Below are positions 1-64,000 of a DNA stretch of 64,000 nucleotides, in pieces; the stretch's first letter is position 1; each line of letters opens with the position of its first letter. Source of the DNA: Rhizophagus irregularis (Eukaryota > Glomeromycota > Glomeromycetes > Glomerales > Glomeraceae); the NCBI RefSeq assembly GCF_026210795.1, contig NC_089449.1, positions 620,001 through 684,000 on the forward strand, read 5' to 3'. The notes below the pieces were generated by a model. The model had not been told where the DNA came from and searched no databases. It worked only from the letters and a program-made list of their open reading frames with translations. The translations under genes and the position numbers were made by a program.

Positions 1-1568
1 ACTGTATTCTTTATAGTTAAGACCCGCTTGATCGGAAGTCACCGACCAGCAGTAAATTACGACAATCGTTATGAAAATATCCTTCTATATAAAGTTTTAT
101 TAACATGTCTTTTGTGTAATAAGTAAAGTTTATCATCGAATTGAATTGCATTTACTGATTTTACTCTAAAAATTTCATGAACTTCTGAAAAAAATTGATT
201 GCTATATTTTATTAAAATATAAGTGTGTTATTATTACTCTCTTACTTGATGGGCAAGTATCATCCCCGGCGCAACGTGACGGGTTACGCCTAGTTCCATA
301 AAAAAATAATGGCTAAAAAATTTTGATGTATTAAGCTGATCATAGAAATCCCATAAGAATTTCAGAATTCGGTCAAAGAGTTTCTTAATAACTTTATTTA
401 TTATATAATTTTTTTTCCATAAATAGATTAGACGGAAGACTGGATAAAGGGGGGAAGAATTCTTATAAAATTTTGACGTATTTTTGATAGATATCTAGCA
501 CATTCTAAATCTATATTCTAGTTTATAACATAATAACATAAATACATACTATCATATGTTTGGTATATTTGACAGCAGGATTTCTGTAAATGTAACTTAA
601 ATTTGGCATAAAAAAGCGAAAATCTTAACTATAAAAAAATTGGTATGGTTACGTGTATGTGCATAACATTACAGGAGACTGACATATAACGATTTAATGT
701 ATCTTTTTTACGCAGCACCCAAGACGATATCACTATGCAACTCTGTATCTTTACCAACACAACAAGAATTGAGTGCAGTAATAATTGTAAATAACGCTAC
801 AGCAGGCATTACTATTTACTAACAGATTTGCAGTCCTTACTTGACATACGATACGAATCAAATGTGATTAATAAGGATAATTTCTTGGACAAATAAATGG
901 AATATTTCCCATTTCATTTCTTGTAAAAATAGTATATAAAACTAAAAAAAGTTAATAAACTGTCTTATTGCTCTTAATTAAAAAAAAGAAAACTCACTCA
1001 TGATTGCTAAGAAAATTAGAGGTACACTATTATTAAATTCAAATAGGTTAATTATATCTATCGCTTTTTAGATAAAAAAAAAATTTTTAAAAAATTTTAT
1101 ATATATTACCTAACTCTAATAATTCTATAAGGATAATTATTAATATCATTACTTCTAGTGAAATGGTGACGGTAAAAACTACTCACTACGAAAAATTAGT
1201 AAAAATTTCAAATATTTAAGAAAGTATTAAGAAGTATTTTATTTAAATTTATAACTTACTGTTCAAGACGAGTGCGGTTAGATACCTATATTAAAAGATC
1301 GATAACAGATAACTTTAATAACTAAATCTTATAAATTATCAAATACATATGATATCTTTTATTACTTACACATAATCTATAGGATGTAGTTTTAATCCGC
1401 TATCTGTCTGGCAACCTCTAGTTTTTTTGAAAAAAAAAAACAATAATGATATAAATAATTTTATCGGCAGACCGATCAAATGAAAAAAAACTTTGGTGCT
1501 GAAATGCTGAAATGAACATGAACATTGAATCAATAAATAATTCTAACCTAGTGAGAAAGATACTAGCC
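1..1568. other. AT-rich non-coding flank
   Basis: I see no gene here. The stretch at about 790-960 (ending in a motif close to TTTCATTTCTTGTAAAAA) is repeated in diverged form at 48,255-48,390, so part of this flank is an old dispersed repeat. Short open frames have no domain, splice context or paralogue support. Confidence 0.5.
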
Positions 1569-1576
1569 CAGCAAGG

Positions 1577-1718
1577 CAGTGTTGTCAAATGACACTGAAA
1601 TGACATTGAAATGACATCAAATGATATTAAATGACATCAATTTTACTATGAAAAAGTATGAGAAATGATAAATGTCATTTGAAAAATGGGCAAATGACAT
1701 GGCAATTTAACAACACTG
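1577..1718. mobile_element. hAT-like MITE, 142 bp, with 8-bp target duplication
   Basis: The element begins CAGTGTTGT and ends ACAACACTG as inverted ends. It is flanked on both sides by a perfect 8-bp direct repeat, CAGCAAGG (1569-1576 and 1719-1726). CAGTG-type ends and 8-bp duplications are typical of hAT transposons. The interior has no coding capacity but holds several AAATGACAT-like repeats, some in reverse near the right end. It is a non-autonomous element. Confidence 0.85.
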
Positions 1719-1726
1719 CAGCAAGG

Positions 1727-2565
1727 GACAAGGTAGGAAAAATGATCGTCATTATTGTAATTATCGTGTTTGTTTGTATAGATCAGGCGTGTCTATACAT
1801 GTAATCCCAATCCCCTTTATAGCAAATTCGACTTTTTTTTTGGTTATTTAGATAGTTTCTTACACGAATCCAATATTAATTTGATAGTTCCAGATTATTA
1901 ATTTAAATGAGTGTGATACTATATGAAGTTTTATGGAAATTTGACAAAAAAGAAGAGATCAAAGTAAGTTATACCTCATATGACTCAAAAGAAAAAGAAT
2001 CCCGAATGCCACTTTCTTAAATATAATAAATTGCCGCATCTGTAAACGGAAAACAAAATGAGGTCCAAAAAAAAAAATAATGTGTTACTTCTATTAATAA
2101 ATATAATTATATTAACTCGTAATACAAATATTGCGATAAAAAATGATTCGTGACCAAAATTTAAAATCTGTCAATTTTTTTTTTCACGTGAGTATGATAT
2201 TTATTGTATTTGTTTGTTCATATTGTTCATCTAATTGAAATCCAAATTAATTTATTTATTCGGTTATCATTATCTAATCTCATCCTTTTTTGGTTCGGCT
2301 CTGAATAAAGACAAAATAATTTTAATTAAACTTTATTATTTAATTTGAAATTTCTGCAATTCTTGCCAATTTGCTGTACGCCTTATCTTTAAAATTATAA
2401 TTCCTTTACTACTATCTATCATTTACGCCAGTACCCATGAGCGATCGCACGACAATTTAATTGATGCATACCACTTAAATTGGATTTATCGGAGCCCAAT
2501 TTTAAAGTCATGTTTAAAAATAAAAACCAATCAAAGTAGTAATTCCGATCATTTGACTGGGGTGA
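1727..2565. other. non-coding AT-rich stretch
   Basis: No gene, RNA or recognisable element seen. Only simple A/T runs and short unsupported open frames. Confidence 0.4.
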
Positions 2566-2870
2566 ATAAATCACCTCGTTCATCGTGGTCTGACCAATAG
2601 TTTTTAAAAGGTCATTTCGGACCGCAGTCCCCTATAAGTCTCATTGGTTGATATTCCGGACCGCAGTAAATAAAAATACTTAGAAAATTTCATACACTTA
2701 AACTAAATATAATACTGCGCCCCACAATTAATAAATTTACTAGGTAAACTGCGCCATTTTTGATAATTTCTAATTTAAGGTTGTCACATGTTAAATCTCT
2801 TTGGACTAAAATATAAGTTTATAACTTATCTGTTATTGCAGACCGAATTCCAAAATTAACTAAAAAAAGA
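2566..2870. repeat. LTR-like inverted repeat, left copy
   Basis: About 300 bp that reappears in inverted orientation at 4290-4590. A core around the TAATACTGCG motif (about 2690-2760) also matches the outer 3' part of the LTRs at 37.3-37.9 and 46.9-47.6 kb, in the same orientation as written there. I read it as a diverged LTR fragment. Together the two copies bracket the frameshifted gene copy at 3.3 kb. Confidence 0.55.
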
Positions 2871-3333
2871 AATTTCTTCCGATTAAGTATAACGATTATT
2901 ACTATTAATGCAATATAAAATAAAAAATTCTTAATGAATTATATACAATTATTGATTCACTAGTTATTATTTATGGTTTTGTATGTAATATTTTGTTTTA
3001 ATAAAATAAATTATAAATTGGTTAGCTAATTGATCATTCATTTATGCAAATTAATTTTATTAAACTAACTTGTTATAAAAATGGTAAAAATTATGTATGT
3101 TCTTTCTCTGAAGAAAAATTCCGCAAAAAAAGCACTTCTATTCTAAAAGGTATAGTGTAAAAGTCCAAAATAAATATAAAAAGTATAAAAGTTAAAAATT
3201 TTGGTTTTTGTTTTAGCAAATTGAATATATTTTTTTTTTTAAAAAAAAATAAAAGATAAAAAATAATTTTCAAAAAATATCATTTAATATAGAAAAAAAT
3301 TCACGTTTAATTTTGTGCATACACTATTCAAAA

Positions 3334-3711
3334 ATGGTCAACGAACCAACCGATGAGAACTTGTCTCACGTAACTACTGCAAGACAACTCGTCCAAGATC
3401 ACCAAATTTCGCAAGATGTTATCTCGAATTTCTTTTACAGACCACCAAATGATTATCAAATTTACGATATTAGTTATAGGGAAATACAAATATCTTTTGA
3501 ACTTGTATCTGAACTCTTAGACAGTAACAATAATACTAGTTACTCAGTTCAACCAAATAATTCACACGAATTTTATTTTCTCAAAGCTGAAGAAAAAAAA
3601 TGTTATAAAGTCACTTGTGTATTAATCCTACATTCGTCAATCGTTGAATATTTAAATAAAAACATTCATGATGGAGTGAATTTAATCATAATGAACAACA
3701 ACAAGAAATAA
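3334..3711 (+). pseudogene. unrecognised 148-aa-family gene, frameshifted copy
   Basis: Near-identical to the intact copy at 7644-8090, including at least 150 bp of upstream sequence and the 3' flank (3712-4070 against 8091-8440). The first in-frame ATG is at 3334; a longer frame upstream needs a TTG start. Near codon 109 this copy has an extra GAT and lacks one T relative to the other copy. The net shift of two bases replaces the last 39 residues and stops at 125 codons. I do not recognise the family. The product would be soluble, acidic and without obvious signal or membrane segments. The copy is probably a pseudogene, though a shortened protein could still be made. Confidence 0.65.
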
Positions 3712-4289
3712 ATGTTGAATTTTCTAGGGAACTCAAAGAAAATCTTGAATATTATTTGAAACAATTTCTTGCAACGAAATAAGTTTACAATTATATATAT
3801 ACTTTTTTAATTCAAAAAATATGTAATAATTAAGTTTTTTTATGAACCTAATATGAATTTGTTTATTTCTTACATTTTATGTATTGATTTTTTAAAAATA
3901 ATCCTTAAGAAAATTATGTTTTAGTCTATTATAAAATAAGCAACGTTTTAGTATCAGAATCATGACCTAGTAATAATATGGATACAATATTATTATCCAT
4001 ACATATATCAACTACCATAAATGATTCGATTTTTTTTACATTATTTAATCGTTCTTTTCGTGTATTATTTCCATATCACGATAATATTAAAGATTTTCCA
4101 AATCGATTAATTTTTTATTTTTAATAAAAAAAGAATATTTTTCGAAATGGCAGTTATTTACTTATTCAATGTTCACTTCGATTCATTTGATTTTTCAATA
4201 CTTTCGGTCATATTTAAAAAAGTAAATAAAAATACTTTCTTCCGATATTATTAAATACTAGGCATTGTTATAACAAGGTAGCTTTCATT

Positions 4290-4590
4290 TTTTAGTTAAT
4301 TTTGGAATTCGGTCTGGACCGTAAACAATAACAGGTAAGTTATAAACTTATATTTTAGTCCAAAGAGATTTAACATGTGACAACCTTAAATTAGAAATTA
4401 TCAAAAATGGCGCAGTTTCCTAGTAAATTTATTAATTGTGGGGCGCAGTATTGTATTTAGTTTAAGTGTATGAAATTTTCTAAGTATTTTTATTTACTGC
4501 GGTCCGGAATATCAACTGCGAGCCGAAATGACCTTAAACTAATATTGGTCGGTCCAGAATGAACGTTAAACTAGAGGTGATTTATTTTAT
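4290..4590. repeat. LTR-like inverted repeat, right copy
   Basis: Reverse complement of 2566-2870, sharing the TCCGGACCGCAGT-like block, the TACTGCGCC block and the outer AATAAATCACCTC block. With its partner it brackets a 1.4-kb interval carrying the gene copy at 3334-3711. Confidence 0.55.
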
Positions 4591-4615
4591 TGGAGGCCAT
4601 TAAAAGTAATTGTGT

Positions 4616-5240
4616 CGATGGGATATTTAGTTAATTTAAATATAACCAGAATTACCAAAAAATATAGAAACCATGAAAACTAAGAAATTTTTCATGCGGC
4701 GAACCAATAGAAATTAATGCTACTAATGTCTAAAAATATCGATCATTAAAATCCCGAATGATTATTCTAAAAAAAAAAAATAATACAATCCCTTTTGCAT
4801 GATATGATTATTTTTCTTTTATATCCTTTTCTGATTTTTAAATAATGTCAATAATGTAGAATTTCGCCATAACAGTAAAACCAAATTCACAAATTTACGC
4901 CGATCAATATATTTATGACGTATTGTGCCAAACAAAAATACAAGAACCATGAAAATAATTCTTACGCTATTTACGCTATTTGAATATTTACAATCTTGTT
5001 CCTGCATTCCCTCACTTTTCTTTGTTATTTACATGCATGAAATGCATAAAGTTTGGCGAAAAAAAACCCTCGAAAAAAATTTTTTTTTTTTCCCAATTTG
5101 TTTGTACATTACGCAGTACTTATACTCTTCGCTTAACAATTCTAATTCAAAGTTCTAACCTATTCCGAATTAGTTAGATAATTAAAATAACAAATAAGGT
5201 AATAAAGGATTTAATATGAAACAATTCGTAGCCCAAGTGC
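4616..5240. repeat. composite of two repeat fragments
   Basis: The part at 4616-4695 matches the region just upstream of the ubiquitin-like/ART gene (26,820-26,890 and its copy near 15,290-15,360). From about 4690 to 5240 the sequence matches, inverted, the 5' part of the dispersed 60-aa-ORF repeat at 9840-10,570, and the same part again near 49.9, 54.4 and 56.8 kb. The expected 60-aa ORF is absent, so this copy is truncated at the junction near 4690. Short ORFs inside are not credible genes. Confidence 0.55.
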
Positions 5241-5639
5241 CCAACAATACGGTAGTGAAACCGCGAAATTCCGAAATATTTCGTCACATGACTAAACCGA
5301 AAATTATGACTAAACTGAATTATACTCAAACATAAATTATGTGTGCTAAAATTAAAATATATGATTTAATTTTTTTCAAAAATTCTCACATTATGTGATA
5401 TTATTTGGTGAAATATGTATATTATTTGTAAAAAATTGCTTTATCCACCATTAAAATGCGAATTTATTTTTAATAACAAGATTACATGATGATGATTAGA
5501 ACCTTTGGAAAAACTGGTATTTTACTGAAAACTTTGGAAAAAACTTTTATTTTACTGCGGATTATGCAAGAAGATTCAAATTATGTGCGATTAATTAAAA
5601 TTAACCGAACTACAACTTTCGCTCCGATTCTTAATATTT

Positions 5640-7314
5640 TGATTGTTACTTTATTTTATTGTAATCGTAATTTTGTGAAATACAATAGATAATCTACCAT
5701 CAACGAATTCAAAGAAAATATTCTTGATAAATATGACTCTTTGAAACACTATCTAAAAGGAAGCTTTACAATGTATCGTTTTGAAAAAAATACTGCTATT
5801 TTAAAGTTCAAATAATTAAAAAAATATCATCAAATTATTTGTAACACAACATTTTTTTTTAATAATAATTAATTTTTAAACGGTTTTTTTAAAATGAACT
5901 CCTGTATAAATAGCAGATAAACAGATTTATTAAAATTTAACAAACAATATTACTGTATTTATGTTGAAATTAATAATCGTAAATTCTTAATATATTACAA
6001 TAATTTGGATCTTCTCATCGAAAAATTAATAATAATAAAAGGTATTAATACTGTATCGGTAAGAAAGAAAAAAAAAATTTTTTTTTAAGGGATGATGGGT
6101 AAAGCAAAATCACCTGTTAAAATATTGAAAGGGTTTCAATGAAAATTCCAAAATTAAAGAAAATCGGATCTAACCAAGAAACATCTATTTTCTGTGATTT
6201 TTTTTAATTTAATAATAAACGATATTTTTTATGTACAGTGCCCGGAAAAAAGTCAGTAACCACGTAAAAAATTAGCAATTAGTTAGTGAAGTTTACCACT
6301 AAGTAAACTTTTTTTCATAATAAATAAATCGCCTTAAAATTGTGCGTCATAATGAATTACATTTATCCTAAAATTTTTAAGCTAATTAAATTCAAAATGA
6401 ATTATATAGTGCAATTTTTATTTGAAAATTTTGTATTTTTATAATAAATTTTCAACTATAAATAACTGTTAAATTTTTTAGTCTTAATATGTTGTGATTA
6501 ATTAAGAAAATTTGTTGGCTATGTTAAAAAACATTGGTCCTTAAAATTTCAGGTTGTCTGGATATATATTCGTTAAGTTCGCTTTGTTTAAATGCAAAAT
6601 TTCGTGATGAATCACGTGATTGAAGATCATTTCTATTTATTTATAGCTTGTTTGTCGATCATTTATTTGTCTCGTACATTTCAAACTTCTTATTGAAAGA
6701 ATGTCAGCAAAATTTAAAAAAAATTTATAGATTTTAAGTACAAGTTTTATAAAATAACAAAGATAATCAGTCATGATCGATTGTAAAATTTTGTAATTAA
6801 GTCAAGCAAACCTTAGTATAAAGTATGAATCCGATTAATCTTAAATTTTAAAGCACCATGTTTTTTAACATAGTAACCAACAAGTTTGCTTATTCGATTA
6901 GAATACTTCAAGACCAAAAAATTTAATGATTAATTATAACCAAAAATTTTGTTAAAAATACTGAAATATATGGACAAAAATTGTAATAAATAACTCAATA
7001 TAGATCAAATTAATACGAAATTTTCAGGATATATATAATTCATTATAATACACAGCTTTACTTATTTCATAAAGAGTAATTTTATTAGTATAAAAAAAAG
7101 TTTACTTAATAGTAAACTTTGTTAATTAATTGCTAATTTTTTAATTGGTTACTGACTTTTTTCTGGACACTGTATCTTGCAGATAATCCTCCACTTTGAA
7201 TGAATGACTCCTTAATTGGCAATTTTAACTAAGTCAACTCCTGGCTTTGTATTAATTTCCAAAAAAGGATTAGTGTAAATCTAGAATATCACATATTTGA
7301 ATTTATATCCCATA
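5640..7314. repeat. segmental duplication shared with 26.0-26.8 kb
   Basis: This stretch is collinear with about 26,035-26,765 at high identity. The difference is an insertion of 937 bp here (the element at 6236-7172). At 26.8 kb the sequence runs on into the ubiquitin-like/ART gene; here it stops at the MITE at 7315. No gene is evident inside. Confidence 0.75.
6236..7172. mobile_element. Tc1/mariner-type non-autonomous element, 937 bp
   Basis: Starts CAGTGCCCGG and ends CCAGACACTG on the complementary reading, with inverted ends of about 27 bp that include a TCAGTAACC / GGTTACTGA pair. It is flanked by TA on both sides (6234-6235 and 7173-7174). The paralogous segment at 26.6 kb is an empty site with a single TA. 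CAGTG ends and TA duplication are typical of the Tc1/mariner superfamily. No transposase frame is present. Confidence 0.85.
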
Positions 7315-7482
7315 GAAATAATGTATTTACCGCACCCTGCGTTACAAATTTATATATATTTTTATGTTTATCATTTGCCATTTTAAGGGGGGGTGCTGTG
7401 TATAAACTAAAGATCGACATAAACAATTTACAAAAAAGGAAGGATGCGTTGTAACGCAGGGTGCGGTAAATAAATTCACTCA
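7315..7482 (+). mobile_element. 168-bp MITE, copy 1 (inversion breakpoint)
   Basis: Inverted inner repeats TTTACCGCACCCTGCG / CGCAGGGTGCGGTAAA. The left flank is TATCCCATA. The right flank is AATATAAA, which does not match the left. The same 168-bp element in opposite orientation at 15,436 has the complementary mismatched flanks, so the two copies have recombined. A 9-bp duplication (TATCCCATA) is recovered by pairing flanks between copies and suggests a Mutator-type MITE. The 64-aa frame across it is a by-product of the palindrome. Confidence 0.8.
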
Positions 7483-7643
7483 AATATAAAAAGTATAAAA
7501 GCTAAAAATTTTGGTTTTTTGTTTAAGCAAATTGAATGTTTTTTTTTTTTTGAAGAAAAATAAAAATAAAAAATAATTTTCAAAAAATATCATTTAATAT
7601 AGAAAAAAATTCACGTTTAATTTTGTGCATACACTATTCAAAA

Positions 7644-8090
7644 ATGGTCAACGAACCAACCGATGAGAACTTGTCTCACGTAACCACTGCAAGACAACTC
7701 GTCCAAGATCACCAAATTTCGCAAGATGTTATCTCGAATTTCTTTTACAGACCACCAAATGATTATCAAATTTACGATATTAGTTATAGGGAAATACAAA
7801 TATCTTTTGAACTTGTATCTGAACTCTTAGACAGTAACAATAATACTAGTTACTCAGTTCAACCAAATAATTCACACGAATTTTATTTTCTCAAAACTGA
7901 AGAAAAAAAATGTTATAAAGTCACTTGTGTATTAATCCCACATTCGTCAATCGTTGAATATTTAAATAAAAATATTCATGGAGTTGAATTTAATCATAAT
8001 GAACAACAACAAGAAATAAATGTTGAATTTTCTAGGGAACTCAAAGAAAATCTTGAATATTATTTGAAACAATTTCTTGCAACGAAATAA
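7644..8090 (+). CDS. unrecognised 148-aa protein, intact copy
   Basis: The ATG at 7644 opens 148 codons. A longer frame exists only from a TTG at 7623, so I start at 7644. The sequence is polar, with a region of short hydrophobic stretches in the middle and a helical, charged C-terminus ending near LKQFLATK. No signal peptide, membrane segment or known domain is visible. A near-identical copy at 3334 is frameshifted near codon 109, which makes this one the likely functional version. Upstream sequence beyond about 170 bp was replaced by an inversion (breakpoint in the MITE at 7315), so its distal promoter differs from that of the 3.3-kb copy. A real gene is plausible, but there is no functional assignment. 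Confidence 0.6.
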   Translation: MVNEPTDENLSHVTTARQLVQDHQISQDVISNFFYRPPNDYQIYDISYREIQISFELVSELLDSNNNTSYSVQPNNSHEFYFLKTEEKKCYKVTCVLIPHSSIVEYLNKNIHGVEFNHNEQQQEINVEFSRELKENLEYYLKQFLATK

Positions 8091-8439
8091 GTTTCAATTA
8101 TATACTTTTTTAATTCAAAAAATATGTAGTTTTTTTATGAACCTAATATGAATTTGTTTATTTCTTATATTTTATGTATTGATTTTTTAAAAATAATCCT
8201 TAAGAAAATTATGTTTTAGTCTATTATAAAATAAGCAACGTTTTAGTATCAGAATCATGACCTAGTAATAATATGGATACAATATTATCCATACATATAT
8301 CAACTATCATAAAATGATTCGATTTTTTTTACATTATTTAATCGTTCTTTTTCGTGTATTATTTCCATATCACGATAATATTAAAGATTTTCCAAATCGA
8401 TTAATTTTTTATTTTTAATAAAAAAGAATATTTTTCGAA

Positions 8440-8862
8440 ATGACAATCATTTTTCTTAGCTGGACTAGCATCCTTCTCATTAGGTGAGAGTTATTTACTT
8501 ATCCAATGTTCATTTCAGCACAAAGTTTTTTTTTCTTTTGATTGGCCTGATCCAATAAAATTATTTATTGTCGAAACATTATTATGTTTGACAATATTGA
8601 CTGACCATGTGGCCTTTGGCCACCTGATAAATCATTATATAGTACAGTAATAATTTTTTAATTTTAATTATATAAAAATCATAATTATATTAATCAAATT
8701 GGCACATTTATTAATAATTTTTAGAAAATATTTACTTTAGATATCATTGTGATTTGTTACTACAATTTAGAATAGTATAAAAATCAAATTTGGTATATGT
8801 TGATCACAAACTAAGAAATTACGTTAAACATCTGTCCAGCCTGGCGTGCCATATAATACTGC
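8440..8862. other. non-coding spacer
   Basis: AT-rich sequence between the 3' flank of the 148-aa gene and the element at 8863. Nothing recognised. Confidence 0.4.
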
Positions 8863-9502
8863 CTAGGGGATAGATAAATAACGGGGGGCCAACTCAGCGT
8901 TACACAAGTTAGTGGTCATGAGACCGAACTGAAGCCATACAAAAATTTATAAGCGTACCCATGTTTTTAAAGTGGATCGGCCAATAATTTATTTTAATTT
9001 AATAAAAAATTTTTCTGCCATAACGGCAAAATCCGAAACTATGTTAAATTTTTTTCAAAATATCGTTTATATATCCTTTAAAAAATACGATCAAGCTTTT
9101 AAAATACCTCCAAACCATAGAAAATTTTATTACACATTTGAAAATATTATAAAATAAAAGAAGAAAACCCTATTTTTGAATGTTTTAAATAAAAATATTT
9201 ATAACTTTATATTGGAAATTCCAAAGAAAAACAAGATAGAATCTGACTTTTTACTACTAAAGTAACAAACGAAAACTTATAAAAATTAATAAATAAATAA
9301 CCAGTGGTCCAATTTAAGTAGAAACACTTCGCCTATATAAGGTTAACATGGATAAACTTAACTTTTGAAATCGGCTACGTTTCTTTAAACGTGTATCGAA
9401 AAAATAAATTTTTATACAATTTTATAACCATTTTTATAAGACTTCAGTTCGGGTAAGTCCGTGTAACCCTGAGTTGGCCCCCGTTATTTATCTATCCCCT
9501 AG
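8863..9502. mobile_element. DNA-transposon-derived element, 640 bp
   Basis: Inverted ends of about 40 bp start TAGGGGATAGATAAATAACG and end with its complement, including a GTGTAAC/GTTACAC pair. A 7-bp direct repeat ATACTGC lies on both sides (8856-8862 and 9503-9509). The interior has no transposase; the 61-aa frame at 8972 is not supported. The ends and 7-8-bp duplication are compatible with a hAT-type non-autonomous element, but the superfamily is uncertain. Confidence 0.75.
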
Positions 9503-11171
9503 ATACTGCACGTGAGTCACTGGTCACGTTATAGTTTTAAAATTACGCTGAAATTAGGAGGTCTGTACAAATAATGTGACGAATAGGATTTTCGCTACTA
9601 AAAAATTTCTCTGTCCCTCAGATACTTATGAAAATGAGGGATGTGGGCTCGCCCGCCCGCCCGGCTCGGGTCATTTGTCATTTCAAGTCATTTTATCAAG
9701 AAAAATTGTTCAAGTGACTTATTTGATTGGCCTAAATTTGGACATTAAGTTCATTACATAAATCATGCAACTAAATTACACGACTAAATCACGCGACGAA
9801 TCGTTTGACCGGCATTACCTATATAGTACCCGTATGGCACGCTTGTTTGAGCACTTGAGCTACGAATTGTTTCATATTAAATCCCTTATTACCTTATCCT
9901 GTTATTTAAATATCTAACTAATTCGGAATAGGTTAGAACTTTGAATTGTTAGAATAGTATAAGTACTGCATAATGTATTGTACAGACAAATTGGGAAGAA
10001 AAAATTTTTTTTCGAGGGTTTTTTTTCGTCAGACTTTATACATTTCATGCATGCAAATAACAAAGAAAAGTGAAGCAAGATTGTAAATATTCAAATAGCG
10101 TAAATAGCGTAAGAATTATTTTCAAATAACAAAGAAAGTCATATAATGGTTCTTGTATTTTTGTTTGGCACAATACGTCATAAATATAATTATATGGAAT
10201 TATGTTGATCGGCGTAAATTTGTAAAATACATATGAATTTGGACTAAATGGATTAGTTTATGTCAAATAATAAGTATTAAAAAAGAAAATTTTAACTTCA
10301 GTTTTTACCGATTTTTATTTTATTATGGGCGAAATTCTACATTATTGACATTATTTGTTAGATGTTAAAAATCAAAAAAGGATATAAAGGATATAAAAAG
10401 AAAATACTCATATCATGCAAAAAAGGAAATCTTTATTTGTATTATTTTTTAAACAATACAACTTTTTTTAGAATAATCATTCGTTAATCAATTAAGAAAA
10501 CGCGGGATTTTTAATGATCGATATTTTGACATCACGTGTTTTGGTAGCATTAATTTCTATTGGTCGCCGCAGTATTGGCTTGGGTATCATGTGATACTGT
10601 GTAACATTGATCCATTTACCATAAAAAAAACTTTCGGTTCTTTAATATTATGCATGCAAATAATAACAAAGGAAGGCAAAGAAGGAATAAAGTTCAAAAC
10701 TTGGACTATTATAAATTATTCTTTGTAATTATTACGCTATTTAATAATTACAATATTGTCCATCACTTTATACGTCATAAACATATTTTAAATTATAACT
10801 CAGTCGTTAAAATTATTCTCCTTATATTTAATTTGGGCGTAAATTTGCATATGAATTTGGATTAAATCGTCAAGATCAAGAATATTTTTTGCCGTTTCTT
10901 TTTGAATATAAATCAGGTATAATGACTTGAATTACTATGTGCGGTTAATTATTACGAAAATCCATGGTTTAAAAGTAGATATAAAAAGAAATAATAATTT
11001 TATGCAACAAGGAGGTTTTATCCGTATTATCTTTTTTTGACAATACAAATTTTTGTGTATCATTTCCATTACTATCTTAATACCTTTTAAGTAAAACAAG
11101 CTACAAAATTTTCATACAAAGAAACACGAGAATTATTAAACCATATTATTTTTTTATCACAAAAAGTTACG

Positions 11172-11180
11172 TATATAAAG
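11172..11180 (+). promoter_or_regulatory. TATA-like box of the 60-aa ORF, copy A
   Basis: TATATAAAG lies 54 bp before the ATG at 11,234, followed by a C/T-rich CTCTCCCCTTTCC stretch. The corresponding minus-strand copies keep a CCTTTTATTCC-like block at similar distance, so the upstream region is conserved with the ORF. Confidence 0.4.
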
Positions 11181-11233
11181 CTCTCCCCTTTCCATTCTGT
11201 TAAATAAATAATTTTTATTGTTTTTTGTAAAAA

Positions 11234-11416
11234 ATGTCTTTTTCTAATCGATCATATCAATTCCAACTCTACAAGGAAAGAAGGTTAAGAAAAATTATAA
11301 ATCATTATCGAAGATTCGCATCGAATAATGGCATGCTTAGAAGGATTTCAAACCTTCCCCAACAAAATTCGACTAATTCATTCGTGAATCAACTATTTAA
11401 TGGGTCGCCATTCTAA
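11234..11416 (+). CDS. 60-aa basic protein of dispersed repeat, copy A
   Basis: 60 codons from ATG. The N-terminal half is strongly basic (KERRLRKIINHYRR region, residues 14-27). The C-terminal half is almost invariant among five copies (LRRISNLPQQNSTNSF followed by VNQLFNGS). Relative to the copies at 48.6 and 55.8 kb it lacks one AGA codon, an in-frame change. No known domain; the basic half could bind nucleic acid or act as a nuclear-import signal, which is inference. It sits in a dispersed repeat with its own TATA-like box. Unknown function, but maintenance of the frame argues for a real product. Confidence 0.55.
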   Translation: MSFSNRSYQFQLYKERRLRKIINHYRRFASNNGMLRRISNLPQQNSTNSFVNQLFNGSPF

Positions 11417-12569
11417 TATAATTTCGATCTAAAAAACTTTTACTATACCTTTTTTTAATGTATCTTAAATTACATTTTTTATTACGATTACATACAATAA
11501 TATATCACTTATTATAGTATTAAATAAATTTTCATTTTTGATTTTTTATTAATTACGGTATTTAATTTGAATGTCCTAATTTCGGTCAAAATGCAAAAAA
11601 ATTTCTTTTTTATTCCTTCATTTTATAAAAAAGATCACAAATACAAATCGTTAAAATCGTTACGATAATATTTACTGTATACAGTATATACAGTACATTG
11701 AATATATTGAATATATACTGTAGTTTAGTTAGAAGTTTTATGATTAAGCTATAAGTATATTTTTGATTATTATGATTTATGAGCCTAAAATCTTTCCTAT
11801 GAAATTAAGTAAAAATTAAGACAGAATTAAATCAAGTTTTTACATGGCGGGTTAACAATATTGCGTTTCCTTTATTTATTTATTTATTTATTTTTCAATA
11901 TATTCTCCCCTACTTTATTTACCTTTTTACTCAAATAAATAAAATCATCAACGTTAGAAACGTGAAAAAAATTGATGCAATTGGCAAGCATATTATTTAT
12001 TCAGAATATTCGCAGTAATTGTTTAACTTAGATGCGTGATCAATAATAATTCAATTACGGTATTTTATACACAAGTAAGGGTCGCATTCAGTTCATTTCA
12101 CCGATAATAATTTTACCGTCAATTATCTCCGACAGACGTTTCTTAAATCTTATTTACATCTATATTCATTATTTATCGATAATAATTTTATTCACTCGAA
12201 TTTAATTTTTACATTTTTTTTGGAATTTTTATTCTTTTCAGGCACGCTAAAACTTTATTGATGTAAAAATTGTTCGGATAACGTACAAATTAAAACTAGT
12301 TAAAGTACACCCATTCAATATAAAGTTCACCCAAACAAACCACCTTTTCATTTTCGATGAGTTATACATATCTATTACGTAAATTAAAAATGTGATTTAT
12401 TTTTAAAACCATGAAATGTTGATTAAAATGTAACTGGGTGTAAAAAAATGTCGCAAAAATATCTTGATGTTTCTTTGTTTTCGGTTAAAAAAAGGATTGC
12501 AAAGTACAAACCGTTAATCAGAAATGAAATAACCACACGTGGGACAAATTAATCCCTGCAGCGATCAAG

Positions 12570-12905
12570 CCAAAAATATAAATACTAGTAATACCAGCAT
12601 CAGCTGAGCACCCCCGCACTAATCCTCCTATTACAGCGGTAGCACTTCCAACAATATTTTTACTAAACATTCAAGTTGTCCAGAATTGACATGGAACAAA
12701 AGTTGCACCAAGAATACTGATAAAGAAACATACAGTAATTAATCCAATATAATGGGACTACGTACAGTACAATAGCACTAAGTCATACGGTACTATAAGC
12801 AATAGAGCCATGCATAACACGTTTTGGGCCGAAACGGTCACATAAATGACATAATGGTCCAAGAAAACGGAAAAATATTGCGGCGTCACATCTACATTGT
12901 TTATT
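12570..12905 (-). pseudogene. nitrate/nitrite transporter (NNP/NRT2 family) relic, copy 1
   Basis: The complementary strand reads as a degraded copy of the major-facilitator fragment seen at 30.2-30.5 kb: the RFLGPLCHLCD region, then the GPKRVMHGS loop and the region around the NNP signature. It carries several small indels and a stop relative to that copy. Only about 110 codons of a roughly 500-residue transporter family remain. It lies in a 1.7-kb segment that is inverted at 30.2-31.9 kb and is joined to the tail of the 60-aa-ORF repeat. Non-functional. Confidence 0.75.
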
Positions 12906-13435
12906 AAACTGCCTGTCATGTTATTAACTAATAACTACTATATTAACTGTTTATTTTTTGGTTATTTTGTATACAAAAAATTTAGAGTATACGGTAGTTT
13001 TGATATCTTTGTCAAAGTTAATTGTCTTTTGGAGATAAGTAAAGCTGTTTAATAGGTATAAATTACTATTGGATTACTCAAGGATCTATTTTTACTGGGT
13101 TTGGCTTTCATATTTGTGGAGCTGTAATTATTTTCATAATAATATTAGGATATGTTACGCGTAACGCGTTTATTTACTGTATTTTAATTTTTAATTTATA
13201 AATAATAAAGTTATGTTTTTTATTTGTTTTATTTTTATTAATAAATTATAAATAAATAATTTTATTTTAAAATAAATAATTTTATAATTTTAAAAGTATA
13301 AAATCAATTTTCTTTTATATTTAAAGGTATAAGAAAATCAACTCTAATAGTATGAAAAATTCTTTTTTAAAATAAATTTTTTACTAAGATAAATATGCAA
13401 AAATTGATAATATAAATCACGTGGTGCTAGATATG

Positions 13436-13533
13436 GTGAGTAACGTAAGGTAAAAAAATTTTATTTTACGTTCTGTGCCTTAATTAAGGGAGTAACGTAA
13501 ATTAACCTAAATTAGTAACTTTACGTTACTCAC
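13436..13533. mobile_element. short inverted-repeat element
   Basis: GTGAGTAACGTAA at the left and TTACGTTACTCAC at the right form inverted ends about 98 bp apart. No target duplication is clear, so this may be a MITE remnant or just a palindrome. Confidence 0.35.
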
Positions 13534-13704
13534 TTAGCCAATTTCCGTTACTTACTTACTACCTACCGTTGGTCATAGTCCAAATCCAACAGATGTGTAT
13601 TAGACCAATTGGACAATTGGATGCAATTGGTCTATATCCAATTGTCCAATTGTCCAAATCGTCCAATTAAGTCAATTAAAATGAGTCCAATGCCAACACT
13701 GGTT

Positions 13705-15127
13705 GTGAATGCTGCGATTGAATTTGTTGAGGAAATTGAGATTGTTGCGATTGAATTTGTTGAGGAAATTGAGATTGTGGCGATTGAATTTGTTGAGGAA
13801 ATTGAGATTGTGGCGATTGAATTTGTTGAGGAAATTGAGATTGTTGCAATTGAATTTGTTGAGGAAATTGAGATTGTTGCGATTGAATTTGCTGAGGAAA
13901 TTGAGATTGTTGCGATTGAATTTGTTGAGGAAATTGAGATTGTTGCGATTGAATTTGTTGAGGAAATTGAGATTGTTGCGATTGAACTTGTTGAGGAAAT
14001 TGAGATTGTTGCGATTGAATTTGTTGAGGAAATTGAGATTGTACCGATTGAATTTGTTGAGGAAATTGAGATTATTGCGATTGAATTTGTTGAGGAAATT
14101 GAGATTGTTGCGATTGAATTTGTTGAGGAAATTGAGATTGTACCGATTGAATTTGTTGAGGAAATTGAGATTGTTGCGATTGAATTTGTTGAGGAAATTG
14201 AGATTGTTGCGATTGAATTTGTTGAGGAAATTGAGATTGTACCGATTGAATTTGCTGAGGAAATTGAGATTGTTGCGATTGAATTTGCTGAGGAAATTGA
14301 GATTGTACCGATTGAATTTGTTGAGGAAATTGAGATAGTTGCGATTGAATTTGCTGAGGAAATTGAGATTGTTGCGATTGAATTTGTTGAGGAAATTGGG
14401 ATTGTTGCGATTGAATTTGTTGAGGAAATTGGGATTGTTGCGATTGAATTTGCTGAGGAAATTGGGATTGTTGCGATTGAATTTGCTGAGGAAATTGAGA
14501 TTGTTGCGATTGAATTTGTTGAGGAAATTGAGATTGTTGCGGTTCAGCAAATTGAGATTGTTGCGATTGTTGCGAGTGAAGAGTTTGCAATTGCTGAGAT
14601 TGAATTTGTTGAGGAAATTGCACCTGAATTTGAGACAATTGCGATTGAATTTGTTGAGGAATGTGTGATTGAGCTAGTTGAAAAACTTGAAAAGGGAATA
14701 TTTGTTGAGAAATTTGTTGAGGAAGATGAGTAATTTGTTGCTGTAAAGAAGACATCATAAAATTATTCGGATTTACAATAGAACATTGTGTATTATTTGC
14801 AGAACAAAAGTGAGAAGATTCTTGAGTAGAAAAAGAGGTATCAGAAACAAATTGAGAATCGGAATAATCTTGATTGATATTTTCGTTTCCTTGCAAAGAA
14901 TAATGAGGATTAGAATCGTCATTATTATTTTGTACTTCCCCACCAGCTAAATAAGAACTATGGAGAGACACTGGATTTATGTTTTGATAAATAGCGTTAT
15001 TATTTCCATTTTGTATTTGATTCAAATATTGGGATTGTGATATAATGGGTAAACCGGTTAATGATTTAAGAGCCGCAGCGACAAGTGATGAATTTGAATT
15101 ATCAAAATTGTTGTTTGGAAATGCCAT
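13705..15127 (-). pseudogene. truncated copy of the Q-rich ubiquitin-like/ART gene
   Basis: Starts at the ATG at 15,127 and follows the intact gene at 27,061 almost residue for residue through the N-terminal 190 residues and into the 11-residue glutamine repeats. One repeat carries a CAA-to-TAA change (14,072-14,074) that ends the frame at 351 codons. Repeats continue to about 13,710; then the sequence leaves homology just after the CAGCATTCACAAC junction. The ubiquitin-like and ADP-ribosyltransferase-like domains are missing. The gene's upstream sequence is interrupted by the MITE at 15,436. A truncated, Q-rich peptide could still be expressed, but the enzyme half is lost. Confidence 0.8.
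13712..14545. repeat. 33-bp minisatellite, about 25 units
   Basis: Tandem 33-bp units that on the minus strand encode QFPQQIQSQQS-like 11-mers. Most differences between units are single substitutions, so every frame on both strands stays largely open. This creates long spurious ORFs on the plus strand. The unit number is about twice that of the intact gene at 27.6 kb. Confidence 0.9.
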
Positions 15128-15435
15128 CTTTGATTTTTATTTTTTATGAGAAAAACCATGGTGTATATATATTTAAACTCAATTAAATGGAAAATTAAAT
15201 TTGCATTCAACGCTTTCCATTTTGGGAATACAAGAAAGTGATATTCATTATTACATAAAATAGAATTTATAAACGTTAAAAAAAACAATTTTTTTTATGA
15301 AAAATTTCTTAGTTTTCATGGTTTTATATTTTTTTGTAATGCTGGTTATATTTAAATTAACTAAGATATATCTCTAAAGATATATTATCACTAAATAAAT
15401 ATATATCATTTTTTTCATATATATAATATGGGATA

Positions 15436-15603
15436 TGAGTGAATTTATTTACCGCACCCTGCGTTACAACGCATCCTTCCTTTTTTGTAAATTGTTTATG
15501 TCGATCTTTAGTTTATACACCGCACCCCCCCTTAAAATGGCAAATGATAAACATAAAAATATATATAAATTTGTAACGCAGGGTGCGGTAAATACATTAT
15601 TTC
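15436..15603 (-). mobile_element. 168-bp MITE, copy 2 (inversion breakpoint)
   Basis: Same length and sequence as the element at 7315-7482 but in opposite orientation. The left flank TATGGGATA is the complement of the 7.3-kb copy's left flank. The right flank matches the upstream region of the 148-aa gene as found intact at 3.1 kb. Flank exchange shows recombination with copy 1. Confidence 0.8.
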
Positions 15604-17408
15604 TTTATATTTTATTTCGGACTTTTACAATATACCTTTTAGAATAGAAGTGCTTTTTTTTGCGGAATTTTTCTTCAGAGAAAGAACATTTTTTTTTCTT
15701 ATTATATTGTAAGTAGTACAAATATTATCTATACAATACTCATTATAAATAATTTTTACTACTGCAGTTTGATTAATTTATATATATCTATTATAATATT
15801 TATTTATAATAAATATAAATTTATCCTATTTGTGTAATTTTATATTTTTTTTTGTGCCAATGTAAACACGTATTTCGGAATATGCAAATACAGGAACACA
15901 GGAACATCTTGAAGACAGTTAGCGATTATATTAAAGTACTTGTGAGGATCAGATAGATCTCCTTGTCCACATCAAGGTGACGCACATCATTTTGAAAATC
16001 GCCTCCCGATTTTTTTTTATTTAAATCTTGGCGTTTGTTGCAAGTATTTTTTCCTATATCAGTATTTTTGTTCCGATGGATGTATTTTTTTATGGAGACT
16101 TTTGTAATTTGATTTATTTATGTAACACTATTTATTCATTTTGATAACTAAAATAAATATTATTTTAATTAAAAATTAATCACATGAGTTTACTATTGAA
16201 TTTATAAATTATAGAAATCGCTTCTTGTTACCGTAATTTCAAATTATGGTTTTGTGTATATTGACCGATATACATATTCAATAATACTTTCTATCATAAA
16301 TTCAAAATCCAGCTGCACGTGACTTCACTAATTTCTAGTGGAATTATAGGGTAATTGTGAAATTTTTGTACTAACTAATTTTTTAAATATCAAATATTTA
16401 AGTAGTGCTATGCCAGATAAAAATAAATTTAAAGCTTAATATAAGAGATGGCTAAAGAAAACACGAAACTTCTGAAAACGAAAACGAAAAAAAAATTTTC
16501 GATGAGTTAGTTAAATAAGACGACTCTGAAATGAAAAAAATAGGGTTTAGTGATTTTCCGCAGCAGGAAAATTGTACATATTTTGAGAAATAAATGTACA
16601 AGAAAGGATAAGATCTCAATCTATAAAATAATAAAATGAAGATAAATTTTATATTCTTGAACTTTATTTGAACAGAATGTTAAGACATATTTCACAATAT
16701 ATCGACTAATAATTACTCCTAAATAAATATATTATAGATAATACTAATGAAGAAAAAGTAAAGGTGAAAAATATTATAAATTGAAGAAGATTAAGGAAGT
16801 ATGGTTTAAGTGAAAATATTTAAATTCTTTCAGTAATATAATTAATGTAAATAATTTATCAAATTTGGCGTAGTGATAAGCGCGTTTTATCATAAAAAGT
16901 TTGATATAAATATACAAATAAAAAAAAAAATCTCATGCTCGTAACTAAGATTTCATCATTATAAAATCTGAATAATTTTATGAGTTATAAAGATCTTACT
17001 GATAAACATGCTACAACTCATAACGGTGGATTTGACCCCTTTGCGTTAGAAGTGATTTTTAAGGAATTTTTGAATCAAAGATTATTTTGTAATATCAAAA
17101 AATCATTTGACAGATGATCAACTTAGTTGATTATTAACACTAGGGTTTTTTAAGTCAATGTGAGTTTTTATAATTATAAACAATTTTTTAATTTATGTTG
17201 TGAATATTTATTATTCCGATTCACAGAAAATCACAAAAAAACACATTGAAGAAAATGGGTATCCCTGTGAAGTGCTCTTTATAACCTATTTAAAAACGAT
17301 AAAGTGGATGTTTAGAAATATTTTTTGCATATTTCTCCGAGTAATTGAAAATATTTATTGCATAATTCTCTAAACATTTGATAAATTAGAGTAAATTTTA
17401 TTTTATAA
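15604..17408. other. non-coding; distal upstream of the 148-aa gene, then unique AT-rich DNA
   Basis: The first 100 bp match the region at 3090-3170 inverted (distal upstream of the 148-aa gene). Beyond that I see no gene or element. Confidence 0.45.
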
Positions 17409-17505
17409 GGGCAGTGACATTTATTACGTAATATCCATTTATAACCACATAATATATAAAATCTACCTCATCCCCTAAAATATTACGTAATAAATATCAT
17501 TGCCC
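17409..17505. mobile_element. PIF/Harbinger-like MITE, 97 bp
   Basis: Ends GGGCAGTGACATTTATTACG and its near-complement, with TAA on both sides (17,406-17,408 and 17,506-17,508). A 3-bp TWA duplication with G-rich ends is the pattern of PIF/Harbinger MITEs. The inverted ends share about 26 bp with two mismatches. Confidence 0.65.
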
Positions 17506-17508
17506 TAA

Positions 17509-18416
17509 AATAATAACAACAATATTTTATGGTTTTTTCAATAATAGGGACGAAAAAATAATTATTATGAAATCAAATAATTTATAACAAAAAAATAAAC
17601 AAGGTATTTATGAAATCGGAAAACAATTAGTAGGGTTTTTATTAACAATCGGCCAGGATTCTAACAATATTACTGCCTCCTTCGGCATTCTGTAATTCGG
17701 AAAATCCTTCTTACAAGTGTTAATACTGTTAAGCCTAAGAAGAAGGTTTATTAAAATAAGAAATAATACAAATAATCCAATCAGACATGAATAAAGGATT
17801 AAACAATCATAATGATCCAATCAGATGTGAATATTATTACTTCATCATGATTCAATTCAAATTCCGTTAGCTAGCTTGATCCAGGAATTAAGAGTAATTA
17901 TACTGGTTGCTTTTTAGCCACAAAAAATAAAATCGCAACGGTGGCAACTAATGGATCAATCGCAATGTTGGATGTTAAACTAAATAACTTTGAGCGTTCT
18001 ACTTCTCAGTTCTCACTTGTCTATAGCATTGTATTTATATAAAATTAACTATATATTTTATATAACAGAAATAATAGATAAAATAAATATAATAACTATA
18101 TAATACATAATTAATATAACTAATAAAACATACATGCAAATAAAATAAAACCTAAGCCTCCCGATTCCTGTTTATACTAAAAATAAATAAACTATAAATA
18201 TAAATTAACTAATATATACATAAATAATAAAACTATACATTTAACCAATAAACTAATCAAAATATCTAACTAAATACATAAAATATCTATTTCAATAATA
18301 ATTTGACATTGTATTTCTTTGAATCTCATAATAAATTAACAGTTAAAATAAGTAGCTTCCCCAATAAGATGGATTTCCCGAATTAGAAAAATAACTCGTC
18401 TTTTATGATTCTCATT
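17509..18416. other. non-coding stretch
   Basis: No supported gene. A 70-codon minus-strand frame (17,608-17,820) has no ATG at its start and no paralogue in the window. It contains intron-like signals but cannot be assembled into a gene. Confidence 0.35.
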
Positions 18417-19436
18417 CTAAGAGTGTAACGAAAGCAGTTCTTCGTATTCATGTTTCAAATACTCTAAATACTCTTCAATTTCCGAAGAAAATTCTTTTTG
18501 ATAGTAACGAATTATTCTATTTAAGAAAATAATTCGATTTTGTCGTGTTCTTGAAAATCTATTCATACGAGGTGAAACTAGCTCTTCATATTCATTTAGA
18601 AGTTGAAGATAATCAAAAAACCATCTATTATCTGAATAAAATTATCATAAATTTTTAATAAGCTGAAAATATGGAATTAAAAATAAATAAACCGATTTAA
18701 TATAAACATAAACACTAACCACGTGGAACAGGTATTAAAAGATTTTTTTTTAAATAAAAACTTATCAAAAGATGTGCGGCTAAATACCTAAAAAAAAGAA
18801 AAGGAACAATAATTTCAATTATCCGGTATTTAGGTAAAGTTTAAAAAAAAGTTTAAAAAAGTTGTATAGTTACACAGGATAAATCACTTATTCGGCACCT
18901 CGAACCGAATAACTAACGACTAACGCTAGGAGTAAAGGTCGCTTGTTAGTTGTTATATTGGGAATCAAATTTGACGGGGCTCCTGCGGAGCCAGGATAGG
19001 ACCCAGAAATATATATAAAAGGGTCAAGGTTTGAGTTTGCGTATTTTGAACTAAAAAAATCATGAAAATCTTTCCTTTTTTAGATAATTTTTGATAATTC
19101 CAGTCAGAATTTTATTTCCCATTATAGTAACCGACTGATATTATCATAATTCCGGCCCTGAAAAAATGCGTACAGCTCATAGTAAAAAATTTTTTTCATC
19201 ACCTGACCCCTATATATATATTTCTGGGATCAAACCAATCAAATTTGATTTACCCAATATAACAGTTATTTTGAACGAAGTGCTGAATAAGTGATTAATC
19301 CAATGGGGTATTATGTATTGAGATTTTTTTATGTATCGATCCCATAACTATATTGCCAAAAAATAAATATTTCTTACCAACAAATGATAAAAAAAACTAT
19401 AATAACCAAAAAACAATCTCCTGCAAAAAGAAACAT
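18417..19436 (-). CDS. three-exon small membrane-anchored protein, copy 1
   Basis: Exons on the minus strand: 19,436-19,378, 18,787-18,720 and 18,631-18,417 (TAG stop), giving 113 residues. All junctions are GT/AG and keep frame. The exon layout is repeated in the paralogue at 52.6-53.3 kb. Exon 1 encodes a hydrophobic signal anchor (MFLFAGDCFLVII start), exon 2 a second hydrophobic patch followed by PVPR, and exon 3 a charged helical domain. The domain holds a repeat: NEYEELV...RIIFLNRII near residue 53 and HEYEELL near residue 103. The paralogue continues 31 residues further with a second RRVIFLIREI, so the TAG here replaces its TGG. Intron 1 is 590 nt because a foldback element sits in it. 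Unrecognised family; probably secreted or membrane-bound. Confidence 0.6.
18877..19301. mobile_element. foldback (long inverted repeat) element inside intron 1
   Basis: GGATAAATCACTTATTCGGC at the left mirrors GTGCTGAATAAGTGATTAATCC-type sequence at the right. Inner blocks also mirror each other (TATATTGGGAATCAAATTTGA and ACCCAGAAATATATATA). Total about 425 bp, foldback-like, no coding content. The paralogous intron at 53,094-53,193 is 100 nt and lacks it, so it is an insertion. No target duplication could be fixed. Confidence 0.65.
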
Positions 19437-19831
19437 TTTGAAAATTTTTTGAATTTTTATGGTTTTGAGCCACCCTTTATATACCCTGTAAAAAATCTGA
19501 TCCATGTTTTATCTTTCCATGTTTTTCCGTGAATGTATCATTTTCATGGAATTTATAGCCCGAAATTTTCGTGAATGTATCATTTTCACAGAATTTTTAC
19601 GGAAGACACAGAGAAATAATGGAAATATTCGGATAAAAATTTTTTATAGGGATACTGTATTTTCTTTGTGTACTTGATACATAAAAAAGGTTAGTAAACA
19701 ATCATGATATAAAAGAACAACAACAAATTAACCATATTCATATAACATTTACAATAAACTAAGAAATTCTCCGATAAATAATTTGAATGCCGAAATATTT
19801 ATATCTATATTAGTTATAATTGTTATATATA

Positions 19832-20235
19832 TGTTGTGCGTCAGGTGTCGATTTGCGTCAGATGACAGCTGACGCGCGTCAGATGCCAATTTTGAATAGT
19901 TTCTTATAAGTAAACATTTTTATTTATTAATTAAATTGTCTTTTATTTTATAAGTAAATCTGTGCACCATAATTATTTGCGTATATTCTGAAAATTTCAA
20001 GTAAATACCATTAATGCTGAATTATATATCGCAGATAATGTTATTCAAAATTTTAGCTATAATTAAACATAAAATTTTTCAGTCTTAATGTGCCTTTATT
20101 GCCTAAGTAAATTAGTTCATCACATTTTAAATATAATGCTAAAATTTCAACACGTTCAGATTCATATTTGTGGAAATTTCCTTCTTTAAAATATGCAGTT
20201 ATCATCTGATGCAAATCGACATCTGACGCACAACA
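19832..20235. mobile_element. MITE with TA flanks, 404 bp
   Basis: Ends TGTTGTGCGTCAGGTGTCG and its near-complement, inverted ends about 40 bp long and containing GATTTGCGTCAGATG / CATCTGATGCAAATC. Flanked by TA within TATATA runs, so the TA duplication is likely but not unique. Tc1/mariner-type is the best guess. Confidence 0.65.
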
Positions 20236-20277
20236 TATATACTATGTTTTATTTTAGCTTGATAACATCAATATATA

Positions 20278-20358
20278 TTCGATGCGAATGTTCGATAATG
20301 AACATTTGATGCGAATGACCGATAATGAACATTCGATGTGAATGTTTGATAATGAAAC
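20278..20358. repeat. three 27-bp tandem repeats
   Basis: Three units related to TTCGATGCGAATG followed by a GATAATGAA half, each differing at a few bases. No coding role seen. Confidence 0.7.
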
Positions 20359-20369
20359 TTCTTTCTTTG

Positions 20370-20480
20370 TTGATAGATAAAGACAAAATACAATACAAAT
20401 TATGATTTAACAAGGAAGGTGATTTTATAGTTTTTTTCTTGTGATAAAAAAAATAATATGGTTTAAAAATATCCGTTTAA
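20370..20480 (-). repeat. relic of the 60-aa-ORF repeat promoter
   Basis: Matches the region upstream of the ORF at 31,856 (ACAAGGAAGG block, then the TTGTGATAAA and ATATGGTTTAA blocks). The ORF itself is missing; the match ends at its expected start, next to the 27-bp repeats. Confidence 0.5.
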
Positions 20481-20707
20481 TTATGTTTCTTTGTTTAATT
20501 TGCAAATTCTGCGGCAATTCTTTAATATTTGTATAGTTATGATGGAATGAAATCACATGTACAGATGTACTTTTCTTTGCCTGGCCATTTATGTGTAAAT
20601 GAATAATTTTAACAACTTTCATTTATATCAAAAAACAAAGACACTTGATTCGGGTTAGGGTGCAGACTTTTCCTTTTTTTAGCTACGTCACTCATTAAGT
20701 CAATGAA

Positions 20708-20814
20708 GCAAAAGTATCAGACTTGGCACTTCTGGGGATGTCATCTTGACCCGTTGTCGATCACATATTTTATCAAGTTAGCACCGAGTCACGGGTCAAG
20801 TCCGATACTTTTGC
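20708..20814. mobile_element. 107-bp MITE with 9-bp target duplication
   Basis: Ends GCAAAAGTATC and GATACTTTTGC. A perfect 9-bp direct repeat, GTCAATGAA, flanks it (20,699-20,707 and 20,815-20,823). A 9-bp duplication is the hallmark of Mutator-like elements. No coding capacity. Confidence 0.8.
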
Positions 20815-21005
20815 GTCAATGAAAGGTTGTAACTCGTGACGTTCGATATTATATAAATTATTATAAAATTTCTATGTGAGCATCTGTGGATATCAATGGT
20901 TTTCACTGCGCAATAAGTAATTGTTATTGATCAATAAAAATACTTACACCTTAAAATATTAGTCATTTGATTTTCCAAAAAAAAAAATAAATAAATATTT
21001 CTTAC

Positions 21006-21063
21006 CAACAAAGACAAGAAAAACTATAACCAAAAAATAATCTCCTGCAAAAAGAGACGTCAT
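21006..21063 (-). pseudogene. solitary exon 1 of the three-exon family
   Basis: Matches the first exons at 19.4 and 53.2 kb: an ATG at 21,063, a hydrophobic stretch containing YFLVIVFLVF, and a GTAAGAAATATT donor. It is one base out of phase at the donor compared with the other two. Only the first part of the intron (to about 20,940) follows, with no exons 2-3. It is a truncated relic. Confidence 0.6.
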
Positions 21064-21084
21064 TTCGAAATTCAAAAAATTTTT

Positions 21085-21700
21085 TATGATTTTGATTAAC
21101 AAGCCTTCTTTAAATACTTTTTAAAATACTTTGCATACCTGATACGGAAATAATAAACAAGAAGGAAATTGAAACCTATAATGCGGATAAAGAACTATGT
21201 AGAGAATAATTTTTAATCCTGCCCTGTAAAAAAAGTTAATCCGTTTTTTATATTCCATCTTTTTTCTGTAAAGGGTTCATATCTCCGGAATTAATAACCT
21301 TATATTACGGAATTTATCAAATTATTTACATTTTCCGTGAATAAATCCGTGAAAGGCTCGAAATAGCGCGCCTAGAGTAGTACAAAATTAAGGCCGCAAA
21401 ACTCGTTACTAGAAAACCTGATGATATTGGAGAAAGTCTTGGCAACTATGACAGTTTGCATCAATACTATTCCAGTTTTCATCTATTTTTTATTTGTCTC
21501 GTTATAGTCTGGTTATCGTCCGGTTATCGGGTTTTCTTTCATTTTTGTTTAATATAATTGCATACACCATTTCGAAAATGGCGACAATACAATTAATTAT
21601 ACTTTCAAAAAATAATATAGATCAGTTATATTTATAACGTATTCTTTTATGTTTATTCAAATATAACTGCATACACCATTTTGAAAATGGCGAATTATAA
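21085..21700. repeat. upstream segment of the three-exon family, shared with 53.3-53.7 kb
   Basis: Blocks around GCATACCTGATACGGAAATA, CTCATATCTCCGGAATTAAT and GCATACACCATTTCGAAAATGG recur in the same order near 53,360, 53,510 and 53,650. They are the 5' flank of the family and are duplicated with its first exon. Confidence 0.65.
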
Positions 21701-22020
21701 TTCCAAGAAATGTAAGAAAAAACAAGTATTTATAGATATTCTCAACCAAAATTATCACATGCATCGACAGATATAAATAATTTGAAAATCAGTTTTCATT
21801 CCAAAAAGGGTGATTTTCAGGGGTAATTAGGATTGTGTAAATTCCTGAGAATTAAAGAATTAGGAAATTTGTTTATGATTATTGAAAATTAGCCAAAAAA
21901 AATCCATTCAAGATATGCATTTATCATAATAACACTTATTTTAAAATAAAAAATAAAAATTAGGTATATTTATATCAGAGCCCCAATTTTTAGGGGGAAA
22001 GGAGAAATAATTCTAGAGAA

Positions 22021-22484
22021 TTCTTTTTTCTTTTTTCTTTTTCTTTTGTTATTGTTTCTTATATTTTGTTTCTTACTAACCCTATTTAATTCTTTTCTTT
22101 ATGGGCTTTGTCATTTCATTCTTTCAAGCTTTATGGTTTTGTTATTGTTCATCAATCATCATTTCCCTTTTTTATTTCCATTCTTTTCTTCATTCTCCTT
22201 TTTATCCCTTACTTTTTTATTCCCTTTGTTCAGTTCTCTTGATCTTTTTTTTTTCATCCTCTTTCTATTCCTTTGTCTTTTTTTCATTTCCTCTGTCTCT
22301 TTTCTCATTTTTTTCTGTTTCTTTTTTATCCCCTTTATTTATTTATTTGTTCCTTTTCTACCTCTTTACTTTTTATCTTATTCCTTGATTCATTTCTTTC
22401 TTCCTTTTATTCCTTTGTTTCTCTTTATTTCACTTTATTCCCTTATGTTTCTTTAATTATTTATTATTATTATTATTATTATTT
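22021..22484 (+). repeat. polypyrimidine tract plus (TTA)n
   Basis: About 430 bp almost purely T and C on the plus strand, then a run of TTA triplets at about 22,457-22,484. Overlapping hydrophobic open frames of 95-136 codons are by-products of the composition (Phe/Leu/Ser codons only). Confidence 0.85.
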
Positions 22485-22485
22485 T

Positions 22486-24239
22486 GTTTTATTTTCTATT
22501 ATTGTTTATTTATCAGTACATTTTTACCATTGTAATTCTTTTTTTATTGTTATTCAGTTATTAGGTTATCTTCATGTCATTTACTGTTAAACATAAATAA
22601 CTATAAAATTTTTGATTTCGGATTAACTGTTAATCTATTCAATAAAATATAAATAAACTTTTGTATTGCTTTTAGTTTTAGTTTGACAGTATATTTATAA
22701 CAAAAAAAATTTCTATACATAAAATTATTTTGAAATATGATTGGTTCAATCAGCCACCGAAATTCATTGGACAAGACTTATTTTTGCATAACATTTATCT
22801 TAGAAATTTTTTCACGATGTACTGTATACACGCGTAACTCGTCTTAGAAAAACTGAAGTTTCATAAATTTTTTCTTATAATATATACATTAATACGCGCG
22901 TAACATTTTTATCTTTGAAAATTTTCATAAATTTTTTTTATAATACATTATACGCTAATACACTTTTATAGAAATTTTTCAAGATTTTTAAATTAATTTT
23001 TTTATTATAGAAATATTTCACAATGAGATAAGAAGTATAAGCGCTTTTCTTGGAATATTTTATGACAAAAAAAAATAAACTAAACCAAATATTAAAAATA
23101 TTTATCAAATATTATTTTTATAAATAAGTAAATCATTCATATATTAAAAAAACTTTATTAAGTTTCGCTTTCTTAAAATAAAAGATTTGAGAGATATTTG
23201 ACAACTGGGTAAAGAATTATCTATTATATTATTATTTATTCTCTCCTTACAAAATAACCTTGTATTAAAAAAAAAAATACCATTATTAAAATGAGAATAC
23301 TTCACAAATTTCCATTGAAAATTTGTAAATATGAGTATTCAAACAATTTTATAATTAATTTAATCAAAGTGCTAAAATTATACCATGAATATCTACAAAA
23401 AGCACGTACATGTTAGTAAAATCACAAACTTTAGTTGAAAGAAGTTTCAAACAATACATAATAATTTTAATCCAAAACTCAAAGAAACCAGAATAAAGCG
23501 TAATTATTAAAGAAAAAACACTTTTTATTTATTAGATTTAAAATTTTGATAAAAAAGATTTTTTAATTGTTCTAATATACACTATTATGAAAATAATGGT
23601 AATAAAAAAATATTTAATATAAAAAAAAAGAAAAATAATTTGTGTAAAAAAAAATAATATAAAAGAAAAAAACAAATGAAAGAGCAGTGTAAGAAAGAGA
23701 GTGAGCGTAGCGTTTATTTCCTGTGAAAAAAAAAAATAAACAAATGAGGCTGATAATGATCAGCTGTGCCACAAGGTTTAAGATAAGAAGCCTAAACCCC
23801 TCGGTCTAGGTTAAGTTTTCTCATAAGTTAAATTATATTTCAATCACGTGATTTAATTTTTAAACTGTACTGTATGATACGAATTTTTTTTACTTTTCGT
23901 ACAGTGCTTATATATATATGTGTGTAAGCATTGTACTGTACTGATCGATTTTACAGTTTAACTTTTCGTACAGTACAGTTTACCTATCTACCTTGAGAAT
24001 TTGTATATGGAAATAATACACGAATAAAATGAATCCAAATTCATATTTGCATTTTATGCTCAAATTTAATATAATTAGTATGTACAGTAAAAATGTAAAG
24101 TAAATTAAACTTCCCCAGTATCACCGCAGAAAAATGTCACATTCACGTGATTTGTGATGTCGATCATTTCTTCCATTTTACAACGCAGAAAACAATAAAA
24201 GTAATAACTAAATAAAAATGTCTTTTATTACTTACTAGT
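22486..24239. other. non-coding AT-rich stretch with one hairpin
   Basis: No gene seen. A near-perfect hairpin lies at 23,899-23,936 (GTACAGTGCTTA and TAAGCATTGTAC around a TA/TG-rich loop). The CTTTTCGTACAGT motif occurs twice nearby. The rest is A/T-rich without recognisable features. Confidence 0.4.
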
Positions 24240-25380
24240 TGTAGGCGGCAGTATCAAATCACGTGGAAATAGAATATCATGATATATATCTAGGGTTCAG
24301 TTTATTCACAGTCGGGGCTATTTCACCGAAAATCATTTCATTTCACCGAATTTAATAATTATTAATATCATAGCTAGTAGTCATTTTTTTTCTTTTAGTA
24401 GTATTTATTATTTAATATTCTTTATAACTAATTTTAATAATAAGAGATAATAAGAGTCTTTATCCATTATTATATATTATATACATTAAGTAATATTGTT
24501 CACTTATGATGATAAAATACATTTTAAAGCACTTACTTAGTAGTGTTTACAAACAGTATTATTAAATATTTGTATAAAGTGGTTATTATATTATGAAATA
24601 ATAATATTGAGTAAGAAAAATGAAAAAAAAAACAATCAATAAATCTTTTTATTATAAATGAATTTTGAAAAAAAAATGCACCTCCATGATTTTGTTTACC
24701 TGTACTGAAAGTTTAACACAAAAAAAGAAATTTTCTGGTAAGATGTTGAATACATATCGTGAATATCGTGAAAAAGTTGTGAAAAGAATGACAATGCGCT
24801 TATTACCTAATTATCACATTATTAATAATAACAAAATCGAAGATGAGAAAATCAGCAGAGGCAATCTTTCAACTTCTTAATTTTTGAAAAAGTAAAAAAT
24901 ATAAATAATTTTATTGGATCCAGACACTTGATTAAAAAAAAAATTAATCCAAGTTTATATAATAAATAATAGATATACCGAGTAAAATGAATAACAACAA
25001 TGTATCAATGATTTAATTATTTATGAACTATAGTTTTTTGCCAGTTACACCTTTCCATGTTTAGAAATTGTTTTGATCACAACCAAAGGAATGGGAACCA
25101 TGATACATATCGGAAAACTGTTACAGTCTGATCTCGATATAACGAACCCACAATATAATAAACCTTCAACTTACTCGAACTTTTATTTAAAAACCAGTTT
25201 AAAAAATCTCGATAATGTACTAAATATAAAACTCGATATAACATATACCACTTGCCGTTTATAATAATGCATATAAAAAATTCTTGATATAACGAACTGT
25301 GACCACATAGTTGAAATTTCCCAATAATTTAATTTTATGCTGGCTGGTGATAATTAAATCGAATTCACGTGACAGATTCA
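24240..25380 (+). repeat. dispersed repeat, first copy
   Basis: Collinear with 33,990-35,460 and, for its second half, with 54,600-55,095. Shared blocks include CACCGAATTTAATAATTATT, ATAATGCGCTTATTA-like and CTCGATATAACGAAC-like sequence. A 71-codon frame at 24,665 does not survive in the other copies, so I do not call it a gene. Confidence 0.6.
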
Positions 25381-26034
25381 CACTTACTTATATAAAATCC
25401 CGAACTATAGCGAATACCCCTCCATTCCCTAGACTTATAGCGTAGTTCTAGTTGTGCTAATCGAAGGGTGGTCCTGTATTGGGGTGTCATTTCATATAGA
25501 TACTTTCTTTAATGTACAGATTACTATTATAGTTAATGGCCGTGGTAACCACGCACGCTTTTTGAAATAAAATAAATAAATAAATAAATAGTACCCCTCC
25601 ACCTCACATGAAATTGATCAATATTGGAAATTCCTCAATAATTATTTACTTTTTTTTCAGAAATTGCAGTCAAATTTATCTGCAAATCCATCTAGGGGGT
25701 AGTACTATCCCTAAATGCACTCCTCTTGGGTCCAAATTAAAAAAAATGGAAGTGTACACTTAGGGAGGTATGCATTTATGGAGTGTAAATATATTGAACT
25801 CTTATAAGATGAATCCATTCATTTTGAGAGAAATTATATAATGAGTGCATTTGTTGAAGTTTAAGCTTGTCAGCTTCAAATACGATACTCGTTATTTGGC
25901 TATCCTGCTGAGAATACTACAAACTTATTTTTGCGAAGATCATAATTTTTATTATTATTGCTTCAGAAAATATCAGTGAATCGGAGTCACCGGAGTTGAT
26001 AATCGGTTCTTTCACAACTTTCGCTCCGATTGCT
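25381..26034. other. non-coding stretch
   Basis: No gene seen. A short AATA microsatellite lies near 25,568. Confidence 0.4.
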
Positions 26035-26765
26035 TAATACTTTGATTGTTACTTTATTTTATTGTAATCGTAGTTTTGTGAAATACAATAGATAATCTAC
26101 CATCAATGAATTCAAAGAAAATATTCTTGATAAATATGACTCTTTGAAACACTATCTAAAAGGAATCTTTACAATGTATCGTTTTGAAAGAAAATACTGC
26201 CATTATTAAAGTTCAAATAATTAAAAAAATATCATCAGATTATTTGTAACACAACATTTTTTTAATAATGAATAATTTTTAAACGGTTTTTTTTAAATGG
26301 ACTCCTGCATAAATAGCAGATAAACAGATTTATTAACATTTAACAAACAATATTACTGTATTTATGTTGAAATTAATAATCGTAAATTCTTAATATATTA
26401 CAATAATTTGGATCTTCTCATCGAAAAATTATTAATAATAAAAGGTATTAATACTGTATCGGTAAGAAAGAAAAAAAAAAATTTTTTTTTTAAGGGATGA
26501 TGGGGTAAAGCAAAATCACCTGTTAAAATATTGAAAGGGTTTAAAATCAGATCTAACCAAGAAACATCTATTTTCTATGTGATTTTTTTTTAATATAAAA
26601 ATAAACGATATTTTTTATGTATTTTGCAGATAAATCCAATCCACTTTGAATGAATGACTCCTTAATTGGCAATTTTAACAAAGTCAACTCCTGGCTTTGT
26701 ATTAATTTCCAAAAAAGGATTAGTGTAAATCTAGAATATCACATATTTGAATTTATATCCCATAT
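26035..26765. repeat. segment duplicated at 5.6-7.3 kb
   Basis: High-identity partner of 5640-7314 without the 937-bp element (single TA near 26,620). It represents the original upstream context of the ubiquitin-like/ART gene, because it runs uninterrupted through TATCCCATATT into that gene's 5' region. Confidence 0.75.
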
Positions 26766-27060
26766 TATATATATGAAAAAAATGATATATATTTAGTGAT
26801 AATATATCTTTAGAGATATATCTTAGCTAATTTAAATATAACCAGCATTATAAAAAAATATAAAACCATGAAAACTAAGAAATTTTTCATAAAAAAAATT
26901 GTTTTTTTTTAACGTTTATAAATTCTATTTATGTAATAATGAATATCACTTTCTTGTATTCCAAAAATGGAAAGCGTTGAATGCAAATTTAATTTTCCAT
27001 TTAATTGAGTTTAAATATATATACACCATGGTTTTTCTCATAAAAAATAAAATATCAAAG

Positions 27061-28956
27061 ATGGCATTTCCCAACAACAATTTTGATAATTCAAATTCAT
27101 CACTTGTCGCTGCGGCTCTTAAATCATTAACCGGTTTACCCATTATATCACAATCCCAATATTTGAATCAAATACAAAATGGAAATAATAACGCTATTTA
27201 TCAAAACATAAATCCAGTATCTCTCCATAGTTCTTATTTAGCTGGTGGGGAAGTACAAAATAATAATGACGATCCTAATCCTCATTATTCTTTGCAAGGA
27301 AACGAAAATATCAATCAAGATTATTCCGATTCTCAATTTGTTTCTGATACCTCTTTTTCTACTCAAGAATCTTCTCACTTTTGTTCTGCAAATAATACGC
27401 AATGTTTTATTGTAAATCCGAATAATTTTATGATGTCTTCTTTACAGCAACAAATTACTCAACTTCCTCAACAAATTTCTCAACAAATATTCCCATTTCA
27501 ACAGCATATTGCCCAGAAATTTCAAGTTTTTCAACTAGCTCAATCACACATTCCTCAACAAATTCAATCGCAATTGTCTCAAATTCAGGTGCAATTTCCT
27601 CAACAAATTCAATCTCAGCAATCGCAAACTCTTCACTCGCTACAATCGCAACAATCCCAATTTCCTCAACAAATTCAATCGCAACAATCTCAATTTCCTC
27701 AACAAATTCAATCGGTACAATCTCAATTTCCTCAGCAAATTCAATCGCAACAATCCCAATTTCCTCAACAAATTCAATCGGTACAATCTCAATTTTCTCA
27801 GCAAATTCAATCGCAACAATCTCAATTTTCTCAGCAAATTCAATCGGTACAATCTCAATTTCCTCAGCAAATTCAATCGCAACAATCTCAATTTCCTCAA
27901 CAAATTCAATCGGTACAATCTCAATTTTCTCAGCAAATTCAATCGCAACAATCTCAATTTTCTCAGCAAATTCAATCGGTACAATCTCAATTTCCTCAGC
28001 AAATTCAATCGCAACAATCCCAATTTCCTCAACAAATTCAATCGCAACAATCCCAATTTTCTCAGCAAATTCAATCGCAACAATCTCAATTTTCTCAGCA
28101 AATTCAATCGCAGCATTCACAACAGTCACAAATTTCTCAACAAATCCAGCAAAATTCTAATCAAATTTCTCAAAAACCGACTATGATAGTCATTAGAATT
28201 TGTACGTTAAATGGACAAATAATTCCAATTAAAAATGTTCCAATTATCGCAAAAATTTCTGTCATAAAATTTCATATTGAAAGTAAAACTAGAATTCCAT
28301 CAAATCAACAACGATTGATTTATTCGGGAATTTTATTAAAAGATAATCTAACATTATTAGATTATAATATTTTAAATAATAATGCAATGATTAATTTGAT
28401 TGGTCAAAATAATGAAGTTATTAATTTTATCGATTCAGATTTCCTTGATCCGATGTATGATTGTGATTTTACGAATATTGTTGATGATAAAAAATTTATG
28501 AGGGGATCATACGAATATCACAGACCGTGCGGCTGGAAACGAATTGCAGTTAAAGTATTAAATAAATACGGAGATAATGCTTGGTTAGGTAAAGCAGCTA
28601 AAAAAGGATCTTGGCGTTATGAATCAGACCCAAACGAATGGCCTGTTTCTTATCATGGAACAGACAAATTTAATGCAAGATCAATTGCCGAAACTGGTTT
28701 TGATATTACGAGGGGAAAAAGATTTAAATTTGGATACGGAATTTATTCTACTCCTGATATCAATGTTGCGGCTTTATTTGCTAATAAATTTATTCATAAT
28801 AACGAAGTTTATTGTCTAGTATTTCAAAATAGAGTAAACCCTCAAACTTTAAATAAAATTAACACTAGTATCGGCGAATATTGGATTAGTCCAAAAAGTG
28901 ATGATATTAGACCCTACGGTATTTGTATTAAAAAACTTGGTAAAATTTATCCTTGA
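27061..28956 (+). CDS. Q-rich ubiquitin-like plus PARP-like ADP-ribosyltransferase protein
   Basis: 631 residues from the ATG at 27,061. Upstream frames do not stay in phase in the second copy, so this start is preferred. Residues 1-190 are N/Q/S-rich, then about 14 imperfect 11-residue repeats (QFPQQIQSQQS type) run to about residue 350. Residues 373-450 read as a ubiquitin-like fold (RICTLNGQIIPI start, QRLIYSGILLKDN, LLDYNI). The C-terminal part matches the H-Y-E ADP-ribosyltransferase pattern: YHGT with His532, GIYSTP with Tyr562, and GEYWIS with Glu606. PARP-like enzymes move ADP-ribose from NAD+ to targets; activity here is inferred from the triad. Intact, single open frame. The truncated copy at 13.7-15.1 kb lacks the catalytic half. 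The low-complexity repeats suggest condensate or aggregation-prone behaviour, which is inference. Confidence 0.75.
   Translation: MAFPNNNFDNSNSSLVAAALKSLTGLPIISQSQYLNQIQNGNNNAIYQNINPVSLHSSYLAGGEVQNNNDDPNPHYSLQGNENINQDYSDSQFVSDTSFSTQESSHFCSANNTQCFIVNPNNFMMSSLQQQITQLPQQISQQIFPFQQHIAQKFQVFQLAQSHIPQQIQSQLSQIQVQFPQQIQSQQSQTLHSLQSQQSQFPQQIQSQQSQFPQQIQSVQSQFPQQIQSQQSQFPQQIQSVQSQFSQQIQSQQSQFSQQIQSVQSQFPQQIQSQQSQFPQQIQSVQSQFSQQIQSQQSQFSQQIQSVQSQFPQQIQSQQSQFPQQIQSQQSQFSQQIQSQQSQFSQQIQSQHSQQSQISQQIQQNSNQISQKPTMIVIRICTLNGQIIPIKNVPIIAKISVIKFHIESKTRIPSNQQRLIYSGILLKDNLTLLDYNILNNNAMINLIGQNNEVINFIDSDFLDPMYDCDFTNIVDDKKFMRGSYEYHRPCGWKRIAVKVLNKYGDNAWLGKAAKKGSWRYESDPNEWPVSYHGTDKFNARSIAETGFDITRGKRFKFGYGIYSTPDINVAALFANKFIHNNEVYCLVFQNRVNPQTLNKINTSIGEYWISPKSDDIRPYGICIKKLGKIYP
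27640..28110 (+). repeat. 33-bp coding minisatellite, about 14 units
   Basis: Same 33-bp unit as at 13.7-14.5 kb. In-frame units alternate between CAACAA and GTACAA versions and between CCT and TCT codons, which shows expansion by two-unit blocks. Antisense frames of 158-224 codons through it are artefacts. Confidence 0.9.
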
Positions 28957-29255
28957 AAGCAATATTTTATTTTTCTATGATATTATTATAAGTTATAAAG
29001 TAAATTATATTCTAAAATATATGTTTTATTTATTAAGATGGTTATTATACATATTTTTTAAATGTATTAAGTTAGCTTTTATATCAATAAATATATTATT
29101 AAATTTTTTAATTATTATTTATCGTAATCTCGATTACGAACTATTGGATAACTTTTTTTAATAGAAACTTTATACATTGACAGATTATTGATTAGATCAA
29201 GATTAGATCAATTGATTTATGAAACAAATATTCTTATTTTCCTGATAAATAAATA

Positions 29256-29450
29256 CAGTCAGCCCCCTTTATAGTCACACCCCTCGGGACCGAAAAAAAA
29301 GGGTGTGATTATAAAAAAAGTCATATGTTGTGATTATAGAGGAGGTTTTTCTAATATATTTATTAGTACATTGGGCCAAAATATGGTGTGCTTATAAAGG
29401 GGAATTTTATATGATGTGATTATACGGGTGACTATATAGGGGGTCGACTG
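29256..29450. mobile_element. pogo/Tigger-like MITE, 195 bp
   Basis: Starts CAGTCAGCCCCCTTTATAG and ends with the near-complement (CTATATAGGGGGTCGACTG), flanked by TA on both sides. CAGTC-type ends with C-rich termini and TA duplications resemble pogo-group Tc1/mariner MITEs. No coding content. Confidence 0.8.
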
Positions 29451-29707
29451 TATATAAAAGACACAAATGGCATCATCATATGAAAAGATCCGATTAATTG
29501 ATCGGAAAATTGTTCGAAATATTCTATTGTAGATAATTAAAAAAATTTTTACGAACAGTATTGTTTTTGTAAATATTCAAATCGAATCTGTAGGGCAGAA
29601 ATTTGATTTTGTTCACCGAAAAAAAAAACTGTTTATTGAAAATTATAAATAGATAAGCTAATGAATAATCGATTGCCTAATAATTGTTTTGTGCTGATAC
29701 TAGATAA

Positions 29708-29904
29708 GGGGATGGCCAGAAATGACGTCATTTCCTAAGGGGGTTAAGACCACAATGATGTTACACACCTTCCATTTTTAGACACTTGTAGTTAATATAA
29801 TTCTAGCCAGAATTATATTTTAATTTTACATTTCCTAAAATGAATGATGACATAGGGGGGGTCAAAAATCCTAAATTTAAATTACGTCATTTCTGGCCAT
29901 CCCC
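29708..29904. mobile_element. PIF/Harbinger-like MITE, 197 bp
   Basis: Ends GGGGATGGCCAGAAATGACG and its complement, flanked by TAA on both sides (29,705-29,707 and 29,905-29,907). The inverted ends are about 20 bp perfect. Confidence 0.75.
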
Positions 29905-30064
29905 TAACACGAAGGTTTACAAAGAAACCTTAAATCTTATTTTTTTTTATAAAAAATTCCAAAATTTGAGGTTAGACGGATCACGGATCACGGATATCCG
30001 AAAATGACAGATGACGGATTATCCGCGGATTGTAACACTAACTTAAGGAAAACGACCTTATATG

Positions 30065-30491
30065 AGAGCATCTCATTTTCATGGCTTTCCCTTTCACATA
30101 GCTTTCACAAGTTGGTTTGCAATTGTACCTCTTTTACCATATATTATGGAAGATCTAAATTAACCCATGTATAAACCGATGGCGACATTGTAGATGTGAC
30201 GCCGCAATATTTTTCCGTTTTCTTGGACCATTATGTCATTTATGTGACCATTTCGGCCCAAAACGTGTTATGCATGGCTCTATTGCTTATAGTACCGTAG
30301 GACTTAGTGCTATTGTACGTAGTCCCATTGGATTAATTACTGTATGTTTCTTTACCAGTATTCTTGGTGCAACTTTTGTTCCATGTCAATTCTGGACAAC
30401 TCGAATGTTTAGTAAAAATATTGTTGGAAGTGCTACCGCTGTAATAGGAGGATTAGGGGTGCTGGTATTACTATTTATATTTTTGGCTTGA
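30065..30491 (+). pseudogene. nitrate/nitrite transporter (NNP/NRT2 family) relic, copy 2
   Basis: Two disjoint pieces of a major-facilitator nitrate transporter. The first (30,065-30,160) encodes RASHFHGF followed by a membrane helix and EDLN, then a stop; this is the N-terminal region of the family. The second (from about 30,197) encodes RFLGPLCHLCD, GPKRVM, two membrane helices and the NNP-type segment FSKNIVGSATAVIGGLG, then frameshifts to a stop at 30,491. Most of the transporter is missing and the join deletes helices, so it cannot work. A more decayed inverted copy lies at 12.57-12.91 kb. Both are fused to the tail of the 60-aa-ORF repeat, suggesting the host fragment was carried with it. 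Confidence 0.8.
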
Positions 30492-31660
30492 TCGCTGCAA
30501 GGATTAATTTTGTCCCAGCTTATCATGGCGTGTGATTATTTCATCTCTGATTAACGGTTTGTACTTTGCAATCCTTTTTTTAACCGAAAACAAAGAAACA
30601 TCAAGATATTTTTGCGACATTTTTTTACACCCAGTTACATTTTAATCAACATTTCATGGTTTTAAAAATAAATCACATTTTTAATTTACGTAATAGATAT
30701 GTATAACTCATCGAAAATGAAAAGGGGTGAACTTTAGATTGAATGGGTGTACTTTAACTAGTTTGTAATTTGTACGTTATCCGAACAATTTTTACATCAA
30801 TAAAGTTTTGTCGTGCCTGAAAAGAATAAAAATTCCAAAAAAAAATGTAAAGGTAAAATTAAATTCGAGTGAATAAAATTATTATCGATAAATAATAAAT
30901 ATAGATGTAAATAAGATTTAAGAAACGTCTGTCTGAGATAATTGACGGTAAAATGATTGTCGGTGAAATGAACTGAATGCGACCCTTACTTGTGTATAAA
31001 ATACCGTAATTGAATTATTATTGATCACGCATCTAAGTTAAACAATTACTGCGAATATTCTGAATAAATAATATGCTTGCCAATTGCATCAAATTTTTTC
31101 ACGTTTCTAACGTTGATGATTTTATTTATTTGAGTAAAAAGGTAAATAAAGTAGGAGAGAATATATTGAAAAATAAATAAATAAATAAACAAATAAATAA
31201 AGGAAACGCAATATTGTTAACCCGCCATGTAAAAACTTGATTTAATTCTGTCTTAATTTCATAGGAAAGATTTTAAGCACATAAATCATAATAATCAAAA
31301 ATATACTTATAGCTTAATCATAAAACTTCTAACTAAGCTATATATATTCGATATATTCAATATATATATATATATATTATCGTAACGATTTTAACGATTT
31401 GTATTGTGATCTTCTTTTTTATAAAACGAAGAATTTTTTTTGCATTTTGACCGAAATTAGGACATTCAAATTAAATACCGTAATTAATAAAAAATCAAAA
31501 ATGAAAATTTAGTTTAGAGCAAACATGCGATATCTGATAATTGTATGTAATCGTAATAAAAAAAATTTATCGATAAATAATAAATATAGATGTAAAGGAG
31601 GATATCTTTTCGATGTAATTTAAGATACGTTAAAAAAAGGTATAGTAAAATTTTTTAGGT
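30492..31660 (-). repeat. tail of the 60-aa-ORF repeat, inverted partner of 11.45-12.56 kb
   Basis: Reverse complement of 11,450-12,560 at high identity, including the TTATTGATCACGCATCTAAG and GAATGCGACCCTTACTTG blocks and the AATA microsatellite near 31,175. With the ORF and the transporter relic it makes a 1.7-kb inverted duplication. Confidence 0.75.
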
Positions 31661-31670
31661 CGAAATTATA

Positions 31671-31856
31671 TTAGAATGTCGACCCATTAAATAGTTGATT
31701 CACAAATGAATTAGTCGAATTTTGTTGGGGAAGGTTTGAAATTCTTCTAAGCATGTCATTATTCGATGCGGATCTTCGATGAATTATAATTTTTCTTCTT
31801 ACCCTTCTTCTTTCTTTGTGGCGTTGGGATTGATATGATCGATTAGAAACAGACAT
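31671..31856 (-). CDS. 61-aa basic protein of dispersed repeat, copy B
   Basis: ATG at 31,856. Most diverged at the N-terminus (RHKERRRVRRKIIIHRR), with one codon gained and one (TAT) lost relative to the 48.6-kb copy. The C-terminal LRRISNLPQQNSTNSF block is unchanged. It lies in the inverted 1.7-kb duplication of copy A. Length changes are all whole codons. Function unknown. Confidence 0.55.
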   Translation of the reverse strand: MSVSNRSYQSQRHKERRRVRRKIIIHRRSASNNDMLRRISNLPQQNSTNSFVNQLFNGSTF

Positions 31857-32556
31857 TTTTTACAAAATACAAAACAAATTATTGATTTAACAAGGAAGGA
31901 ATAAAAGGGTGATTTTATATAGTTTTTTTTTTGTGATAAATAAATAATATGGTTTAATAATATCCGTTTAATCATGTTTGTTTAATTCTCACGAGAATTT
32001 CGTATATGAAAAAGAAACCAAAAAAGTCGAATCAATGTTTACGAATTACGATGATACATATGATCAACAATTATATGATTAACGAATAAATTAGTTATTT
32101 AATGAAACAAATTCGGATTGTTACAAAAAAAAAAATACGGATAAAGACTGACTCCGCACATAATAAATCAAGTCGTTATACTTGATAGATTGACATAAGA
32201 GATAAGACTATTATTATTGATGATTAACATAGATAATATGATGGACACAAATAAATTATTAATATAATTTAATATTTTAATTAATATACTAAAGTGGTCA
32301 ATTTTTGGACCCGCATTCCTCGCGTGAGAATGCATAAAATGAAATTTTTTTTTCAATACAGCATACGTGCGATCTGTACAACGATAAATGAACCTGTAAA
32401 ATCTTTTTAAAAAAAAAGAAATTCTTTATTAACCGTATTTATTATGTCTCCTAAAAGGACTTATTTTACCGTCTAGTAGTCAATGGTAACTTTTGTTTCA
32501 GGTGGATATGATACCTTTTATACTAATATTCTAATAAAAGTGATTATAGGAAAAAA

Positions 32557-32826
32557 ATGCAAAGATCAATTTTTTGTTTCGTACTTTTATTTTATTGTAT
32601 AATACATATTAATTTAAGATTTATAGTGTACAAAAGATCAAATAAGCCAATTAAAGTAAAGAAAAGTTCAAAGAAAGCAAAAGTATTATTGAGGAGGAAA
32701 ATGAAGAAATTAGATAAGAGTGAAATTGACTTGAAGGTATCGCGAATTATATTAATTATAGTTTTATATAAGTATCAAGTTTCAGGAAATTTTTATATAG
32801 CGATTTTTTATATGCTTAAAAAATAA
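32557..32826 (+). CDS. possible small secreted basic protein, 89 aa
   Basis: An ATG opens 89 codons starting with a hydrophobic stretch (RSIFCFVLLFYCIIHINL) like a signal peptide, then a lysine-rich region (about residues 28-60, KKSSKKAKVLLRRKMKK), then a hydrophobic tail. The tail may be an intron: GTATCG near 32,736 and TTTCAG near 32,785 would give a spliced product of about 63 residues. No paralogue in the window and no recognised domain. A chance frame is possible. Confidence 0.3.
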   Translation: MQRSIFCFVLLFYCIIHINLRFIVYKRSNKPIKVKKSSKKAKVLLRRKMKKLDKSEIDLKVSRIILIIVLYKYQVSGNFYIAIFYMLKK

Positions 32827-32911
32827 ATCCAAGTGCATAATACCAAATAAATTTGTATAAATTAAAATAAATTTGATGATTTTTATTATTACGTAAAAAT
32901 GGTTACGACAC

Positions 32912-33199
32912 ATTACGCCAAATCCATTTCACCGAATTCCATTTCACCGAATTACATTTCACTGAAAATGGTAGCGATTAACATTTTTATATTAACATTC
33001 AAAGAAACTAATATTATTATAAAGCAATAAATAAATAACTTTATTTTCCTGAAAACACTTATTCACGAAAAAGTAAGTGAAAAAAAGATTAATGGTTAAT
33101 AAAATCATCTAGCTAATTCAAAGATTCTTCTAGAATAGGTTTCTATATGTACAAAAACAATGAATAAATAATTTTCGGCGAAATGGCTATTGGCGTAAT
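32912..33199. mobile_element. MITE, 288 bp
   Basis: ATTACGCCAAATCCATTTC at the left mirrors GAAATGGCTATTGGCGTAAT at the right, extending into CACCGAA / TTCGGCG. The left end also has a repeated ATTTCACCGAATT motif. No clear target duplication. Confidence 0.55.
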
Positions 33200-33989
33200 T
33201 TCCTGATACCTGTAAAAATACAATTAATACAATTAAGATTATTATATATACACAGACAACATAGGCACGATACGATTAGTAGATGGATTATTATGTACTT
33301 TGTAATCCTCTTTTTTAAACGATAAAACATTTTTAAAATTTAAATATATTTTATGATATTATTATATTGAACAAGCTTAAATCAATTTGATATCACATGA
33401 TATGATCAACAAATAATGAAAAAATTCGTCGGTTTGACCGGTCGGTGGTAGTTTGCTTCATATAATTGTTTCTGATAGTTTATCTATTCTGTATTCTGCT
33501 CATTGTAAACTTATTATTTTTGTAAGTTTGAACGTGTGCATGACGTGATTATTTTCCCTTTACTGACTTTTAAATATCTAATATGGATTTTCGCAATAAT
33601 TAACTGTACATAATAGTTATACTAATTTATATTCGGCAAAGGTTAAAATTTTCTTTTTTTTTATTATGACTTATTATGATTAACCCAATTTTCACACGTG
33701 AATTAATTTAATATTTGAAACATTGTAAATTAACTTGTATTAAATGTTTTCAATTTTTCATAAATTAAAGATTATTTACCGGCAAGACATGATATATTAA
33801 TTGAAACAAGAAATGTGTGATATTACGACTGAAATTTTATTATGTCATCATGATTAATAAGGAAATTAGAATTTCATTTTAAAATTTCATTTTAATAGAA
33901 ACCATTCATATCGAAGGATTTGCGTATTCACATGTCAGCTGATTGAGCTGAACATTAGTTATTTGCAAATCCGTCGATTTATTTCCTAA

Positions 33990-35460
33990 CATACCATGTG
34001 GAAATAGAATATCATGAGCATATGATGAGGGTTCACCAACAATTAATCAGTTATTTTTACCTTCACCAATGATCATTTCACGGCAGGGTTATTCACCGAA
34101 TTTAATAATTATTAATATTATATTCACAAGATATTTTTTTTTTCTTTTAGAATTTAACATTCTTTATAACTAATAAAAGAGAAAATAAGAGTCTTTATCC
34201 ATTTAATATTATATATAAGTATATTTTATTTAGTGTTCATTTATGGAATTACTACGTTATAAAATAAATACATTTTAAAGCATTTATTAGTGTTTATAAA
34301 CAAATATTTGTATAAAGTGGTTATTATATTATGAAATAATATGAGTAATAAAAATACAAAAAAAAAACCAATAAATCTTTTGATTATAAAATGTTATTTG
34401 TATTATTTATTTATATAGATTTTTTTACCGAAGGGGAAAAAAAAACCCTAGTGTTCCCTTTCCTACTCATTAAATACAACATGTGATTAACTATTTAACT
34501 ATTTTAAACTAAAATTAGAGATTTCCTGAACGTGTCATTATTAAACTCAGCTAATCACTCATGAAGGAAATCATGAGTGACACTTTGCGCGACAAGGGAT
34601 TATTTGTAAAATTTAGCACTTGTCGGTGAAGTAACTTGTCGGCGAAATGATTGTTCGTAAGTGTGACGATTTTTGGTGAAATAAATGCGTCCTCATGATT
34701 TTGTTTACTGTGATGAAAGTTTAACACTAAAAATTCTCTCCACGTCAAATCGAGAAGAATACCTTATTTTTTCTGAAAAAAACATTTTGATGATTTAACT
34801 AACAAATAACTTGAAAAGAAATCTCCTAGTAAACGTTGAATACATATCGATATAGTGAAAATCGTGAAAAAGAATGATAATGCGCTTATTAACTAATTAT
34901 CACGTTATTGATATCGAACATTAGCAGAGGGAAATCTTTCAACCTCTAATTTTTAAAAAATATAAATAATTTTATTGGATCCAGGCACTTGATTGAAAAA
35001 AAAGAAAGATTTTGAAAATCAATCAATCCAAGGAGTAAATGAACACAAAATGAATAACAACAATGCATCAATGATTTAATTATTTATGAGCTGTAATAAT
35101 ATCTTCATTTTGTCAGTTACACCTTTCTATGTTTAGAAATTGTTTTGATAACAAAGGAATGAGGAACTATGATACAATTGATACATTTCGGAAACTAGTC
35201 TGATCTCGATAGATCCACAATATAACGAACTCTCGAGTCTCGACTTTGCGAACTTTTTTTTAAAAACAAGTTTATATTATTTAAAAAAATCTCGATATAC
35301 CGAATTTCATATAAAAAACTTGATATAACATATCTCAAACTTTTATATAATTTATCGTTTATAATAAAGAAAATTTATACCGAACTGTGATGAAAATTTA
35401 TGCTGGTCCTGGTGATAATTAAAATCATAATTCTGGCCAAAATTAATATTCTTAATCACG
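33990..35460 (+). repeat. dispersed repeat, second copy
   Basis: Collinear with 24,240-25,380, including the TTAATAATTATTAATAT, AATGCGCTTATTA and CTCGATA blocks, with an extra segment at 34,400-34,680. No conserved ORF. Confidence 0.6.
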
Positions 35461-36499
35461 TGACATATTCACGAAATCATAATCCACTTACCCTAACATA
35501 ATACTAACCTTAATTTTGTTCATACACATATCGTCGCCTCACCACTACTCCATATTTTAGAGAAGGAGGGTTTTGCGATAATGATGCTCACATTAGATGG
35601 ACTTCTTGTAATTTTTTGCACTCAGGCTATTGGAGTAACATCGTGTTAATTTTTGGTTTAATAATATAGATTTATTTTCTTCTTTACGTAATACTTTTTT
35701 AGGTTTCATGGTAGCTGTTAATTAGTTTTATTTTTTATGTTTGGTTCCTATTATTATTTTTTCTGCCTGGCTGATTGGTTCTGGGAACGATCTCGGATCC
35801 GACCCGTTCCTCTCTATTTCGACAAGGCTAGAAATCGTCGCACATTGGGCGGCTTGGTTGTTAGTGATAGAATTACTTTCGATTCATTTAATATGTTATC
35901 CTTGTAATTTTTACTACGATCTGGTTTTTCTATACATAAAAATAAAAATAAAAATAAAATACTAACCTTAATTTTCTTACCTAACTCTAACTTTAATCCT
36001 AAATTCCCTTGGTGGTGGTGGTGATGATGATGATGATAGTTGTGGTGCTGGCAGTGATGGTGGCATCTTCACTTTCATGCTAACTTTTTGCCACAAGCTA
36101 TTTGCTTTTTTAAAATCATCCTATAGAAAGCAAAACTAGGTGATAAATATTTCCCAGTAAACACATCAAACAAAAAATAAGATTTGATGGCGAATGCAGG
36201 AACATATCAATTATAATTCTTTAATAACGCAAAAAAATATACATAGCCGAATCTCCTACGGAATCAACAGATTTTTTACTAATAAATTATAATGATATAT
36301 TCCACATGTTTACTATGGCGCAGGTAATAAACGCATCCATTTCAGTACTTGTATTCTTCCCACCAGGACGCAGCCAGCAGGTACAGAGCACCTGGCTAAA
36401 AGCCCCACCAAAACAAATTAATTGTTTTAAATGGGTGTACACCCCCAACTGTATGTTAGGGACACCCATCCTAAATATGCTTACCTTACTGTTCTTAAT
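35461..36499. other. non-coding stretch with GGT/GAT microsatellite
   Basis: No supported gene. A GGTGGTGGTGATGATGAT microsatellite lies near 36,010-36,040. A 74-codon frame at 35,741 ends in an (AAATAAA)n run and has no support. Confidence 0.35.
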
Positions 36500-36640
36500 G
36501 AGATTTTGAGCAAAACTATGAACTACTTTTTCTAGAGATTCACCGTTTATGATATCTTCTAAGATTTTGTAGAAAACACGATGGGCTTTCTCTTTTTCAG
36601 CCAACCATATGGGATATTTTCGCAAGTTTCCTGAGAATAT
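36500..36640 (-). other. exon-like open segment, unrecognised
   Basis: On the minus strand a TTCTCAG acceptor-like site is followed by about 45 open codons (YPIWLAEKEKAHRVFYKILE region), ending at an ACAGTAAGG donor-like site. This could be an internal exon or a gene fragment. No partner exon was found on either side and the family is not recognised. Low confidence. Confidence 0.25.
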
Positions 36641-36824
36641 ACTGTAAGTCACAGTCAGTATTAGTATCAGACATGATGAATAAAATATATTAGAAATAAT
36701 ATGTAAAAGTTACAAAGTTAAATTACAACGTAAAAATTCAAATTCTAACTTAGTAAACTTACTCTACATCTTTTTATAAATTGAAGTGAATGAGCGGAGA
36801 TTAAAGCATAATATCGTTCACAAT

Positions 36825-37215
36825 TTACGATGAGAGTTAATCAAAATTGATTGGAATGGGGAATAGCCCAAAATAGGTAGTTGTCCGCATAAATCACAGC
36901 AACTCGAAGTTAGAGGAGTTAAAGAACTGCAAAATACAAAGTAATCAGTGCTATGTATATACCGGTTTACCGGCTTAGAAAAGTATATTTTAAACTCAAT
37001 AAGATAATCTAGCGTTCCGAATTTGGAAAATTCGGATCAAATTAAATCAAACTCGCGGCGGGTAATTTACGATGAGAGTAATTAGCCCTAAATAGGTAGT
37101 TACCCGTATAAATCACAGCACTCGAAGTTAGAGGAGTTAGCGGTTCAGAAAAGTATATTTTAAACTCAATAAGATAATCCATAGAAATCTAGTGTTCCGA
37201 ATTTGGAAAATTGGA
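36825..37215. repeat. two-unit tandem duplication
   Basis: The block TTTACGATGAGAGT ... AAGTATATTTTAAACTCAAT ... GTTCCGAATTTGGAAAATT occurs twice (about 36,825-37,035 and 37,067-37,215), the second shortened. It lies immediately left of the retrotransposon insertion. Confidence 0.7.
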
Positions 37216-37284
37216 GAAAAAAAGTTCCTGTGTTTTAAATAGTTTTAAATATCATAACGAGTTTCGTTCCCAGTATATTCCCGG

Positions 37285-37893
37285 TGTAACACCTGAGCCC
37301 ATAGAGAATTATGTTTGCCACCTCAGGTATTAACAAAATGACTCTTTATTAATAATATAAATAAATACAATAATATGCTTGGTTTAATAACATTAAATAA
37401 CAAAATAAATAATTCATAACAAAATTCGTCTCATTTTCTCTCCTTTCCAAAAGGTGATCTTCTCGCCTTTTTATGTTTGTTTTTGTGTAACTAAATTCAT
37501 AATTTCGATTCATGGATTTAAATTATTAAAGTATTTCCATTGTTTTAAAGTATTTCCATTATCTTAATTTTGTATCCATCTGATCATCATGAACTCCTGA
37601 ATTGTGATTTATAATATTAACGTAGTGATCAACAAATTAATCACTTGACACCTCAGGTCACTTGATTTCATTCAATTTAGTATCTTTCGGATCTTCATTT
37701 ATCCTTAAATCTCGTGACTAATAGTTTAAGGTCATCACGGACCAATTACCTCAATCCATGTGATTATTAGTTTAACGACTTCTCGGTCCAATTAAAATAA
37801 AAATAAAAATAAGTTAAAATTTTATACACTAAGACTAAATGTAATACTGCGCCTCACAATTAATAAATTTACTAGATATACTACGGCATTACA
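37285..37893 (-). repeat. 3' LTR
   Basis: 609 bp, plus-strand start TGTAACACCTGAGC and end GGCATTACA. It appears identical to the LTR at 46,945-47,553. In element orientation this is the downstream LTR. Confidence 0.95.
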
Positions 37894-37905
37894 ACTATCC
37901 CCCGC
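37894..37905 (-). promoter_or_regulatory. polypurine tract
   Basis: On the minus strand GCGGGGGATAGT directly abuts the 3' LTR. A purine run here primes plus-strand synthesis in LTR elements. Confidence 0.75.
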
Positions 37906-37926
37906 ATAAAAATTTAATGCCCACAT

Positions 37927-37998
37927 TAAATTTATTCTAAGAATCGAACTCGTGTCTCGAAGTGGTAGGTGCGAATTATACCACTAAATCAAACATGC
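37927..37998 (-). pseudogene. tRNA-Gly-like relic in the element's 3' region
   Basis: The minus strand reads GCATG at the 5' end, then TTTAGTGGTATAATTC (D-arm/A-box-like), CACCTACCAC (anticodon region) and GAGTTCGATTC (T-arm/B-box). The order and spacing resemble eukaryotic tRNA-Gly. The acceptor stem and part of the T stem do not pair, so it is not a working tRNA. It lies about 35 nt before the polypurine tract. Confidence 0.45.
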
Positions 37999-38230
37999 AT
38001 TGTCACTTGACTCAGCTGCGTTTTAAATATTCCTTTTTGCTGCGTCTACATCTGCGGTTTATCATGTGTTTGTTAAGTCTACGGTTTTCCTGTACCGGAT
38101 TTCACTTCGGTCTTTCTTAGGAAATTTTCATTAGTTTTTCCTATTTTCGAAAATTATTTTTATGTCATGTGATTTTATTTCACATGATTATAAATTATCT
38201 TTATTTTTCTAAGTCCATTGATGATAGTTA

Positions 38231-40012
38231 TCATTTACTCATCGGTGTATAGTAAGTCTTTAATAATTCTCCATTTACAGGTATCTTCTTGATGACACCT
38301 TTAATATTTTTAATTCTATAAGCTCCATTCGGTAGTATTTCATGAATGTAAAATGGTCCCAACCATTTTGATTCTAATTTTCCCGATAGTTGTTGTGCTT
38401 TGGCTTTATCATAGAGTAGTATTTTATCTCCAATTCCAAAGGTGTGTTCTTTGATTATTTTTCTGTCATGATACTCTTTTTGTTTTGTTTGAGATTTCAG
38501 TATTTGTTCTTTGGCTTCTTGTCGGATTTTTGGTAGTTCTTCTAATAATCCAACTATTCTATCGTTTAGGTTAATTTCTTTGACATTTTCATCCATTATT
38601 GTCCGTACATTTCTTCCGTATGTTAAATAAAATGGTCGAATTCTTGTTGAACTATGCTTTTTATTTCGGTAAGCAAATAATATGGGTGCTATCCTTTGAT
38701 CCCAATCATCTTTGGTTGATAATTTTGCTAATGCTTGACCTAATGTTCGGTTGAATCTTTCAACAAGTCCGTTTGTCTCTGGATGATAACTTGTAGAAAA
38801 ATTCCATTTAATTTTGAATTTTTCCATTAATTCCTTAATCATTTCATTATTGAAATGACTTCCTCTATCACTCAATATTTTCATTGGACATCCATGTCTA
38901 CAAATGATGTCTTCATAAATAAATTTTGATACTTCTTTGGCAGTTGCTTCTTTTACTGCTTTGGCTTCTGGCCATTTTGTGAAATAATCCATTGCTACTA
39001 TGATGTATTTATTACCATTTGTTGTTGTGTTCAATGGTCCAACAAAGTCAATCCCGATTTGATACCATGGTTCTACTACTTTAATTGGGTGTAATTCATT
39101 TTTCCCTTGTGGTTTTCCTCTTCTTTGACATTCATCACATGTCCTTACATATCTTTCAACATCATTCAGCATATTTTCCCAATAATATTTATCTTTTAAA
39201 TTATCATAAGTACTTTCGATTCCCATATGTGCCGATAATTCATGACTGTGAGCTAAATATAGTGCTCCCATCTTTTCAAAGTCTTCTATTATTCTGATGT
39301 TTTTACCATTTTTCTCAATATGCTTTTTACCATCAGTTACTCTGATGTTATCCTTAATCTCAACATTTTTAACCTCTATTGGTGGTTTATCTCCGTCTAA
39401 TTCTATTATTTTATTATATACTCTTTCCCAATCTGTGTCATTATTTGATATTTTAATATTAGCATATTTTTCTCCTTCGTAAATATCTTGACATTCTTTA
39501 AATGATTTCACCATCTCCATATATCTTTCTTCATCTAATAATGGGTATGATGTTTTATGTCCTTGATCCTTTTTCGAATATTCTCTACCTTTGTAATTTT
39601 CCCAACATTTTTCATTTTCTAAAAATATCACTATTGATTCATCAATTATCCTTTTGTTCCTAAATACTTCCTTTTCTAATAGGTGGTTCTCATATCTTGT
39701 TATGTATCCTCTGTCGAATGATGGTGTTTGTTGATAAAAGTACTCACTATAGGGACTTTTATCTAATATTAACCAATCCTCATTATCATGTTCTTCCATT
39801 CTCCTGTTGATTTGTTCGACAACTTCCTTCCTGAATTCCCATTCTATACCTTTCTTTGGTATTTTATACTTATCATTGTCCTCTCTTCTCCTTTTAAAGG
39901 TGTTAAACCTCACACTTTGTCCTACTTTTTCAAATTCTTTTATAAGTTTATTTACAATGAATGTTTTTCCAGTACCATCAACTCCACATATGATTATTAT
40001 TTTAGGTCCCAT
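38231..40012 (-). CDS. thymidylate-kinase-like domain fused to Ty3/gypsy integrase
   Basis: 593 residues from the ATG at 40,012. Residues 1-205 look like a (deoxy)nucleoside-monophosphate kinase: P-loop GVDGTGKT at 10-17, LILDKSPYSEYFYQ at 81-94 (resembling the thymidylate kinase D-R-x-x-x-S-x-x-x-Y-Q motif with Lys for Arg), and a basic lid-like stretch near 140-152. Residues about 245-300 form the integrase HHCC zinc domain (His257, His262, Cys292, Cys295). The catalytic core has Asp322, Asp382 and Glu418, with 35 residues between the last two. A GPF-type C-terminal module follows (WLGPFYIHEI, 550-559). Integrase inserts the cDNA; the kinase would phosphorylate dNMPs, perhaps raising dTTP supply for reverse transcription (inference). 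The start overlaps the upstream small ORF by 11 nt. The kinase has no obvious parallel in standard Ty3/gypsy elements known to me. Confidence 0.9.
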   Translation of the reverse strand: MGPKIIIICGVDGTGKTFIVNKLIKEFEKVGQSVRFNTFKRRREDNDKYKIPKKGIEWEFRKEVVEQINRRMEEHDNEDWLILDKSPYSEYFYQQTPSFDRGYITRYENHLLEKEVFRNKRIIDESIVIFLENEKCWENYKGREYSKKDQGHKTSYPLLDEERYMEMVKSFKECQDIYEGEKYANIKISNNDTDWERVYNKIIELDGDKPPIEVKNVEIKDNIRVTDGKKHIEKNGKNIRIIEDFEKMGALYLAHSHELSAHMGIESTYDNLKDKYYWENMLNDVERYVRTCDECQRRGKPQGKNELHPIKVVEPWYQIGIDFVGPLNTTTNGNKYIIVAMDYFTKWPEAKAVKEATAKEVSKFIYEDIICRHGCPMKILSDRGSHFNNEMIKELMEKFKIKWNFSTSYHPETNGLVERFNRTLGQALAKLSTKDDWDQRIAPILFAYRNKKHSSTRIRPFYLTYGRNVRTIMDENVKEINLNDRIVGLLEELPKIRQEAKEQILKSQTKQKEYHDRKIIKEHTFGIGDKILLYDKAKAQQLSGKLESKWLGPFYIHEILPNGAYRIKNIKGVIKKIPVNGELLKTYYTPMSK

Positions 40013-40241
40013 TTTTACATAATTCTGATAATTTTAGCTTGTTTACTTTACTTAATATCACCTCTATTTGTAATATTTCCTCTTGAGTTTCCAATATTAA
40101 TGGTCTTTCTTCACTATCTTCAAAATTTTTGGCTTTGAATTTATAGTTATAATTTATCCTGTTTAATTCCTTTGTTATACCTTCTAAATTTTCGATTATA
40201 TCCTTTATTTTATGATTTGTATTTCTTACCACTTGTTCCAT
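40002..40241 (-). CDS. 79-aa coiled-coil-like ORF between RNase H and kinase
   Basis: ATG at 40,241, in the same frame as RT-RNase H but 37 nt downstream of its stop, with a second in-frame stop between. The product is charged and helical (NHKIKDIIENLEGITKELNR region, EEILQIEVILSKVNKL). Its stop overlaps the kinase-integrase start (ATGGGACCTAA), which suits termination-reinitiation coupling. It could also be the N-terminal leftover of a once-continuous Pol. No known domain. Confidence 0.55.
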   Translation of the reverse strand: MEQVVRNTNHKIKDIIENLEGITKELNRINYNYKFKAKNFEDSEERPLILETQEEILQIEVILSKVNKLKLSELCKNGT

Positions 40242-40277
40242 TTTTATTTTTGAAAAGTAACTCTTTTACCCGTCTAT

Positions 40278-41759
40278 TTATATTATTCTTGATAAGGCAT
40301 CTGCATTTTTATTTTCTTTTCCTGGTCTATGGGTTATTTCAAAATCATACTGTTCCAATTCCATGACCCATCTTGATCTCTTTCCTTTTGGTACTTTTGC
40401 AGTCATTAATCCCTTCAAAGCTGCATGGTCTGTTACTACCTCAAATTTTCTATTGATCAAGTATTTATGGAAATGTTGTATTCCCCATACAATTGCATAA
40501 CATTCTTGTTCGGTTATTGGCCATCTCTGTTCTGTCCTGTTTAAACTTTTACTGGCATATTCTATTACGTATTCTTGACCTTTATCATCTTTTTGAGCTA
40601 ACACTGCCCCTAATCCTATTCCTGAAGCATCTGTAATTAATATAAATTTCCTTAACCAATCTGGTTGTCTTAACACTGGTTCTTCGGTTAATTTCCTTTT
40701 TAATATTTCTAATGCTTCATGTTGTTTGATGCCCCATTCAAACTTTTCGTCTTTTCTCAATAAAGATGTTATTGGTTTTACTATTTTTGAAAAATCTTTA
40801 ATAAATTTTCTATAATACGTACATAACCCCAATATTGACCTTACACCTTTTATATTTATAGGTGCTGTTAATTTTTGAATCTTTTCAACCTTTCCTGGAC
40901 TTGGTTTTAATCCATTTTTACCAACTACATGTCCTAAAAATTCTATTTCTGTTTTTCCAAATATACATTTCTTTAACTTTAGTATTAAACTGGCTTCCTT
41001 TAATTTTTCTAACACTAACTTTATGTGTTTTAGGTGGTCTTCAAAATTTTCCGAATATATCATTATATCATCAATGTATACTATCACAAATTCATTTAGG
41101 TACTCCTTTAATACTTTATCCATTAACCTTTGAAAACTTGCAGGCGCATTTGTTAACCCAAATGGCATGACATTATATTCATATAATCCTGCTGAGCATA
41201 TGAATGCTGTTTTCTCAATATCTTCCTCAGCCATTTCTATCTGATTAAACCCTGATGCTAAATCTAGACTGGTAAACCATTTTCCTGAACTTATCCTTTC
41301 TAATTGTTCATCAATCCTCGGTAATGGATATGCATCTGTTATTGTAACTTTATTTAATTTTCTATAGTCGATGCAAAATCTATAATTTCCCGACTTTTTC
41401 CCTGCTAAAGTCACTGGTGAAGACCATGGACTTCTAGATTCTCTAATTTTTCCCAATTTTAACATCTCGTCAACCTCTTTTCTGATGAATTTACCTTTTT
41501 CATCATTTTCTTTGTACCTCTTTTGGGCTATTGGTTCAGTACCCCCTTTTAATCTGATTTCATGTTTTACTAGGTTTGTCCTATTATATTTTTCACCATC
41601 GTACTCAAATATATCCTTATATTTTTCTACTAATACTTTTAATTTACCTTTTTGTTCATTGGTTATGTCCCCTACTTTAAATTTTTCAGTAAATTTTTCA
41701 TGGTCACTTTTGTGCTTCTTTATCGTCTCTTCAGTATCATTCTGACCAAGACTTATACT
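40278..41759 (-). CDS. reverse transcriptase and RNase H
   Basis: Open frame of 493 codons from just after an in-frame TAA at 41,762-41,760. The first ATG (41,465) lies inside the RT domain, so this product must come from upstream translation. Numbered from that ATG: SPWSSPV at 12-18, DYRKLN at 33-38, catalytic Asp68 in LDLASGF, YIDD at 130-133, then thumb and connection. RNase H carries Asp279, Glu321, Asp346 and Asp389. The order RT-RNase H matches Ty3/gypsy. The frame is -1 relative to protease, and the overlap is only a few nucleotides. It ends SRII then TAA, so RT is separated from integrase. Confidence 0.92.
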   Translation of the reverse strand, partial: SISLGQNDTEETIKKHKSDHEKFTEKFKVGDITNEQKGKLKVLVEKYKDIFEYDGEKYNRTNLVKHEIRLKGGTEPIAQKRYKENDEKGKFIRKEVDEMLKLGKIRESRSPWSSPVTLAGKKSGNYRFCIDYRKLNKVTITDAYPLPRIDEQLERISSGKWFTSLDLASGFNQIEMAEEDIEKTAFICSAGLYEYNVMPFGLTNAPASFQRLMDKVLKEYLNEFVIVYIDDIMIYSENFEDHLKHIKLVLEKLKEASLILKLKKCIFGKTEIEFLGHVVGKNGLKPSPGKVEKIQKLTAPINIKGVRSILGLCTYYRKFIKDFSKIVKPITSLLRKDEKFEWGIKQHEALEILKRKLTEEPVLRQPDWLRKFILITDASGIGLGAVLAQKDDKGQEYVIEYASKSLNRTEQRWPITEQECYAIVWGIQHFHKYLINRKFEVVTDHAALKGLMTAKVPKGKRSRWVMELEQYDFEITHRPGKENKNADALSRII

Positions 41760-42280
41760 TTAAAATTTTCATCTTCCTGACCTTCATGGTCATCTTCATA
41801 TATGTTATACAATTTATCCTGGTATAATTCTTCTAATATTTCCTCTTCATCAAATGTTTCTTCAAACCCTTTAATGGTCCTTTGTGTGTATTTTACTGGT
41901 ATATCCATAGTTTCATCATTCATTCTAATTATTATTGTTTTATCTGTGTAATCTATATTTGCTCTGAACATATCTAATACTCCATTTCCTAACACAATTT
42001 CGTTTTTTCCTGAATCAATTACTTCAACCTTAATGGGTATTTCCTTATCCCCAAATTGTATGTATATTGTCGTGGTACCCCTAGATGCTAATTTATCCTC
42101 ATTTATCATCACACATCTTACTGTACTTGGTTCCTCAATTTTTAGGTCCATTTCATCCATTATCTGACTAGTTATTACATTTACTGCTGCTCCTGTATCA
42201 AACATTACGTCCTTTAATTCTTGGTTTATTATTAATTTACCTCTTAATGCAGTTAAATGTTCTGCTTCAATGTTGTTCAT
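41753..42280 (-). CDS. retropepsin-type aspartic protease
   Basis: 175 residues from the ATG at 42,280. The catalytic motif is FDTGAAVNVI (D-T-G at about residues 28-30), and the flap and later IVLGNGVLDMF segment match the retropepsin ILG motif. The frame is the same as Gag and is separated only by the TGA at 42,293, so a Gag-protease fusion needs only stop readthrough. The C-terminus is acidic. It processes the polyprotein in virus-like particles, as in other LTR elements. Confidence 0.85.
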   Translation of the reverse strand: MNNIEAEHLTALRGKLIINQELKDVMFDTGAAVNVITSQIMDEMDLKIEEPSTVRCVMINEDKLASRGTTTIYIQFGDKEIPIKVEVIDSGKNEIVLGNGVLDMFRANIDYTDKTIIIRMNDETMDIPVKYTQRTIKGFEETFDEEEILEELYQDKLYNIYEDDHEGQEDENFKV

Positions 42281-42289
42281 TGATTCTTG

Positions 42290-42295
42290 TAGTCA
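42290..42295 (-). promoter_or_regulatory. putative stop-codon readthrough site, UGA CUA
   Basis: Gag ends with TGA followed directly by CTA and then CAA GAA TCA ATG in the protease frame. UGA followed by CUA is a well-known leaky context in viral and cellular readthrough genes. Readthrough would fuse Gag to protease. Confidence 0.6.
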
Positions 42296-45200
42296 ATCTG
42301 TTTGTGGATACCTTCTCATACCATCATAATATATTTTTCTTTGTTCTGGGCTCATATCTATAATTTGTGAAAAAGTTGCATTTGCTCTGGTACTTTTCAT
42401 ATCCTCTAATACGTTATATTTTGGTATATTTCTTTGAAATGCGCTTGTCCTATGAATACCTTCAACACGTTCATTTTTACATTGTTTTGCATAGTGACCT
42501 CTTTGTCCACAATTTCCACATGTATTATTATTTCTCCTTGCTTCTTGTGCTTTCCTCAGACTTTCATCAGTGAATCCCCTTTTTGGTAATGCTGCTGCCC
42601 TTTCCTCTTGGCTTGCATATTTATTATTTCTTCTTCGTGTTTGTTCTTGGTCAATTTCCATATCTACATCTCGATTACTTGACCTATTTTTTATGTTACT
42701 TCTTGTTTGTCTTTCACCAATATAAAAATCTTGATCAACATGGTTAAATGTTACATCGTTATCTTGATAATACGGGTCGTCATAACTATATCCTTGATCA
42801 TAATTATCCTGATAATCCTGACTATCATAATCATATTGGTCATATTGGTCATTATAATTATCATATTCCACTACATTGAATCCTCGATTATTGTTTTGGT
42901 GGTTTGGTGGTCTGTTATAGTTATTTGGTCTTCCATTATAGTTATTTGATCTTCTATTATAATTTTGATTATTTGGTCTTCCATAGTTTCTTTGACCATT
43001 ATTTACCCTACATTCATTTGCATAATGTCCTGGTTGTTTACAATTATAACATGCTCGAGGTGGTGGTCCTTGTCTATTATTATTGTTTGGTGGTCTCTTT
43101 TGCCCTCCAAGTTGATTTACTAGTTTTACCTCTAATTTTTTAAACATGTCGGCAAGGTCATCCTCATAATTTTTCTCCAATGGTTTTTCAAATATATTCT
43201 TTGGTTTGTCATCTTGTATATCGATTCCTTTTCTTTGGGTACTAACTGATATACCACGTGTCTTTCTTATTAATTCATTAGTAGCTTCCTCTTCTCTTCT
43301 TGCTGTATTCACTGCATCATTTAAATTTGCTGGGTTTTGTCTTCTGACTTGATATCCCAATGTTGGTGTTAATCCTTCGATATAATTATCCACTTGTAAT
43401 TCATCATCTAATGCATGGCCTCTGGTAGCTATCCTTAATATTTGTCTAAACCTTATCGTATATGCCTCAACATTTTCATTTACTCCTTGTGTTATTTTCC
43501 TTAATTCTAACATTTTCCTTTTTCTAACATCTTCCCTGGTAAATCTTTGTTTAATCCTATGTTTTAAATCATTATCATTATCATTGTCTGCCCAATTTAC
43601 TAAATGTCCATTATTTGCTTCCTTCTTTTCATTATACCATTGTGCTGCTGCACCTTTCAAACAGGTAGCTGCCATTGCTGCTTGTCTAACTCCATTTACT
43701 CCTGCTGCTTTTCCTATAGCAGTAAATGCTGTTTCAAATTGTCTTACCCAATCGTTTATGTCTTCTTCTTCCCTTCCATAAAATTGTGGCATACTAATTA
43801 TTCCTCCAGCTACATTTCCTGCATCCTCAATTGCATTTGCTAATGGGTTGGCTGCGACTAATCCAGCCCAATTACCTCCTATATCATGTCCTGTTGCTGC
43901 TAGTAAAGCCGCTCTAAAATCTTCCCTTACTTCAGCTCTTGTTGCTCCCATAATTATTGGTACTATTGGTAGAATTGGTGGTATCGGTGGTGTTAAAGGT
44001 GTTTCAAATAAATTTTCTATATTATAATCAGATATTTCACTTTTATCCTCAGAGTTTGATTCTGAACTTTCACTTGAGTCAAAACCAGGTCTATTTATAA
44101 TGTTTTCTTCATAAGGTTCTTCAAAATTTTCATTGTTATCGGTATCATTTGGATTTAAAATTTCTCCGTCTTTTCCAGATCCATCTGATTCTTTTTCAGA
44201 TCCATCAGATTTTTCATTATCAGATTCATTTCCACTACTTTCACTATCCTCAATTCCAGCTTGCTGTTTTAGAAATTTATCTAATATTCGCCTTAAATTT
44301 TTCTCCATTTCATTTTTATTTCCTTGGAATATTTCAATAAATTCTTGATCCAATATTTCTCCATCAGTATATCCCATACTGATTAACCTCAATAACTCTC
44401 CATTAGTTATTCCTATTTTATTATCATCACATATTTGTTTTAATCTTTTAACCCTGATATCAATTTCATTTTCGTCATTTTCACAATCCCTACACTTGGT
44501 TTTTCCTTCGTCAAATTTATTGTTTATCCATCTTATTCCACATTCATTACAAAATGTGGTATTTTCATTTATCCATTCATATAATTTTATCCTTAATTCT
44601 TTGTCATTCGTATTAATTTCCTGGAAATATTTTTCCATAAATTCCGTTGTTAATATTATACTATTGCTTATCCTGAATTCTCTTATTCTCTCTATTTCTG
44701 ACACATTTAATTCGTATCCTAGTTTTTCTAAGTCATCCTTTAATTCTAATAACTCTTTTTGTTCACAATTTTTACATTGTCCAATGTCTGCTATCATATC
44801 AGGTAACTTTCTATTTCTACAATTTCCACATCTTAATGTTTCTTTTGTTAACCATTCATTTATTTCATCCTTCAATTTTTCATCACTTAATCCCATTAAT
44901 TCGGAAAATGTACCTAAAAAGTCCTCTGTTAATATCAATTCTATCCTTATCCTTAGGTCCCACATTCTTTGTATATCTTTGTCAGTGAACCTTCCACCCA
45001 TTTCTTCAATTTTTCTTTTTAATGATTCTACTGTCCATTCGACATCATCCTCTATTTTTATTTCATAATGTATACTACCATCACTGTCCTCTAATTCATA
45101 ACTTTCAGGACTAGCACTTTCTGGGTCTTCAGGTTCCCTTGTAAATTGTTTGGTGTCAATAAATCTTTGTAACACTTTCCGTATCAATCTTTCCCATTCT

Positions 45201-45877
45201 TGTTGTTTTGATTCTCCCTCTCTTAATGGGTTCCTGTAAACAATTGTACCTGTTAAATCTATTACTTTTCCCATATTTTTAGCTATGTTTTCTTCCATGT
45301 ATAATAATTTCCTGAATATCACTATCGTTTCTGGTGTCGCATGGATTGCTTCCACCCTAAATTCTAATATTGAACCGTACCATTCCCAAAATTTTTGAAA
45401 TCTGTTTTCAACATCCCAATCTTCCAAAATATATCCATGTTCCATTATTTCTGGACATCCAATTAATCGATCAAATACTTCATTTTCCAAGTTTCCTTCA
45501 ATACAATCCCTTACAATTACTACAATTATTATTCTCAATCCTTTTTCCTTCATTTTTGGTTGTTGTCTGTACCTTATTGATTCAATTATTCTATCTACTA
45601 TATTCCTACATTTTCCCTTATGTATTGTATCCTCCCTTTCTCTATTGTCCATACTTAATAAATTCAATAATTCTTTATGTGTTACATTATTGTACATTAG
45701 TATTGTATCCTCGAATTTAAACAAAGCATCCCAAAATTTCTTGAATGCCGCTGATACTTCTCTTTCTATTGGGTTACATATTTCACATGCTAAACATTCC
45801 TCTGGTTCTATCACTCCTAGGTCATGTTCTTGTTTATGGTTTATATATTCAGCGTTCCAAACATGGTACCATTCCAT
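42293..45877 (-). CDS. giant Gag with triplicated CxxC module and two CCHC knuckles
   Basis: 1194 residues from the ATG at 45,877, long for a Gag. Residues about 280-540 hold three repeats of a roughly 90-residue helical module (pattern LTEDFLG / LTTEFME / LDQEFIE). Two of them end in CxxC pairs: Cys350/353/368/371 and Cys443/446/462/465, like zinc ribbons. An acidic serine-rich linker follows (545-625). A retrotransposon Gag capsid-like domain lies at about 690-870 (MPQFYGREEEDINDWVRQF start, AAAQWYN, IKQRFTREDV). CCHC zinc knuckles are at 943-956 and 1120-1133, separated by an Asn/Tyr/Asp-rich linker. Gag packages the RNA. The N-terminal 640 residues are not part of ordinary Ty3 Gags and their role is unknown. 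Confidence 0.9.
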   Translation of the reverse strand: MEWYHVWNAEYINHKQEHDLGVIEPEECLACEICNPIEREVSAAFKKFWDALFKFEDTILMYNNVTHKELLNLLSMDNREREDTIHKGKCRNIVDRIIESIRYRQQPKMKEKGLRIIIVVIVRDCIEGNLENEVFDRLIGCPEIMEHGYILEDWDVENRFQKFWEWYGSILEFRVEAIHATPETIVIFRKLLYMEENIAKNMGKVIDLTGTIVYRNPLREGESKQQEWERLIRKVLQRFIDTKQFTREPEDPESASPESYELEDSDGSIHYEIKIEDDVEWTVESLKRKIEEMGGRFTDKDIQRMWDLRIRIELILTEDFLGTFSELMGLSDEKLKDEINEWLTKETLRCGNCRNRKLPDMIADIGQCKNCEQKELLELKDDLEKLGYELNVSEIERIREFRISNSIILTTEFMEKYFQEINTNDKELRIKLYEWINENTTFCNECGIRWINNKFDEGKTKCRDCENDENEIDIRVKRLKQICDDNKIGITNGELLRLISMGYTDGEILDQEFIEIFQGNKNEMEKNLRRILDKFLKQQAGIEDSESSGNESDNEKSDGSEKESDGSGKDGEILNPNDTDNNENFEEPYEENIINRPGFDSSESSESNSEDKSEISDYNIENLFETPLTPPIPPILPIVPIIMGATRAEVREDFRAALLAATGHDIGGNWAGLVAANPLANAIEDAGNVAGGIISMPQFYGREEEDINDWVRQFETAFTAIGKAAGVNGVRQAAMAATCLKGAAAQWYNEKKEANNGHLVNWADNDNDNDLKHRIKQRFTREDVRKRKMLELRKITQGVNENVEAYTIRFRQILRIATRGHALDDELQVDNYIEGLTPTLGYQVRRQNPANLNDAVNTARREEEATNELIRKTRGISVSTQRKGIDIQDDKPKNIFEKPLEKNYEDDLADMFKKLEVKLVNQLGGQKRPPNNNNRQGPPPRACYNCKQPGHYANECRVNNGQRNYGRPNNQNYNRRSNNYNGRPNNYNRPPNHQNNNRGFNVVEYDNYNDQYDQYDYDSQDYQDNYDQGYSYDDPYYQDNDVTFNHVDQDFYIGERQTRSNIKNRSSNRDVDMEIDQEQTRRRNNKYASQEERAAALPKRGFTDESLRKAQEARRNNNTCGNCGQRGHYAKQCKNERVEGIHRTSAFQRNIPKYNVLEDMKSTRANATFSQIIDMSPEQRKIYYDGMRRYPQTD

Positions 45878-46924
45878 TTTTAATAAAATTCTCTAAAAAT
45901 TTTCGCGTCTTTTACTTTTTATCCTTCTTTTATATTTTATTTGACCTATACTGGGCTTGCCTTTACCTCATTTGTTCATTACTGAGTATGGTAGTTTACA
46001 GGTTTGTACAAATAAATTTATATTCCATAAAATTTTCCAACCTAAGGTTGAAGTGTGAATCCATATTTGATTTATCTCTTTCCTGTAATTTTCTCATATT
46101 TGTCCAGCAAATATTATTTTTAAAAAAAAAATTTTAATCATGATTTTTCTTGGGTACCCTCACACAGAATTGTTTTTGAAAGTTCACACAGAACTATTCT
46201 CAATTGATCACACAGAATACCTCAATTGAGTTCACACAGAAAAGCTCACACAGAACTATTCTCAATTGATCACACAGAAAACCTCAATTGAGTTCACACA
46301 GAATTATTCTCAATTGATCACACAGAAAACCTCAATTGAGTTCACACAGAATTACCCTACCATCGTATTTATAGTGTCGGTTTTTGGGTACACTTTTTAT
46401 CCTTAACTTAACCTCAATTATTTATAAAAATTATTTTTAATCCTTAATTCATGGAACTTATTTACAATATTCTATTAAAACCCCTTCTAACTTGATTAGC
46501 CTCGCATTTCCCTTGATAATCAATTACTACCATACATATTTGGTTCATATGTATGAAAATTATTATAATAATAATTTTTCATTGACTTATCAGCCGGTGG
46601 TCAAGTTAGATCAAAAATTTAATTTTTAACATTATCTCTTTATACATTTATGGTCATACTCACCCAAATTAATACCTTTTACCTTGGTAACCATTATTTT
46701 CACGTATCCTTTAAAATATTTAACTTTATTTTATTAAAATTTAACGTTAATACGCCTTAAATTTTTTTTCAACCAAGACTTAGAACTTTTAATTTTATAA
46801 TTCCTTAACTTCGTCGATCCTTTATTTGTAACTTCTAATGATCACGTGGGGGTGATCATTTTCTTTTCTCAGAGATCCTGTACTTATAACCTGTAGTGAT
46901 CATGTGAGGATGATCACTTTTCCT
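45878..46924 (-). promoter_or_regulatory. long leader with nine TCACACAGAA motifs
   Basis: About 1 kb of untranslated leader between PBS and Gag. At 46,161-46,355 the plus strand carries nine copies of TCACACAGAA, regularly interleaved with CTCAATTGAT and CTCAATTGAG (palindromic). A second pair of about 60-bp repeats, each with a TGATCA-GTG-GATGATCA-like block, lies at 46,838-46,935. No ORF. Such arrays can be protein-binding or RNA-packaging sites; here the role is unknown. Confidence 0.75.
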
Positions 46925-46942
46925 TTCTCGGAGCATGCACCA
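46925..46942 (-). promoter_or_regulatory. primer-binding site
   Basis: Two nucleotides inside the 5' LTR the minus strand reads TGGTGCATGCTCCGAGAA, beginning with the TGG complementary to a tRNA CCA end. I cannot name the tRNA from this sequence alone. Confidence 0.6.
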
Positions 46943-46944
46943 CT

Positions 46945-47553
46945 TGTAACACCTGAGCCCATAGAGAATTATGTTTGCCACCTCAGGTATTAACAAAATG
47001 ACTCTTTATTAATAATATAAATAAATACAATAATATGCTTGGTTTAATAACATTAAATAACAAAATAAATAATTCATAACAAAATTCGTCTCATTTTCTC
47101 TCCTTTCCAAAAGGTGATCTTCTCGCCTTTTTATGTTTGTTTTTGTGTAACTAAATTCATAATTTCGATTCATGGATTTAAATTATTAAAGTATTTCCAT
47201 TGTTTTAAAGTATTTCCATTATCTTAATTTTGTATCCATCTGATCATCATGAACTCCTGAATTGTGATTTATAATATTAACGTAGTGATCAACAAATTAA
47301 TCACTTGACACCTCAGGTCACTTGATTTCATTCAATTTAGTATCTTTCGGATCTTCATTTATCCTTAAATCTCGTGACTAATAGTTTAAGGTCATCACGG
47401 ACCAATTACCTCAATCCATGTGATTATTAGTTTAACGACTTCTCGGTCCAATTAAAATAAAAATAAAAATAAGTTAAAATTTTATACACTAAGACTAAAT
47501 GTAATACTGCGCCTCACAATTAATAAATTTACTAGATATACTACGGCATTACA
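46945..47553 (-). repeat. 5' LTR (element orientation)
   Basis: 609 bp, no difference seen from the LTR at 37,285-37,893. Followed by CCGG, matching CCGG just before the other LTR. It should hold the promoter of the element. Confidence 0.95.
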
Positions 47554-47631
47554 CCGGTGTATCCTATTTTCCGGCTGCAGCTATCTAGTCATAAGGGTAA
47601 TCACCAGAAACACCATATCAGCGTGACTGTG

Positions 47632-47770
47632 AATCGTCTGATCATGCCCGTATTAGGTTATCTTCATTTACATATTTGGAATAATCCGAGGGTAGGAAAC
47701 TTAGTTTCCTATCGTCTGATCATGCCCATACTAAGTTATCTTCATTTACATATTTAGAAATAATCTGAGT
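47632..47770. repeat. two-unit tandem repeat right of the retrotransposon
   Basis: The block TCGTCTGATCATGCCC ... TTATCTTCATTTACATATTT occurs twice about 77 bp apart. No gene. Confidence 0.75.
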
Positions 47771-48389
47771 GTATTAAATTTAGTTTATTTATACAACGAA
47801 AGCGTAGTAAAAGAACGAGAGGTGTTTTAGAAAATTATAATGACCACATCAACATGTGGAGAATATACTGTAACGCTTCGAACACTCCAACAGTTCCTGT
47901 TACCTAGTTTATTGAAGTTATCGATATAAAAAAAACAGATATCTAACCGCTCTCGTCTTATGCAGTAAGTTATTGATTTAAATAAAGTAATATTTTAAAA
48001 TTTTAATAATTGTTTACTAATTTTTCGTAGTAAGTGGTTTCTACTGCTGCCATTCTACTAAAAGTGATGATGATAATGATAATTATCATTATTGGATAAG
48101 GTAATAAATATATTTATATTAATTATATCTAAAAAGCGATAAATATACTTATTTAAGTGGAACTCTAATTTTCTTAACGGTTATGAGAAGTTAATATGAC
48201 AGTTATTTATATACAGTATCTTGATCTTGGTAATTTATTAGTTTAATTTTTTTTAGTTTTATACCACATTATTAACAGATTTGCGGCTCTTACTTGACAT
48301 GCGGTACGAATTAAATGTGACGTATAAGTATAATCTGCAGAACAAAAAAATGGAATATCTCACATTTCATTTTTTGTAAAAACAGTAGG
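47771..48389. other. non-coding; repeat shared with the left flank of the window
   Basis: 48,255-48,390 matches 790-960 in the same orientation (ACAGATTTGC / TTACTTGACAT blocks). A palindromic GATAATGATAATTATCATTATT lies near 48,070. No gene seen. Confidence 0.45.
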
Positions 48390-50010
48390 TTTCACGTTTC
48401 TAGCGTTGATGATTTTATTTATTTAAGTAAAAAGGTAAAATATATTAAAAAATAAATATTGTTAACCCGCCATGTAAAAACTTGATTTAATTCTGTCTTA
48501 ATTTTTACTTAATTCATATGAAAGATATTAGGCTCATAATAATCATACCTAACTAAACTATATATTCAATAAATTAATCGTAATAAAAAATATAATTTTA
48601 AGATACGTTAAAAAAAGGTATAATAAAATTTTTTAGGTCGAAATTATATTAGAATGTCGACCCATTAAATAGTTGATTTACGAATGAATTAGTCGAATTT
48701 TGTTGGGGAAGGTTTGAAATCCTTCTAAGCATGTTATTATTCGATGCGAATCTTCGATAATGATTTATAATTTTTCTTCTTAACCTTCTTTCCTTGTAGA
48801 GTCGGAATTGATATGATCGATTAGAAAAAGACATTTTTTTACAAAATACAATACAAATTATAGGAAGGAATAAAAGGGTGGTTTTATCCGCTTGTAAAGT
48901 CCTTTCCTTTAAATAATTATCGTGTTTCTTTGGTTTCTTGTTATGAAAATGTGTATAAGGAAATAATGCACGAAAAAAAAAACGGCGAGGATGACCAAAA
49001 AAGTAGAATCAGTTAATGGTGATTTGTTTACAATGATTTTTTTATGAATAAGATTATATCAACATATATATATCACATGATATGATCATTAAAAAAATAA
49101 TGATTAACGAATAAATTCGGTATTTAAAGAAAAATTTGTATTGTCAAAAAAAAAATAATACGGATAAAAACCATAAAGTTATTTTTTCTTTTTATATCTA
49201 CTAACTTTTAAACCATGAATTTTCGTAATAATAAACCGCACATAATAATTCAAGTCATTATACCTGATTTATATTCAAAAGATCGGCAAAAGTTAAAATA
49301 TTCCTGACTAATGATTGATTGATTGACAATTTTAATCCATTTAATCCAAAGTCATATGCAAATTTACGCCCAAATTAAAATATAAGGAGAATAATTTTAA
49401 CAAGTTACTAATTTAAAATATGTCTATGACGTAATAAAGAGATGGACAATATTGTAATTATTTAAAATAGCGTAATAATTACAAAGAAAAGTTTATAATA
49501 GTCCAAGTTTTAACTTCTTTACCTTCCTTTGTTATTATTTGCATGCATTAAAAAAACAAAAAATTCTTTTCTCAATAACGGCGTATTTATCCATTTTCTC
49601 TCTAACCTATTTTGTATTAGTTGGAAGTTTATTTTGATTTATTAGCCCTTATACAGTATATTATAGTATATTTTTAAATTACCATATTTGCTCAAAAATA
49701 AGTAAGTTGTAAAATTTTTGAATATTAATAAATGTAAATAATACTTACAATGAAGGGAATATAACACAACAAATTAAATGATCATAAGATGAGATTTAGT
49801 GTGATTTTGCTATAGATATTGAACAAATATTTTAATTATTTTGTAGAAAATAATTCTTACGCTATTTACGCTAATTTGAATATTTACAATATTGTTCCTG
49901 CATTCCTTCACTTTTCTTTGTTATTTGAAAGCATGAAATGTATAAAGTTTGACGGAAAAACCCTCAAAAAAAAAAAAATTTTTTCCTACTAATTTCCAAA
50001 TATTTCATTA
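48390..50010 (-). repeat. dispersed 60-aa-ORF repeat unit, copy C
   Basis: Inverted relative to copy A: 5' block near 49,850-50,010, second block 49,330-49,560, ORF at 48,649-48,834, and tail shortened to about 48,390 (ends near TTCACGTTTCTAGCG). No transporter relic attached. Confidence 0.65.
48649..48834 (-). CDS. 61-aa basic protein of dispersed repeat, copy C
   Basis: ATG at 48,834. Nearly identical to copy D (one substitution at residue 11 and one near the end, STF against SPF). Basic block RRLRRKIINHYRR, conserved LRRISNLPQQNSTNSF. Appears closest to the family consensus. Confidence 0.6.
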   Translation of the reverse strand: MSFSNRSYQFRLYKERRLRRKIINHYRRFASNNNMLRRISNLPQQNSTNSFVNQLFNGSTF

Positions 50011-50072
50011 CGTAATTGACCGACTAAAATGATTATATATCTTTTTAATTGTTCAAATTTATAAATGTCATT

Positions 50073-50463
50073 ATCATGCACACGAAAAGTTTCGATTAAT
50101 TGTCTTGGATGATGTTCATAAAATTAGAAAAAATTGTCGGGTTGTTTTTAAATCATTTTTCATCTTTGAGGCATATTTCAAATACCGTATACTTCCGATA
50201 TTAAGCACCCCACCCGAAAATAAGCACCCTGGCCAGAATTATGAAAATTTTGGCCTACGTTATGCTGTTTCTGGCCAGCATTACGGTCAAAAAAGGGTGC
50301 TTAATTTAGGAAGTATACGGTATTTACAAAAAAACAATTCTGTTCGTAAAAATTTGGACAAATATGACAATTTTAATTTAATTAATACACAATATAAGGA
50401 ACCTGTTATATAGTGATGAACATCATCCGAGACAATTAATCGGAACTTTTCGTGTGCATGATG
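50073..50463. repeat. large inverted repeat with a MITE at its centre
   Basis: 50,073-50,119 and 50,416-50,463 are complementary over about 45 bp (CATGCACACGAAAAGT and ACTTTTCGTGTGCATG with a few mismatches, then ATGATGTTCAT / ATGAACATCAT). The MITE at 50,185-50,320 sits between. The two small ORFs here run across the palindrome and are not genes. Confidence 0.65.
50185..50320. mobile_element. 136-bp MITE with TA flanks
   Basis: Ends CCGTATACTTCCG and GGAAGTATACGG, inner TTAAGCACCC / GGGTGCTTAA, and a repeated TGGCCAG motif inside. TA on both sides. Tc1/mariner-type MITE is likely. Confidence 0.75.
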
Positions 50464-51439
50464 ATAAATAAATTCAGAAATTGAAACCACTTTAAAGAAA
50501 AAAAATTTATACTTGTAGCCCAATCTTTAAGCGTAATCATTAAACTTTACTAAACCATATATTCTATATATATTTCGTAACGGTTTGTACTTTGTAATCC
50601 TGGTTTTTTTTAAAAAAAAAACGAAAACAAAGAAATAATATCAAGATCATATTTTTGCAACATTTTTTACATTTAGTTACATTTTAGTCAACATTTCAGG
50701 ATTTTAAAAACGAACCACTTTTAATTTACGTTATAGATATAACTCATCGAAAATAAAAAGGTGGCTTGTTTGGGTGTATCTGGGTCAATTTAGATTGAGT
50801 AGGTGGCGCTTTAGCTAGTTTGTAATTTGTATTTTATGTGAGCAATTTTTACATCAATGAAGTTTAGCGTGCCCAAACAAGGGTAATATTCCAAAGAAAA
50901 AAATGAAAGGGTGTAGTAATGTGAAAATATTCGGCTGGTAATACCATAATCGACCAAAATTTAAATTCGAGTAAATAAAATAATTATCGATAAATAATGA
51001 ATATAAATTTAAAAGAGATTTAACGATATATCATTCATGTAATTTAAGATCGGTGACATTTCGGTGTGTAACATAAATTTAAGATGTGTTGAAAAATGAA
51101 TAGTAAATTTTTCTAGGGTAACATTATTTGGCGCATGGCGACACTATCACGTGACTTAATAAATTTTAATTGGCTGATTTTTCATTTTTGATCGGTTAAT
51201 TTTTTTTTTATTTCACAAAGAACATTTTATTTACGGTAAAATTTTATTTGTTAATACAATATTAAAACTACAAAATTATACACTTAGTGGGATTTAAAAA
51301 TTATTTTATGCTTTATAAATTGTTTTATTGATTATGTTTTATTGATTAGAGAAATAAAAATTAATGAATTTATTTGAAAAATCTAACAATAATGGTAAGA
51401 AAATAAATAGTGATAAAAAAAAGAAAAATTACAATTATA

Positions 51440-52060
51440 AAATGAAAAAATGCCAATAAAAAGCAAAAAAAGGAAATAAGAAGTTATAACGTTAATAATG
51501 ATGAAAGAAAAAAGGAAACAAAAAGAAATGACGTGGGATGAAAATAAAAGGAATGAAAAAAAGTGTAAAAAGGATAATAAGGACAAAGGAAGTGTAAAAA
51601 GATGATAAGGATGAAAGAGAAATGAAAAGGAGGTGAAAGGGTGATAGAAGATGAAAAGAAAGTGAGAAAGATAGTGATAAATGAAAAGGAAGTGAGAAGG
51701 AAGTAATAAGGAGGATAGGAGACAAAAAGGAAGTGAGAAGGAAGTAAAAAGGATGATAGAAGGCGAAAAAGAAGTAAGAAGATGATGGTGAACGAAAGGG
51801 AAGTAAGAAGGAAGTGTAAAAAGTGATAGGAGAAGAAAAAGAAGTAAGAAAGATGATGGTGAACGAAAGGGAAGTAAGAAGGAAGTGTAAAAAGTGATAG
51901 GAGAAGAAAAGAAAGCGAAAATAATAATGAAAAATAAAAGTAAATAAAAGGATGATGGAGGATAAAAGGAAGTAAAAAGGAGAAGGAAATAAAAAAATAA
52001 AGAGCAAAAAAGAAGTGAAAAGAACGATAGAAAGACGAAAAAAAGCGAAGAAAAAACAAT
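51440..52060 (+). repeat. polypurine tract, about 0.6 kb
   Basis: The plus strand is almost only A and G with scattered T, and contains an imperfect two-unit tandem repeat of about 70 bp at 51,770-51,905 (GATGATGGTGAACGAAAGGG core). Three long hydrophobic minus-strand frames (191-294 codons) are composition artefacts. It resembles, in complementary sense, the tract at 22.0 kb. Confidence 0.8.
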
Positions 52061-52638
52061 CAAGAACACCAACCATAAAAAAGGAACAAAAGACTGATTA
52101 GTATTATTTAAAATAAAGTGAAAAAGTAATAAAAACAAGAAAAACATAAAAAGTAATAAAACAAGAAAGACATGACTCAAATAAAAAGAAGCCATCTCAT
52201 TATCTAAAAAAAAAATAAAGCTAGCGTTAGTAATAAAGTGAAGAGTCATTAAATACGAAAAAAACAAAAAAATTGCCTCAAAGTCGAAATAGCATAAAAA
52301 AAAGGAAAAAAAATTATCGTTGATGGCTGATTTTTTAACTTAGCTAATTTTTGATCGGTTAAACTTAAAATTTTATTGCGAAGATATTTTAAAAAATTTT
52401 TTTTTTTTGCAAACATATTTATTCAAAATAATCTTATTTAATGAAATTTTATTTGCAAATATTAAAATTTAAATCACACATTTACGATTTTAAAGAAAAA
52501 ATCACCGTATTTATTTTTAATGAAGTGATACAAATAAAAAAAAACAATAACAATAAATAAAAAAGATAAGTAAATTACAATGATCAAGGAGAAAGATGCT
52601 AATAAAAAAAGAAACAACAATGGAGTAATGGAAAGTAA

Positions 52639-53255
52639 TTATAAAAAGATAAAATTTTCTTTCCCAAGATGGATTTCCCGAATTAGAAAAATAACTCGTC
52701 TTCTATGATTCTCATTCCAAAAGTGTAACGAAAGCAATTCTTCGTATTCATGTTGCAAATACTTTTCAATTTCCGAAGAAAATTCTTGGTGATAGTTACG
52801 AATTATTCTATTTAAGAAAATAATTTGCTTTCGTCGTGATCTTGAAAAAAACGTTTTCGCAACGTTTTTTATTAAAATATCTCTATTCATACGAGGTGAA
52901 ACTAGTTCATCATATTCATTTAGAAGTTGAAGATAATCAATAAGCCATCGATTGTCTTAATAAAATTATCATAAATTTTTAATAAGCTGAAAATATGGAA
53001 TAACCCGATTTAATATAATCATAAACACGAACCACGTGGAACAGGTATCAAAAGATTTTTTTTAAATAAAAACTTATCAAAAGACGTAAATACCTAAAAA
53101 AAAAAGAAAAAAAACAATAACTATTAATTAATTTTGTTTCACACCTTAAAATATTCATTTGATTTTCCAAAAAAAAACATAAATATTTCTTACCAACAAA
53201 AGAAAAGAAAAACTATAACCAAAAAATAAGCTCCTGCCGCAAAAAGAGACAACAT
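52639..53255 (-). pseudogene. three-exon small membrane-anchored protein, copy 2 (frameshifted)
   Basis: Exons on the minus strand: 53,255-53,194, 53,093-53,033 and 52,955-52,639. Intron 1 is 100 nt. Exon 2 has lost six bases in frame plus one A from an A-run (8 against 9 in copy 1), which shifts the frame into an early stop. The third exon is longer and better preserved than in copy 1: the NEYDELV...QIIFLNRII half and the HEYEELL...RRVIFLIREI half are both present, showing an internal duplication. The single-A difference is in a homopolymer, so a sequencing error is possible. If the base were a read error, the gene would be intact. Confidence 0.6.
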
Positions 53256-53289
53256 TTCGAAATTCAAAAAATTTTTTATGATTTTGAAG

Positions 53290-53690
53290 AATTTTTAAAA
53301 GAAAATTCTAGTATGAGTAAAGGGAAAGCCTTCCTTTAAATACTTTTTAAAAATATTTTGCATACCTGATACGGAAATAATGAAACCCGTTTTTTCTTTC
53401 CATCTTTTTTCTATCTTTATCTGGAAAAAACTTCGATAAATGATCATTTTTCTAGTTTTATTTCAGAGACGGGATCATTTTTCTGAAAAATTTTTTATAG
53501 GCTGTAAAGGGCTCATATCTCCGGAATTAATAACCTTATATTACGGAATTTATCAAATTATTTACATTTTCACCTGATCAATACTCGTCCAGTTTTCATC
53601 TATTTTTTATTTGTCCCGTTATCGTCCGGTTTTCGGGTTTTCTTTAATATAATTGCATACACCATTTCGAAAATGGTGATAATATATAAA
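53290..53690. repeat. upstream segment of the three-exon family, second copy
   Basis: Partner of 21,085-21,700 in the same orientation. Ends near the GCATACACCATTTCGAAAATGG block. Confidence 0.6.
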
Positions 53691-53989
53691 AGTTTGTATA
53701 ATAAAAAAGTTTACTTCCCTTTTCATTATTATTACAAAACTATTATTTATTCCTTACATTTCTTTAAATTTCTATAAAATTCCTTCACCTTAATTCCCTT
53801 ATAAGGATCAATTATATTTATAACGTATTCTTTTATGTTAATTCAATAAAAACAAAGCATTTCAGTGATTATATCACAACATAATATATATATCACATGA
53901 TATGATCAATTATTTCTAATTCGGTTATTAAAGGGGAAATGATTATTTTTCTTTTTAGATCTTAGTTGGCTTTTAAGCCATGGATTTTA

Positions 53990-54600
53990 ATTTAATCCAT
54001 GATTTAATCCAAATTCATATGCAAATTTACGCCCAAATTAAATATAAGGAGAATAATAATTTTGACGAATAAATTTAAAATATGTCTATGACGTAATAAA
54101 GTGATGGACCATATTGTAATTACATATATAAAACAGCTATCTTTACCTTCCTTTGTTATTATTTGCATGCATTAAAAAAAAAAAATTTTTACTCGTATTT
54201 ATATCCGTTTTTCTCATAACTATTTTGTATTAGTTTGATTTATTAACCCTTATACAGTATAATGTATTTTTTGAATATGATGAAATTTTAATAAATTATA
54301 ATACTTACAAAATGAAGGGAAATATTACACAACAAATTAAATGATCATAAGCTGAGATTTAGTGCGATTTTGCTATAGATATTGAACAAATATTTTAAAT
54401 ATTTTGTAGAAAATAATTCTTACGCTATTTACGATATTTGAATGTTTACAATATTGTTCCTGCATTCCTTCACTTTTCTTTGTTATTTGAATGCATGAAA
54501 TGTATAAAGTTTGACGGAAAAAACCCTCGAAAAAATAAATTTTTTTCCTATTTTGTCTGTACAGTACATTATGCAGTACTTATACTCTTCGCTTTGTCGT
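53990..54600 (-). repeat. partial 60-aa-ORF repeat without ORF
   Basis: Contains the second block (53,990-54,180, CAAATTTACGCCCAAATTAA) and the 5' block (54,410-54,600, TTACAATATTGTTCCTGCAT) of the dispersed unit, in minus orientation. The ORF and tail are missing. Confidence 0.55.
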
Positions 54601-55095
54601 GAAAAGAATGATAATGCGCTTATTACCTAATTATCACATTATTAATAATAAGAATGTGAGAAAAATCAGCAGAGGCAATCTTAATTCTTGAAAAAGTAAA
54701 AAATATAAAATAATTTTATTGGACCAGACACTTGATTTAAAAAAAAAAAATTAATCAAGTTTATATAATAAATAAATAGATATAATTTTTATTTTTGCCA
54801 GTTACACCTTAGAAATTGTTTCAAAGGAATGGGGAACCATGATACAATTAATACATATCGGAAAACTGTTACAGTCTGATCTCGATATAAACGAACCTAC
54901 AATATAACCAACTTACTCGAACTTTTATTTAAAAACCAGTTTCATAATATTTAAAAAAATCTCGATAATGTACCGAATATAGAACTTGATATAACATATA
55001 CCACTTTTATTGATTTGCCGTTTATAATAATGCATATAAAAAATTCTTGATATTACGAACTGCAATAATTTGATATTCTTAATCACGTGACAGAT
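54600..55095 (+). repeat. dispersed repeat, third (partial) copy
   Basis: Matches the second halves of 24,240-25,380 and 33,990-35,460 (AATGCGCTTATTACCTAATT onward). Joined directly to the end of the truncated 60-aa-ORF unit. Confidence 0.55.
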
Positions 55096-55229
55096 TATAT
55101 AAAATACCTATTGTGGACCTGTATCGGTCGGGACACAGGATTGGTGGGATCAACCAAGCTGGTTTGGCGATTAATCATTTGAATAGTGTAATAACTTATC
55201 ATTGTAATTCTCCTGCTTTACGCAAGATA

Positions 55230-57060
55230 AATAAATATTATTGATCACGCATCTAAGTTAAACAATTACTGCGAATATTTTGAATAAATAATATGCTTGT
55301 CAACTGCATCAATTTTTTTCACGTTTCTAGCGTTGATGATTTTATTTATTTAAGTAATAAAGTAAATAATTGGGGAAAACATATTAAAAAATAAATAAAT
55401 AAATAAACAAAACCCGCCATGTAAAAACTTGATTTAATTCTGACTTAATTTTTATTTAATTTCATAGGAAAGATTTTAGCTTCATAATAATCAAAAATAT
55501 ACTTATAACTTAATCATAAAATTTCTAACTAAAACTATATATTCAATATATATATATATATCGTAACGATTTGTACTTATGATCCTCTTTTTTTATAAAA
55601 CGAAGGAAAAAAAAGAATTTTTTTTACATTTTGACCGAAATTAGGACATTCAAATTAAATACCGTAATTAAAAAAAAAAATGAAATTTAGTTTAGAGCAA
55701 ACATGCGATATCTGATAATACCATAATAAATCAAAAGTCTAAATTCGAGTGTCGCGATATAATATTGTATATAATCGTAATAAAAAATATATTTTAAGAT
55801 ACGTTAAAAAAAGGTATAATAAAAATTTTTTAGATCGAAATTATATTAGAATGGCGACCCGTTAAATAGTTGATTCACGAATGAATTAGTCGAATTTTGT
55901 TGGGGAAGGTTTGAAATCCTTCTAAGCATGTTATTATTCGATGCGAATCTTCGATAATGATTTATAATTTTTCTTCTTAACCTTCTTTCCTTGTAGAGTT
56001 GGAATTGATATGATCGATTAGAAAAAGACATTTTTTACAAAATACAATACAAATTATTTATTTAACAGAATGGAATAAAGGGAGGAGGAGGGGGGGGGGG
56101 TTATATTCTGTAACTTTTTGTGATAAAAAAATAATATGCATGGCGTATTTTTTTGTATGAAAAATTTGTATAAGGAAATAATGCTTGTATTGTCAAAAAA
56201 AGAATAATACGGGTAAAACCTCCCTGTTGCATAAAATTAGTTTTTCTTTTTATATCTACTGACTTTTAAACCATGGATTTTCGCAATAATACTCAAAAAG
56301 GATCGGCAAAAGTTAAAATATCCATTGACATAAGACTATTTATTGACTGCCGATTTAATGCCCACTCATATGCAAATTACGCCAAAATTAATTATGAGAA
56401 TATAATTTTTAAAAATATTATTTGCATGCATTAAAAAGCAAACTTTTTTCTCAATTTCATATATATCTAACCTATTTTGTATTAGCTGAATTAGGTAATT
56501 AAAAAACCGAAAGTTTTTTTGTTTTATTAACCCTAATATATACAGTTTATAAAATTACCGTATTTACCCAAAAATAAATAAGTACCAAAAATAAGCAAGT
56601 TGTAAAATTTCTGAATATTATGAAATTTTACCATAGATTAATAAATGTAATTATAATTAAAATAATACTTACAATGAAGGGAATATTACGCAACAAATTA
56701 AATGATCATAAGCTGAGATTTAGTGTGATTTTGCTATAGTTATTGAACAAATATTTTGTAGAAAATAATTCTTACGCTATTTACTGCTATTTGAATATTT
56801 ACAATCTTGTTCCTGCATTTCCTCACTTTTCTTTGTTATTTACATGCATGAAATGCATAAAGTTTGACGAAAAAAAACCTTCGAAAAAAAAATTTTTTTT
56901 TCCCAATTTGTCTGTACAGTATATTATGCAGTACTTATACTCTTCGCTTAACAATTCTAACAATTCAAAGTTCTAACCTATTCCGAATTAGTTAGATATT
57001 TAAATAAGGTAATAAAGGATTTAATATGAAACAATTTCGTAGCCCAAAGTGCCCAACAAG
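55230..57060 (-). repeat. dispersed 60-aa-ORF repeat unit, copy D
   Basis: 5' block 56,760-57,060, second block near 56,330-56,420 (decayed), ORF 55,846-56,031, tail to about 55,230 (TTGATCACGCATCTAAGTTA). A G-run of about 10 lies at 56,090. The 5' edge is where the Mutator-like element inserted; the matching sequence resumes at 62,993. Confidence 0.65.
55846..56031 (-). CDS. 61-aa basic protein of dispersed repeat, copy D
   Basis: ATG at 56,031. Same length as copy C, two residues different. Basic N-terminal half, invariant LRRISNLPQQNSTNSF block. No stop or frameshift. Confidence 0.6.
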   Translation of the reverse strand: MSFSNRSYQFQLYKERRLRRKIINHYRRFASNNNMLRRISNLPQQNSTNSFVNQLFNGSPF

Positions 57061-57070
57061 CGTTTTTTTC

Positions 57071-57165
57071 AGTTAGTAGGATAATCGGTACGGTACGAAA
57101 TTGCAAACCTGTACGGTACGGTTGATCACCCATACAAAATTACAAAATTTGATCAACATGACCGT
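57071..57165. repeat. left terminal inverted repeat of the MULE
   Basis: Contains GGTACGGTACGAAATTGCAA and GTACGGTACGGTTGATC. It is the inverted partner of 62,890-62,982. Confidence 0.75.
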
Positions 57166-57229
57166 ACCGTACTGACACTATAATAAAGAGAAAATCAGTA
57201 TGATACATTTAGCATATAATTAATTGGAC

Positions 57230-57436
57230 ACCAGTGTCCATTTTAATAATTTGGACACCAATGTCCAAAATGTCCATTTTGATAATTTGGACATTGTAAT
57301 TTGGACACCAATGTCCAAAATGTTCATTTTTGTAATTTGGACACCAATGTCCAAAATGTTCATTTTTGTAATTTGGACACCAATGTCCAAAATTTTCATC
57401 TTAATAATTTGGACACTAATGTCCAAAATGTCCATT
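57230..57436. repeat. tandem hairpin array in the MULE
   Basis: About six units of roughly 36 bp, each containing the palindrome TTGGACACCAATGTCCAA or a variant, with spacers such as ATGTTCATTTTTGTAA. Both strands stay open by chance (71 codons each). It lies just inside the left terminal repeat, downstream of the transposase gene. Confidence 0.8.
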
Positions 57437-57943
57437 TAAAACAATAACCATACCGTACTGTACTGGTTCTATATATAGAGAGATTATTATAGAGCCAGTA
57501 CGGTACGGTACAGTTGGTTAAATTTTATCGGTAAGACGAATACCAGTGGTGTAGGGTCGACCACCTGTGTGGTGTATGGTGATATTTAGCAGTGTGTAAC
57601 AGGGGTGTGACGGAAACATGTACTGTATGGATTCCTATGTATGTATGTATGGTGGTCAATGTATGGTATACGGTGTACTTTTCATACATACATACTTTTT
57701 TATTAAATTATATAATTAGAGAAAACGTATGTATGTATGAAAATAAAATTTCACGTGACTATACATTGAATTCGGAAATTTTTATAAAAAAAAATCCCTA
57801 CTGACTACTTCACGTTTTTGATTTTTTTTTTAAAAAAAATTTTTTTTCATGTATTAGAACTGTAAACGCAATTTATATTTTCTTTATTATGATTTATAAA
57901 CGTATTATTATAAATTTAACAAAAAAATCTAAATATATTTTTT

Positions 57944-60900
57944 TTAACGTTTTTGTTGATTTTCTATTTCTAATGCTTCGGCTTTAGCTTCCATCATTCG
58001 TGCTTCAGCCTCAGCTACTCGTGCTTTAATTTCACGCTCCCTTAATATAATTTCCTTCTCTTTAAGTTCTAACTCGAGATTTTTTTTATGAATCTCTTTA
58101 GAAAATGTTTCTTCTTCATTGTCTGATAAAATATTTTCAGCTCTTTCATGATTTTCCTTTGATCTAATAGGTGTTCTACTATTAGAAGGTGATAATTTTC
58201 TTTTTTTTGATGACTTGGGTAATTTATCATTAAGAGATACTTTATTCTTTTGAATACGAGATGCTATATATTATAAAAAAATTTTAAAAATTTTTATAAA
58301 TAAATAAATTAATTGATAAATAATGTTTTTACTTACTTTTGCGTACAATTGAATTTTGTAATCTCTTAACATCACTTTTGTCTCTATGAGTGTAAGGTAC
58401 TCCATTTTTGTCATGAACTTCAATCGTTGTATAACACCTTGCATCGTACCTTTTTCCTCTTTAAATTATTTATAATTAATACATAATATTCATAATATTA
58501 AATGTAATTTGGTAATTAAAAAAACTTAAACTAACTTTAAAATGGCTGATAATAACTTCAATTGCTTTCCTTCTCTGTTAGCCATGGAATGGGCCGCTTC
58601 AGCATTATTAGTATCTGATCCACTTTTATTCCAAATCTCATGATCAACATTTGAAACGTATTTATTTAAGGAAGATAAAACATATGATTGTCGATAATAA
58701 TTCAACCATTCTATAAGAAAAAACATTTTTAAAAATTTATATTAATTCTTTTAAACTTCTAAAATAAATAAATAATATACCTTTTATTCCTTCATCATTT
58801 GTATCTTCTATTTGTTGCAGAAGATCATGAACTTGTTCTTTACTAGTTGCATTAGGAATTTGTCGTATTAAATTTTTCGTGCTTATAGTAAATGTTTTAT
58901 GAAATAAATTTCTAAAAAAAAATAAATTAATTAAATTAAAAGTAAAAGAGATAACTATTCAATAAATTTATAAATACCTTTCAAAGTGTACAAGGCATGT
59001 TTTCAAAATAAATGTCAAGTGTGTTTCCCAACTTTTTTCGTGATCCAAATCATGTAATGCTAATCCTAACCCCTTAGCCTGTGCAGCGTCCAGATCAGCC
59101 AGAATACATCCAATACCACTTCCATGAATATGTCGAAATTGAATAGATTGACCACTTACTTCACGAATTATTTGGAATAAAGATGAGAATAACCTATGAT
59201 ACCCTTCAGCAGTAAAAACATTAGTAAATATACGACAAAATGACAATACTTAAAAAAAAAACTATGGTTAGTAACATCATTAATGTATATCATTTATAAT
59301 ACATGATGGGATTAATTTAAATAAAAATTTCACTTACTCAGGTGATGTTTGGAATCATACGTGTTAATTTCAAATTCATTTATCTCTCCTTTTACTCGTT
59401 TAAAGCTGACATCAATTTGAAAATAATCAAGTGTAATTAATTTTTTAGCTTGATTATCAAGCATACAAGTAATAATTACTTGGCCATTATTTGAATAAAG
59501 ATCTAAAAATAATAGTTATTATTAATGAGTAATTTAAATAAAATGCATAATAAAATTTTAAAAAATTTACCAATTTTGCGAACATAATTTATTAAATCTG
59601 ATTTGGGATTTAATATATCATGATAAATTCCTATAACTCCTTGTCCAAAAGGATGCAAGGTCTTGTATGCTTTTCCTACTAAGTATCGTAATTTGTCTAT
59701 ATTATTGAGAGAGACATGAACTTCTGCCAATGTTTCTTTATTAAAATAAGCACTGAGTAGATTTCCTATTAGTTTAATATATTAAAACTAAATTAATTAT
59801 TAATTGATAATGATAAATAATAATCTTATTAATATTTTATACCTGACAATATTGATCTTGAAGTAACATTATCATCTTGTTGAATAGCTTGGGTAATTAA
59901 AGATTCTAAGTTATTCTTAATTCCAGAAGGAATCCTCTCAGGTGCTGGGGGTGGATGATTATGTGTTCCTACACATACAAGTGCTACAAAAGGACATTTG
60001 ACAATATCATAAGGAATAAATTTGATAAAGCGCACTTGACAAGGTTTGTCAATTATTTCTCCACGGACAATAGTTCCATTATGTGTATGTGGCATATCTT
60101 AAAATAAAAGAGATTTAGTTATGATTTAAAATAAATTTAATAGTATAATTAAATTTAAATAATTACCACATTTTTTACGTTTACAACTTTTAGAAAGTAT
60201 CATACTACACTTTACTGTATCTTGTACCTAAATAATTGAATAATTTTTAAATTTTAAAAATAGAAAGATATAAAATAAATGGCTATCTGCAATTGCTTAT
60301 AATTTCCAATTTGACAAAAAAAATAATAATGAGAAATAAATAATACTTACAGATGCAGAACCTGTGAATAGACTTTGAAGTAATGAAATATCAACTTCAT
60401 CTTGTTTTATTTTGATATATCGATGCCACTTATCACCTTGTTTGTATTTGTTGCAACCGATAAAATATGATACAATATTTGTTTGATAATTAGTTATTCT
60501 TCCAATATGAGGTCCTCCATTGCATGGGATATTGTCTTTTTTGAAATTACAAGGAGTATCTTTTGCTGCCAAAAATAAACTAGTAAAAATTTGGATTAGT
60601 AATTAAAATAAGTTTTATACATTTGAAATTAACAATAATTAGTAAACTTACGTATATGTCTTAGCTTCTTTAGTATTATTATTATTTTGTTGTGTATAAT
60701 GTTGAAAAATTTCAGAATCAAAATCAACACTACAGTGTTCTTGATTAACAAGTTCAGGATCAGTGAACTGACAAAACTTTATTCCTTGGCATTTTCTTTG
60801 ATTTTTTTTAACGGGTATTCCTCCAAAAAAAGGGCATTCTTGAATATTTGTGGTACCGCCTGAACCATTTGTTGAATATTGAATCTACATTGTAATAAAA

Positions 60901-61289
60901 AGTATTTATAGTTAAAGATCTATAGCTTGTTGTTAAATTAAAGGTAAATAATATATACTTACATCTGAAAACGCGTCTGTATGATTTTTCCATCCAGTTA
61001 CATTGTAAACGGTTGCAACTCCTTCTGAAGATGTATCTGGATATTCTATAGGAACAGTTGTATATATAACTTTGGGAACTCGCAGTTGAGAAGTAAAGAA
61101 AGCTAATGTTTCTTCGCTTTCTAATTCGTTTTCGCTATCACTATTATTCTCTCTCTATTTTTGTTTATTAGCTTTTAATAATTTTCTCTTTAATAAAATA
61201 ATATAATTTGAATAACATTTACTTACCATTTTAATTAAGTCTTTCTCATTATAATCATCTATATCCGAAAGTTCAATAATCGAAGACAT
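57944..61289 (-). CDS. MULE-type transposase-like protein, 13 exons, 803 aa
   Basis: Exons (minus strand): 61,289-61,227; 61,154-60,963; 60,884-60,652; 60,579-60,351; 60,227-60,167; 60,097-59,843; 59,765-59,571; 59,502-59,338; 59,248-58,978; 58,911-58,781; 58,710-58,536; 58,458-58,337; 58,263-57,944. All junctions are GT/AG; the coding sum is 2412 nt with no internal stop. N-terminus acidic. Residues about 100-270 are Cys/His-rich (CQGIKFCQF, KCSMILSKSCKRKKC, HTHNG), probably a DNA-binding zinc fold. The catalytic triad is likely Asp440 (QIDVSFK), Asp516 (ILADLDAAQ) and Glu636 (TNNAEAAHS), the DDE pattern of Mutator-like transposases. Residues 740-800 form a Glu/Lys/Arg coiled coil. It would cut and join the element ends in the nucleus. 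The gene lies inside matching terminal repeats. Confidence 0.8.
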
Positions 61290-62889
61290 TATGAAGCTTG
61301 CGATTAATCGAAGATTGATTATGTTTTAAAAAGTGTATTCTGAAAAAAACGCGTTACAAAATTTTTTAAAAAAATGAATGTTACGTGTTGTATGTACTAG
61401 TTCTATGAATTTAACTTAAAAAGCTAAATCATGGTTTAAAAAGATAAAAAAGGAATAAAAATTAGTTTTATTAATCGTTTTAACGTGAAAAAAACCCAAT
61501 TATAGTTAAATAAAAAAATTCTCAATTAAAAAAATATACCATCAAAGTGCCTAATTACTATTTGAGATTCTGAAGATTCAATTAACTCCCATCCCTAACA
61601 GATTGGACCACCCATTTGCAGGAAATTTTCATTTAAATTGTTAACTTGCGGGAAATTTTTCAATTATCTACATAAATTACTATTTGATTAGATAGTTAAT
61701 AAATCAGCAAACAAATACTTTCACACCCCCAAAAATATTTTTTCCTGAAACAGACATTTTCCGTAAGTAAATTATTTACTAACCTTTTTCCCAGATCAAA
61801 TTAAGTGCGAAAAATGTCAAAAATATTGGAAATTCATTTATTTATATTAGATCGATACAATAAAATCTGATCTCGTAACACATCAATGACGTCTTATCAA
61901 TTAATGTAACTAAATTTAATATATTACTATATATATACAAGAATATATCGAAAAAAAAATTTTATTTAATACGCCAACAATCTAATACAATAAAGGTAAA
62001 TGAAATATTAATAATATTAATGACATCACTAAAAGAAATGATAACTTCTACATGTGCCTTGAAATCTCTTATAAAAAGAATCTTTTCTCTTCAATTACCA
62101 TTAAAGAGGAATACATGCAATTCCTTAAAAATCCATAATGTTGCTGGAAGAAAAAACAACTTCTTACACTAAAAGTTACCCGAAAATTCTTTAAAACATT
62201 TGTTTCAAATTCCCAACAAATGACTTAAAATCGGAAAAACAGGAAAAAAGGCATTAATGTTTTTTCATAATGCCGTTAACCACTTTATACCAACCCAAAG
62301 ATGCTTACCTTAATAGTTCCGTTCCAAAGGAAACTCTGAACCCTAAAAAAATAAGGTGCTAGTCTTTTCAAAATGTCATTAACATCGCGTCATTACAACT
62401 ACACATTTATTAAGAAGAAATAAAAAAAACGGGTTAATATCGTTTTTAAAAGTAAATTTAAATAAAACTCTTACCACTTACCAGAAATCTGTTAAAAAAA
62501 TAAAAAAATAAACATAGTTTCGTTTCAAAAAATTTGAGAAAAAAAAGAGCCAAGTCACAATCATGTGAAAAAAATGTTGTTTATACAATCATACGGTCAT
62601 ACTTTATTTTCTGGTTCGAGATAAATATACATGTACGAAATCATTACCATACATAGCATACATGTAACAGTTTGTAACACCATACATACATACATCGGTT
62701 TCCATACAATACTTGTTTTTTATATAATCGTGTAACAGTGTGTAAAATAAGGGGTGTGAACCATACACAGGTGATGATTAGCATTTCGGCCCACTCCAAA
62801 TCACGTGTTTGGCCCGTCGCGTTATTTATCACCTGTGTAAACTGTCACATAGGAGACCATACACTACACATCTCCTTGACCCTACACCA

Positions 62890-62982
62890 CTCATCTCCGT
62901 AGCACTCAAATTTTATGGTTGATCATTTCGTACCGTACCGTACTGGTTTGCAAATTCGTACCGTACTGGTTAAATATATATT
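62890..62982. repeat. right terminal inverted repeat of the MULE
   Basis: Contains GATCATTTCGTACCGTACCG and GGTTTGCAAATTCGTACCG, complementary to the left end. Followed directly by the CGTTTTTTTC duplication. Confidence 0.75.
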
Positions 62983-62992
62983 CGTTTTTTTC

Positions 62993-64000
62993 CAGCCCAT
63001 ACGGGTAATGCGGTCAATCACGTGTGATTTAGTCGCAAACATTCTTGATAACGTTGATTATTTTATTTATTTATGTAAAAAGATAAATAATAGGAGAAAT
63101 ATATTAAAGAAAAAAATAAATAAAATACAAATAAATAAAGGTAATGCAATATTTTTAAGTAAAAACTTGATTTAATTCTTAATTTTTATTTAATTTTATA
63201 TAAAAAAAATTTTAGGCTCATCATAATCAAAAATATATTTATGGCTTACATTGTTACAAATGAATGTTTTTACATCAGTTTCGTTACATTTTAATCAAAA
63301 TTATAAAAATAGCTATATTAAATCAAAAATGAAAATAGTCTAAATTCGAGTGTCGTAATATGTTAGAATTTGTAAACGTAATATCGATAAATAATAAATA
63401 ATAAATATAAACGTAAAGGAGAATAGGAATATCTTTTCGATGTAATTAAGATGTGTTGAAAAAAGGTACAGTATCTAGAATGTCGACCCGTTAAATAATT
63501 GATTTACGAATGAATTAGTCGAATTTTGTTGAGGAAGGTTTGAAATTCTTCTAAGCGTGTCATCATTATTCGATGTGAATCTTCGAGAATGATTTATAAT
63601 TGTTCTTCTTAACCTTCGACTTTTCTGATACCTTTGATGTGATCGAATAGATAAAGGCATTTTTGACAAAATGTAAATTTTCTTTCAGTAATGATCAACG
63701 AATAATAAATTCTTTATTAAAGAAAAAATTTATAAAATAATACAGATAAAGATCAGCTTTTAGTATGATAAGATTATTTGTCTCTTTATATCCTTTCTGA
63801 AAATAATGTGGAATTTGCAATTGACATTCAAAAAAATTGATTGACATAAACCTGATTTAACCAAAATAATCAGATTCTTAGATATTGATCTAATCCAAAT
63901 TTATATGCATTTTTGATCATAAGTATTTTAGCGCCAAGGTGGAAATGGAAATAATTTTAACGAGTCAAATATTTCATTACGTATGGACTGACTAAAATGA
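62993..64000 (-). repeat. dispersed 60-aa-ORF repeat unit, copy E (runs off the window)
   Basis: From 62,993 to about 63,045 the sequence continues the repeat interrupted by the MULE (CCATACGGGTAATGC, TGATTTAGTCG). From about 63,045 on, a further unit follows: tail, ORF 63,475-63,660 and upstream region, ending at the window edge in sequence similar to 50,003-50,040. Confidence 0.55.
63475..63660 (-). CDS. 61-aa basic protein of dispersed repeat, copy E
   Basis: I start at the ATG at 63,660; a longer frame needs a TTG. Most diverged N-terminus (MPLSIRSHQRYQKSRRLRR) with one codon fewer there and one more near residue 35 (SNNDD). The C-terminal LRRISNLPQQNSTNSF block is unchanged. The frame is intact despite clear divergence. 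Confidence 0.55.
   Translation of the reverse strand: MPLSIRSHQRYQKSRRLRRTIINHSRRFTSNNDDTLRRISNLPQQNSTNSFVNQLFNGSTF

Follow-up and report, generated by a model that had tools for sequence, protein, structure and literature searches.

A lineage of Ty3/gypsy retrotransposons in Rhizophagus irregularis carries, within Pol, a nucleotide-kinase-type domain that lies between RNase H and integrase, as the first-pass annotation had proposed for one open reading frame (ORF) in the window (the 64,000 nucleotides of R. irregularis DNA that we analyzed). The domain is a real capture, selected and repeated within a large lineage of retrotransposons. We favor the explanation that the kinase, a member of the thymidylate-kinase/deoxynucleoside-kinase superfamily, was captured by the lineage at this site, and that, for reverse transcription, it would most likely phosphorylate dTMP or a different deoxynucleotide precursor.

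The ORF and its element

The ORF at 38231..40012 had been described as a single uninterrupted reading frame of 593 codons, and its coordinates are exact. The strand needed correction: the ORF is encoded by the minus strand, with its ATG at 40012 and its stop ending at 38231, and the plus-strand reading of this interval has many stops. Both motifs that had been claimed for the kinase part are present, as GVDGTGKT begins at residue 10 and DKSPYSEYFYQ begins at residue 84. The claim of a complete Ty3/gypsy integrase also holds, as two Pfam families score above their cut-offs: Integrase_H2C2 at 64.2 bits (cut-off 25.5) and rve at 42.3 bits (cut-off 32.6). HELSAHMG begins at residue 257, CDECQRRG begins at residue 292, and there is a D at residues 322 and 382 and an E at residue 418. 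Profiles and a predicted model place the domain of thymidylate-kinase/deoxynucleoside-kinase type at residues 1-206 (39395..40012, minus strand). The integrase, with its zinc-binding H2C2 region and D322-D382-E418, takes up residues 207-593 and the stop (38231..39394, minus strand); the Pfam match to its SH3-like C-terminal region is weak.

Paired LTRs and ordered ORFs identify a complete Ty3/gypsy LTR element at 37285-47553 (minus strand). The 5' LTR (46945..47553, minus strand, TG...CA) and the 3' LTR (37285..37893, minus strand) are both 609 bp long and are alike at 609 of 609 bases, so this element inserted recently. The flanking letters give a target-site duplication, CCGG, at 37281..37284 on the left and 47554..47557 on the right. 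From the letters, a putative primer-binding site with a TGG start lies 2 bases inside the 5' LTR (46925..46942, minus strand), and a purine-rich putative polypurine tract adjoins the 3' LTR (37894..37905, minus strand). In the leader between the 5' LTR and Gag, 46155-46350 contains overlapping copies of a 62-nt unit that are rich in CACACAGAA and CTCAATTGA.

The Gag ORF (1194 codons, 42293..45877, minus strand) has Retrotrans_gag at residues 735-837 and CCHC knuckles. It also has a long N-terminal extension before the capsid with repeated CxxC...CxxC units, for which a Pfam scan gave no match above cut-off; by eye, the Gag of L050 (a related family that is discussed below) has a similar layout. 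The aspartic protease ORF (175 codons, 41753..42280, minus strand) is followed by the RT-RNase H ORF (395 codons from the first ATG, 40278..41465, minus strand). The RT-RNase H frame is open for 493 codons, so it starts further upstream than the first ATG. The best PDB match of this ORF is the RT-RNase H of Ty3 (E = 3.6e-93), and the order of LTR, gag, PR, RT, RNase H, and integrase is that of Ty3/gypsy elements. Standard Pol has protease, RT, RNase H, and integrase only, and the window element has an extra 206-residue kinase. Because extra Pol domains are already known in the Ty3/gypsy group, the kinase marks a variant of the group rather than an exclusion from it. We are nearly certain of the kinase/integrase anatomy in an LTR element.

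Another ORF of 79 codons (40002..40241, minus strand) follows two stops in the frame of RT and overlaps the kinase start by 11 nt (ATGGGACCTAA). We rejected it as a coding linker because its reading is broken in L039, a copy that is 90% identical. Judging from these two copies, it is probably a decayed remnant of the linker between RNase H and the kinase.

Recurrence and position of the kinase

We searched the R. irregularis genome (146.7 Mb in 32 contigs, as six-frame DNA) with residues 1-205 and found matches at 151 places, which excludes a chance origin of the segment. The following counts are for the 150 listed matches of the 151, including the window copy. At 90% identity or above there are 36 matches (one is only 43 residues long), and 22 of the 36 sit in open frames of at least 600 codons. 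Another 93 are 55-62% identical and belong to the 128 near-full matches (start at or before 4, end at or after 200), of which 121 are free of stops. The listed matches outside of these two identity groups are partial or more diverged.

If the kinase belongs to the element, then other copies should have it too. This is the case for 102 of the 105 best RT matches, where a kinase lies on the strand of the RT at a distance of at most 3.5 kb, but one related family lacks the segment. Neither of the two results that the first-pass annotation had named as refuting was seen. For the three RT matches without a nearby kinase (C13:673416, C4:2355777, and C25:3505767), a kinase lies further downstream, at about 16, 5, and 10 kb, respectively; at C4:2355777 (L040), the RT is interrupted internally. 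A kinase accompanies 96 of the 107 best integrase matches. Ten of the other 11 adjoin RT matches of one family, and the remaining one is C25:3097091. Among pairs within 2.5 kb, drawn from these 105 RT and 107 integrase matches, there were no violations of the order RT, kinase, integrase. We also looked at 15 loci (L035-L049). The order is RT-RNase H, kinase, integrase in 13 of the 15, and wherever RNase H, kinase, and integrase were all found, the kinase sits between the other two. The stretch that we read at L049 gave no integrase. In L043 (3657-5585), an open frame of 951 codons leads from Gag straight into the kinase; this rearranged copy is missing its own RT, and its kinase and integrase are still open.

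The R. irregularis protein P0001 matches residues 1-205 at 100%. Proteins from R. clarus and Glomus cerebriforme also carry the domain, as do metagenome proteins.

The fusion of kinase to integrase, which had been presented as the main feature of the ORF, is correct for the window family and for the R. irregularis protein P0009, but it does not hold generally. Families whose frames are about 700-780 codons long have RT-RNase H as the fusion partner of the kinase, and the frame stops before the integrase. In P0020, from R. clarus, RNase H, kinase, and integrase are in one predicted protein. Several other predicted kinase proteins have no Pol domain, and many of these are from short contigs. The constant feature is the place of the kinase in the element, not its fusion partner, so a role as an accessory to the integrase is unlikely. 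In L037, about 600 bases between kinase and integrase (6950-7570) contain an extra open stretch (SKMVLGDCYMNWF...) and, after it, short repeats; the extra stretch does not align to L036 or L038.

The family that lacks the kinase is represented by L050 (C4:4248000-4255200), with Gag, protease, RT-RNase H, and integrase. From its RT stop to its integrase ATG there are just 198 bases, which leaves no room for the kinase. By eye, about 45 codons ahead of the integrase are common to L050 and L035, where they lie between kinase and integrase. In L052, from a more distant Ty3 family, the 410 bases between the listed frames are also too short for a kinase. As 22 RT matches are at least 93% identical to that of L050, a kinase-less family has persisted, which we count against our preferred explanation. 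RT identities are 64-79% among the kinase-bearing families, 61-67% between these and L050, and 47-50% between these and L052, so the distance from L050 to some kinase families is about the same as the distances among those families. A tree from RT and integrase does not decide whether L050 falls within the kinase lineage or outside of it (AU p = 0.35). L050 may have split off before the kinase was gained or may have lost it. Given this placement, a single capture is not supported.

Thymidylate kinase or deoxynucleoside kinase

According to a confident predicted model, the domain belongs to the thymidylate-kinase/deoxynucleoside-kinase superfamily. The check that had been proposed for residues 1-205 gave both matches to family profiles and a kinase fold. 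Whether the domain is thymidylate-kinase-like, as had been claimed, depends on the comparison. Thymidylate kinase is the best assignment by sequence across all copies, but the predicted model matches deoxycytidine and deoxyguanosine kinases as well as it matches thymidylate kinase. Given this tie with deoxycytidine kinase, the substrate may be dTMP or another.

For the whole window ORF, AAA_28 (24.1 bits) and Thymidylate_kin (18.2 bits) are both below their Pfam cut-off of 27 bits; for the kinase domain alone, the scores are 27.0 and 21.4 bits, respectively (cut-off 27). Another protein, P0034, matches Thymidylate_kin (PF02223) at 28.9 bits, above the 27-bit cut-off, and all 9 of the 9 members of set A1 match PF02223 at E <= 0.1 (best E = 2.6e-8). 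The PHROG family phrog_761, "thymidylate kinase," aligns with window residues 3-197 (E = 9e-13). Since phrog_761 also matches in all 14 of the 14 cellular control genomes, this is not a sign of phage. With hhalign, the kinase aligned to thymidylate kinases at 98.4% over 176 columns and 25% identity, which indicates full-length homology; the target was six thymidylate kinases that were weak matches of the same profile. Databases already label some of the element kinase proteins as "thymidylate kinase" or "Thymidylate kinase-like domain."

The ranking of families for the window copy counts against this assignment: AAA_28, a generic family, comes first in Pfam, and PRK08233 comes first in NCBIfam, where guanylate kinase ranks above dTMP kinase. 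A sequence search of solved structures ranked the P-loops of FtsY first and found thymidylate kinases at E = 0.3-0.9 by the P-loop only; unlike the fold comparison, it was uninformative. Overall, the element kinases share with thymidylate kinases (PF02223, TIGR00041, and phrog_761) the P-loop GVDGxGK[ST], which is of the thymidylate-kinase type, as well as full-length profile and fold matches. They differ in that they are 25% identical, that the window copy is below the curated cut-offs, and that they are inside a retroelement. In our alignments, the P-loop and the DKSPY residues are kept across element families. The spacing D....S...YQ is also that of the acceptor motif of thymidylate kinases, and DKS stands where thymidylate kinases have DR(Y/H).

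The kinase could instead be a deoxynucleoside kinase that acts in salvage, with much the same benefit for dNTPs, but we consider this unlikely. The predicted model does match the fold of deoxynucleoside kinases (PF01712), with human deoxycytidine kinase as good a match as thymidylate kinase. (The list of fold matches has no polynucleotide kinases, and absence from that list does not exclude them.) Also, D-K-S-x-Y-S resembles the E/D-R-S motif of deoxynucleoside kinases, and hhalign aligned the kinase to the deoxynucleoside kinase gene in L051 at 96.7% over 137 columns. On the other hand, PF01712 was absent for the window ORF at E = 1 and, for the domain alone, from the best 25 of the 46 families, and the kinase of P0116 matches PF01712 at 18.7 bits, below the curated cut-off of 27 bits. 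The thymidylate-kinase-type P-loop and the basic region differ from the motifs of deoxynucleoside kinases, and the basic run after the second strand (residues 40-43) would fit an acceptor that bears a phosphate. In L039 this run is FRRKRE, so single K/R exchanges occur, which counts against our preferred explanation.

The deoxynucleoside kinase in L051 is separate from the element kinases. Its gene (1185-2192 of L051, minus strand; C28:1223987-1224991) is a 335-codon frame that matches PF01712 at residues 130-327 (110.5 bits) and has an unnamed N-terminal part. Decayed pieces that resemble this frame lie about 40 kb away (C28:1181428-1185579).

Proposed function

Elements that replicate by reverse transcription rely on the host cell for dNTPs, and NDP kinase turns dTDP to dTTP. 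In our preferred explanation, the kinase would be made as part of Pol and might or might not be released by the protease. It would use ATP to convert dTMP to dTDP or, less likely, it would phosphorylate another deoxynucleoside monophosphate or a deoxynucleoside. The host's NDP kinase would then convert dTDP to dTTP. This could ease the dNTP supply of reverse transcription if dNTPs are scarce, as they may be in hyphae and spores. For Ty1 of yeast, the available text of one report states that higher dNTP levels raised mobility via recombination, not via more cDNA (PMC3002893), which leaves a simple argument from dNTP supply unsupported.

Alternatively, catalysis might have been lost, and the kinase fold might have a structural or nucleic-acid-binding role in Pol, for example with the primer tRNA, as in the relatives KTI12 and PSTK. 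KTI12 (PF08433) is above its cut-off in P0034 (25.8 bits, residues 35-118) and matches window residues 5-203 below it (18.6 bits), and the window family joins the kinase to the integrase. We still think that a non-catalytic role is quite improbable, because the P-loop and DKSPY are kept across families, and because the kinase that is fused to RT-RNase H elsewhere stops before the integrase and so is not part of it.

Selection and exchange of the kinase

Between loci, Nei-Gojobori dN/dS is 0.075-0.260 for the kinase (43 of 55 pairs; the rest had a dS of 0 or of at least 2 or gave no value), 0.027-0.183 for RT-RNase H (21 of 21 pairs), and 0-0.310 for the integrase (31 of 36 pairs). Many dS values are above 1, which is near saturation, and this makes the between-family ratios approximate. 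For copies that are nearly identical and free of stops, the kinase has a pN/pS of 0.17 (29 copies), RT of 0.06 (26 copies), and the integrase of 0.13 (20 copies), and the choice of stop-free copies lowers all three values. By these ratios, purifying selection acts on the kinase, somewhat more weakly than on RT.

The kinase has also moved between families. In the RT tree, L037 and L048 join L035 and L042 (100/100) and then L036 (83/90), and in the integrase tree they join L036, L035, and L042 (100/99). In the kinase tree (22 rows, with P0132 left out), they join L038, L047, and L043 (100/100). The DNA of L037 resembles that of L036 at 70-89% up to about position 6320 and at 68-89% from about 7600 onward, and the kinase stretch of L037 is 84-93% like L038 versus 66-78% like L036. 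About 600 bp were exchanged in L037, nearly edge to edge and with the frame intact. From the trees and the alignments, the kinase of the L037/L048 family was replaced by that of another family.

LTR elements often carry captured fragments of genes, and a related family lives without the kinase, so the kinase might be a neutral passenger gene on an active element. There is only a slim chance of this, as dN/dS and pN/pS are far below 1 and near the values for RT and integrase, 121 of the 128 near-full listed matches are stop-free, and about 600 bp were swapped with the frame intact. An artefact of assembly or gene prediction is practically inconceivable, given the 151 places in raw six-frame DNA and the independent proteins from R. 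irregularis, R. clarus, G. cerebriforme, and metagenomes, and we found no point in its favor.

Origin of the kinase

Of 7999 candidate proteins that were scored, at least 112 were found at E <= 10. Outside of the element kinases, the closest of those listed are P0116, P0130, P0132, and similar fragments; thymidylate kinases rank next, at E = 0.15 or worse. P0130 and P0132 carry an N-terminal NUDIX domain (that of P0132 is closest to NUDT15 and MutT-type proteins), and P0116 is kinase-only. These three proteins are about 28-40% identical to the element kinases, and the homology seems to include the linker. Unlike the element kinases, P0130 and P0132 are predicted proteins with NUDIX and without a Pol domain. 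When P0130 is aligned to the families of 777 and 779 codons, the first aligned residue is 119-120, which is about 35 residues before the P-loop core (157-161), so the linker upstream of the kinase seems to be homologous as well; to the 706-codon family, the alignment starts at 145. The kinase probably came from a nucleotide-pool protein of the form NUDIX-linker-kinase, whose NUDIX domain would have been lost on capture. The transfer may also have gone in the reverse direction, or P0130, which is from a 2.3-kb contig, may itself be retroelement-borne.

We rejected a phage or bacterial origin because no relative was found in 50,697 phage records, IMG/VR, or GTDB species genomes, where the IMG/VR and GTDB scans used short peptide patterns that may miss distant kin, and because the PHROG match is distant. 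R. irregularis has its own matches to PF02223, on C24 and C13, which count against our explanation. They are absent from the 150 listed kinase matches. The C24 match (about 1480-2200 of L001) is the strongest genomic match to Thymidylate_kin; by eye, it seems to bear an intron and its P-loop is GCEDTNTT, so it may be a degenerate kinase. Given the apparent intron and odd P-loop of this match, and its absence from the listed kinase matches, we consider a present host thymidylate kinase an unlikely source. An ancestral host gene that has since been lost may have been the source.

Comparison to other retroelements

To our knowledge, dUTPase is the only enzyme of nucleotide pools that recurs as a domain of Pol. 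In the text available to us, dUTPase is reported in Pol of fungal Ty3 elements from Postia placenta, and also from Phanerochaete and Tuber (PMC2864245), as well as in Pol of Ty3/gypsy elements from bdelloid rotifers (PMC5408684). These elements likewise took an enzyme of nucleotide metabolism into Pol, and, in the fungal elements, its place varies by family. Their enzyme hydrolyses dUTP, whereas the window element has a P-loop kinase. The same sources state that retroviral dUTPase can sit between RT and integrase (PMC5408684) and is thought to aid replication in non-dividing cells (PMC2864245), so the position is comparable, but the enzyme and the reaction differ. The dUTPase family PF00692 was absent from the four ORFs of the window element at E = 1, and it matches one place in the genome and no repeat family.

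The main text of a survey of fungal LTR elements, in the portion available, contains neither "kinase" nor "dUTPase" (PMC3248453), and the accessible parts of two papers on repeats in R. irregularis mention no nucleotide kinase (PMC8647823, PMC11075540). Our literature search found no nucleotide kinase in Pol of LTR retrotransposons, but most subscription papers and Repbase were outside its scope, so an earlier description is possible. A broader statement, to which we give slightly less than an even chance, is that this is the first nucleotide kinase that is a standing domain of retroelement Pol, and that it is derived from a NUDIX-kinase protein, fixed in a Ty3 lineage of Glomeromycotina, under selection across several diverged families, and traded between them as a cassette, with a predicted step of dTTP supply.

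If this is true, then these elements supply their own step towards dTTP, as others use dUTPase. A kinase in Pol would make it possible to test, with a single protein, whether elements adapt to poor dNTP pools. It would also be a case of an accessory enzyme that moves between element families as a cassette. Finally, the kinase would be a marker domain for a large and recently active repeat lineage of an arbuscular-mycorrhizal fungus; two-thirds of the transposable elements of R. irregularis are described as unclassified, according to the available text of PMC11075540.

Other features of the window

The window also encodes two related Q-rich repeat proteins, at 27028-28956 (plus strand) and 14072-15127 (minus strand). 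The protein at 27028-28956 has a ubiquitin domain (PF00240, 50.4 bits) and an unnamed end. Long open frames are also present on the strand opposite to the Q-rich protein at 14072-15127.
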